Positions 1 to 41,616 of a stretch of DNA of 41,616 nucleotides are shown piece after piece. The notes beneath the pieces are model-generated. The model did no database searches and was not told the origin of the DNA. It worked only from the letters and a program-made list of their open reading frames with translations. Origin of the DNA: a virus; IMG/VR virus record IMGVR_UViG_3300049217_000138, positions 1 to 41,616 of that record; one strand, written 5' to 3'. Each line of letters opens with the position of its first letter. Positions within the stretch are counted from its first letter, which is position 1. The position numbers were made by a program, and so were the translations under genes.

Positions 1-72
1 GCTCTTAAATACTTCATGGATGCTAAGATAGTTGCCTTAGAAACCCGAATCAAAGAGTTGGAAAATAAATGA
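1..72 (+). CDS. 3' end of a small coiled-coil protein (partial)
   Basis: The window opens inside this frame; 23 codons remain before TGA. The visible tail (ending ETRIKELENK) is charged and heptad-like, so it probably forms a short coiled coil. Its TGA overlaps the ATG of the next gene (ATGA at 69-72), which suggests translational coupling. Nothing more can be said about function. Confidence 0.55.
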   Translation, partial: ALKYFMDAKIVALETRIKELENK

Positions 73-368
73 ACCAAGATTGGATACCGTTTATCATACT
101 AGGCGTCACTACTTTCATTGGCATAGTGGGCTGGGCCATTCAACAGGCCATAGCCAAATCTGCTAAGTTGGCTATCATAGATGCTCATGTTTCTCAACTG
201 AGAGATGAGGTTATCGCGGACATCAAAAAAGATATTGCTGAAATCAAAGATGATGTCAATGCCATTAAAACACAGCTTACCAATCACATCATAGAAGAAA
301 CAAAAGATGTCACGGAAGCGACAACCAAGTTAGACCAGATCATGAAATACATCGATAGGGGTGACTAA
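69..368 (+). CDS. Small membrane protein with coiled-coil tail
   Basis: The 99-aa product has one clear hydrophobic segment at residues 6-29 (starting WIPFIILGVTTF) followed by a long charged helix, residues 35-95, with heptad-like spacing (IKKDIAEIKDDVNAIK). This gives one membrane anchor with a soluble coiled coil. It overlaps the previous stop by 4 nt and is followed 1 nt later by another tiny gene. Membrane-anchored coiled coils of this size occur among phage lysis accessory proteins, but no endolysin or holin partner is visible, so a lysis role is only a possibility. Confidence 0.7.
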   Translation: MNQDWIPFIILGVTTFIGIVGWAIQQAIAKSAKLAIIDAHVSQLRDEVIADIKKDIAEIKDDVNAIKTQLTNHIIEETKDVTEATTKLDQIMKYIDRGD

Positions 369-369
369 G

Positions 370-525
370 ATGAGTCAAGATAAAGACGAAACATCAGAAA
401 CAAACTCTACGGTTGAGGCTGATAAAAATAAGCGAGCCTGGGCCGAAATGGTGAAAAAAGCCAACATAGCTCTACGGAAAATCAAGAAAAAGAAGGCTAA
501 AATGGAAGAAAAGAAAGCGGGTTGA
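370..525 (+). CDS. Small Lys-rich hypothetical protein
   Basis: This 51-codon frame runs from ATG (370) to TGA (523-525), one nucleotide after the preceding stop and one before the next start. The first 25 residues are acidic and Ser/Thr-rich; the last 20 are very basic (IKKKKAKMEEKK), predicted helical. The tight spacing on both sides supports it being translated. It has no recognisable domain; the basic tail could bind nucleic acid or an acidic partner. Confidence 0.55.
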   Translation: MSQDKDETSETNSTVEADKNKRAWAEMVKKANIALRKIKKKKAKMEEKKAG

Positions 526-526
526 G

Positions 527-823
527 ATGCCAGTTATTTCATTAGACCCTAGTAAGCACGATGCTACCAATGCCGCCAACTTGAGCGCAAAGATATTGGA
601 AGAACGAGAAACCCGCAAGAAACTCTTGAACCACGCTCGTTTAGTGGGCTGTGAAAGAGACATGATGCTTTTGTTCGCTAAATACGATAAGCTCATACGC
701 ACTTGTTCCAACGAGAAGGAACGAGCTGATATTGCTCAGTTAGGTTGTGTGGAAATGTATAGACTACTTGGTGGTGGGGGCGAATTATACGTCAACAACC
801 AAATAGTTTGTAAGGACAGATAA
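527..823 (+). CDS. Hypothetical protein, 98 aa
   Basis: I do not recognise this protein. It is predicted mostly helical, with a charged stretch around residues 24-36 (LEERETRKKLLNHAR), three cysteines (C42, C60, C74) and a Gly run near the C-terminus (LLGGGGELY). It starts one nucleotide after the previous stop and is followed by the cold-shock gene after 10 nt, within which AAAGGA provides a ribosome binding site. It is probably part of the same small-gene operon. Confidence 0.6.
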   Translation: MPVISLDPSKHDATNAANLSAKILEERETRKKLLNHARLVGCERDMMLLFAKYDKLIRTCSNEKERADIAQLGCVEMYRLLGGGGELYVNNQIVCKDR

Positions 824-833
824 AGGAATTACA

Positions 834-1073
834 ATGACAGACGATAGTGGAAAGTTTTACGGTGAAGTGCTATGGTTCGATCCTAAAAGGGGATTCGGAT
901 TTATTGGTTGGGAAAAAGACGGAGTCAAACAAAAAGACATGTTCGTACATTTCTCTGATGTCTCTTGCGAAGGTTTCAAGACTCTGTACAAGCATCAGAA
1001 GGTTTCCTTCGGCCTAGGAATCAACAAACACGGGGATCCTAAAGCTACCTCCGTAGAGATCATGAAGATCTAA
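834..1073 (+). CDS. Cold-shock-domain (CspA-like) nucleic-acid-binding protein
   Basis: The 79-aa protein is a single cold-shock OB fold. It shows the family's opening GEVLWFDPKRGFGFI (residues 10-24), containing the RNP1-like segment KRGFGFIGW, and the RNP2-like DMFVHFSDV at residues 35-43. The aromatics F15, F21, F23, F37 and F40 sit at positions used for stacking on single-stranded RNA or DNA. Length matches CspA (about 70 aa). It is preceded by AAAGGA 6 nt before ATG. Cold-shock proteins melt RNA structure or antiterminate; a phage copy may favour late mRNA translation (inference). Its stop abuts the stop of the convergent minus-strand gene at 1074 with no gap. Confidence 0.92.
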   Translation: MTDDSGKFYGEVLWFDPKRGFGFIGWEKDGVKQKDMFVHFSDVSCEGFKTLYKHQKVSFGLGINKHGDPKATSVEIMKI

Positions 1074-1514
1074 TTATCTCTTGTTAGAGACTACTATCGG
1101 TGGCGGAGCATCTTCTTCCAGTTCGGCATTTTCTCTGGCGAATTCTTCATCCATTTTCTTTTGAGCCTCTTTGACGTCCGACTCCTCGGCCATTTTTAGT
1201 TCAATGTATTCTTTTTCCTCAATGACCAAGACGGAGCGTTCTCGGGAAGGCATGATAGCCTCTCTCATAATTGGAAGAGCGCTCTTTTTGGCTTCAGGAG
1301 GCGGTAGATGGCGCACCACTATCTTATCGCTTTTTTTGAAGATAGATCCAGACGTAGCTGAGTCTTGTAATTGTTTCAGAGTATAAGCGTAATGTTTAGA
1401 GTCCAATAGATTGACCGTACTGAATGCTCTGATATTCAAGGCTAAATCAGCCAGAGTCACGTTCCTAGAAGAGGTGTTGGTCACCCAAAAAGTTGGTTTT
1501 GGAGTAGTTTTCAT
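1074..1514 (-). CDS. Hypothetical protein, possible virion or neck-associated
   Basis: The 146-aa product has a compact N-terminal part of about 70 residues (WVTNTSSRNVTLADLALNIR, then NLLDSKHYAYTLKQLQDSA and KKSDKIVVR), followed by a charged helical tail (EEKEYIELKMAEESDVKEAQ) and an acidic, Pro-rich end. The N-terminal pattern resembles small structural proteins of large myophages as I remember them, which I cannot verify here. It is transcribed against its neighbours and shares a divergent 58-bp intergenic region with the gene at 1573. Its stop touches that of the cold-shock gene. The ribosome site (AGAAAG) is weak. Confidence 0.75.
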   Translation of the reverse strand: MKTTPKPTFWVTNTSSRNVTLADLALNIRAFSTVNLLDSKHYAYTLKQLQDSATSGSIFKKSDKIVVRHLPPPEAKKSALPIMREAIMPSRERSVLVIEEKEYIELKMAEESDVKEAQKKMDEEFARENAELEEDAPPPIVVSNKR

Positions 1515-1572
1515 AGCTTTCTAATATGCCAATATACAGATATGTCAGTGAATTACCTAAGGATCAAGACTA
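1515..1572. promoter_or_regulatory. Divergent intergenic region, likely holds two promoters
   Basis: This 58-bp gap separates a minus-strand gene starting at 1514 from a + strand gene starting at 1573, so each needs its own promoter here or farther upstream. It is AT-rich, with CTAATAT and CAATATAC as possible -10-like elements. No confident -35 box was found. AAGGA at 1559-1563 serves as ribosome site for the + strand gene. Confidence 0.35.
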
Positions 1573-2880
1573 ATGGCAATTACATTTAAGCAAGTTATAC
1601 AAACGGCCCCCGCAACTGGTGCGGGCCCATTCACAGTGAGTATTACTCCCAATGCAGCTGGTAATCTTCTAATTCTAGGTATTGGAATGAATCAGAAGGG
1701 CATCATCCTGACGGTCACAGATAACAATGGAAACTCGTGGATTCCAATTGTCTACAACATGCAAGAGGGTAATGAAGCAGGATGTCTCTATCATGTTCCT
1801 AATTGCAATTCCGGCGCAACGACAATCACTGTAACTCTTCAAAATGGCGAAGCGCTTGTTGGTTTAATCGTTACAGAATATAGTGGGTGTGCTCAAATTC
1901 ATCCAATAGACGGATTTGCTGTAGGATTTGGAAATACTGGCACAGCAGTGTCAACAGCCAATCTTACCACAACTCAATCCAATGATGTTATCTTCTCATT
2001 CTGTGCTTTTATTGATCAAAACATTTCATCTATTGGGGGCGGTTATACGTTACGATCTTCATTGGGCACTAATGATTTCACGGCTACCGGTGATTTGGCC
2101 GCCCCTTCCCCTGGAACCTATGCGGGTCATTGGAATGCAGGTGCCAACACAGACTATCTGCTCATGGCAGTTGGATTGTCTTCGGTAGATAATCCCAATC
2201 CGGCCCCCATTCCAGTTCAGACCGCGACTATTGAGAACCTGACTCCAAGTTCGCCCATCACCGCTACGTTTACCAATAACGTAACAGCGGGTAATGCTAT
2301 CGTCGCTTTTTGCATGGGCGCTACAACAATGACATTTACTGGGGTTACCGATTCCGAGGGAAACAGTTATAATCCGTGTGCTGGTGCGACCGTTGCCGGC
2401 TGTAAAATGTTTGTCGCTTTTAGTGTTACTGGGGGTACTCCTGCTGCTGTTCATGGGGCGTATACCGGGACATCAGGTCCTGCGGCAGTTTATGCAATAG
2501 AAGTTAGGGATATTACGACTTATGATACTGGCTCTGGTAATTCAGGAACTGGCACTACTGCTACCCCAGGTTCATTTACTCTTGTTCAACCCAACGAAAT
2601 TGTATTGGCGGCCACGATCAATGCGGGAGCTGGGCTTGATCCTGGTGGTAATGATAGTACTTACTATTCTATTATGCAAACAGCCGGAGGCGGTGGATTC
2701 TTCGATATTATTGAATACAATACGCCTGTAACTGGCGCCCAGAATCCAGTTGGTAATTTGAATGGATCGCAGGTTTGGAGTATGATTGCCGGCGGATTTT
2801 ATGGCGGAGGGTCTCCAGCCCCCACTCCAACAATTGTGGCCGGTTTCGTAGGATCATTTGGTTTAAGAAGAATGGGATAA
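1573..2880 (+). CDS. Beta-rich virion/adhesin-like protein with two tandem domains
   Basis: The 435-aa protein is Gly/Thr/Ala-rich, predicted almost entirely beta, with no signal peptide. It contains two copies of one domain of about 200 residues: the first (about 1-205) carries AAGNLLILGIG and VTDNNGNSWIP, the second (about 212-415) carries TAGNAIVAFCMG and VTDSEGNSYNP at matching places. Each copy then has a strand pair leading to TTQSNDVIFSF or LVQPNEIVLAA. Such repeats are common in fibre or decoration proteins and in secreted bacterial adhesins. A Gly/Pro-rich tail follows (GGFYGGGSPAPTPT), ending GSFGLRRMG. The start is supported by AAGGA about 9 nt upstream. The exact virion location is unknown. 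Confidence 0.8.
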   Translation: MAITFKQVIQTAPATGAGPFTVSITPNAAGNLLILGIGMNQKGIILTVTDNNGNSWIPIVYNMQEGNEAGCLYHVPNCNSGATTITVTLQNGEALVGLIVTEYSGCAQIHPIDGFAVGFGNTGTAVSTANLTTTQSNDVIFSFCAFIDQNISSIGGGYTLRSSLGTNDFTATGDLAAPSPGTYAGHWNAGANTDYLLMAVGLSSVDNPNPAPIPVQTATIENLTPSSPITATFTNNVTAGNAIVAFCMGATTMTFTGVTDSEGNSYNPCAGATVAGCKMFVAFSVTGGTPAAVHGAYTGTSGPAAVYAIEVRDITTYDTGSGNSGTGTTATPGSFTLVQPNEIVLAATINAGAGLDPGGNDSTYYSIMQTAGGGGFFDIIEYNTPVTGAQNPVGNLNGSQVWSMIAGGFYGGGSPAPTPTIVAGFVGSFGLRRMG

Positions 2881-2903
2881 TCTGACATTCAAGTACAGAT
2901 TAT
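2877..2903 (+). other. Hairpin spanning the stop codon of the 1573 gene
   Basis: ATAATCTG (2877-2884) and CAGATTAT (2896-2903) form a perfect 8-bp inverted repeat with an 11-nt loop, overlapping the TAA stop. No T-run follows; instead the AGGAG ribosome site of the next gene comes directly after it. It could act as an mRNA end or stability element or modulate initiation at 2915. It is not a canonical intrinsic terminator. Confidence 0.45.
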
Positions 2904-2914
2904 AGGAGTTCATT

Positions 2915-3142
2915 ATGTCTAAATCAGATCAGTGGGAGTCAGACCTGCTTTTGTTAGTGTTTAACAATACCACCGCCTCCGCCAATACCTCCACCGCCTC
3001 CACCTCCACAACCGTCGATTTTTTCCAACCCGATAATACCGCCTTTAGCCACCCCTATCAATCCCACGATTGCTACCACTATTATGACCCCGTCTCCTAT
3101 AATACCACCCGCTCCCCCACCCCCAGATCTATCTATTCATAG
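2915..3142 (+). CDS. Interrupted small virion-type gene, 5' part
   Basis: A good ribosome site (AGGAG) precedes ATG. The first 18 residues (SKSDQWESDLLLLVFNN) look like the opening of a small phage structural protein family. From about codon 18 the DNA becomes C-rich and nearly G-free, and the product turns into a Thr/Ser/Tyr low-complexity string until TAG at 3140-3142. Reading continues in the same frame after the TAG as a normal-looking 30-residue tail (3143-3235). The +1 frame over the same stretch is proline-rich; the codon-aligned antisense frame is glycine-rich. This suggests a gene disrupted by a frameshift, insertion or inversion, or an amber read-through gene. Confidence 0.45.
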   Translation: MSKSDQWESDLLLLVFNNTTASANTSTASTSTTVDFFQPDNTAFSHPYQSHDCYHYYDPVSYNTTRSPTPRSIYS

Positions 3143-3235
3143 TTCTTCCGTGCCGTTGGCTTTACTTATACAGCCGGCCAAAATAACCAGTTCTGGAACT
3201 CCGGTCAGCTAACCAATATTCCAACATTGAGATAG
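3143..3235 (+). pseudogene. In-frame 3' remnant after the amber stop
   Basis: Immediately after the TAG at 3140-3142 the same frame encodes 30 residues (FFRAVGFTYTAGQNNQFWNS, then GQLTNIPTLR) and ends with TAG at 3233-3235. The aromatic and Asn/Gln-rich composition is like the other virion proteins here, unlike the low-complexity stretch just upstream. It has no start codon of its own, so it is best read as the C-terminus of the interrupted gene at 2915. It ends 7 bp before the next gene. Confidence 0.4.
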
Positions 3236-3242
3236 GGCCCCT

Positions 3243-3605
3243 ATGTTGAATACTCTTTCTTATACTCCAGGACAAACAGTCATCGTGTTTCTTGAAACAT
3301 TGGATGGTTATGGTCAACGTGCGGATGGATATATACCACCTGTTATTACCAGATTGATTTTTCCAGATTTGACCTTAGCTATTGGTTATCCAGTCAATAT
3401 GGTAAAACTGGATATTGGTCTTTATTACTACCAATTTATCTTACCATCAGGCGCACTTTTACCTTCCGGAAATAGTTCTATAGGCAGTTATTTAGTGGAT
3501 ATTGCGTACGATAACCCTACTACTGGATACATCAATACGGCTCTTTATCAAATACAGGTATCAGCACCATTTGGAAACTTTGGTTTGACCGTAGGGGGCG
3601 CATGA
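3243..3605 (+). CDS. Small beta-sandwich virion protein
   Basis: The 120-aa product is all-beta: an N-terminal strand (TPGQTVIVFLETLDGYGQRA), a central VITRLIFPDLTLAIGYP, then LDIGLYYYQFILPSG and GSYLVDIAYDNP. The pattern is that of an Ig-like or bacterial-interface domain with alternating hydrophobics. It contains two DGY tripeptides. Its stop overlaps the next ATG (ATGA at 3602-3605), and the following protein also begins with an Ig-like domain, so the two are probably made and assembled together, for example in the neck or collar. The ribosome site is poor (GGGCCCCT). Confidence 0.75.
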   Translation: MLNTLSYTPGQTVIVFLETLDGYGQRADGYIPPVITRLIFPDLTLAIGYPVNMVKLDIGLYYYQFILPSGALLPSGNSSIGSYLVDIAYDNPTTGYINTALYQIQVSAPFGNFGLTVGGA

Positions 3606-4501
3606 CCATCAAGCATCGTGGAGAATTGCTCGACGTTACCGATCAGGTTGAGCTAACTGTACAATTTAATGACACCTTCGGTAACCCTGTCAACACGGAT
3701 TCCTTCCCGACAATTTCTATCGTTCAACCAAGCGGCTTAGTATTGCTAGCGCCGACCTCTACGGGAGTGGAGCAGGAAGAAACCGGTAAGTATTCTTATA
3801 TCTTTACCGTGCCGATCAACGGTCCCTACGGTGTTTTCAATGACGTGTGGACTGGTTTCATCAATGGTTTTCGAGTGGAAACCACTTTTAGCTTTGTAGT
3901 CAATCACACACAAATTCCCGCTATCAACTCAGATGGTCACGTCCATTTGGGTGATGATCCAGGTTTTCGCTATTCTCAATGCGCCCTCATCAATATCAAC
4001 AAGCTGATGAAATCCCTACGAGCCCGCCTCAATAGCGCTGGCAAAGCCAAGGCAGCAGATTCTTTTGGCAATACCATCTACGTGGACTGCGATATTTTTT
4101 CTGTGGACACATTGACCACTTTTATTGCTACCGCTCTATGGGATTTCAACCAAGTGCCTTACTTCACCTTTTTCACTTTTGATGAAGACATTGTGGTAGA
4201 TCAATTTGGCGAAATCTTAGTAGAGGGTGCTACCCTATATGCTTTAGCTTCCATCGCTCTGATTGAGCGTGGTCGTGAATTTCAGATCACGGACAACGGA
4301 CTCAACTTCAACCCGCCAACCGTGAGCGAACTCTTGCAGACGCAATACAGCACACTCTTATCTCATTACTGGGAAAAGCTGAAGTATATCAAGAACAGTC
4401 TGCGTCCAGCTCCAAGAGGTTTGGGAGTCTTTAGTATGAATAGTGCCATCAACCCGGCATTTGCTCGTCTTCGCCATCTAAGGGCAAGGCGTCTTATTTG
4501 A
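3602..4501 (+). CDS. Structural protein: Ig-like N-domain plus conserved C-domain
   Basis: The 299-aa protein has an N-terminal beta-sandwich (about 1-100: VTDQVELTVQFNDTFGNPVN, then GKYSYIFTVP), resembling the preceding protein's fold. A mixed alpha/beta region of about 190 residues follows, with a helical INKLMKSLRARLNSAGKAKA segment and VSELLQTQYSTLLSHYWEKL. It ends in a very basic tail (RLRHLRARRLI). The layout suggests a neck, connector or tail-attachment protein with a nucleic-acid- or capsid-facing tail, but that is inference from position. It is coupled by a 4-nt overlap to the upstream gene. A homing endonuclease gene interrupts the synteny after it. Confidence 0.72.
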   Translation: MTIKHRGELLDVTDQVELTVQFNDTFGNPVNTDSFPTISIVQPSGLVLLAPTSTGVEQEETGKYSYIFTVPINGPYGVFNDVWTGFINGFRVETTFSFVVNHTQIPAINSDGHVHLGDDPGFRYSQCALININKLMKSLRARLNSAGKAKAADSFGNTIYVDCDIFSVDTLTTFIATALWDFNQVPYFTFFTFDEDIVVDQFGEILVEGATLYALASIALIERGREFQITDNGLNFNPPTVSELLQTQYSTLLSHYWEKLKYIKNSLRPAPRGLGVFSMNSAINPAFARLRHLRARRLI

Positions 4502-4552
4502 GCGCTCGAAGGTTTGTTCAATCTGTGATATATGATCATCAGGAGAACGAAC

Positions 4553-5548
4553 ATGACAAACAAACTGCTCGCAAAAATTACGCCAGAACGTCTCATTCAG
4601 GATTTTCAGGAGTTAGGATCTGCTCATAAAATTGCTGCCAAATACGGCATCAACGTTGCCACTGTCTACACCGCATTCAAGCTAATAAATTACGACTGTC
4701 GCGTCAGGCAGGACGTGGCGGCGCTGGTGTCCAAAGACGTTTTGGAGGAAGCGTACGAACGCTTGGGAACGCTCAAAGCGGTCGGTCGAGAGCTGAAAAT
4801 TGATCCAGACAGCGTAAAACTGTATATGCAGAAGTATGATCTGGATTACGATAAACAAGTCATCTATAATTGTGATCACGACTTCTTCTCCAGAGATAAT
4901 GAAGAGACATTCTATGTGGCTGGGTTTATAGCTGCTGATGGATGTGTAAAAGACCGTAAAAACACAAACGGCAGCCGTAGATATGAAATGGCTATTGGAC
5001 TGTCAAAAGAAGATAAAGGTTTTCTTGAACAGCTTCGTCAAATAATGAAGGCAGAAACACCCATTAGAGACTTCTTGGTCAAAAACTCAAAACGTAATCC
5101 TGAGTGGAACGATACTTGGAAAAGTGATTTGGTTATTACCTCTCAACAAATGTGCGATGACCTTAAACGCTTCAATATCGTTCCTCGCAAGAGCCTGATC
5201 TACACATTCCCTGAGTGGATGAAAACTCATCATCTCAAACACCATTTTATCAGGGGCTACAACGACGGTGATGGTAGCTTCTACGTCCCTAAACTGGCTG
5301 AAGGAAAACAAACGAAACAGATCTATTTTTCTATGCGCGGAACACCCTCATTCCTGAAAGATGTCCGATATATCTTGGAGCAAGAGTGTTCGTTGGAAGA
5401 ACGAGAAAAGGAGATCCGTATTTCATCAGGGCATGGCGTCCTGGAGTACGGCGGCAATGGAGTTGTGTCTAAAATTGTAGACTATCTGTACAAAGATGCA
5501 AACATTTATCTTCAGCGAAAATTCGACATAGTAAAGGAAAGCGCATGA
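4553..5548 (+). CDS. LAGLIDADG homing endonuclease with N-terminal HTH repeats
   Basis: This 331-aa protein carries two LAGLIDADG-type helices: AGFIAADG at residues 123-130 and RGYNDGDG at 234-241, whose last Asp (D129, D240) would bind the catalytic metal. A one-chain, two-motif enzyme makes a double-strand break at a long asymmetric site. The N-terminus has two helix-turn-helix-like repeats (about 23-48, HKIAAKYGINVATVYTAF; about 73-98, LKAVGRELKIDPDSVKLY), probably for extra DNA contacts. An ATG at 4532 is possible, but ATG 4553 has AGGAG 7 nt upstream, so I use it. It is free-standing between structural genes, typical of a selfish mobile gene in large phages. Confidence 0.93.
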   Translation: MTNKLLAKITPERLIQDFQELGSAHKIAAKYGINVATVYTAFKLINYDCRVRQDVAALVSKDVLEEAYERLGTLKAVGRELKIDPDSVKLYMQKYDLDYDKQVIYNCDHDFFSRDNEETFYVAGFIAADGCVKDRKNTNGSRRYEMAIGLSKEDKGFLEQLRQIMKAETPIRDFLVKNSKRNPEWNDTWKSDLVITSQQMCDDLKRFNIVPRKSLIYTFPEWMKTHHLKHHFIRGYNDGDGSFYVPKLAEGKQTKQIYFSMRGTPSFLKDVRYILEQECSLEEREKEIRISSGHGVLEYGGNGVVSKIVDYLYKDANIYLQRKFDIVKESA

Positions 5549-5649
5549 TCAAAAAAATAGAAGAAAAATTAAAAAGGCAACTTATGAAGCAACTAAAAAA
5601 GTTGGTCTCGAAGGTAAAGCAGGAGGATTATCGCAAAATGATATCCTGA
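5545..5649 (+). CDS. Short frame that probably begins a frameshifted zinc-binding gene
   Basis: ATG at 5545 overlaps the endonuclease stop (ATGA). The direct frame gives 34 very Lys-rich residues and stops at 5647-5649. A tract of seven A (5551-5557) lies just after the second codon. A -1 shift there, or one extra A, joins the start to an open frame without a start of its own, running through KATYEATKKVGLEGKAGG and NDILINMTTVASE into the Cys-rich gene at 5655. That reading is far more protein-like than the Lys-rich one, so the true product is likely one protein of about 157 aa covering 5545-6017. Confidence 0.4.
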   Translation: MIKKIEEKLKRQLMKQLKKLVSKVKQEDYRKMIS

Positions 5650-5654
5650 TAAAT

Positions 5655-6017
5655 ATGACGACCGTTGCTTCGGAAGTTTATAAGAATCAGTTGATGGATT
5701 CTGTGGAAAAAGAACGAGCTTTTGATACGATACAAAAAGTCAGAGAAAATTTGATGGAAGAAACAATAAATAATCACAGTGGTGTTTATTGCATAAGATG
5801 TGATGTTGATATAATGAAGTATCCTGATCATATGTGTGGTAACGATCCTATCGTTCAAGCCGATGAAAAAACCTTGGAACCATTTCCTGAGTGGAAATAT
5901 GGATTCCGCTGTAAATATTGTTATTCTGGAGTTGGACGACAACATTATAACTGTAAATTATTGAAAACTAGATTTCGAAAATTTATGAATGTTATACTGG
6001 GAATCAACTATAAATGA
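5655..6017 (+). CDS. Cys-rich, probably zinc-binding protein
   Basis: As read from ATG 5655 the product is 120 aa: a helical N-terminus (VYKNQLMDSVEKERAFDTIQ) and two Cys pairs, C46-x2-C49 with H59/C61, and C86-x2-C89 with H97/C100, which look like one or two small zinc sites. The C-terminus is basic (KTRFRKFMN). ATG 5655 has no good ribosome site, and the frame stays open upstream to 5545, so the gene probably starts at 5545 through the A7 tract. Its TGA overlaps the start of another Cys-rich gene (6014), so the two form a coupled pair downstream of the homing endonuclease. Function unknown. Confidence 0.6.
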   Translation: MTTVASEVYKNQLMDSVEKERAFDTIQKVRENLMEETINNHSGVYCIRCDVDIMKYPDHMCGNDPIVQADEKTLEPFPEWKYGFRCKYCYSGVGRQHYNCKLLKTRFRKFMNVILGINYK

Positions 6018-6181
6018 CTGACAATAAATTCGAGGAACCGTGTGCCAATGACGGCAAGCCTTGTTGTTGGGTAAGTGAAGAGTTTTTCGATGCCAACGGC
6101 GAGGTAGAATGCTGGGATTTGTATTGCGACAAATGCTTTCGTTATCGCGACTGGTCTAAAGACGAGCTGTCACCGGACTGA
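6014..6181 (+). CDS. Small Cys-rich zinc-ribbon-like protein, 55 aa
   Basis: The frame runs from ATG 6014 to TGA 6179-6181 and starts within the stop of the preceding gene (ATGA). The product has cysteines C10, C17, C18, C33, C38 and C41, with the pair CDKC at 38-41, as in treble-clef or ribbon proteins, and is acidic and rich in Trp and Phe. Its last 40 bp overlap the 3' end of the convergent gene at 6142. Coupled start, clean reading and the same Cys-rich character as its neighbour support it being real. No function is assigned. Confidence 0.55.
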   Translation: MTDNKFEEPCANDGKPCCWVSEEFFDANGEVECWDLYCDKCFRYRDWSKDELSPD

Positions 6182-6522
6182 TAAGTTTTGGTGCCAACGA
6201 CACTCTCACACTCCGCTTCAATTCCTTCGGAGAGAATCCACTCATCGGTAGTATAGGCAGATGCGATCCCCGTGATCCAGACGTTGGTGGCTCGCACGGT
6301 TTCTACCTTATCCTCATAAACTACTATATGCATCGGGTATTTCTGGGTAGATGCCTGAAAATTACTACGACCAAAGACATCATTCAATCTTGCACAAGAT
6401 AAACGCATCCTAGATATTTCAAGCTTAGGATTATTGCCGCCCTCTATCACTTTGAGTGATTGTATTGCACCAATTGGTTCTTTATTGTCAGCAAAAACTA
6501 GTATACTTATGGTAGTAGTCAT
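6142..6522 (-). CDS. Short relative of the tail tube protein
   Basis: This 126-aa protein aligns by eye with the tail tube protein at 21385. IGAIQSLKVI matches VGAVQSMAIS; YPMHIVVYEDK matches YPFDIIIYDKQ; TNVWITGIASAYTTDEWILS matches KNVWISGIDYTYQVSDWVIT; GIEAECESV matches TWEAEAIFS. It lacks the tube's first 30 residues, its extended loop (tube residues about 60-80) and its last 50 residues. It could be a specialised tube-fold subunit (tube initiator, terminator or adaptor) or a decayed duplicate. It lies last in a three-gene minus-strand cluster; the ribosome site is weak. Its 3' end overlaps the + strand gene at 6014. Confidence 0.75.
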   Translation of the reverse strand: MTTTISILVFADNKEPIGAIQSLKVIEGGNNPKLEISRMRLSCARLNDVFGRSNFQASTQKYPMHIVVYEDKVETVRATNVWITGIASAYTTDEWILSEGIEAECESVVGTKTYQSGDSSSLDQSR

Positions 6523-6548
6523 ACATTGAATATATCAGCGCTTTATCT

Positions 6549-6845
6549 TTACCAGAAAGCTCTCAGTCTTTCCAATTGCTCCAACCGAATTTGAGCTTCT
6601 TGCGGGGTGATGTAGCCGTGCACGAAATTGGCAACAATGGGAACCCTCGGATCTCCTTCATTGTGAAGCTTGATGGAGACGATACCCGTAGCACTGATTA
6701 TCCACTCGTCTTTATTTCTGGTGTTAGTCCATAACCAACACAAGCCCTGAACCTTGGTTTTCTTGACGACCTTATCACCAACGGACTCTGCGAGACAAAT
6801 CTGGTCGATGATGCCTTTGTAAAAGACATACTCTTCCGCGTTCAT
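6549..6845 (-). CDS. Hypothetical protein, 98 aa
   Basis: The product has a helical start (EEYVFYKGIIDQICLAESVG), a central beta segment with paired Trp (GLCWLWTNTRNKDEWIISAT), and a helical end (TPQEAQIRLEQLERLRAFW). It starts inside the stop codon of the 2H phosphoesterase gene (4-nt overlap at 6842-6845), so the two are co-translated and may act together. I do not recognise a family. The WIISATGIVSIKLH stretch is compatible with a small beta barrel. Confidence 0.65.
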   Translation of the reverse strand: MNAEEYVFYKGIIDQICLAESVGDKVVKKTKVQGLCWLWTNTRNKDEWIISATGIVSIKLHNEGDPRVPIVANFVHGYITPQEAQIRLEQLERLRAFW

Positions 6846-7462
6846 CGATCTATTTTTCGTCTCTCAAAGGATGGCGTAAAGAAATCCTGCAACGGGTTAT
6901 CCGCAATCTTTGCGAAGACTTCCGCCTGTTGTAAAACCAAGGAGTGCTTCTGGCGTTCCGGTCCCTTGAGTGGGAAGGTGATGAAGATACGATCATCGGC
7001 ATGATCTCCGCCCCATAATACTATCTCACCTACCGAGAACTCGATAGCGGGCTCAATATCGAAGTCATCGTGTTTGTCTTTGGAATACGCCAACGTAATA
7101 TGTGGTCTGTAGTCCTTGAAAGTTTTGGAGTAATCTATCTTACGATCATCAAACTCTTTGCACAGCTTCTTATGCACTTCGTGTAGTTCTTTGGATACCA
7201 CGGGAGCAATGATCGGGATCGGCCCATCTTCGTAAGCTGGAAAGTGAGACACCTTAGATGTCTCAATCAAGAAAGGTTTGACTTCCGAGATAACTTTGTA
7301 AGTAGCTTCCGTGGCCCGAGTTATTTCCGAGATGGGCCAGTTATCTTCGAAACATAGGATGGTGATGTGATATTCGGAAGGAGTTTCTTTCTCTCCAGGT
7401 ACTTCCAGTCCCGCTATCAGTCTACCTATTTCCGCGGGAATTCGAATTCCTAAAAATGCCAT
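6842..7462 (-). CDS. 2H phosphoesterase / LigT-like protein
   Basis: Two His-x-Thr motifs define the family: YHITILCF (residues 31-38, H32/T34) and RPHITLAY (119-126, H121/T123), about 89 residues apart in a 206-aa protein. The opening AFLGIRIPAEIGRLI is also typical. The frame extends back to 7522, but ATG 7462 has GAGG 5 nt upstream and removes the overlap with the divergent gene at 7512, so I use it. Such enzymes open 2',3'-cyclic phosphates or other cyclic nucleotide linkages; phage members include RNA-repair enzymes and the anti-CBASS enzyme Acb1. Which substrate applies here cannot be told from sequence. The last 35 residues are an extra tail. Confidence 0.88.
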   Translation of the reverse strand: MAFLGIRIPAEIGRLIAGLEVPGEKETPSEYHITILCFEDNWPISEITRATEATYKVISEVKPFLIETSKVSHFPAYEDGPIPIIAPVVSKELHEVHKKLCKEFDDRKIDYSKTFKDYRPHITLAYSKDKHDDFDIEPAIEFSVGEIVLWGGDHADDRIFITFPLKGPERQKHSLVLQQAEVFAKIADNPLQDFFTPSFERRKIDR

Positions 7463-7511
7463 ATGAACCTCGTCAGCATATATCGCAATATGACTATTAT
7501 GCCATATTAAG
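7463..7511. promoter_or_regulatory. Divergent 49-bp region between minus-strand island and + strand genes
   Basis: The minus-strand operon starts at 7462 and the metallopeptidase-like gene at 7512, so promoters for one or both should lie here. On the minus strand it carries TTAATATGGCATAATAG, with TAATAT and CATAAT as -10-like hexamers, and GAGG before the 2H start. On the + strand the only notable elements are CATATAT and CATATT. No convincing -35 was found. Confidence 0.35.
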
Positions 7512-8036
7512 ATGCCGAGCAAAAAAGATGAGAAGATACCACTTTCTCAAGTAAAAAAGCTACCTTACAAGTCTTTGAATCGTATGATCAAAAAGATGCG
7601 TGAGTTCTTGAAAAAGAACGATGTTGTTCAGAAGATGTTCCAAGACTACGGTGTGGATATCTCCGAGCTGGACTACATTCCTATGATGTTTGGCAACTTA
7701 GACGTCTCCGCCAAAACCGATCATGGCGTTATCATTTACAATTACAAGCTGCTTACCGATGGTGATTTCTTCAAGGACTTCTCTTATGGTGTTCACGAAA
7801 TGACCCACTGGTTGCAACAAACTACCGGCAACAAGGCCACCAAAAGTTCTGATGAGGGCAGCTACTTAGATAATCCCTATGAACAAGAGGGTTTTCAGAA
7901 TCAAGTGCAATACATTGCCGATCAGTTTGGTCCAGGTGAAGCTGAACAATATGTGGATGATTTGCTAGAGCATCACGAAGTAGAATCCGATAAAGAAGTA
8001 GAAGAGAAAAAAGAAACGCTTATGAGCAAAATCTAA
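7512..8036 (+). CDS. HExxH putative zinc metallopeptidase
   Basis: The 174-aa protein contains HEMTH at residues 95-99 within SYGVHEMTHWLQQ, the zincin active-site helix, with two glutamates (E124, E126) in NPYEQEGFQNQVQYIADQ about 25-27 residues later as candidates for the third ligand, a gluzincin-like layout. The N-terminal 40 residues are basic (KKLPYKSLNRMIKKMREFLK) and the C-terminus is acidic and helical. No signal peptide is seen. It could process virion proteins, be carried in the virion, or act on a host protein. Proteins of this small type are also known as non-catalytic phage structural subunits, so activity is not assured. Confidence 0.72.
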   Translation: MPSKKDEKIPLSQVKKLPYKSLNRMIKKMREFLKKNDVVQKMFQDYGVDISELDYIPMMFGNLDVSAKTDHGVIIYNYKLLTDGDFFKDFSYGVHEMTHWLQQTTGNKATKSSDEGSYLDNPYEQEGFQNQVQYIADQFGPGEAEQYVDDLLEHHEVESDKEVEEKKETLMSKI

Positions 8037-8044
8037 GCACGGGT

Positions 8045-10066
8045 GTGCCGCTGTCAAGCTCTATTTTCAGCACAAGGGCTAATAAAATTGAATTAGGGTA
8101 TATGGTTCATTATGCTAATCCCGCTAGATCTGGTTTACACAAGGTAGCCTCTTTAGGTGATGGGTATTCTATTGCCATTCAGTGGTATCAGGCTTATCCC
8201 GATACCTTTACCAACAAGATTGCTTACCACATCTATTACTCTACGGTAGAAGACAATGTCTTTACCGATGGGGTCAAGTATATCGTTTTGGACGGCTCTC
8301 TTCGAGCCAATATTATTGAACTGACTCCGGGTCAGCAATATTTCTTCTGTGTTAGACCGGTAGAATATGATCCCAATGTCATTACCTTTTTGTCTGGTCT
8401 GCCTTTAGCATATGACAACCTTCGATTTTATCCTAGCAGTATGCTTCGCCAGGATATGTCGGCCACTGATTTGATTGTTCCGCTTTTAGATGCGGAAGGA
8501 TTTACTGCGAATGGTATAGTCAAGATCGGTGTAGAGCTGATAGAGTATGTGGCCATAGATGTCGTCAATAACAATCTGATTGTTCCGCCTGCCGGAAGTG
8601 GCACCCCCGCTCATTTGCTTTTGCAATCTAACTCACTTTACTATTTGCCTAACCCCGGAAATGTTGGACAGGGAACCATCGACTCACTTACTTTGGTTAG
8701 CACTAGCGCTAAAACAGAAACTTGGACTATTCGTTGCGTCAATGTTCCACCTGATGATAATTTGGATGGATATGCCAGATTTGAGACCATTGGTTCTGTC
8801 TCTGGTAATCCACCTTATATTGATGGCAATTATCCTGTATGGCAGGCTAATGGTGATATTGTTTCCAATGAAACTTTGAGTTTCTCAGTAAGCGGAACTT
8901 TCCCTGTTAGTGGCCCCAACTTTGTTCCAGGTGATTATTTTACGGTGCAAACTGTGGGAGCCAATCCAGGTCTACCGGGTGGTCGAGGTTTCAACTTCAC
9001 TCCCATCACCATTCACAACACTGATGGATATGATGGCTATAATTTCTGGAGCCCTATTGTTAGTGAGATAGCTATACTAGAAGATCTGCGTTGGGACAAT
9101 GTTTACGAATGTCAGTCGCGTTTTGAGTACCCTAATTTTCCGTTTACCATTTTAGATGGCTACAATCAGGTGACACAAGATATTCTGTCTACTAACTTAG
9201 CGCCGGCCGATGCGGTCAACGTTTTGTTTCCGATGTATGACTTTGCTGGCTATCACAGAACGGATCCAGTTTTACTTCTTAATGGAACCTGCGTTGGTAG
9301 CTATATCGGTGGCCAGATGGGATGTATTGATGGTTATGGTAACTACAATATCTTCCGAGGCTTCTCGCTCCAAGATCAAAACACACAGAGACAGGACGTC
9401 AAGCTGTCAGTAGATGGTGAACCAGCCGTTTTGATCAAGAGAGTGCAAACGGGCCGTACCTGTAACTGCTATCTAATCTCCAGCGAATATCCAGATGATC
9501 GTTGTCCTTTCTGCTATGGCACCAAGTTTGTCTTTGGTTATGAGCAGTATTTTGATCCTCGTCATTCTGACGGTCGTATTTTGGTGAGAACCAGTCCTAC
9601 GGCCGAAAATCTCAAGATGTATGAAGCTGGTATGGAATCCGAGTTCCCACTTGATATGTGGACTCTCACTGTGCCCACCATCAAGACCAGAGATATCATC
9701 GTCCTCTTCGACCAAGATAACAACGAGTCATTTAGATATGAAGTGGGAGATGTGACTAGAAACAAGACCATCCTTGGTTTGGATGGTGGCCAAAACTTCA
9801 AGACCTTCCGAATCCGTAAGACAGATCCGGCCTATCAAGTTAGAATCTTTAGGGACACCTCTGATTTCCCAGAGCACATACAAACAAGCCTGGCTATGGC
9901 CATAGGAACTCCGCCCCACAGTCATGATATTGTGATCAACGAGAAAATATTGTCAGTCAGCCAAATCAATCAGACTACCGCCGTTTCGCAGGGTCATAAT
10001 CATCCTATTATCAATGGGGTGGTGATGGAAGTGTTTGGACATACTCACAATATCATCTTACCATAA
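8045..10066 (+). CDS. Multi-domain neck/fibre-type virion protein with zinc ribbon and His-rich tip
   Basis: The 673-aa protein reads in order: an FN3-like beta domain (about 40-110, AIQWYQAYPDT, ending LTPGQQYFFCVRP); a beta segment; a beta domain at about 205-303 also found in the sheath protein; a region with several DGY turns; a zinc-ribbon-like C473-x-C475 and C487-x2-C490 unit followed by FDPRHSDGRILVR; and a C-terminus with three His-x-His motifs (HSH 625-627, HNH 651-653, HTH 666-668). Such His pairs bind metal in trimeric phage fibre tips such as T4 gp12. The start is GTG 8045 with a poor ribosome site; ATG 8102 is an alternative. Confidence 0.8.
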   Translation: MPLSSSIFSTRANKIELGYMVHYANPARSGLHKVASLGDGYSIAIQWYQAYPDTFTNKIAYHIYYSTVEDNVFTDGVKYIVLDGSLRANIIELTPGQQYFFCVRPVEYDPNVITFLSGLPLAYDNLRFYPSSMLRQDMSATDLIVPLLDAEGFTANGIVKIGVELIEYVAIDVVNNNLIVPPAGSGTPAHLLLQSNSLYYLPNPGNVGQGTIDSLTLVSTSAKTETWTIRCVNVPPDDNLDGYARFETIGSVSGNPPYIDGNYPVWQANGDIVSNETLSFSVSGTFPVSGPNFVPGDYFTVQTVGANPGLPGGRGFNFTPITIHNTDGYDGYNFWSPIVSEIAILEDLRWDNVYECQSRFEYPNFPFTILDGYNQVTQDILSTNLAPADAVNVLFPMYDFAGYHRTDPVLLLNGTCVGSYIGGQMGCIDGYGNYNIFRGFSLQDQNTQRQDVKLSVDGEPAVLIKRVQTGRTCNCYLISSEYPDDRCPFCYGTKFVFGYEQYFDPRHSDGRILVRTSPTAENLKMYEAGMESEFPLDMWTLTVPTIKTRDIIVLFDQDNNESFRYEVGDVTRNKTILGLDGGQNFKTFRIRKTDPAYQVRIFRDTSDFPEHIQTSLAMAIGTPPHSHDIVINEKILSVSQINQTTAVSQGHNHPIINGVVMEVFGHTHNIILP

Positions 10067-10101
10067 CACATCAATAAAGCCACATATCGTAGAGAGTTTA
10101 T

Positions 10102-11481
10102 ATGCCTGATAGCGATCCAATTCCAACTACCCCCAATTTCGTTCCTGGTGTCGGCCGTTTAGTGACCGATCGATACGATTTTGAGGGTCATGTCATCGGC
10201 ACGGAGTTTAGACACACGGCCGGTAATATTGATCTATCTCCTACTTTAGTTATTGGCGGGATTACTTACACCAATGTGCAAAGTGCCATCGCTGCCATCA
10301 ATGCTCTGACAGAACCACCCGTTATTACCTCTGCTACTATCGGAATTACTACAGCCAATCTAGGTATTGTTACTCTCGGAGGAGACTTCGGTGGTTCTGC
10401 TTTGGTTCCACGCGTTACTGGCTTACAAGGTCATTCGGTCAACACCGCTCCACCAGCCGTAGGCAACGTTCTCAAATGGGGAGGAACTTCTTGGGGGCCT
10501 GCCGCCGAAAGTGCCTTCGTTGCTAGTGGCGATTTGGGCGGAAACAATCTCTCCCAACAAGTAATAAGCATCACGGGTGCAGCCGGTGTAGTGAGCATCG
10601 CTTCTACTGGTAGCACAGTTAGATGGACTTCTACTACTCCAACTCCTACTATCACTCAAGATACTCCAGGCTCAGGTTCTGGTCAGAATATGAGCATGAT
10701 AGCTCAAGCTGGATTTACAGGTAACCAGGGCGGTAGCCTTGTTCTATCTAGTGGTGCAGGTACTGCTCCAGGTGGTTCGGTGGGTAACGGCGTGGCTATT
10801 CAGCTTGGGGGATTAGGTAATTTGATGGAAGCTACCTATCTATCTACCAGCAACAGAGTTTTGTCCTTGGTTCGTCCGGGCGCCCTTACTACTTCACAAA
10901 TGCCAACTAACACAGGAGACCTGGTTGTTTATGTGGGCAATGCGGCTACTATTCCCACCGCCTTACCAACTGGTGGTGCTATTATGTGGGCTACTGGCAA
11001 CCAACTTTGGACGATGGATGCTTCTGGTAATACTTTCCAGATTGGTTCGGGCCACGCCAACCCAGATGTTTTTGGCAATCTATCTCTTACCTCTGGTCAA
11101 ACTATCACCTATCTAGATTTTGCCACCACAACCACCAATGCTGCCGTATTAGCTAGAACGTACACCCCTCCAACCAGCACCGTTGTTTACGTAGATTGTG
11201 AGTTTGTGGCCAAGGGTGTTGGACAAGTAGACGGTGCTTCTTGGACTTCCAGAAATGCCTTCGTGGTAAGTGGTGTTGGCGTTATCACTACGGTGGGAAC
11301 CAATACCTTTCCAGATTCTCGTAGTGCGGGCTCTGGTACCTTTACTACTGCCCTTACTTCACCAGTAATCACTTTTTCTGGCAGCAACATTCTGATAAAC
11401 ACAGGATTTGCACAAGCAGCTTATGCTCACAACGTTAGCTGGGTAGTTACTACCAAGTTTACCATTGTGAAAACATCCTAA
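10102..11481 (+). CDS. Tail or collar fibre protein
   Basis: The 459-aa protein is rich in Gly, Thr, Ser and Ala and low in charged residues, as fibre shafts are. A typical phage-fibre motif lies at about 92-133: GGDFGGSALVPRVTGLQGHS followed by GNVLKWGGTSWGPA, and partly repeats as ASGDLGGNNLSQQVISITGA. The C-terminal third (from about 340) is a beta-rich globular part (TITYLDFATTTTNAAVLART, then HNVSWVVTTKFTIVKTS) that may be a receptor-contact or trimerisation head. It lies between the His-tipped protein and the giant beta-helix protein, consistent with a fibre cluster. The ribosome site is AGAGAG. Confidence 0.8.
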   Translation: MPDSDPIPTTPNFVPGVGRLVTDRYDFEGHVIGTEFRHTAGNIDLSPTLVIGGITYTNVQSAIAAINALTEPPVITSATIGITTANLGIVTLGGDFGGSALVPRVTGLQGHSVNTAPPAVGNVLKWGGTSWGPAAESAFVASGDLGGNNLSQQVISITGAAGVVSIASTGSTVRWTSTTPTPTITQDTPGSGSGQNMSMIAQAGFTGNQGGSLVLSSGAGTAPGGSVGNGVAIQLGGLGNLMEATYLSTSNRVLSLVRPGALTTSQMPTNTGDLVVYVGNAATIPTALPTGGAIMWATGNQLWTMDASGNTFQIGSGHANPDVFGNLSLTSGQTITYLDFATTTTNAAVLARTYTPPTSTVVYVDCEFVAKGVGQVDGASWTSRNAFVVSGVGVITTVGTNTFPDSRSAGSGTFTTALTSPVITFSGSNILINTGFAQAAYAHNVSWVVTTKFTIVKTS

Positions 11482-11581
11482 AACCAATTCTTATCGAATA
11501 TATTACTTGTTTCGCATACCTGTGTGAGAGATATATTTGCGCAATTAAGTTATATAGTGAGAAGGAACCTTGCGGTGATAA

Positions 11582-14500
11582 ATGAGTAATTACCCATACG
11601 ATTATGATGACGACACGACGTTGCCGCCAGTAAACGACAATCTGGATGACATTGGTGGTCAAGCCATCAATGATTTGCGAGACGCTGTCTTTAGCATTGA
11701 GCAGGCTCTAGGTCTCAACATTGCCGGCACTACGCCCAACCTGGCAGCCCGTCTAGGTGTCTTTATTCTTCCCAATGGTAACCCAAATCCATCTACGCTG
11801 ACAGCTTTAGGATTGGTGACCCTTCCTATTACCAACAGTCAGATCATTGCTGCGGCCGGTATTCCTGAGTCCAAGCTAACTCTAGACTATCCAACTATCG
11901 ACTTGTTCAATTACATCAGAGACTTATCCAACAACGTCAACCAAGCTATCAACTGGATCAACGTCAGTGGTGGTAAATTAGAGCCACATCTTATCGGGGC
12001 CATCTTCCGCCACGATATGGCGCAGATAGACGTAGCCGAGATCAGCAGTCAGTTCCTCAACAATGTTTTCCGAACTCTTCGTGATAACACTAGCGCTTAC
12101 AGCCTAGCGGTAGATATGAACAATGAACTCTTGGCTCATCAGTGGGCTGACGGTTCTGTCATCAGTGGTATCAATAACATCATAACCAATGATGGTGGTA
12201 CGTATCCATCTAACTACGGTCATACCGCCAGCGGCATCTATCTCAACTCCAGTAGGTTCGCTGTTATCCCACAAACCACCCAGGACGTGCAAGCCTTTGC
12301 TGACTTCGTGGATACCTCCAGCATTTTGCTCTTGGGCACCAGAATCCAAAACTTGTATGCCAACGGTATTTCTAGGAACTCTCGTTCTTCTAGTCTACCA
12401 GTTGATGGCTATGGTCAGGCTTTAGTACCGGTTACTCCGTGTATTGCCTACCTTGAAGGACAAAATGGTACCGCTGGTATGCCAGTGGACGACATCAACT
12501 ATGGCGATGATATGATCCAATTCCAGCCTTCGGCTGGTGTTCTGGCAAGCAATGTCTTTGATGAACAGTTTGCCCTTGTTAGAGTGGGTGATATCATCAC
12601 GGTCAACTATTCGGGCGATGGCTACAATGTAGCTCTTCCGTTTGTCATTTCTGAAATCAAGACTAACGTAAGCGGACTGAACAAGACCTACTTTATTAGG
12701 ATCGCTGGTAAGAACATTGCCTTTGCACCTCACGCTACGGCCCAGATCACCAAGTGCCTCTTCAACAATAACAAGTACGGAGTTTTGGCTACCGCCGGAG
12801 TCAACTGTCCTTTCAGTAGCCCAGTTAGCACGCCAAGTCTCATCATCAGTACCCCACGTGGTGCCCAATGTTTGGGTGTTGGCTTCAGCCCAGATCAATT
12901 CAACGAAACGCATTACCTTCTATACTTAGTTTTGTATCCAGACGGTAATCCAATTGATGGACAAAACACGCTGGTCGCTATCGACGTAACTGGAAACCAG
13001 GGAACTACTCCAGGCGCTTACACACTTAGTTCTGTTGTGGCCGCCGCCAACAACGCTTTTAGGCAACCGGGCTATAACTATCGATTCATCGCTTTTGAGA
13101 ATGAAGGTGAGTTTGGCATTATGTTGGCCGACTCCTATAACAACGCCTCCTTCTCTATCATCAATGCTATCGTTACTGCCGCTGGCACCTTCGATCAAAC
13201 CAATACACAACTCACCTACCCCAACAACGTAGTGGATGTTTTCCCAGTTACTGGTTCACAAGCTCCTGACCCACTCGGTTTCGGACCTTTCGGAGCTGGT
13301 GTAGCTAGCCCTCCGTTCCAAAACGGCTATCCAACCACGGCCCAGGCTCTTTTCCCAACCTACATCTTCCCACCACTCCGTCGTAACAACTACTATGTCA
13401 ATGGCGTAGAACGAGAGGTGATGAACCTAGACGTAGATCAGATTCTGGATCAATACGGAGATGGCTACTGGCCAGCTACCATTCAATCGTTCTTCAATAC
13501 TCCGGGCCCACCAGGTCTCACTTCGGTAACCTATGCCATCCCACTAGATCTTTCTACCTCTGGTTTGAAAGTCGGTAAAACCTTGGTTGTTCAACCATAT
13601 GGCACTAATTTCGGGTTAGTCAACTACGGCAGATACATCATTCAAGGCGTCTCCTTTGTAGGCTGCCCTGTCACTGAAACTTTGGTAACCGTTTACGATG
13701 CTGTTCATGCTATCGGCGGTTCACCAGCCCCAATCGCAGCACCTGGTTCACCGGTAGGTATCTACTTCGATTCTACCTCCGTTTCTTTTGACCTAGAATC
13801 TTCCACAGACTTCTCTTCTACGCCCGGTCCTTTCAAGAGATTTTTCGAGGCTTACATCAATGGTAATGGTGAGACCTTCACTCATGAGCGAGGAAGAATC
13901 AGCATCAGTGGTACCATCACTGTCAACGGAATCCCTCTCTACAATACTTATGCCCCAGGCTTGGGACAACTAGATCTAGTCAACATTTCTCCTAACCTGA
14001 GAGGTTATCAGTTTGGTCCTGTCAACAAGATCACTTTGTTTGTCAATAACTTTTCCTCCAGCACCGGATTGTATGACGGTTACCTATGCTCTTTTGATGG
14101 CACCAACTTTACCCGATCCGGTAAAGATGTCACCAGTAAGATTGGACAAGTCGCCAGATTCTATGACGAAACTAACAACGATTTCGTGGAAGTAATCTTC
14201 GTAGTTTCCGACTCCATTACAACCTTTAGCAACCAATACATCGATATTCAGCTTTTCCCAACGCTCTCACTCGATGAAGAGATAATGCTACTGAGCCACT
14301 GTCAAGTGACTATCGTGGGTGGACTTCCAACCGTTGACCAAATTTCCGATCAACGTCAATTTGGAAATATCAGCGAAGAAGAACTAACTACTTCTGCTAT
14401 CAATTTCATCTCGTTATCTGATCAGCTCCTTCATTTCAACGGAGTTGTTAGAGGTTTCGATATCGTTGGAAATACTCCATACAGTACCTCATATCTCTTG

Positions 14501-17485
14501 TCACTAACTGGTGGCATGGCATTAGTAGATGGTGGTTTGCTATCTCTCAACAATGAGATATTTACTATCCCACCATTGGTAGAGGTTTTTGAGTCTGTCA
14601 CATATCCAATCAACTACGCTCTATGTGTCAATTCGGATGGTGATTTAGTTACTATCGTCCTCTCCAACTATGATCCAGTTCTTGGAACGCCAAACGCTCC
14701 TAACAGGGTAGTAACCGTAGAGAACGTGGTTTCCACCACCAGCTATCAGATTGATTCTAATACGTTATCCGAGATACTAAACAGTAGAAAAGACTTGACC
14801 GTTCTATACATCGTATCGGCCGTTGTCACTGGTGTGGGTTTGACGGCTACTACGGCTGTCACGACTCGTGATGCTAGAAGATTCATTACGGACTCCGATT
14901 CTTGTATCCCCGTTGTATTAGCCACACCAAATACACAGGGCATGAGCGCACAAGGTAACTTCCAAACATTACAAGCCGCCGCCACCTGGCTCAAGTTCAA
15001 TAGTGCATATCAAAACACCTTAGGCATCAAGGGTACCTTCAGCGAGGCTGTGGATCCTGGTTTGACTTTCCCGGTCAACGTAGTGGGACAAGGAACCCCA
15101 GCCATCGTTACTTTCAGCGCGGCACTTACCATGTCGCAAGCCAATTTCACTGACGTGGGTATCACCTTTGCCGCGCCATTGACGGCCACTAACGTCTCTT
15201 TCACTAACTGTACTCTGCTCTTTAGCTCTACTACTGCTAGTATACTGACCAACGCCACCTTTACCAACTGTGTAGTGACCATCTTGGATGGTTACGGAAC
15301 CCAGATTTCCAACTTCACCGCTGTGGGCACCACCTTCAACGTGGGTGCCGTGCAAGCCTTTACCATCACGGGTTCAGGTATCTCTTTCGACGATTGTATC
15401 TTCAACTATGTGGCCAACCCGGTCGGCAATCTCTATGTACCAACCTACAATACCTTCAGTCTGGCTAACGCCGGCTCTGGTATGATCTACTACAACGATA
15501 GCTCTATCGGCGGTAGCTTCCCAATACTGGATGACATTAACATTACCAACTGTGTTTTCAACAGCGGTATTGCCGATCGCTACTCTTTCGTTAGCATTCA
15601 ACAGACTATCTTTGGATCTATTGTGCAGAACGTCAACATCTCTGACAATGAATTCGTTTCCAACACCAATGTAGGCGATCCACGATCTGTGGTAACTTTT
15701 ACTTCTACTCTGAAGAGCGGTTCTCCAGGTTTCCCTTTTTACCCACGACTCATCAATGTTAGTGTAGATGATAATGACTGTAACAAAGATCAGATGATTC
15801 TGCTCTCCGTTTACAGAAACATAGGTGCCCCTATCGGAGGCGCGCTGTTAGAAACTGTCAATTGCAGTATCTCTGGTAATACCTGTGGTGTCATCGGATA
15901 CATCACGGCAGGAGGTTTTCCATCTCATCAAGGTAATTCTACTCTGACTGCTGCTGGTATCCCAGGCAACAGAGATAAGAAACCAAGCTTATTGATTGAA
16001 GAGAACGTTTGCAAGCTAATTACTAACTTGGACTTCAATGGATACTACATTCCATTCCTAGCTACCTCACCATCCATTGGAAATGTTACTACTAGTTATG
16101 TGCCAGTACCAACCGGTCCTTGCTCCATTTCACGCAACTCTACTAACTGGATTCAGGTAGGATGTTCTTCAGGACTTATTGACCCGATGTTCGCGCCAGT
16201 TCCTGCTTACAACTTTGATGGCGTTATCATTTCAGAAAACAGACTTTCACCAAATGATCCAGCCTTTTTACCAACCTATACCGATCCTGTGGTAGGCGTT
16301 CCGGTTTACAACGCTGGCATCACTCTCAGACGTGATTTCAATGCCAGTGGTACGGTACAAGCTGGTGTTACCCAAAGCATTATCTCTAACAACGTCATCC
16401 AACAAAATCCAGTGTGGGATGTTCCTTTTACTGCCAATTTCTTTTACTACAACAACGCTGTTTTAGTCTTCAACAATGCCGAGATTTATGGCAACGTAGT
16501 TAATGGCGTCTGCAATAGTCCTTCTATTGCTAATCCAGATCTGGGAGATTTCCCAATCGTCTTCTTGTGGACAGATACGGCTGCTCCGCTCATTAGTTTT
16601 CACGATAACACACTCATCCGCAATGACTTAGCAGTCTCTGCCTACGTTAGCACTAACAATGTGACCGGAGCATTATCCGGATCTATCGTAGATAACACTT
16701 TTGATTCCCAGTATGTAGATGTCAACAACGTAGTTTTCAATGACGCCTTCGTGGCCATCCCAGATACTTGGAGCTACGTAAGGAACGTCAACCAAATTAT
16801 GCACGCAGCCGTTCCTATTTACCAATACGCTGCTACAGGTGGATTTGGCACCCCAGTTCCATTGGGTGGTGGTGAAATAGTCGGTGGTGGAGTCGCTGGC
16901 GGCATAGATGTATCCGGCGGTGGTGGTTTAGAGACAATCTTTAGCACCAAGATTACGCCAAGCTTCTTTACATTGCAATTGGATGGTCGTATTTCAGATA
17001 TGATTCCGCAAGGAGTCCAACTTCTATATGTGGCTGTAGGTATTTGGAATAACACGATGGGCGGATTAAGTGGTAATATCACTACTCGTGCCGGATCTTA
17101 TATCTCTCTTACTATCAACCCAAATATGAGTAACAAGATTGCCGGTCCTATTCTGCCAACTCAGCCGGCTACCATATTTACAGCTCCTTTGCTTCACAAC
17201 AGCATTCTTGATGTAGCTAGCATTGTTGGAACTTCAACAACACAATACGCTCCCGGCAGCGGAAATCTATCCTTAGACACATCTGCTCCAGGCCCTGCTA
17301 ACGCCGTTGCCATCCAAAACGAAACGATCTTCTTGATCGCAGATATGAATGGTTTTGGTCAGACAGTTTCGACAGGTAAGGAATATGAAACGGTAATCGC
17401 TATCACTTTCAACAATGTAGCTTGGGCTAATACCGCTACATTGATCAATATGTCCCCATTAGTTTTGCGCTACACTTGGACCTAA
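11582..17485 (+). CDS. Giant virion protein with beta-helix (tailspike-like) region
   Basis: This is the longest protein here (1967 aa). The first 170 residues are helical and look like an attachment domain (NDNLDDIGGQAINDLRDAVF, then LFNYIRDLSNNVNQAINWIN). Beta domains with several DGY turns follow to about 1100. Residues about 1180-1730 show the short recurring pattern of a right-handed beta-helix: NVSFTNCTLLF, NATFTNCVVTI, ISFDDCIFNY, NITNCVFNSG, NVNISDNEFVSN, NCSISGNTCGVI, LLIEENVCKLI. A Gly-rich linker (GGGEIVGGGVAGGIDVSGGG) leads to a C-terminal beta domain. Beta-helix folds carry phage depolymerases, but no catalytic residues can be assigned, so it may be purely structural. The start is supported by GGTGAT 6 nt before ATG. 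Confidence 0.85.
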   Translation: MSNYPYDYDDDTTLPPVNDNLDDIGGQAINDLRDAVFSIEQALGLNIAGTTPNLAARLGVFILPNGNPNPSTLTALGLVTLPITNSQIIAAAGIPESKLTLDYPTIDLFNYIRDLSNNVNQAINWINVSGGKLEPHLIGAIFRHDMAQIDVAEISSQFLNNVFRTLRDNTSAYSLAVDMNNELLAHQWADGSVISGINNIITNDGGTYPSNYGHTASGIYLNSSRFAVIPQTTQDVQAFADFVDTSSILLLGTRIQNLYANGISRNSRSSSLPVDGYGQALVPVTPCIAYLEGQNGTAGMPVDDINYGDDMIQFQPSAGVLASNVFDEQFALVRVGDIITVNYSGDGYNVALPFVISEIKTNVSGLNKTYFIRIAGKNIAFAPHATAQITKCLFNNNKYGVLATAGVNCPFSSPVSTPSLIISTPRGAQCLGVGFSPDQFNETHYLLYLVLYPDGNPIDGQNTLVAIDVTGNQGTTPGAYTLSSVVAAANNAFRQPGYNYRFIAFENEGEFGIMLADSYNNASFSIINAIVTAAGTFDQTNTQLTYPNNVVDVFPVTGSQAPDPLGFGPFGAGVASPPFQNGYPTTAQALFPTYIFPPLRRNNYYVNGVEREVMNLDVDQILDQYGDGYWPATIQSFFNTPGPPGLTSVTYAIPLDLSTSGLKVGKTLVVQPYGTNFGLVNYGRYIIQGVSFVGCPVTETLVTVYDAVHAIGGSPAPIAAPGSPVGIYFDSTSVSFDLESSTDFSSTPGPFKRFFEAYINGNGETFTHERGRISISGTITVNGIPLYNTYAPGLGQLDLVNISPNLRGYQFGPVNKITLFVNNFSSSTGLYDGYLCSFDGTNFTRSGKDVTSKIGQVARFYDETNNDFVEVIFVVSDSITTFSNQYIDIQLFPTLSLDEEIMLLSHCQVTIVGGLPTVDQISDQRQFGNISEEELTTSAINFISLSDQLLHFNGVVRGFDIVGNTPYSTSYLLSLTGGMALVDGGLLSLNNEIFTIPPLVEVFESVTYPINYALCVNSDGDLVTIVLSNYDPVLGTPNAPNRVVTVENVVSTTSYQIDSNTLSEILNSRKDLTVLYIVSAVVTGVGLTATTAVTTRDARRFITDSDSCIPVVLATPNTQGMSAQGNFQTLQAAATWLKFNSAYQNTLGIKGTFSEAVDPGLTFPVNVVGQGTPAIVTFSAALTMSQANFTDVGITFAAPLTATNVSFTNCTLLFSSTTASILTNATFTNCVVTILDGYGTQISNFTAVGTTFNVGAVQAFTITGSGISFDDCIFNYVANPVGNLYVPTYNTFSLANAGSGMIYYNDSSIGGSFPILDDINITNCVFNSGIADRYSFVSIQQTIFGSIVQNVNISDNEFVSNTNVGDPRSVVTFTSTLKSGSPGFPFYPRLINVSVDDNDCNKDQMILLSVYRNIGAPIGGALLETVNCSISGNTCGVIGYITAGGFPSHQGNSTLTAAGIPGNRDKKPSLLIEENVCKLITNLDFNGYYIPFLATSPSIGNVTTSYVPVPTGPCSISRNSTNWIQVGCSSGLIDPMFAPVPAYNFDGVIISENRLSPNDPAFLPTYTDPVVGVPVYNAGITLRRDFNASGTVQAGVTQSIISNNVIQQNPVWDVPFTANFFYYNNAVLVFNNAEIYGNVVNGVCNSPSIANPDLGDFPIVFLWTDTAAPLISFHDNTLIRNDLAVSAYVSTNNVTGALSGSIVDNTFDSQYVDVNNVVFNDAFVAIPDTWSYVRNVNQIMHAAVPIYQYAATGGFGTPVPLGGGEIVGGGVAGGIDVSGGGGLETIFSTKITPSFFTLQLDGRISDMIPQGVQLLYVAVGIWNNTMGGLSGNITTRAGSYISLTINPNMSNKIAGPILPTQPATIFTAPLLHNSILDVASIVGTSTTQYAPGSGNLSLDTSAPGPANAVAIQNETIFLIADMNGFGQTVSTGKEYETVIAITFNNVAWANTATLINMSPLVLRYTWT

Positions 17486-17491
17486 ACAACT

Positions 17492-18346
17492 ATGTCATCC
17501 AATAACTTTTTCAAGTCAGATCTTTTTGGTATCTACAACATAGTCCAAGCCTCGATGATTGTGTATCCAAAAGAAATTATCATCGCTACTTTGCGAGATT
17601 TCTTTTCCAAGGACAGCTACTATCATTTCTCCAAAGACCAGTGGGGTTTTCCTAACACAACCGATCATACCGATTTGCCGCCTGGAGCTGATTTACCTTT
17701 TGGACCTGGCGCTAACCCGCAGCTCAATCCCGATCCTGTCCTACCGACCCGTTTATACATCGGAGAAAATTACCACTACAATGGAATATTTTACCCGGCT
17801 GTTTTGGTCAAGAGTGGTGGCACCCGTTATGTGCCAATTTCTATCAATCGTAATCAGGAAACCATCGACTTTAGCAAAACGCTTTATTATGATGGATATG
17901 GAAATGAGACTATCGTTTTACGCCCTATCTCTATTGTAACGGCAGGTGCTTGGGAAGGTTCTATTGTGGTAGATGTGATGGCCAGAAGCTTACGAGCCAG
18001 AGATGATTTGGTGGAAGCTATTGGTATGTGTTTCACAGAAGTTCATTTCGATGATCTTCATCAGGTGGGTATTATCGTCAAACCCATCAGTGTGGGAGCC
18101 CCTTCCGAGACCAACGATCGAAACGATAAGCTATTTAGGCAAACTCTCACATTAGATATAAGAACTGAATGGAGAAGACAAATTCCAATAGAGACTACTA
18201 TCGATGCAATTCTCTTCACGGCTACCTTTCAGAATCTTGCGAACCCAAATAGCCCAGTGGCCCCAAATCTGACCATCAATACAGAGGTTAATTTAGGCGA
18301 TATGTTAGCGGGGAAAGTGCAAAATACCGTGATTAAAGTAGGGTAA
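17492..18346 (+). CDS. Tail terminator / sheath-completion candidate
   Basis: The 284-aa protein lies directly upstream of the sheath gene, where gp15-like or other tail-completion proteins often sit. It begins with a helical segment (MIVYPKEIIIATLRDFFSKD), has a Pro/Gly-rich loop (about 65-85), and then a beta-rich body (VPISINRNQETIDFSKTLYY, GAWEGSIVVDVMARSLRARD, LRARDDLVEAIGMCFTEV) ending FRQTLTLDIRTEWRRQIPIE. Folding hints at the alpha/beta plan of tail terminators that cap tube and sheath. The assignment rests on position and general pattern rather than a diagnostic motif. It starts 6 nt after the giant gene with no clear ribosome site. Confidence 0.6.
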   Translation: MSSNNFFKSDLFGIYNIVQASMIVYPKEIIIATLRDFFSKDSYYHFSKDQWGFPNTTDHTDLPPGADLPFGPGANPQLNPDPVLPTRLYIGENYHYNGIFYPAVLVKSGGTRYVPISINRNQETIDFSKTLYYDGYGNETIVLRPISIVTAGAWEGSIVVDVMARSLRARDDLVEAIGMCFTEVHFDDLHQVGIIVKPISVGAPSETNDRNDKLFRQTLTLDIRTEWRRQIPIETTIDAILFTATFQNLANPNSPVAPNLTINTEVNLGDMLAGKVQNTVIKVG

Positions 18347-18458
18347 ATTAGAAAGTTTAAGACAAGGCAAGCAATAAATTGTGTTAATATAGCTCAGAGG
18401 ATAGCAATATTACTACATTTTACTGATACATCCACAAACGGAGTGAGAAGGATTTAAC
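18347..18458 (+). promoter_or_regulatory. Leader of the sheath gene, candidate late promoter
   Basis: At 112 bp this is the longest gene-free stretch in the tail module, in front of a gene that must be expressed very highly. It contains GTGTTAATATAG (18381-18392) with TAATAT as a -10-like hexamer; the same GTTAATATA sequence recurs ahead of the tube gene (about 21359-21367). No good -35 is present, as expected if a phage-specified sigma factor or polymerase is used. GAAGGA sits 6-7 nt before ATG 18459. Confidence 0.4.
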
Positions 18459-21362
18459 ATGGCAAATATTCCCGGAGCTACAAATGCCCTACCAGGCGTA
18501 TTTACAGACGTCATCACGCAATCATCTGGTGTTGCGATACCTGGAGGTTCACGTGTTGTAGCCATGGTTGGTCAAGGTTCAACAAATGAAACCATCGTGA
18601 GCCAAGCGCTCGGTGGTGGTCAGGACGGACTCAACCCAACCTATACTAGCAACGTAGGCGCAGACGGTAGACACTTTGCTCTCGCAAACTTTCCTGTAAT
18701 TTCCAATCGTACCACGGTTTTCAAGAATGGCATCCCACTAGTCGGACTAGAGTTGGGCCCCATCACCGCTACTACCACTTTCAGCAATGTCTACGATTAC
18801 CAACTAGATATCACCACTGGTCATATTCTTTTGCAAGCAGCTAATCTACAAGATCAGGGCGGCAGCTTTTACGTTCCACTCACGACCAACGTGGGCATGG
18901 GAACTATCAACAGCTTGACCCTACTTGATCAAGATGCACCGCCAGAAATTTGGACTATTCGTTGCATTGGCGTAACTCGTAATGCCATGAATCAACCTAT
19001 TGGTAGCACCGCAACTTTCTTGGCTATTGGTTCTGTTTCTGGTTCCCTCTTGGATGCCAACGGTAATCCAATCGTTTGGGTAGCCAACAACAATACCGTT
19101 AGCAACGGCATACTCAGCTTCTCTATTGCAGAAACCAAAGTAGGTGGCGTTTCAGTTTCTCCTTTCGTACAAGGCGATGCATTCACCGTTATTGTTTCCA
19201 GCGGAGTTTTAGTCCGTGGTGACACTCTAACCTCTGTGGAAATTCCAGTAGCCAACATCAATAACCCAACCCTCTGTCAGGGTCTAGATGATGTGTCCAG
19301 CTTAGCTGGATTCCCAAGCTATACTACCAACCAACTCAGCTTGGGTGGTCAGCTCTTGTTTGCTAACGGTGCTTCTTCTATGATCGCTTTGCAAGCAGCC
19401 CCGCCTCTCCCACGAAGAACCTCTTATGTGATGCAGCCAACTCCTCCTGGAGTCAACCAAGCCTCGCTCAATCCAGAAGATTTCATCTTCCCATTCCCAC
19501 TCGGAGTGGTCCCAGCACTAGAATCTGACATTCACGTTTTCGTGACCAACCCAACTACTTTGGTGGAAACTCAGGTCCTACCTAACAAATTCCCTTACTA
19601 TACTCTGAACAAGGCTGGTCAGCCAACTACTGATCAGTTCGTCTTCAGTGATATTCAGCCACCAGCCGGCTACAGCTATGACTATACCGTGATCCAAAGT
19701 TTTGAGACAGTCTCCACCGGATACGATGGTTATATCGGTAGAAACCCGGTATCTCAGTTCATTACCAACTTCCAATCTTCTCAACTCTTCACCTTAGCTA
19801 ACCAAGGACAGTTGATCGAGATTGTGGACGAAGTCAATGTGGCTAACAATGGAACTTTCTTCATCAATGCCGTGGCCAATGGTAACCTAACCATTCAGAC
19901 CATCACCACTGGCAACTTGGATGAGCCTGGTTTCCCTAACGTTCCAGCTTACACCACTCCAAATGGTTTCCCAGATTTTACTACACCCTCTACTCCGGCT
20001 GAAGTCAACTTTGAGTTGATCTATATTCCAACTGGACAACCAGTAGTGGGCGGATCTGTAACTGATGGCACACTAACTGCTAACTTGAATCAATCCACTG
20101 CCTCTTTGAGTAGTCCTACCATCGCATCTCTTTTGATGTCTTTAGGTACCTCTCTTCTAGAAGCTGATTACAGAATCAAGATCACTGCTTCCGGCCCATT
20201 ACCAGCTCCAACTGGTAACCAATCCCCGCTTGGCAACAACGGCGTTTATGACATCATCGGATACGATAGCGTGGAAACCCTTACCATTCAGATGGCCTTC
20301 GTTACTGAAAGCAACCTGAGATACGAAATCGTAGATCCAGCTCAAGTCAGCACCTACTTGGTCTTGAACCACAACGTGGTTCCTCAGAATAACCAACTGA
20401 GAGTTACCATCGTAGACGCTAGAGACGCAACCTTCTACGATGCAGGCTGGATCAATGCTCTAGCTACTCTAGAAACGGTGGAATGTGACATCCTTGTCAC
20501 CTTGCCAAACCAGACCATCAGCGTCATTTTCCAAAACGCTTTGACACACTGTATCACTCAGAGTAACATCCAGAACAGACACGAAAGAGTATTGTTCCTC
20601 GGAGCTATCCAAGGATTGACTCCAGCTAACTTGACCGGCGCCAAGCTGGCCGCTGTGGAAGACTTAGGTATCATTGAAGGTATTCCTAACAACGATATCA
20701 CCAGTGTTTTGGCTCAGAACATCCAAGACATTGCTAACTACTCCGTGCCAAACGCTTATGGCGACACCTATAGAGCTGTCTACTTCTACCCTGATCAGAT
20801 TGTGGTTACGGCCAGTGGTAACAACGTCATTGTTGACGGGTTCTACATTGCCGCTGCCGCCGCAGGTTTTGCCAACGCAGACCTAGGACTAGAGAACCCA
20901 TTCACCAACAAGGTGTTCAGTGGTTTCACCATCATGAACAACAAGATGTTCTCTACCTTGGTGCTCGAACAGTTAGCTGCTGCCGGTGTCACCACCTTGC
21001 AACCAGTTGCGGGCGGTGGAAGAGTTGTCTGGGGTATCACCACGACACAAAGTGGCTTCCCAGAAGAGCAAGAAATCTCTATCGTCTTCATCAGAGACAG
21101 AGTGGCCAAGATCTTGCGTTCAGGATTTGGTGGCTTCATTGGAACTCCACAAACTGCCAATACCGCAACTGCCCTAAATACAGAAGCAGTAATTCTATTG
21201 AACTCTTTGATTTCACAAGGATTGATTACTGCCTACACTGGATTAGCAGTTCAACAAGACCCAGTGGATCCACGTCAATGGGATATTTCAGTAAGTATAT
21301 CTCCAACCTTCCCAATCAACTGGATATATATTAAGGTAACAGTTGGCAACTTAACCGGTTAA
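18459..21362 (+). CDS. Tail sheath protein
   Basis: The 967-aa protein shows the contractile sheath plan. The N-terminus, PGVFTDVITQSSGVAIPGGS, is typical of strands that link neighbouring subunits. The conserved C-terminal domain includes NIQDIANYSVPNAYGDTYRA, GFTIMNNKMFSTLVLEQLAA, GGGRVVWGITTTQSGFPEEQ, FIRDRVAKILRSGFGGFIGT and the final QWDISVSISPTFPINWIYIK. The protein is about 300 residues longer than T4 gp18 because of extra surface beta domains, including one at about 143-246 that is shared with the 8045 protein and another at about 570-630 (RIKITASGPLP, then NNGVYDIIGYDS). It has a strong ribosome site (GAAGGA). The tube gene follows after 22 bp. Confidence 0.95.
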   Translation: MANIPGATNALPGVFTDVITQSSGVAIPGGSRVVAMVGQGSTNETIVSQALGGGQDGLNPTYTSNVGADGRHFALANFPVISNRTTVFKNGIPLVGLELGPITATTTFSNVYDYQLDITTGHILLQAANLQDQGGSFYVPLTTNVGMGTINSLTLLDQDAPPEIWTIRCIGVTRNAMNQPIGSTATFLAIGSVSGSLLDANGNPIVWVANNNTVSNGILSFSIAETKVGGVSVSPFVQGDAFTVIVSSGVLVRGDTLTSVEIPVANINNPTLCQGLDDVSSLAGFPSYTTNQLSLGGQLLFANGASSMIALQAAPPLPRRTSYVMQPTPPGVNQASLNPEDFIFPFPLGVVPALESDIHVFVTNPTTLVETQVLPNKFPYYTLNKAGQPTTDQFVFSDIQPPAGYSYDYTVIQSFETVSTGYDGYIGRNPVSQFITNFQSSQLFTLANQGQLIEIVDEVNVANNGTFFINAVANGNLTIQTITTGNLDEPGFPNVPAYTTPNGFPDFTTPSTPAEVNFELIYIPTGQPVVGGSVTDGTLTANLNQSTASLSSPTIASLLMSLGTSLLEADYRIKITASGPLPAPTGNQSPLGNNGVYDIIGYDSVETLTIQMAFVTESNLRYEIVDPAQVSTYLVLNHNVVPQNNQLRVTIVDARDATFYDAGWINALATLETVECDILVTLPNQTISVIFQNALTHCITQSNIQNRHERVLFLGAIQGLTPANLTGAKLAAVEDLGIIEGIPNNDITSVLAQNIQDIANYSVPNAYGDTYRAVYFYPDQIVVTASGNNVIVDGFYIAAAAAGFANADLGLENPFTNKVFSGFTIMNNKMFSTLVLEQLAAAGVTTLQPVAGGGRVVWGITTTQSGFPEEQEISIVFIRDRVAKILRSGFGGFIGTPQTANTATALNTEAVILLNSLISQGLITAYTGLAVQQDPVDPRQWDISVSISPTFPINWIYIKVTVGNLTG

Positions 21363-21384
21363 TATACTTTCGGAGTAAACTAAA

Positions 21385-22074
21385 ATGGCAAATTCTTCTG
21401 CATACCCACAAACAGGTTCAACGCTTACACTACCAGGTGGTGTCAACGTAACCAGCACTGCAATATCTACTAACATTCTAATCACTGTTAGAGATCCAAA
21501 TGCTCCTGGTGGTTATGTTCCAGTAGGCGCTGTTCAATCTATGGCTATCTCTGAAAAGAGATCCATCAAGATGATTGATGAAGTCGGAACCGATGGACAC
21601 ATTGACTCAGTTCCAAATATGTCAACTAACATTACCGGAACTTGCCAAAGAGTTAGATTTGATAAGCTACGCGTAGCAGAAGCTTTCGATAGAAGCTTTA
21701 TGCATGTAGATGCTCAAGTGTATCCTTTCGATATTATCATCTATGACAAGCAAAAGCAAGCTGTAGGTAGCCAAGTTGCTACTGTCATCAAGAACGTTTG
21801 GATTTCTGGTATCGACTATACTTATCAAGTCAGCGATTGGGTTATTACTGATAGCATGACCTGGGAAGCTGAAGCTATCTTCAGCACCGTCAACGGTGGT
21901 CCAGCTGCTGTGGGTGGACAGCTCAATCTACAGCCATTCGGCATCAACAACCCAACTTGGATTGAACGTCAAGCTGATAGTGGTGCTAACGGTAGAAGAG
22001 GTTCTTTGGATGCTGCCGGTCTTATCGATCTTGGCTCCAGTAACTACGTCCCAAATACAACCACCATATTCTAA
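21385..22074 (+). CDS. Major tail tube protein
   Basis: The 229-aa protein directly follows the sheath gene and precedes the chaperone pair, the canonical place for the tube subunit. It has the tube-type beta pattern: VPVGAVQSMAISEKRS, DEVGTDGHIDSVPNMSTNIT (a loop like those stacking between hexamers), then VYPFDIIIYDKQKQAVGS and IKNVWISGIDYTYQVSDWVI. The last 50 residues are Gly/Asn-rich and may be flexible or line the tube. GGAG lies 9 nt before ATG. A terminator-like hairpin follows at 22102, as expected for a highly expressed gene. A shortened relative is encoded on the minus strand at 6142-6522. Confidence 0.9.
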   Translation: MANSSAYPQTGSTLTLPGGVNVTSTAISTNILITVRDPNAPGGYVPVGAVQSMAISEKRSIKMIDEVGTDGHIDSVPNMSTNITGTCQRVRFDKLRVAEAFDRSFMHVDAQVYPFDIIIYDKQKQAVGSQVATVIKNVWISGIDYTYQVSDWVITDSMTWEAEAIFSTVNGGPAAVGGQLNLQPFGINNPTWIERQADSGANGRRGSLDAAGLIDLGSSNYVPNTTTIF

Positions 22075-22101
22075 TCTGGCTAATTAGCCCAGAAATACTT
22101 G

Positions 22102-22150
22102 ATACCCTGTTTTTGAGAGGATATATACTCAATGACAGGGTATTTATTTT
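22102..22150 (+). terminator. Intrinsic terminator candidate after the tube gene
   Basis: ATACCCTGT (22102-22110) pairs perfectly with ACAGGGTAT (22135-22143), and the enclosed TTGAG/CTCAA (about 22112-22116 and 22129-22133) can extend the stem. TTATTTT follows at 22144-22150. The stem is only moderately GC-rich, so termination is probably partial, which would step down expression between the abundant sheath/tube and the chaperone and tape measure genes. Confidence 0.65.
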
Positions 22151-22162
22151 ATGGAGTTAATG

Positions 22163-22831
22163 ATGCCAAAGTTTGATAGTCCAATTGGTAGTAAGTCGTT
22201 TCCCAATCAACCGATGAGGGAATTCAGTGTTTCCGATGAAAGTGGACAAGCCCCACCAGGTCGCCACCGTGATCAACGTGCGCCGGTCATCGATGGTAGA
22301 GTCATGCAGGATTTTCAAGACCGCATGCAAGGCGCTACACAAGCTCCACCTATGAGAGAAATGTCAGACGTGGAACGAGAGATTATGGCCGCCAAGAAGG
22401 CCCAACGAGAAGGGAAAGAACGATTGTCAGATGGAGCTAAGCGCCGTATCGAAATACTAATCGGTATGACCCGCCTAACTAAGGATGTTGAGATAGATGG
22501 CCAACACTATGGTCTTCAAACTCTCAAGTCTAGAGAGTTGCGAGATGCCTTAGTGGCCACTGTAGAGTTTGATGGCAGCATTCAGCTTGTCTTTGAGACT
22601 AGGAAGCAACTTCTGGCCCGTTCCATAACGATGATAGCCGGAGTGGAAATTTCTCAGTTCCTTAATTCTCCCGATTTAGAATCTCGTTTAGATTTCATTG
22701 AGGATATGGATCATGCCTTATTGCTCAGATTATACAATGAGTATGTGTCTTTGGCCGCAGAAGCTCAGGAAAAATATGCCCTCAAGACTCCGGCTGAAGT
22801 CAAGGAGGTAGTAGAAGACCTAAAAAAATAA
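22163..22831 (+). CDS. Tail assembly chaperone, short (G-like) product
   Basis: The frame ends with TAA at 22829-22831, just after a run of seven A. The product (222 aa from ATG 22163) has a disordered, charged N-terminus (to about 70) and a helical domain containing RIEILIGMTRLTKDVEIDGQ, RELRDALVATVEFDGSIQLV and ARSITMIAGVEISQFL, like other proteins between tube and tape measure that bind the tape measure during tail assembly. ATG 22151 would add four residues, but GGAG (22153-22156) is correctly spaced for ATG 22163. A -1 shift on the A7 tract fuses it to the downstream frame. Confidence 0.82.
   Translation: MPKFDSPIGSKSFPNQPMREFSVSDESGQAPPGRHRDQRAPVIDGRVMQDFQDRMQGATQAPPMREMSDVEREIMAAKKAQREGKERLSDGAKRRIEILIGMTRLTKDVEIDGQHYGLQTLKSRELRDALVATVEFDGSIQLVFETRKQLLARSITMIAGVEISQFLNSPDLESRLDFIEDMDHALLLRLYNEYVSLAAEAQEKYALKTPAEVKEVVEDLKK
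22822..22828 (+). other. Programmed -1 frameshift slippery site (A AAA AAA)
   Basis: In the chaperone frame the tract reads CTA AAA AAA TAA, so the seven A (22822-22828) form a perfectly phased X XXY YYZ heptamer directly before the stop. Slipping by -1 continues as ATA ATA AAT GAA CCG GAA into the open frame ending at 23187. This matches the established G/GT strategy of tail assembly chaperones. The downstream ATG at 22873 has no ribosome site, which favours frameshifting over separate initiation. Confidence 0.85.
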
Positions 22832-23187
22832 TAAATGAACCGGAACATCGCTTCGTTTGGTATCTGTGTCAAATGTACCAAAAGTTGCCCAATGATCCTT
22901 TCATTATAGATATGGACCCGGTTCTCAAGTTATGGCTATACGAGCAATGGTTGGGAGACCACCGAGATGATGCGGAACTAGCTAAAAATCACGCATATCT
23001 ATTAGGGTCTTTCTCTAACCCTGAGGCTGTCAAGAGTATGATGAACGACAACGTTCACGAGTCCTCCGATGAAGACTATGAAGAATCTCTGAGAATGGTA
23101 AGAGAGACCAATCTCAAGATGTTAGGTGAAGCAAGTGCTCCCAAGAAGAGGAGAAGGAAAGCAACTCTCGTTGATAAACAAGGATGA
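22828..23187 (+). CDS. Tail assembly chaperone, frameshift (T-like) extension
   Basis: This frame is open from the slippery site: it begins IINEPEHRFVWYLCQMYQKL and continues for 119 residues, the first in-frame ATG being codon 16 (22873). It contains a helical, Trp-rich segment (PVLKLWLYEQWLGDHRDDAE) and a basic end (KKRRRKATLVDK). Joined to the upstream product it gives a protein of about 341 aa, made in minor amounts relative to the short form if it follows the usual scheme. The T-like part is expected to bind the tape measure or recruit tube subunits. AAGGA near its end serves the tape measure gene, whose ATG is 3 nt past the stop. Confidence 0.82.
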   Translation: MINEPEHRFVWYLCQMYQKLPNDPFIIDMDPVLKLWLYEQWLGDHRDDAELAKNHAYLLGSFSNPEAVKSMMNDNVHESSDEDYEESLRMVRETNLKMLGEASAPKKRRRKATLVDKQG

Positions 23188-23190
23188 TAA

Positions 23191-25443
23191 ATGCCTGACC
23201 CAACCAACCCAACAGATCCAACAGCCACGCCCCCTGTCGTAACAGATCCGGCTGTTCTAGCTGCTCAGACAGCTGCCCAGGCAGCCTACAATGATGCCCT
23301 GAAAAAGGGTATCCAAAATCAAAGAGACTTTAATGTTGCCGGAGCAGATTCTGCCGATATGTTGAGCAGTCTTCAGGGTCGTTTAGCCGAAGTTGGCATC
23401 AATCTAGAAGATATGGGAAATCTATCTGGTGTAGCCGCTACTAAATTTGGTTTGCTATCTACTTTTGCCGTTGGTGCTACAGAACAATTTAAACGCTTCA
23501 ATCAGAGCGTTGATACTGGACGTTTAGGTTCTTTTACCGATCAGATGCAAAGTTTATTGAGTAATGTAACTAGACAAGGTACTGCCCTAAATATAGTCTC
23601 GGGTGCTGGTAAAAAATTGGTTGATGTTTTAGGCTCTATGGGTGCTACTAGCAAAGACATATCAGAAGCTATAAAAGGTGGTGGCTCTACACTAGCAGCA
23701 TATGCCAAAAATGTTTTGATGAGTGCGGATAATACTTTGCGCTTTGAGAGTGCGTTGATGGATGCCGCTCAGCAAGCCGGAAATACTAATGAGCTGTACA
23801 AAGCAACAGGTGCCCATTTAGAAAAACTGAATGATGTCTATGGACAATTTGCTGGCGCTATGTCTGATAGTATGTTAGCTACACATAAGAGTACGGCAGA
23901 GATCAGTCAATATGCCATTGCTATTGCTGCTATGCCAGGCGGTCTAGAAGCTATGTCCAAAAGTATGGAAATTGCTGGACAGAAAACCAGTTTATTGACA
24001 GCTATGATACAATTTGCAGATGGTGCCGGTATTGATCACAATAAAATGCTACAAGATACCAATAAAGCGGCTGCACAATTTGGCATTGGAACTCAAGATG
24101 CTTTCAGATACACTGCTAGACTGGCTGATATGTCTAAAGATTTGGGCGCCCAACAAGCAGATGTTGGTCTTGCCTTATCCAAAACATCCGATGCATTCAG
24201 ATTGTATAATATGCACGGATCAGACTCTGTCAAGATGTCACAAAATCTAGCCGATACTGTTAAGAGTTATGCCGCTTCTCTAGAAGCTGCGGGTGTTCCA
24301 GCACATACTGCTATTGAACTAGGTCAGAAGTATACTGCTCAGATGGCAGATATGAGCGAAGCTCAGGAGTCGTTCATTTCTCAGCAAACGGGTGGGCCAG
24401 GCGGTTTGGCAGGCTCTTTTGCTTTTGAGAAATTGCTAAGAGAGGATCCAGCTAAGGCTGCTGAAAAACAACGAGAGACAATGAAAAAGTTGTCCGGTGG
24501 AAACATTGTTACCTTGCAACAAGCCGAAGATAATCCTGCTTTACAAATGCAGTATGAGAAACAAAGGCAACTTTTGATGAGCGGCACGCTTGGTGTTAAA
24601 GCTAACTCTAAAGCAGAGGCTGATATAATGTCGCAGGCATTGTCAGAAGGAAAGCCAATTACTGACAAGGGTACATCTGCTTCTCAAGCGCTATCGGATT
24701 ATTTTAATAAAGGTAAAGAAAAAGAACAGTTATCTGCTACCGCTGTTCAACAAATGGATATTACTGCCGAAGTGGTTAGATTACAAGCGGCCGGAATGAA
24801 CTTAACTACTTTGCAAAATGCTACTACAGCTCGCTCGGGCGCAGCAGCTCAAGGAGGTACTGATGGAACGGGCCGTGGTACCAATCCAGAAAACGTAGAT
24901 CGATTGCGAGCTGCACAATTAGCAGGCATGCATCCAGCCGCAGGATCTCCAACTGAAAAAATGGGTAGCCTTATAGCTAGGTCTGTCAATGATATTCCCA
25001 AAGCTTTGAGTGATGCAGGTAAAAGTATGTCAGAACAGTTGACATCAGATTATAGTGCAACAAGTCCAGCTTTACCTGGTACACCAACAATCAAGACGAC
25101 GACACAAACAGCGCCATCTTTAGGATTGGGTCGTTTGGGTATGGGTGGTTTCACGCCCAGTATGAGGCCAGCCGGAACAGATTATATTCCATCCGGTAGA
25201 CAAGTAGGTCAAGCAGTGCCTGGTGGTCAAACAACCGGTGCAACTACTACTCCCGCTACTGCGACTAGAACTCCGGGAACAGCTTCTGCTGGCCCAGCTT
25301 CAGCTCAACCCATTCCAGTTATGTTAGCTGGCGGTTCGGCCATCACCGTCAACTTTACCGGTAAGTGTCAACATTGTGGCAGCAACATTCACACCAGCGA
25401 ACAGGCTGCTATTCAGAGCCCTGCTTCAGTGGCTAGGTCATAA
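23191..25443 (+). CDS. Tail tape measure protein
   Basis: The 750-aa protein follows the chaperone frames, as tape measures do, and is largely helical and Ala/Gln/Ser-rich (for example VLMSADNTLRFESALMDAAQ and HKSTAEISQYAIAIAAMPGG). Length corresponds to a tail of roughly 110 nm at about 1.5 angstrom per residue, short beside the oversized sheath and hub. A Pro/Thr/Gly-rich linker (about 620-705) precedes an unusual C-terminus, AITVNFTGKCQHCGSNIHTS, with C726, H728, C729 and H734 able to hold a metal. No peptidase or lysozyme domain is apparent. ATG is supported by AAGGATGATAA. Confidence 0.88.
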   Translation: MPDPTNPTDPTATPPVVTDPAVLAAQTAAQAAYNDALKKGIQNQRDFNVAGADSADMLSSLQGRLAEVGINLEDMGNLSGVAATKFGLLSTFAVGATEQFKRFNQSVDTGRLGSFTDQMQSLLSNVTRQGTALNIVSGAGKKLVDVLGSMGATSKDISEAIKGGGSTLAAYAKNVLMSADNTLRFESALMDAAQQAGNTNELYKATGAHLEKLNDVYGQFAGAMSDSMLATHKSTAEISQYAIAIAAMPGGLEAMSKSMEIAGQKTSLLTAMIQFADGAGIDHNKMLQDTNKAAAQFGIGTQDAFRYTARLADMSKDLGAQQADVGLALSKTSDAFRLYNMHGSDSVKMSQNLADTVKSYAASLEAAGVPAHTAIELGQKYTAQMADMSEAQESFISQQTGGPGGLAGSFAFEKLLREDPAKAAEKQRETMKKLSGGNIVTLQQAEDNPALQMQYEKQRQLLMSGTLGVKANSKAEADIMSQALSEGKPITDKGTSASQALSDYFNKGKEKEQLSATAVQQMDITAEVVRLQAAGMNLTTLQNATTARSGAAAQGGTDGTGRGTNPENVDRLRAAQLAGMHPAAGSPTEKMGSLIARSVNDIPKALSDAGKSMSEQLTSDYSATSPALPGTPTIKTTTQTAPSLGLGRLGMGGFTPSMRPAGTDYIPSGRQVGQAVPGGQTTGATTTPATATRTPGTASAGPASAQPIPVMLAGGSAITVNFTGKCQHCGSNIHTSEQAAIQSPASVARS

Positions 25444-25451
25444 GGAACACC

Positions 25452-26372
25452 ATGGTTCAGGCAACTTTCAGTATCGGCACCTCGCTAGTCGGCTCTAATC
25501 CGGTTACACAATCCAATCTGTCTAACTCTTTGGCTAACGGACAGCTAATCCCATCGCTACCAAGTGATGCAGGTAATGGACTTCCATATACTCAGATTAC
25601 ACCTAATGTAGATTCACGGATTACGCGCAATATCATTACTTGGTTCGTTCCACAGTACGGAACAGTAGAGATGTTTATCAATCCACAGAACATTACCTAT
25701 ACTCATAAGAAGCTTATCACCAAAGATAGAACTAAAGGTGGATTTACTTTGCAGTATTGGGGAGAAGATTTGGACTCACTACAGATATCTGGCACTACAG
25801 GCAGCTCTGGTATTGAAGGTATCAATATGTTATATGAACTTTATCGTGCAGAGCAATATGCTTTTGATGCAGTAGGTCTAACACTAGCTGGAAATAATGC
25901 TGCGGCTGACGTAGCCAATAACCTCTCACAAGGTATTGGTGGGGCTCTAGGACAAGCAGTAGGTAGCATCAATATCACCGCTTCTGCGTCTGTTGGTATA
26001 TTAGGAGGTGCATTAGGTCTTTCTTCTCCGGTCAACACAATGTCCCCTAGAAATATCCCTTCTTTGGCAGCTATGGCTTTTGCTGTGGAGATGTATTACA
26101 ACGGCTGGGTATACAGGGGCTTCTTCGAGAATATGACCGTGACAGAACGAGCTGATAACTTTTTGCTGGATTACAGTATGACCTTTACCGCCACTCAGAG
26201 AAGAGGATATAGAACCAACTACTTCCCATGGAGCGAAAGCCCAAGCAGTGGTGCTAGCAGTTATGCTACTCCGCATTCCTTTAGTGGTAATGCTACACTC
26301 AATCCTAACCTAAATGTTGCAAGTAATTCAGGAACAGTATCAGTTGTAGGAACAGTATTGAGTCTGATATGA
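25452..26372 (+). CDS. Baseplate/tube-initiator-type protein (Dit- or gp48/gp54-like position)
   Basis: The 306-aa protein sits between tape measure and hub, where proteins that start tube polymerisation on the hub are encoded. It shows a beta-rich first half (YGTVEMFINPQNITYTHKKL, then GGFTLQYWGEDLDSLQISGT) and a second half with SLAAMAFAVEMYYNGWVYRG and FFENMTVTERADNFLLDYSM, ending YRTNYFPWSES. The middle (about 150-200) is a small-residue-rich hydrophobic loop. This pattern of tube-like fold plus a WxYRGFFE-type segment agrees with tube-proximal hub partners, but the exact equivalence is inference. AAGGA precedes ATG by 6 nt. Confidence 0.65.
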   Translation: MVQATFSIGTSLVGSNPVTQSNLSNSLANGQLIPSLPSDAGNGLPYTQITPNVDSRITRNIITWFVPQYGTVEMFINPQNITYTHKKLITKDRTKGGFTLQYWGEDLDSLQISGTTGSSGIEGINMLYELYRAEQYAFDAVGLTLAGNNAAADVANNLSQGIGGALGQAVGSINITASASVGILGGALGLSSPVNTMSPRNIPSLAAMAFAVEMYYNGWVYRGFFENMTVTERADNFLLDYSMTFTATQRRGYRTNYFPWSESPSSGASSYATPHSFSGNATLNPNLNVASNSGTVSVVGTVLSLI

Positions 26373-26387
26373 GGAGAAAGAAATAAA

Positions 26388-29300
26388 GTGGGTTTTCTAG
26401 GAGATTTATCTGATTCGTTATCGGCACAGCTTGGTATACAACAAAACAATACCACTGGGCTAGATTCTATTATCGATGGGCAACAAGTTCAATATGGTGC
26501 TCTGGGTGATTTTGCGTCCGAATTTGACCATACCGCAGAAAGAAGGTATGTAGAAGAGGGCTACTTGCAAAAGGATCCCTATGAGACTGATCCTAAATTG
26601 TCCGAAATACTATGGCAAGAGCCCAGTGCTACAGTGCTGGTCAAGAAAAAGATGTTCTCCTCTGTGGCCGAGAACTTCCGTCCTGATTTTATGGATGCGG
26701 ACGAAAGACTTTACTACAAGGCCATGTGCTTGCTTTTTCAGAACAAGTGTGTGCAGATTTCCGCGTTGGAAAAGCTCTCTAAAATACAGCAAGTAACTGC
26801 CGCAGTGGGCAGCATTAGTGAGCAATTGTATCCTTGGATCATTACTTTGACCGATACAGTAGTAGCTAACTCCAGCCTAGGTAATGGGGCCGCCCTTTTC
26901 GGAGCAGTAGCTGCCGGTAGCAACCCAATGACCACTCAGGATATGAGTAGCTTTATCTCTGTGGTTAATAGGTTAAGAGTAGTTAATACATATAGTCGTA
27001 CTAATCCATATACGACTTGGATTTCTGATCCTACCAATTTATTTCAAGCTAATTTTGGTCCCGGCACGGGAGTTATTGAGCTAACTAATTTCACCAACAT
27101 CAATACTACTACCAGTGTAGATTTGAAATCTCCTGGTCATTTTAGTTTTACCGTTTCTGATCCATATGAGTCCATGATCATTAGTGATTATGATATAGAG
27201 CTTGCCATTAGTGATGCTACCAATGTATTTTACAACAACAAAAGTTTTGAGTTTGGCACCCAAAGCATTAATCAAACCATCAATACACAACAAGGAATGC
27301 TCAATAGCCAACGAGCCGCCAGAAATGCTAGCCCTATTACTTTCAAGGTGCAGCCTAACTCATTGAGTAGCAATCAAGTAATAGCTATTATCGATCGCAC
27401 GGGCCTCAACATTCCGTTTACTTATGATCCTACAGGTGGCACCGGTATTCCAGGTGTGGGTTTGACAGGTTTAGGCAATGACGTGACCGTGCCTGCCGAT
27501 TATCTTTTTGGTGGAAACATTGCCGGCTATGATGGTTTAGCTACTACCAGTACGCCCATCGGTCCCTTCAACAACATTGTTCCTTTGATTAGTAATTCTG
27601 AGTTGACTACTTTTCAAGCTATCGTGACGGCCATTTTCCAACAGCTACAGCTATTGAAAAACGCCTCCGTGACTTCGGTTGTCAACAATGACTCTAACAA
27701 CTATGCCCGCCGTAAGCTTCGTTTCAATTTCTCTGGCAAGCTGGTTATTTCACCCATGGATGTCGTTCACATCTACATGAACTCTAAGAGTCAGTTCGAT
27801 GCCAAGATACTAACTGGTTTAGAGCAGATGTTCAGTGGTGGCGGTATTCTACAGAACGTCACCGTTACTCCCGCTTCACCCGTAGATACACTCTTCAATC
27901 CATCCGGTAACATTGCCCTACAAGCAGAGAAGTCTATCTATGCTGGACCCGACTTCCCCAACTATCTATGGTCACTAGTGCGTAGTAATTTCGTCACTGA
28001 CAGCGAAGGCACCCACGTTTTCGCCGGACTAGTCGATTCCTGTAATGATAACTGGAATCAAGGCAAATTCACTATGGAAATAGCCGGTAAGGACAATACC
28101 GCCTATTTTGATCAGGGTGTGGTTAATTTCAAGCCAGGAGTAGATGCTTTCTGTGGTCTTATCTTTGACCCGCTGACACCCTTCAAGTCCAACTTCGATA
28201 GCGTTACTGTCAATGCTGTGCCATCTACTCTGGAATTGTTGGACGAAAACAAGTATCTGATGACCGATACAGGTGCCGGCTCACTCCTCAAATACAAACT
28301 AGGATCCATCGCAGGTCAAAAGGCTACTACTGGCAACTATATTCAGGATCAAGGCTTCAACCAAAACACGGCCGGTACGACTACCAGAACCTTCTTCGCT
28401 CCTGATGGGTTAGCTTACAAATGGAAACAGGGCATTGGTATTTTCACTCAGTTCGGTTCTACTACCACCATCAATGATCCTAGTTTGGTTGGTTCTCCCA
28501 ATGTTTTCAATGAGCCCTTTGCTGGTTTGGACGTGATGAACGTTCTATCTTTATTGATTGCGGGCACTCCCTATAGCTATACCACTTTTTACAAGGGCAC
28601 CTCTGGTGTAGGTAGTTTCAGTGGCGATCCCAACAGTGGCAACAACGCCTCTTACTCCTTTATCAACTCTTTACAAACTAGCCTGCTGAACAACAATACT
28701 CTATGGGGCAATTTTATTCCCTTCAAGAGTCTGATTATGAACCAATCAGCCGTAGCTGCTGCTATGCAGGCCCAGCTTACCGCTACCAGCACCAATGCCG
28801 TTCTAGATGGACAGCTCAAGCAACTACAAGTCCTCAACAATGCAATGACGGGTTTAGGCGCGCTCAATGCCATCTCTACTAACGTCAAGAATTCCGAGGA
28901 TCCTTCCATTGCCGCTCAGATTACTGCCTTACAAGCCCAATCCACTAATCTGGTATCCCAAATCAACTCTAACATTGCCGCTTTCCAAGCTGCCGTCTCT
29001 CAATTTTCTCAGCAAACTGGCAATGCATCTGCCTACAGTAGCAACTCTCTAACAGATGGACAGAATGATCCTAGTGATACCGCCGCTCAAGAACTGATTC
29101 GTCAGCAAGTCAACTATCTAACTCGCCGTATGTCCTATGATGTCCGTGCCAATGATGACAAGAACCTGTTTATTGTAGACGATTACTACGATTTGGATTA
29201 TGATGTGGCCGCCTATAATCAGGCATTGACAGATGGCGTTAAGCTATTCTCTAACACCTATACTACGGTTAGAGAGCAGATTACTAACGTAGCTCATCTT

Positions 29301-31424
29301 CTTGATTTGGAAGTCTTTGCCGATTCTCAAGGACATATCCGTTGTAGACCGCCTCAGTATAACAAGATGCCTAGCTCTGTTTTTTTCCGTATGCTTTACA
29401 TAAAGCAACTTACGGGTGTGCAGGTTTTCCCGCAGTTTATGGATAGCTTACTAACAGATGCCCTTACCACTCTCAAGACAAATATCGAGATCATTGAAGA
29501 CCAAATTAGATATGAGTGTGCCATTCTGGGACACAAAGCCAGTATCGATTCCGATTTGGATTCAGAGCTATTTATCACCAGCGCCAATATAACGGCTGGT
29601 ATGTCAATAGCCTTCAATTTTATCTCTGATCCTACCGATACTATTACTGACATCAATAACCTTATTCAGCAAGCTAATCAGGATGTAATTACCGGCAGCA
29701 TGTCGCAAAACCTAAATGACTATGCTACCATCGCGGCAGCCGGCACCTCTACCAAGACTCTTTTCAACAACGTTGTACAATACACGGTATTATCTCAAGC
29801 TCTACAGGCACAGAACCAGGCCGCCCGAGGTTTCAGCGTCAACAGCATTCCAACGGCCACTGTTTTGACCAGCACGGTAGTGCAGCAGCTCATCACCCGC
29901 ATTCAGACTAAATCCGGTCAGACCATGACCAGTCAAGACTATTTGACACCAGCCGTACCTAACCAGCCGCAAGGTGTGGACGTAGCTCAAACCATTGACG
30001 TTTTCAAGGTGACCAATGATTTGTCTAAATATATGCAAAGCTGGCAGAACGCCGTCAAGTTATTCTACCAGTCCATCAAGAACGCGGCTGAATATGTTTC
30101 CCTTAATGATGATACCTCTATTAGTAATCAAGTAAGCACAACTGGCACTTTTGGTAACTCTCATATCCCAGAGTTATTTCAGCACATGATCGAAGATGAG
30201 GGCTATGATGATTATGGTATCAATTCTGGTCAGCGATATGTCATCAAAGGCAGTCAGATTAGAAATTGGAGACTTCAAGAACAACCGCCACAGTATAACA
30301 GTGTAGAAGTTCATGGTACAGTTAGTACCGTCTTTTCTGAAAAGCAGGGAGGTGGTGGTGCCCCTAGTCTGAACTCTTTCCCAGGCGGCGGTAACGCTCA
30401 GGTGACAGCTCTAGCTATGGACTATGATATGTGGCGCAACTACGGTTTCAAGCAAGGCACGGTAATTGAGGTGCCATTTCTCACCGATCCTGAAACACAG
30501 TGTGGGCCTTATGCGGCTATGGTACTGACTAAAGGTCGTTCCAACATTTTACAGGGCACCGTTACTATTTCTGGTAATGAGTATATGCAGCCAGGTGAAG
30601 TGGTCTATCTAGAAGATCGCAACTTGCTCTTCTATATTAGAACCGTTTCTCACAGTATCGCAGAAGGCCAAGCTTTTACCACCACTCTGGAACTAAACTA
30701 CGGACACACGGCCGGTGATTACATACCTACCTATTTGGATACTATTGGAAAGCTCATCTACAAGAATCGAGATGCCACTACTACTATTATTCAGAGACAA
30801 GATAATTCTTCGCAAGAAAAGAATCTGGGAGTTGTTCAGATCGATGGCGCCACAATGAGCCCAAATGTTCTTAGCAATGGTAATAGCCAATACATCAATC
30901 CTTATTCGGCTACCAATGGAGATGTTATCAACAACATCTTGTATAACACATCCTATGTTATCAATGCTAATGGAACCCCTGGCAACAACATTAAGGCTTC
31001 TTTAGAGTTGAGAGTGTATTTTGATAACAACACTCCCGCCAGCAGTGATTTACTTGGATTTGCTCAGCAAGTAGCCGCTCAACTCAACGGAACTTCCCAA
31101 GGGCCGCAAGGCAACTTTAGTTTGAGCCAACCATCTCCTAACCCAACTCTGCCGAGCAGTTCCGTTACCATTCAAGAAGTAAATATCGATAACACTACGG
31201 ATAAGAGATCTCCCTCTCAACAGGCTATCAATGCCGCCTTCAATCAGATGCTTACTTTAAGTGTCAATACGGGCCCAACTAGCCCTACTAGCGTATCAGA
31301 TTTGGGAATAGATAATACTCCTTTGAGAAACGTGCTATATAACTATGTAATAGATTGCTGGTTGGTTTTCACTATGGTTCCATCTACCGTGGCTAGTGGC
31401 ACTTCCGCAGCTACCAACCCGTAA
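26388..31424 (+). CDS. Giant baseplate hub protein
   Basis: The 1678-aa protein starts at GTG 26388 with GAGGAG upstream. It contains hub-type beta domains: SGKLVISPMDVVHIYMNSKS, LWSLVRSNFVTDSEGTHVFA and NWNQGKFTMEIAGKDNTAYF (about 450-570), then DLEVFADSQGHIRCRPPQYN (about 970-990) and, at about 1340-1450, GTVIEVPFLTDPETQCGPYA, GTVTISGNEYMQPGEVVYLE and GQAFTTTLELNYGHTAGDYI, the terminal barrel shared with gpD/gp27-like hubs. Helical insertions (around 790-900 and 1180-1280) explain part of the excess over T4 gp27 (391 aa). It is followed by the spike gene after 8 bp. The C-terminal 200 residues are Pro/Ser/Asn-rich. It would form the ring between tube and spike. Confidence 0.82.
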   Translation: MGFLGDLSDSLSAQLGIQQNNTTGLDSIIDGQQVQYGALGDFASEFDHTAERRYVEEGYLQKDPYETDPKLSEILWQEPSATVLVKKKMFSSVAENFRPDFMDADERLYYKAMCLLFQNKCVQISALEKLSKIQQVTAAVGSISEQLYPWIITLTDTVVANSSLGNGAALFGAVAAGSNPMTTQDMSSFISVVNRLRVVNTYSRTNPYTTWISDPTNLFQANFGPGTGVIELTNFTNINTTTSVDLKSPGHFSFTVSDPYESMIISDYDIELAISDATNVFYNNKSFEFGTQSINQTINTQQGMLNSQRAARNASPITFKVQPNSLSSNQVIAIIDRTGLNIPFTYDPTGGTGIPGVGLTGLGNDVTVPADYLFGGNIAGYDGLATTSTPIGPFNNIVPLISNSELTTFQAIVTAIFQQLQLLKNASVTSVVNNDSNNYARRKLRFNFSGKLVISPMDVVHIYMNSKSQFDAKILTGLEQMFSGGGILQNVTVTPASPVDTLFNPSGNIALQAEKSIYAGPDFPNYLWSLVRSNFVTDSEGTHVFAGLVDSCNDNWNQGKFTMEIAGKDNTAYFDQGVVNFKPGVDAFCGLIFDPLTPFKSNFDSVTVNAVPSTLELLDENKYLMTDTGAGSLLKYKLGSIAGQKATTGNYIQDQGFNQNTAGTTTRTFFAPDGLAYKWKQGIGIFTQFGSTTTINDPSLVGSPNVFNEPFAGLDVMNVLSLLIAGTPYSYTTFYKGTSGVGSFSGDPNSGNNASYSFINSLQTSLLNNNTLWGNFIPFKSLIMNQSAVAAAMQAQLTATSTNAVLDGQLKQLQVLNNAMTGLGALNAISTNVKNSEDPSIAAQITALQAQSTNLVSQINSNIAAFQAAVSQFSQQTGNASAYSSNSLTDGQNDPSDTAAQELIRQQVNYLTRRMSYDVRANDDKNLFIVDDYYDLDYDVAAYNQALTDGVKLFSNTYTTVREQITNVAHLLDLEVFADSQGHIRCRPPQYNKMPSSVFFRMLYIKQLTGVQVFPQFMDSLLTDALTTLKTNIEIIEDQIRYECAILGHKASIDSDLDSELFITSANITAGMSIAFNFISDPTDTITDINNLIQQANQDVITGSMSQNLNDYATIAAAGTSTKTLFNNVVQYTVLSQALQAQNQAARGFSVNSIPTATVLTSTVVQQLITRIQTKSGQTMTSQDYLTPAVPNQPQGVDVAQTIDVFKVTNDLSKYMQSWQNAVKLFYQSIKNAAEYVSLNDDTSISNQVSTTGTFGNSHIPELFQHMIEDEGYDDYGINSGQRYVIKGSQIRNWRLQEQPPQYNSVEVHGTVSTVFSEKQGGGGAPSLNSFPGGGNAQVTALAMDYDMWRNYGFKQGTVIEVPFLTDPETQCGPYAAMVLTKGRSNILQGTVTISGNEYMQPGEVVYLEDRNLLFYIRTVSHSIAEGQAFTTTLELNYGHTAGDYIPTYLDTIGKLIYKNRDATTTIIQRQDNSSQEKNLGVVQIDGATMSPNVLSNGNSQYINPYSATNGDVINNILYNTSYVINANGTPGNNIKASLELRVYFDNNTPASSDLLGFAQQVAAQLNGTSQGPQGNFSLSQPSPNPTLPSSSVTIQEVNIDNTTDKRSPSQQAINAAFNQMLTLSVNTGPTSPTSVSDLGIDNTPLRNVLYNYVIDCWLVFTMVPSTVASGTSAATNP

Positions 31425-31432
31425 AGGAAATA

Positions 31433-33556
31433 ATGGACAATAGACAGGGAGTGACCTCCTTCAATCCGCCCGCCGGACTCATCAAAACCGGCACCATTGT
31501 GAGCTACGACTCTAGCACCAATATGATGCAAGTCCAGCTAGCGGAGTCCCCTGCCATCAAAGGTAAGAAGCCTCTTCCAGTTGCAGTTCCAGCCAATTTC
31601 CCTGTCTCCGATAGTAACGGTGCTTTTATGGGCACCGTTCCCGCTAAAGGAACCACCGTCACAGTGGGTCAAAGTTCAGGCGGTCAATACTATTTTGTAG
31701 GTTTTGCCCCTCAGAATCCGGCCAATCTTCCCAACATTCAGCCGGGTCAGATGAAGATGCACACTACGGATACTTCGCATATCACGATGGATGATGATAG
31801 TCATATCAATATTGGCTCTGATACTAATGGTCTTCATATCTTTGCGGGTAGTCAACAGTTTCCTAAAGCTAATCTCATCACCACTAACTTTGAGAACTTC
31901 AATAACTTCACGCAAGCCGCCCGTGAGATTGTTGGTTTGGTCAAAAGAGATCTAAGACCTAATCCTCAAGCCGCCTCTTTTACAGGTGATACCAAGTTAG
32001 AAGATGACTCCTATGATGCGCAGTTGTCCTTTGTAGGATTTGATCCTACCGCTACGGCCAATGATTTGATGTCTGGCCCTACCAAAAATCCTCCCTTAGT
32101 AGAAGCTAGAAAGATTTTCTACGAGTTTCAGTATAACTCTAGCGTAGTAGACGATCTAACTGAGTACAACAACTACGGTTCTGGTAGTCCTAACGCTCCA
32201 ACTATCTACACTACGCCTAACCGTCGTTCTAGTCGTTCCGATACAATGAGTTTGAGTCTGGTAGCACCTAACTATCTGATGGAAGAAGTTAATGGAACGG
32301 TAGTGGATATCTTCGGAAACATTCTTGACATCAATAGAAGCGTCATTCCTATTGGTGGCGATCCCACCACTACCATACAGTCCAGTATTAGCACCAATCA
32401 ACAACAGTCTTATCTAAACATCAGGGCTTTAGAACGTAAGAGCTTGGCCCATCATTTGGAAATCAATGCCCGTAAAGACCCTAACTATGGCAACACCTTA
32501 CCTACACAAATTCCGCTAGATATCAATGCTGATAACTACAATGCCAAATTGCTTCGTAGTAGATTTTCTTTCGATGTAGATAAAGAGGGTCAATTCAGAC
32601 TCAATGTGCCAGCTTCTAGTGAAACGGGCAACATTCCACTCTTGGTTCGTTATGAGAACTATTCTACCTTCGGCACCACCGATAGCGGGAATCCTAATCA
32701 GTCCTGGGCGACCCAAACCGGACAGGGTAGTACCAGTCAAGATATCTTCGTAGATTCTTTTGCCGCCTATTCCACCGCCCCAATTAGCCCTACTAGCGGG
32801 TTCAATGTCTCTACTACTCACGGCTCTATTACTCTAATGAATGGAACCACCAATGCGGGGCCAACTGATAGAATCAGTCAGTTCCAAGGAACTCCTTACA
32901 ATATCCAGCACGGTACTGCCTATCACGATATCGTGCAGACCTGTTTCATGCAGCAGAACAACGATACCATCAATGGATATTCTCTGAAAATCCCGGTGAC
33001 ACCGGTAGATACTTCCGCCATTACGCCTTTGACCAACGTGGTCAGCACCACTATCAAATTATCGGGTTCTGGGACGCCTGAATCGGGTGGAGCTAATGCA
33101 GGCGGGCGCAGCGGTTCCGTCAATTTAGACGGTTCCCTGGAGGTCAACATCGGGGCAAATACCATCGACCGACAATCCTTGTGGTTGGACACGGCCGGTG
33201 GCATCGTAGCTAACGTAGGCCGAGACCAAAATTCTCGTAGTGGTGTCATTAGTTTAGACGGAGATCTTATTATCAGTATTGGTGGTTTTGGTATTGCAGG
33301 AGATGCCCGTTTCATTCAGCAAAACAATGGTGCCTATAATGCCGTATTAGATCTACGAGTATATGCGGCAGGTTTTGCTCATATGTTCCGCATAGATCCA
33401 ACTGGTATTACGGTAATGACACCAAGCAAACTACAAATATACGCTGCCCAAGGTATTGCTATTACATCGGATTCTGATATCAGTGTTGATTGCTCTACAC
33501 TTACTTTGCAAGGACGATTAGTTAGAAAGAATCCGCCTAATACACCAGCTATCTGA
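31433..33556 (+). CDS. Baseplate central spike protein (OB fold plus beta-prism end)
   Basis: The 707-aa protein begins with an OB-like barrel (about 18-95: IKTGTIVSYDSSTNMMQVQL, GTVPAKGTTVTVGQSSGGQY, then YFVGFAP), as in gpV/gp5-type spikes, following the hub gene as expected. A long middle part has mixed beta content. The C-terminal 170 residues show the repeating short strands of a triple-stranded spike: GRSGSVNLDGSLEVNIGA, DTAGGIVANVGRDQNSRSG, VISLDGDLIISIGGFGI, then TPSKLQIYAAQGIAITSDSD and SVDCSTLTLQGRLV. No lysozyme domain is seen, unlike T4 gp5. RBS AAAGGAAATA. Confidence 0.83.
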   Translation: MDNRQGVTSFNPPAGLIKTGTIVSYDSSTNMMQVQLAESPAIKGKKPLPVAVPANFPVSDSNGAFMGTVPAKGTTVTVGQSSGGQYYFVGFAPQNPANLPNIQPGQMKMHTTDTSHITMDDDSHINIGSDTNGLHIFAGSQQFPKANLITTNFENFNNFTQAAREIVGLVKRDLRPNPQAASFTGDTKLEDDSYDAQLSFVGFDPTATANDLMSGPTKNPPLVEARKIFYEFQYNSSVVDDLTEYNNYGSGSPNAPTIYTTPNRRSSRSDTMSLSLVAPNYLMEEVNGTVVDIFGNILDINRSVIPIGGDPTTTIQSSISTNQQQSYLNIRALERKSLAHHLEINARKDPNYGNTLPTQIPLDINADNYNAKLLRSRFSFDVDKEGQFRLNVPASSETGNIPLLVRYENYSTFGTTDSGNPNQSWATQTGQGSTSQDIFVDSFAAYSTAPISPTSGFNVSTTHGSITLMNGTTNAGPTDRISQFQGTPYNIQHGTAYHDIVQTCFMQQNNDTINGYSLKIPVTPVDTSAITPLTNVVSTTIKLSGSGTPESGGANAGGRSGSVNLDGSLEVNIGANTIDRQSLWLDTAGGIVANVGRDQNSRSGVISLDGDLIISIGGFGIAGDARFIQQNNGAYNAVLDLRVYAAGFAHMFRIDPTGITVMTPSKLQIYAAQGIAITSDSDISVDCSTLTLQGRLVRKNPPNTPAI

Positions 33557-33568
33557 TGGAGAACACTT

Positions 33569-33937
33569 ATGGAGAAGGCAATGAAAAAATTGAATTCAAC
33601 GGTTTATCAAAAACTATTTTTACAAGCCGAAGAAGCTAAAGATAGGAATATGACTAAGTTGGCTTCCGCCATTTTTGTGGCCATTGGGCCGGTGCCAGAG
33701 GACGAAAATAACAACTACAACTTCAATGAGTTGCAGAATGATGTTTATCAGGGCCTGTGGAAATTGGCTATGTGTGTGGCCAAATATCACGATTTACAAA
33801 GCGTAGATGCAGAAAAAGTGCATACTGCATTAGAGTCTTTATCTTCCGATCTAATTGAAGATGTAGAACGCTCTCTCCATGTAGATAATACTGCGGTCGG
33901 GCCTTTGGAAACAAAAGTTCCTGGGGAAACTAAATAA
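33569..33937 (+). CDS. Small helical protein between spike and membrane protein genes
   Basis: The 122-aa product is predicted almost wholly helical (STVYQKLFLQAEEAKDRNMT, then FNELQNDVYQGLWKLAMCVA and EKVHTALESLSSDLIEDVER) with an acidic loop (EDENNNYN). ATG 33569 is preceded by GGAG at a good distance; an upstream ATG at 33556 leads only to a short frame. No family is recognised. Its place inside the baseplate operon suggests a chaperone, linker or minor baseplate part. Confidence 0.65.
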   Translation: MEKAMKKLNSTVYQKLFLQAEEAKDRNMTKLASAIFVAIGPVPEDENNNYNFNELQNDVYQGLWKLAMCVAKYHDLQSVDAEKVHTALESLSSDLIEDVERSLHVDNTAVGPLETKVPGETK

Positions 33938-33960
33938 CTTGGATATATAAGTAAGTATCA

Positions 33961-36153
33961 ATGTGTCCTTGTACTCCATCTTTCTCACTTACTTTTGGCG
34001 TGCCCGGCGTTCCCGGACTCTCTGGTCTCAATCTACCAGCTCTGCCATTCTGTGTGCCTGCCGTTCCAGCTCCCGGACCAGTGCCACCAGGACAACCACA
34101 TTCTTTACCCACAGTAGCTATTGCGGCTCCTGACTTTCCGGATTTGGCCGCTCTTTTTGGATTGAAACTTTCTTTACCATCAGGTGATTTGCACGCTGCC
34201 ATTAGCATAGGTGATATTTTTGATGCCATCATTAGTATGATGGATCAATTTATGCCATTCCTAATGCTTTACAAGTTCTTTCTTCCTATTCTCAATATCA
34301 TCGTTTGTATTATCGAGGTGCTTTGCTCCTTGCTCAATCCATTTGCTCTTGTCGGAGCTATTGATAATCTATTTTCCGTTTGTATCCCGGCCTTCCTCAA
34401 TCTCTTTCCAATCTTTGCTCTCATCATAATGATTGTCTCGATTATTCTGTTGTTGATTATGTTGATCGAGTATATTCTCTGTATTGTCATCAAGTTCTCT
34501 TTGGCTATCTCGGGTGAAATATCTGCTTTGATTACAGCCTTCACCATTTCCAATGCCACTGGTATCCTGGCTATCGTAAGTAAGATCGGTATCGAAATTT
34601 GTGCCCTGCAAAACCTCTTAGTTTTGTTATCCTTCTTTGGCATCATTGTGGCCATCATCAAAGACATCTTAGGAATGCTTTTCGCTATCCCTCCTTGCGA
34701 AGGCGGCGACAACTCTCAGTGCTGTAATCCGCAATTTTGCCCAGAGATCGTGCAGCAAAACTATACCCGAACTACCGGCACCTTTCAGTATCTCAACGAA
34801 GTGGGTGTAACATCTATCATTCCAATTCCAGACGGTTATTTCAACATCGATCTTCGTACAGAGAGTTGGCAGCTTTATGATACCCAACAAACCATTCCGC
34901 AAGAGTTTTGGAACATTGTAGAGGCCTTCGATGTCATTGCTGACGGATATGTTCCGCCCGTTTTCTTCCCTACTGCTTCTGTCTTTACAGCCACCACACC
35001 TCCACGACAAGCTGCTTATACAGTAGATCTAAGAGTCCTCTATAATCCAAGTGCTTGGGGTAGAACCGGGCCTGCTGAACACATTAGATTTACCGACTGC
35101 ATTGTGCTCTTTGCCCCTATACAGGCTGTAGAGAACTTTGACAATACCTTCACTGTCAAGCCAACGGGCGTTTTCTTTATTGCTGGTGGTTTGGGTTTCA
35201 AGGATGATGGCAAAACCAAGATTACCGGATTTGCACCCGATGGTATTACGCCTATTAGTGCGCAAGCTACACTCAATAACTTTTTGCACAAGCCGGCTGT
35301 TTTTTCTGCTGGTCAAACGCTGACCGCAGCCGGTGAAGTTATCATCACGGATATGGAATATACTTTCAAGCCAAACCAGCCCGTTTTGATGCAAGCTAAT
35401 CTCATCACTTTGGGATGCGAGCCTAACGTAGCTCTCAATAGAGCCTTTATCAATAACGTTCTCTTCTCTAACGTTTCTACACAAACCAACGCCCTCAAAA
35501 CTATTGTCAACAGCCCTACTTTCCCAGACCCTAATGTGGCCCAAGAATGTATGCTTACGGCTTTGACAGGCCTACAACTAAATATGACTCCAGCCGGTTT
35601 GGCCGAATTCCAAGCAGTTTCTACTTTATGTATGACCAATTTGCAAAACAACTGCAATACTTCTCTGACTAGTTTAGTGGGCGCGGGATTCAACGCTTGC
35701 AAGAGTACCTTCACACTATCTCCTAGTGTGCAATTCACTACCCTGCCAATTGTAGTCAGCGTCAACATCAACGAAAATAATGGACTACCTATTACGGCTA
35801 ACTTGCCTATTAGTGTGGGAGATACTCTAGCTAAGGACATTGTGCCATTTCCTACCTTTGGAAAAGTAGGCCCCTTTACCTATGACGGATATCAGGCTTT
35901 TACTGCTGAATTGACTAGTGAGACTCCTGGATCTGGAGAGCTAATGGTGTCTTTCCAAAATCAAGTGCTCTGCGTCAACACGTTACCCACTGCCACTACG
36001 GCACCAAGTCATGTTCTTCAAGCGCTACCTTATCAATTCGTCTACGCACCATACAGTGCCGACTTGCCAGGCACTGGTGAAGGTGATACTGTGGGTCGTC
36101 AGCCAAGGAGAAACCCTTCTGATGTTTCTAAGAATAATCCTGGGAGCACTTAA
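33961..36153 (+). CDS. Baseplate-module protein with multiple membrane helices
   Basis: The 730-aa protein starts with a Cys/Pro-rich, slightly collagen-like segment (PGVPGLSGLNLPALP), then residues about 90-240 form four to five strongly hydrophobic helices: FMPFLMLYKFFLPILNIIVC, LFPIFALIIMIVSIILLLIM, EYILCIVIKFSLAISGEISA, LLVLLSFFGIIVAIIKDILG. A Cys cluster (PPCEGGDNSQCCNPQFCPE, about 244-262) separates these from a large beta-rich C-terminal part with three DGY turns. It has no signal peptide and no obvious ribosome site (GTAAGTATCA before ATG). Membrane helices within the baseplate operon suggest a virion protein that enters the host membrane during DNA injection (inference), or a membrane anchor for baseplate assembly. 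Confidence 0.75.
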   Translation: MCPCTPSFSLTFGVPGVPGLSGLNLPALPFCVPAVPAPGPVPPGQPHSLPTVAIAAPDFPDLAALFGLKLSLPSGDLHAAISIGDIFDAIISMMDQFMPFLMLYKFFLPILNIIVCIIEVLCSLLNPFALVGAIDNLFSVCIPAFLNLFPIFALIIMIVSIILLLIMLIEYILCIVIKFSLAISGEISALITAFTISNATGILAIVSKIGIEICALQNLLVLLSFFGIIVAIIKDILGMLFAIPPCEGGDNSQCCNPQFCPEIVQQNYTRTTGTFQYLNEVGVTSIIPIPDGYFNIDLRTESWQLYDTQQTIPQEFWNIVEAFDVIADGYVPPVFFPTASVFTATTPPRQAAYTVDLRVLYNPSAWGRTGPAEHIRFTDCIVLFAPIQAVENFDNTFTVKPTGVFFIAGGLGFKDDGKTKITGFAPDGITPISAQATLNNFLHKPAVFSAGQTLTAAGEVIITDMEYTFKPNQPVLMQANLITLGCEPNVALNRAFINNVLFSNVSTQTNALKTIVNSPTFPDPNVAQECMLTALTGLQLNMTPAGLAEFQAVSTLCMTNLQNNCNTSLTSLVGAGFNACKSTFTLSPSVQFTTLPIVVSVNINENNGLPITANLPISVGDTLAKDIVPFPTFGKVGPFTYDGYQAFTAELTSETPGSGELMVSFQNQVLCVNTLPTATTAPSHVLQALPYQFVYAPYSADLPGTGEGDTVGRQPRRNPSDVSKNNPGST

Positions 36154-37994
36154 TGGTTAATACAACACAGTCGCCCCAAAGTCAATCACAAGCTACCCAG
36201 AACTATAGTCCAAATGTGCAGGATATGTACGCGGATTTCGTCACTGGCGGAGCTACACCAGGTGGTAATAATTCTGGATCTAATGTAGGCATCGATGATC
36301 TCCGTGCTCAGATCAGTGTTAGCGTAACTGGACAAACTACAGCTAATTTGATCGCTTCGCTCAACATAGATCCAACTGCTACCACTCCGGCTAGTACTCC
36401 TAATACCTCTACGCCAACAATCTTGGCTCAGGAAAGTAGGGCGCACGCTTTCTATCGTATCATAGGATTCCCAGTAGTTTCCGCCGATATGTCAACCTTC
36501 TACAATCCAGGGTTTGATATCGTCCTACAAAATACCTCCCGTAATGTGCCGCTCTCCAAGAAAATTACCATTGCTAAAAGCGTTGGCACTGCCTTTGAGA
36601 CTATCTCACAAACTCGTGAGCAGTATGTCTCCAATATTTCCAAGGTATTTAGCGTGCCCAACTCCGTAGAGGCTGGCGTCTTATCTCTTATGTCTGGCAC
36701 CTACGGTAAATCAGGTAATCCTAACAAACGACTTTTTTCCTCACCTTTCGCCAAGATAAATGGACCTTTCGATACTAATGTAGCCGATCAAGCTTACAGC
36801 AGTAGTATACAGAGTATGTTTAGTTTGGTGGGCAATCAAGAGATAACATTAGCCTTGTATCAGGATGGAGCGGGCAATTTCCCTAACACATCTATTACCA
36901 ATCCTAGTGTTTTACTACAGCACCAACATATCATTCTTCCTTTTGCCGTAGATCCCAGAATAGACTTTAGTATCTGGTCATCTGCCTCTACTACCAGTGA
37001 TAATATTTCCAAACGAATTGCGGTGCCCTTTGTGCCCGATGCCAGTTTCTTGAAGACTAGCTCTACTACTACCGCTCAAAGACCTTTGATAGAGAAGGTT
37101 ATTACAGAGAGATTTGCTCAGGTAGATGATAGCAGTACCGTAGGTATTGCCAACCAAAACGTCATAGATTTCGTGCAACAATTCAAGGATTTGACCAGTA
37201 CCAATATTGGAAACGTTTCTGTCAGTAGTATTTTTAGCGGTAGTGTTTTCGGACTTTCACAACAAGCCTCTTTTGCTAACTATCTAACCATCATCAATGC
37301 TATGATAGGAGATACGTTAATCACTGCTATGCAGACTATCCATAAAGCTCAAGCAGCCTACTACTGGCTCCCACAACCGGATCCTAAAGGACCGGAAGCC
37401 GGGTGCACTTCAAGACCCGTTCCACTTAACTCCAATTTACCAATGACCCTGATTACCAATCCAGGTGATCTCAATATCATTCTCAATCAGGCACAGGTAG
37501 TCTTATCCCAAATCAATTCTTCACTCTCACAGTCCAACGCCACACCAGATGTAGGAGGATATTCTTTCTCCGGCTTCTTCAATCAAAAACTAACCTTTGA
37601 CAAGACCACCTCTAATGCCCAAGGTAATCTTAGCTCCAATACTTCGGCCACCCTATCTACTAAAAGAGAGAAGCTTCTGAGTGATGCGGCTCAAGCTCTT
37701 CAAACGGTAGAGATGATTATGGGAGAGTTTAGTGGTTTGGGACTAGCCGATATTATTGCCATTGTTGGTTCTCTCTATGTTATTCCACAAGTCAATCTAC
37801 TGGGGTTCCTAGATGATGATGCCATCGTTCGAGCTGAGACGGTTTTGGGGGTTCCTGCCGGATCTTTGCAGAGCCAACGTCCAGATTTGACCACAACCAT
37901 GACCTCTTTTGCCAGCACGGTCAACCTATTCTATCTAATTATGGATCAAGTCTTCTTGGATAACTGGAATGCGGGTGGGCTCAATATAACCTAA
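36153..37994 (+). CDS. Unrecognised baseplate-module structural protein
   Basis: The 613-aa protein has a low-complexity Gln/Ser/Asn/Gly start (1-55), then folded regions with HAFYRIIGFPVVSADMSTFY, DFVQQFKDLTSTNIGNVSVS, helical MIGDTLITAMQTIHKAQAAY and LADIIAIVGSLYVIPQVNLL, and a C-terminus of helix-rich sequence (TSFASTVNLFYLIMDQVFLD). I recognise no family. Its start overlaps the previous stop by one base (TAATG) and TGGGAG lies 8 nt upstream, so it belongs to the same operon, between the membrane protein and the gp25-like gene. A wedge or hub accessory role is likely from position only. Confidence 0.7.
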   Translation: MVNTTQSPQSQSQATQNYSPNVQDMYADFVTGGATPGGNNSGSNVGIDDLRAQISVSVTGQTTANLIASLNIDPTATTPASTPNTSTPTILAQESRAHAFYRIIGFPVVSADMSTFYNPGFDIVLQNTSRNVPLSKKITIAKSVGTAFETISQTREQYVSNISKVFSVPNSVEAGVLSLMSGTYGKSGNPNKRLFSSPFAKINGPFDTNVADQAYSSSIQSMFSLVGNQEITLALYQDGAGNFPNTSITNPSVLLQHQHIILPFAVDPRIDFSIWSSASTTSDNISKRIAVPFVPDASFLKTSSTTTAQRPLIEKVITERFAQVDDSSTVGIANQNVIDFVQQFKDLTSTNIGNVSVSSIFSGSVFGLSQQASFANYLTIINAMIGDTLITAMQTIHKAQAAYYWLPQPDPKGPEAGCTSRPVPLNSNLPMTLITNPGDLNIILNQAQVVLSQINSSLSQSNATPDVGGYSFSGFFNQKLTFDKTTSNAQGNLSSNTSATLSTKREKLLSDAAQALQTVEMIMGEFSGLGLADIIAIVGSLYVIPQVNLLGFLDDDAIVRAETVLGVPAGSLQSQRPDLTTTMTSFASTVNLFYLIMDQVFLDNWNAGGLNIT

Positions 37995-38002
37995 CGATTT
38001 TA

Positions 38003-38022
38003 CCTAATAATTTTGCATTAGG
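38003..38022 (+). other. Small hairpin before the gp25-like gene
   Basis: CCTAAT (38003-38008) and ATTAGG (38017-38022) form a 6-bp stem with an 8-nt loop just upstream of GGGAGTGGAG, the ribosome-binding region for ATG 38038. The right arm touches the first purine run, so the fold could modulate initiation. It is weak and lacks a T-run, so it is not a terminator. Confidence 0.3.
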
Positions 38023-38037
38023 GAGTGGAGAGTCAGC

Positions 38038-38469
38038 ATGTCTTTTGATTTACAAATCATCAATGGAGACCTAGTTATCAACCAGGGACAGCTCTCTACT
38101 GTGGTAGATAGCCAGAAACTTATTCAAGATATTCTGAAAATCTGTCTGACCGCAGTGGGCAGCAACCCCATACATCCGTCCTACGGCTCCTATCTATCTA
38201 GATCTGTTGTAGGAAATTCGATGCAGACAGGGGCCATTGTGCAAATAGCTACTTCTCAAATCAATACGTGTTTGACAAATCTACAGCAATTGCAACAATT
38301 ACAGGTAAAAGATATGCAACAAGTCAGTGCAGATGAACAACTTGCTGCTATTCTGGGTATATCTGTAATAAGAAGTATAGCAGATCCTAGACTCTTTAAC
38401 ATTCAGATCAAATGTTTAACCAAAGGATTTCAGCCAGTCACCACTTCTTTTACCGTAAACACAATTTGA
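38038..38469 (+). CDS. Baseplate wedge protein, gp25-like
   Basis: The 143-aa protein matches the gp25 / GPW family in length and layout: an opening beta pair (FDLQIINGDLVINQGQLSTV), a helix (DSQKLIQDILKICLTAVGSN), the loop NPIHPSYGSYLSRSVVGNSM that corresponds to the family's P.yGs.l segment, a helix of Gln-rich turns, and a final beta strand pair (LFNIQIKCLTKGFQPVTTSF). It is followed 10 nt later by a Baseplate_J-like gene, the usual partner in T4, P2 and Mu-type baseplates. GGAG lies close upstream of ATG. It would join the wedges to the sheath-proximal hub ring. Confidence 0.88.
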   Translation: MSFDLQIINGDLVINQGQLSTVVDSQKLIQDILKICLTAVGSNPIHPSYGSYLSRSVVGNSMQTGAIVQIATSQINTCLTNLQQLQQLQVKDMQQVSADEQLAAILGISVIRSIADPRLFNIQIKCLTKGFQPVTTSFTVNTI

Positions 38470-38479
38470 GGACATTTTA

Positions 38480-41400
38480 ATGGTTACGATTCGCTCAGTC
38501 AACGAAATCATCCAAAACCTGTTAGATTTTTTCAGGTTAGCTCAGCCTAATTTGGATACTAAGCCAGGCACCGTAGCCAGAGACTTATTCATCGAAGGTC
38601 CCTCGGCTCAGCTAGCTTTGATTTATGATGAGTTGCAAGCCGTTTCCAACAAGCAGTCCATTAGATTATCCATCGGTACCGATCTAGACAAGATAGCTAA
38701 GAACTTTGGTTTGGTCAGGAAGCAGTCCTCGCCCGCTACCGGTGTGGCTTTACTTACCTTTTCTTCTCTCAATGCTGTCATCAATGTCAACCCAGGAGCT
38801 GCCGTTTACACGAGTGGTGGTCTAGGATTTCTGACCGCGGCCGGCTCTTCTTTGACGCCTAACAACATCAACTTCTATCGTTCGGTAGCTTCCAAGTTTG
38901 CTGCCCAATTAGCTTTCGTAGGTATCACCGATCAATACGCAGTAGAGGTGACTGTCACCGCTAACTCTCCCGGCAGTTCTGGTAACATCGGACAGTACTC
39001 ACTATCCCAAGTTTCTATTGGAGGTATCAACAATGTCACCAATACGGTAGCCTTCACAGGTGGCACCGATCAAGAAACAGATGCGGCTTTTAGAAATCGT
39101 GTCTTAGCTACTTTTAGTGGTTCCAGTGTGGGCACTAGCTTGGGATATCTCAATGCAGCTTTGAGTGTTACCGGAGTACAGGATGCCGTGGTTATCGGAC
39201 CAGGTAATCCATTGATGACACGTGATGGTACTGTCTCTGAAGTTATCAATGGTACGCTCACCGTGGTTTCAGAAGGTTCAGGTGGCAAGGTCGATGTAGT
39301 AGTACTTGGAACTAACGATGTGTCCAGCACTGATACTTTTATCTACCAGGACAAAAGCAATACTGGTGATCCAACTAATCCTAAGAACAATTTCGTTCTA
39401 GGTCAGATTGCCAGCGAGGCTAATTTAACCGTTAGTCAAAAGCGTATCAATGATGTTGCTAACGGAGTGCTACCGTCGCAACCGGTCGATGCCCTCAATC
39501 AAGTCACAGGCTCTACCAGCGGATCCAACTTTATTCCATTCACAGTAGATGGTTACGGCCGTGGCTCTGGCAACTATCTGTTGGTTAAAGATACGGGCGT
39601 TTATGGTGGTAGTCCATGGGGTTTTGACACCTTCGTATGGAAGAGCAACCAAATCAAGTTCCAAGAGGATTTGATCAAGGGACAGAATAACGGTCAAGAT
39701 GCCACGACTTTCTCCAACGTTTTGCAAATCACGGATGCTCAGCAGAACTTGCTGGTTACCAATGAAAATAGTTTGGTTACTTCCAATCGCTCTATTATTC
39801 AGCTTCTTCACTTCCCGTCCAATAATGTCACCAGGGTTTTCAACACCAATACGGGTGAAAGATATCTAATCACCAACCAAAATTTGGATCAAACCACCCC
39901 TTTCAATAACACTGGCAGAATCCAAATCTCTGGCAACACCCTCCCTTCTCCTAGTGATGTTCTTCAAGTAGATTATACTTGGATTGTCGATTATGACCGA
40001 TACTCAGACTTTGATGGATTAGTAGACACACAGAATCCACGTAAGGTTTCTAACAGCGTAGATTGGGGATATCCTTCCGCCATTACTAGTGAGTTGGTAG
40101 AATTTGTGGCGGTAGACGGCAACAATTTCTATGTGGGTAGCACAACCCATCCAATAGACACTGTCATTTCTACCAATACTTTCTTACAGGTAGACGGTTA
40201 TGTGCAGACAGTGATGTCCGGCACCTTCGTCAATCGCCTATCCGTGGTTATCGGTAATTTGGCTATCCCCACCGCTACAGTGAATTCTGTTACTTGGAAA
40301 AACACTAACGTAGAGCTTTTCGTTACTGCTCAGGATAATGGAACCTTTACTACTGCGGCCGGAGTCAATGGCATAAACATCGTCTACAGCACCTCTATCA
40401 TTCTACCAAGTGATACGGTGGCCCAAGCCGGCGACCGAGTCACAGTTTACAGCAACTACACCAATGTGTTCCAATCCTCGACTAACCAAGGTAGTAGCAG
40501 CGGCACTCAGATTACCATCCCGTCTATTCTCATTAATTCTGTGGCCGATAGGCTGAATTTGAGAGTGACTTATATAGCTAACGTCACCAATCTATTCTCT
40601 TCCTCGATTACCTCGCTCCCAACTAGTCGTATTGGTAATGGATACATTCTATCCAGTAATAACGGATTCAATAACTTCAGTATTGCTAACGTATCCCGTC
40701 GTGAAAATCAAGTGGTGCAGAAAAATCTCAGTAATCAATTCTTTGTGGAACTAAACCTGATTGCTACTGATGATATTTTGACACCAGATGATGTCATTGC
40801 AGTCATTAGATTATCTGACGGTAAGGAGCTATGGAATGCCGATAACGAGGGACAGATCATTGTCGCCAATGATGGCAATTACCAGCTTATCTTTTCTGGT
40901 TACAATACGCCGGCCGCAGCTGACCGAGTTTTGGTTGTCTACTATGCTATCGATAGTCAGCGTTTTCAGCCCTTCAGTTTTAGCAACCAAATCATTAGCA
41001 CTAACATCGATGCTTTGGGAGGTGAAGGTCCTACCCCAACTGATTCTTTTACGGTTCCTTTAGTCAATCTGACGGCCCAAGCCAGCGGACTTCATTTTGA
41101 AATAGTAGAGCAGAACAGCGATACCGTTCTCTTCTCCATAACTGATGGTTATCTAACTCCTATTACACCGGTTCAAGCTAATCTCAATAGTTTGTCAGTA
41201 TTGTTTTCTGGTTTACCAGATCTCACTAATAAACGTGTCAAAATTACGGGAGCTGTTGCTCCGAACAATGATGGTTATTTCGAGATACTCGGATACAATC
41301 CAAATACCAATAACATTACCATCACCAATACTTTCAGTCATATCACTCCTGATCAAATCTCTGTTATTAGAATACTGGACGGACAAGAGCTATGGAATTA

Positions 41401-41616
41401 CAAGGGCACCATAGATTTGGCTAACAACAGGTTGCTGATACCCTTCACACCTAATGCCGCTATCAATGACCTGGTCTTTGTGATGTTCTTTCAGATCGCA
41501 GATTTGCGTAAGGCCCCTACTCGTCTCATTGCTACCACTCTTGATCAGGCAGTCAATACTGGTATCATTTCAGTTGTTGGCACTACCATCAACTTAGCTC
41601 AGGACATTATCTTTAC
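38480..41616 (+). CDS. Baseplate_J-like (gp6/gp47-type) wedge protein with long C-terminal extension (partial)
   Basis: The frame from ATG 38480 stays open to the window end (1045 codons, 3' truncated). The N-terminal 340 residues are Baseplate_J-like: SVNEIIQNLLDFFRLAQPNL, GTDLDKIAKNFGLVRKQSS, VTANSPGSSGNIGQYSLSQV and the diagnostic GGTDQETDAAFRNRVLATFS followed by GYLNAALSVTGVQDAVVIGP. The rest is a chain of beta domains. Two copies of one unit begin near residue 770 (VIAVIRLSDGKELWN) and 957 (ISVIRILDGQELWN). Mu gp47 is about 360 aa and T4 gp6 660 aa, so this version is greatly extended. The wedge ring it forms controls sheath contraction. AGGA sits about 8 nt upstream of ATG. Confidence 0.88.
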   Translation, partial: MVTIRSVNEIIQNLLDFFRLAQPNLDTKPGTVARDLFIEGPSAQLALIYDELQAVSNKQSIRLSIGTDLDKIAKNFGLVRKQSSPATGVALLTFSSLNAVINVNPGAAVYTSGGLGFLTAAGSSLTPNNINFYRSVASKFAAQLAFVGITDQYAVEVTVTANSPGSSGNIGQYSLSQVSIGGINNVTNTVAFTGGTDQETDAAFRNRVLATFSGSSVGTSLGYLNAALSVTGVQDAVVIGPGNPLMTRDGTVSEVINGTLTVVSEGSGGKVDVVVLGTNDVSSTDTFIYQDKSNTGDPTNPKNNFVLGQIASEANLTVSQKRINDVANGVLPSQPVDALNQVTGSTSGSNFIPFTVDGYGRGSGNYLLVKDTGVYGGSPWGFDTFVWKSNQIKFQEDLIKGQNNGQDATTFSNVLQITDAQQNLLVTNENSLVTSNRSIIQLLHFPSNNVTRVFNTNTGERYLITNQNLDQTTPFNNTGRIQISGNTLPSPSDVLQVDYTWIVDYDRYSDFDGLVDTQNPRKVSNSVDWGYPSAITSELVEFVAVDGNNFYVGSTTHPIDTVISTNTFLQVDGYVQTVMSGTFVNRLSVVIGNLAIPTATVNSVTWKNTNVELFVTAQDNGTFTTAAGVNGINIVYSTSIILPSDTVAQAGDRVTVYSNYTNVFQSSTNQGSSSGTQITIPSILINSVADRLNLRVTYIANVTNLFSSSITSLPTSRIGNGYILSSNNGFNNFSIANVSRRENQVVQKNLSNQFFVELNLIATDDILTPDDVIAVIRLSDGKELWNADNEGQIIVANDGNYQLIFSGYNTPAAADRVLVVYYAIDSQRFQPFSFSNQIISTNIDALGGEGPTPTDSFTVPLVNLTAQASGLHFEIVEQNSDTVLFSITDGYLTPITPVQANLNSLSVLFSGLPDLTNKRVKITGAVAPNNDGYFEILGYNPNTNNITITNTFSHITPDQISVIRILDGQELWNYKGTIDLANNRLLIPFTPNAAINDLVFVMFFQIADLRKAPTRLIATTLDQAVNTGIISVVGTTINLAQDIIF

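Follow-up and report, generated by a model that had tools for sequence, protein, structure and literature searches.

T4 gp48, gp54 and gp3 and the tube paralogues of Afp and Pvc are tube-fold initiators, terminators and adaptors; each is a non-identical copy of the tube fold within one genome, and the initiators and terminators are obligatory and encoded in the tail module. Reviews assign ring-to-ring contacts in tail tubes to the long loop and the N-terminus of the tube protein, and the loop experiments cited here were done on siphophage tubes. Tubes of T5 were abolished once the N-terminus or the loop was deleted, loop deletion in SPP1 halted ring-to-ring growth, and the same deletion in YSD1 led to free, mostly hexameric rings, while YSD1 tube protein without the N-loop remained monomeric (PMC8718954). 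The long-loop mutants of lambda and SPP1 include dominant negatives (PMC9022992). Tube proteins are also recognized by host defence: the SPR tail tube protein activates DSR2 (PMC10981675, PMC11087589), and DSR2 holds it by the long loop (aa 35-55) and the C-terminal loop (aa 202-217) (PMC11087589). In this activator/inhibitor pair, formed by the SPR tail tube and DSAD1, the tube fold is the ligand of a defence sensor. Two further proteins, Tab and Tai, block tail assembly, and the genes encoding them run counter to the late operon (PMC10884400, PMC11364771). Tab (tape measure) and Tai (central tail fibre) belong to the prophages JBD26 and phi80, and thus to temperate phages, and antidote genes have been identified for Tab and some Tai.

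In this study, we analysed a viral DNA stretch of 41,616 nucleotides, hereafter the window, which carries a small paralogue of its own major tail tube gene (Table 1). As accessory cargo, this tube-fold paralogue is a variant on the known ones: like those of T4, Afp and Pvc it is a non-identical tube-fold copy in one genome, but it is dispensable and lies in a cargo slot. With the major tail tube family of the huge phages, to which phage G gp179 and gp180 are distantly related, it has in common a homologous β-sandwich core and several sequence blocks; in contrast to those tubes, it has no N-arm, long loop or C-terminal extension, lies away from the sheath gene and is found in two genomes only. 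The structural element that it has lost is the one lost or changed in the long-loop mutants of lambda gpV, SPP1 gp17.1, T5 pb6 and YSD1_22; these mutants were laboratory versions of full tubes, whereas the paralogue occurs naturally, is fixed and has diverged further. Compared with the SPR tube, it lacks the regions that would correspond to the DSR2-bound loop and C-terminal segment. Its likeness to Tab and Tai lies in the proposed working, a block of tail assembly, and in a gene direction against the late operon; no homology to either was noticed.

Table 1. Features of the window discussed in the text
Feature	Position	Strand	Evidence or remark
Conserved gene, 299 aa, left border of the variable slot	3602..4501	plus	found across relatives
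LAGLIDADG homing endonuclease inside the slot	4532..5548	plus	80% identical copy in G015/G017
Stripped tube-fold paralogue (P0001), 126 aa	6142..6522	minus	BLASTP, Smith-Waterman, profile searches, HHalign, predicted fold
10-residue stub GGNNPKLEIS, paralogue codons 28-37, in place of the tubes' 31-residue long-loop stretch	6412..6441	minus	E-to-R spacing
98-aa ORF between the 2H gene and the paralogue	6549..6845	minus	ORF list; search of relatives
2H phosphoesterase, 206 aa, two HIT motifs	6842..7462	minus	Pfam 2_5_RNA_ligase2 1.2e-12; slot neighbour in most relatives
Divergent intergenic stretch with minus-strand element ATAGTCATAT	7463..7511		element common to most relatives compared
Conserved gene, 174 aa, right border of the variable slot	7512..8036	plus	found across relatives
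Tail sheath protein, 967 aa	18459..21362	plus	phrog_2839 tail sheath 4.3e-10; phage G gp178
Major tail tube protein, 229 aa, directly after the sheath gene	21385..22074	plus	PDB fold matches; phage G gp180 96.8%
Tube codons 59-81, long loop with KMIDEVGTDGH motif, missing from the paralogue	21559..21627	plus	alignment, model

A diverged homologue of the tail tube protein

The paralogue ORF opens with ATG and lies on the strand opposite to the tube gene. By BLASTP it matched the 229-aa tube protein with 51 bits over 80 residues (E 2e-13), and the Smith-Waterman score of the pair was 123, compared with at most 59 over 5,000 shuffles; no other ORF of the window exceeded 46. HHalign of the paralogue family with the tube family gave 99.0% probability (E 2.9e-18, 105 columns), and in reciprocal profile searches the paralogue retrieved the tube and the tube retrieved the paralogue. 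Blocks common to the paralogue and the tubes were G-A-V/I-Q-S, R-x-R, Q-x-YP and NVW. Judged on sequence, this similarity lies far above chance and is homology. The paralogy with the tube gene, put forward in the original prediction together with the extent and strand of the ORF, thus held up in the profile-profile comparison that it had named as a check. No match for the paralogue was found in PHROGs, Pfam, NCBIfam or PADLOC, and no meaningful match to the tube profile or to a joint profile was found among PDB sequences. A third, weak match in the window (27552-27713, E 1.5e-4) contained two stops and was set aside as noise.

The 229-aa protein is a tail tube encoded right behind the sheath gene. 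Its profile matched phage G gp179 (82.8%) in addition to gp180, both of which are virion structural proteins adjoining the sheath gp178, and the best isolate matches of the window sheath were the sheath of Eggerthella phage LE2-3 and gp178. In LE2-3, the gene after the sheath was unmatched by the tube profile. In Bacillus phage G itself, gp179 and gp180 (L122, 4468-5786), annotated only as virion structural, resemble two tandem tail tubes beside gp178. Members of the tube family occurred on 62 viral contigs, the longest of 481 kb, and the family alignment of the huge-phage group comprised 40 sequences. A separate observation concerns the sheath: a 673-aa protein of the window (8045-10066) has in its residues ~187-303 a domain in common with sheath residues 119-244, at ~36-51% identity across relatives, and 13 relatives have a shorter form of this protein (~520-550 aa) without it. 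It is probably a common surface domain that has been acquired or lost as a whole.

Structure prediction gave the tube fold for both proteins and an unrelated fold for neither. The model of the 229-aa tube was of modest confidence (pLDDT 59.6) and gave 60 matches in PDB at E<=1e-3, of which 50 were listed; these are tail tubes, Hcp and tube-related neck or baseplate proteins. The paralogue model (pLDDT 73.6, pTM 0.66) shows the tube β-sandwich with a helix, and nearly all of its top-ranked PDB matches were again tail tubes, Hcp and tube-related neck or baseplate proteins, among them those of phage 812, phiCD508, Mu, the SPR tube in complex with DSR2, Hcp and diffocin. In the viral library BFVD, phage G gp179 ranked first and gp180 third. 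The best fold-match E-values of the paralogue (2.7e-3 in PDB, 2.4e-4 in BFVD) are weak as single scores and the alignment behind its model included tubes, so the fold supports the sequence result and is not independent proof of it. Taken together, these comparisons show a diverged tail-tube homologue with a retained β-sandwich core, and that the protein belongs to the tube fold is almost certain.

Regions lost from the paralogue

The paralogue begins at about tube residue 26-28, without the N-terminal ~25 residues of the tube, and it has nothing corresponding to the C-terminal extension beyond about tube residue 168. The third difference lies between E57 and R89 of the tube, both invariant in the alignment. 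This stretch has 31-32 residues in 20/20 tubes compared, all of which carry the motif KMIDEVG(T/N)DGH; it is reduced to 10 residues in the window paralogue and to 17 in its orthologue in G001 (IMGVR_UViG_3300033402_000292, 251,895 bp), and the motif is gone from both. According to the secondary structure of the paralogue and tube models, the lost stretch is the β2-β3 long loop. All three regions claimed as missing in the original prediction are therefore absent. Phage G gp179 retains a related loop, SESRNI.K.QELGTEGVVQAVP, and gp180 has a similar one; since these distant tube-like proteins keep it, the loss of the loop in the paralogue is most likely the derived state.

Two elements of functional tubes, the long β2-β3 loop and the N-terminal arm or N-loop, are thus lacking. 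By analogy with the siphophage deletions, we consider that the paralogue is probably unable to stack as a tube subunit does. Only 21/55 aligned tube-conserved columns are unchanged in both paralogue copies, so recognition of the ring partners that the true tube has may be lost. This may reflect specificity for another tube or a loss of tube binding.

The accessory slot, its distribution and selection

The paralogue lies in a slot of a huge-phage genome between two conserved genes, whose products are 58-89% identical to those of the window across the group, and the contents of the slot vary among relatives, in agreement with the accessory island originally described. The slot holds the 2H gene alone in G002 and G010, a 105-aa ORF in G005, a methyltransferase (Methyltransf_24, 7.9e-20) in G016 and a P-loop AAA_33 protein in G026. 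Homing endonuclease ORFs or fragments occur in the slots of G006, G008, G013, G015, G017, G018 and G020, and the slots of the remaining relatives (17 further genomes were read) contain genes of unknown kind. In G006 (L101) and G008 (L102), the 2H gene is truncated after ~72 codons and a LAGLIDADG endonuclease-like ORF of 281 aa adjoins it on the same strand. Several of the larger genomes (G001, G002, G008, G016 and G021) carry a second copy of residues ~130-279 of the 299-aa border protein far from the first, at 52-59% identity.

The original prediction had also placed the paralogue beside a 2H phosphoesterase, and this proved correct, with the 98-aa ORF between the two. This ORF had no relatives in 20 related records, and G001 has none between the 2H gene and the tube copy; it is a candidate cognate antidote gene, missing in G001. 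The 2H gene probably starts at 7462, and the ORF caller placed its start at 7522. The paralogue sits downstream of it on the minus strand. Ahead of the paralogue in the window, neither a convincing promoter nor a convincing ribosome site came to light. In G015, G016, G017 and G019 (L105, L106, L107, L109), TTGACA-17-TARGAT, read by eye as a good sigma-70-type promoter match, lies just upstream of the 2H gene on its strand; the window and G001 lack this promoter match, although the element ATAGTCATAT is common to most relatives compared. These features hint at transcription separate from the late genes.

In 32 of the tube-family records, the profile search found a second tube-like gene in G001 only. 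This is the one further genome with the pair: its copy (178,935-179,309, minus strand, 125 aa) occupies the same slot and strand as in the window, and as in the window it lies ~16 kb before the tube gene. A cold shock protein-like gene of the window (834-1073; phrog_729, 3.3e-12) is also found in G001, at 88% identity. Scans of viral contigs for close relatives, queried with either copy or with the joint alignment, gave this one orthologue and no others, a degenerate DNA pattern for EAECESV hit four further contigs, none with a relative of the paralogue, and a genome-contig scan and a phage-record search gave no relatives. Altogether, the tube copy was present in 2/19 slots, each read whole in a set of records that includes some fragments and some near-duplicates, and it was absent from the slots of 17 relatives in which both tube and sheath genes are retained. 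The paralogue is neither found in every relative nor placed beside the sheath, as a major tube would be, and it is not a conserved tail-module gene, as an initiator or terminator would be. It is very probably an accessory gene, and its product is unlikely to serve as a normal tube subunit or as a typical initiator or terminator.

The two paralogue copies are 57% identical over 118 codons (dN 0.33, dS 1.67, dN/dS ~0.2), compared with 78% for the tubes of the same phages (dN 0.18, dS 1.12); the codon comparison thus shows a paralogue that diverges faster than the tube yet is under purifying selection. Residues 70-116 are ~74% identical between the copies, versus ~46% before them, and both copies carry a block unlike all tubes, EDKVET(V/I)RATNVW ... 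SEG(I/V)EAECESV(V/T)GTKTY. The tree groups the two copies together on a very long branch that lies outside every tube. Placing their origin within the clade of the window's tube was not rejected (AU p 0.44), so a recent duplication and an old or horizontal origin are indistinguishable. The tubes of the window and G001 are not mutual closest relatives (moderate support), which suggests a history of loss in other relatives or of transfer between phages.

Possible roles in and outside tail assembly

Considering the above, we tentatively propose that the paralogue could be an inhibitor or capper of tube assembly, by analogy with the loop mutants. Among the roles considered this one fits best, and the original prediction had not named it in this form. 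It would be made in the infected cell from the minus-strand 2H-phosphoesterase operon and would act as a stacking-defective tube subunit. The retained core might let it join or cap hexamer rings or the growing tube end, and axial growth would then stop, with no loop or N-arm offered to the next ring. Such a role would require binding to a tube protein. The target may be a related phage co-infecting the cell, whose tail assembly would be disturbed, or else a host tail-like particle; the phage would profit where the tail hit is a competitor's, and its own tube could be spared through divergence, timing or dose. Because the gene is dispensable in close relatives and sits in a cargo position, interference with other tails would be its likeliest use. 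Tab and Tai show that interference does strike tail assembly and that genes for it may run against the late operon. A more specific version, a natural dominant-negative tube kept as a swap-in weapon against the tail building of competing phages during co-infection, is doubtful. As the YSD1 protein without its N-loop is monomeric, the combined loss of loop and N-arm could instead yield an inert monomer. If the specific version is true, a natural gene with a laboratory-type loop loss has been selected in a cargo slot and phages evolved an assembly poison themselves; tail-assembly interference between co-infecting phages would become directly testable, and a ready-made inhibitor of contractile tails would be at hand.

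The original prediction had suggested, among other roles, a tube initiator or terminator. As a normal component this found no support in the comparison, since the gene is absent from the locus in the 17 relatives and lies outside the tail module, and the paralogue is accessory rather than needed. An optional component is a different matter: the paralogue might be a minor part of its own virion, such as a cap, adaptor or inner ring at the tube end, or might set tube length. That initiators, terminators and adaptors are commonly tube-fold, that a ring with its stacking elements missing from one face would be suited to capping, and that phage G has two tube-like virion proteins adjoining its sheath all agree with such a part. 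This role is nevertheless unlikely, given that the relatives without the paralogue keep their tail module, that the gene is on the other strand outside this module, and that it diverges much faster than the tube.

It is also not very likely that the protein has been recruited to a new function outside tails, for instance as a binder of RNA, an enzyme or a host protein working with the 2H phosphoesterase. The block unlike all tubes points in this direction, and residues 70-116, being the best kept, may carry a new functional surface; against it, the core residues common to tubes (G-A, R-x-R, Q-x-YP, NVW) are retained, and the 2H gene is present without a tube copy in most relatives.

An anti-defence decoy, which the original prediction had also raised in general terms, would bind a host tube sensor (DSR2 or similar) without triggering it. 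The activation of DSR2 by the SPR tube, the presence of that complex among the fold matches, and the usual slot neighbour, a 2H phosphoesterase, whose fold is also that of the anti-CBASS nuclease Acb1 (Pfam Acb1 E 2e-4, short of the family cut-off), speak for it. The decoy is weakened because two of the surfaces gripped by DSR2, the long loop and the C-terminal segment, are missing, if the jumbo-phage loop is equivalent to that of SPR, and we regard it as improbable.

Finally, a decaying, functionless duplicate would account for the large deletions relative to the tube and for the occurrence in two genomes only, but this is highly improbable and largely refuted by the selection signal in the codon comparison (dN/dS ~0.2), with open frames of 126 and 125 aa, nearly equal in length, that have been retained in one position and orientation by two phages with tubes only 78% identical.
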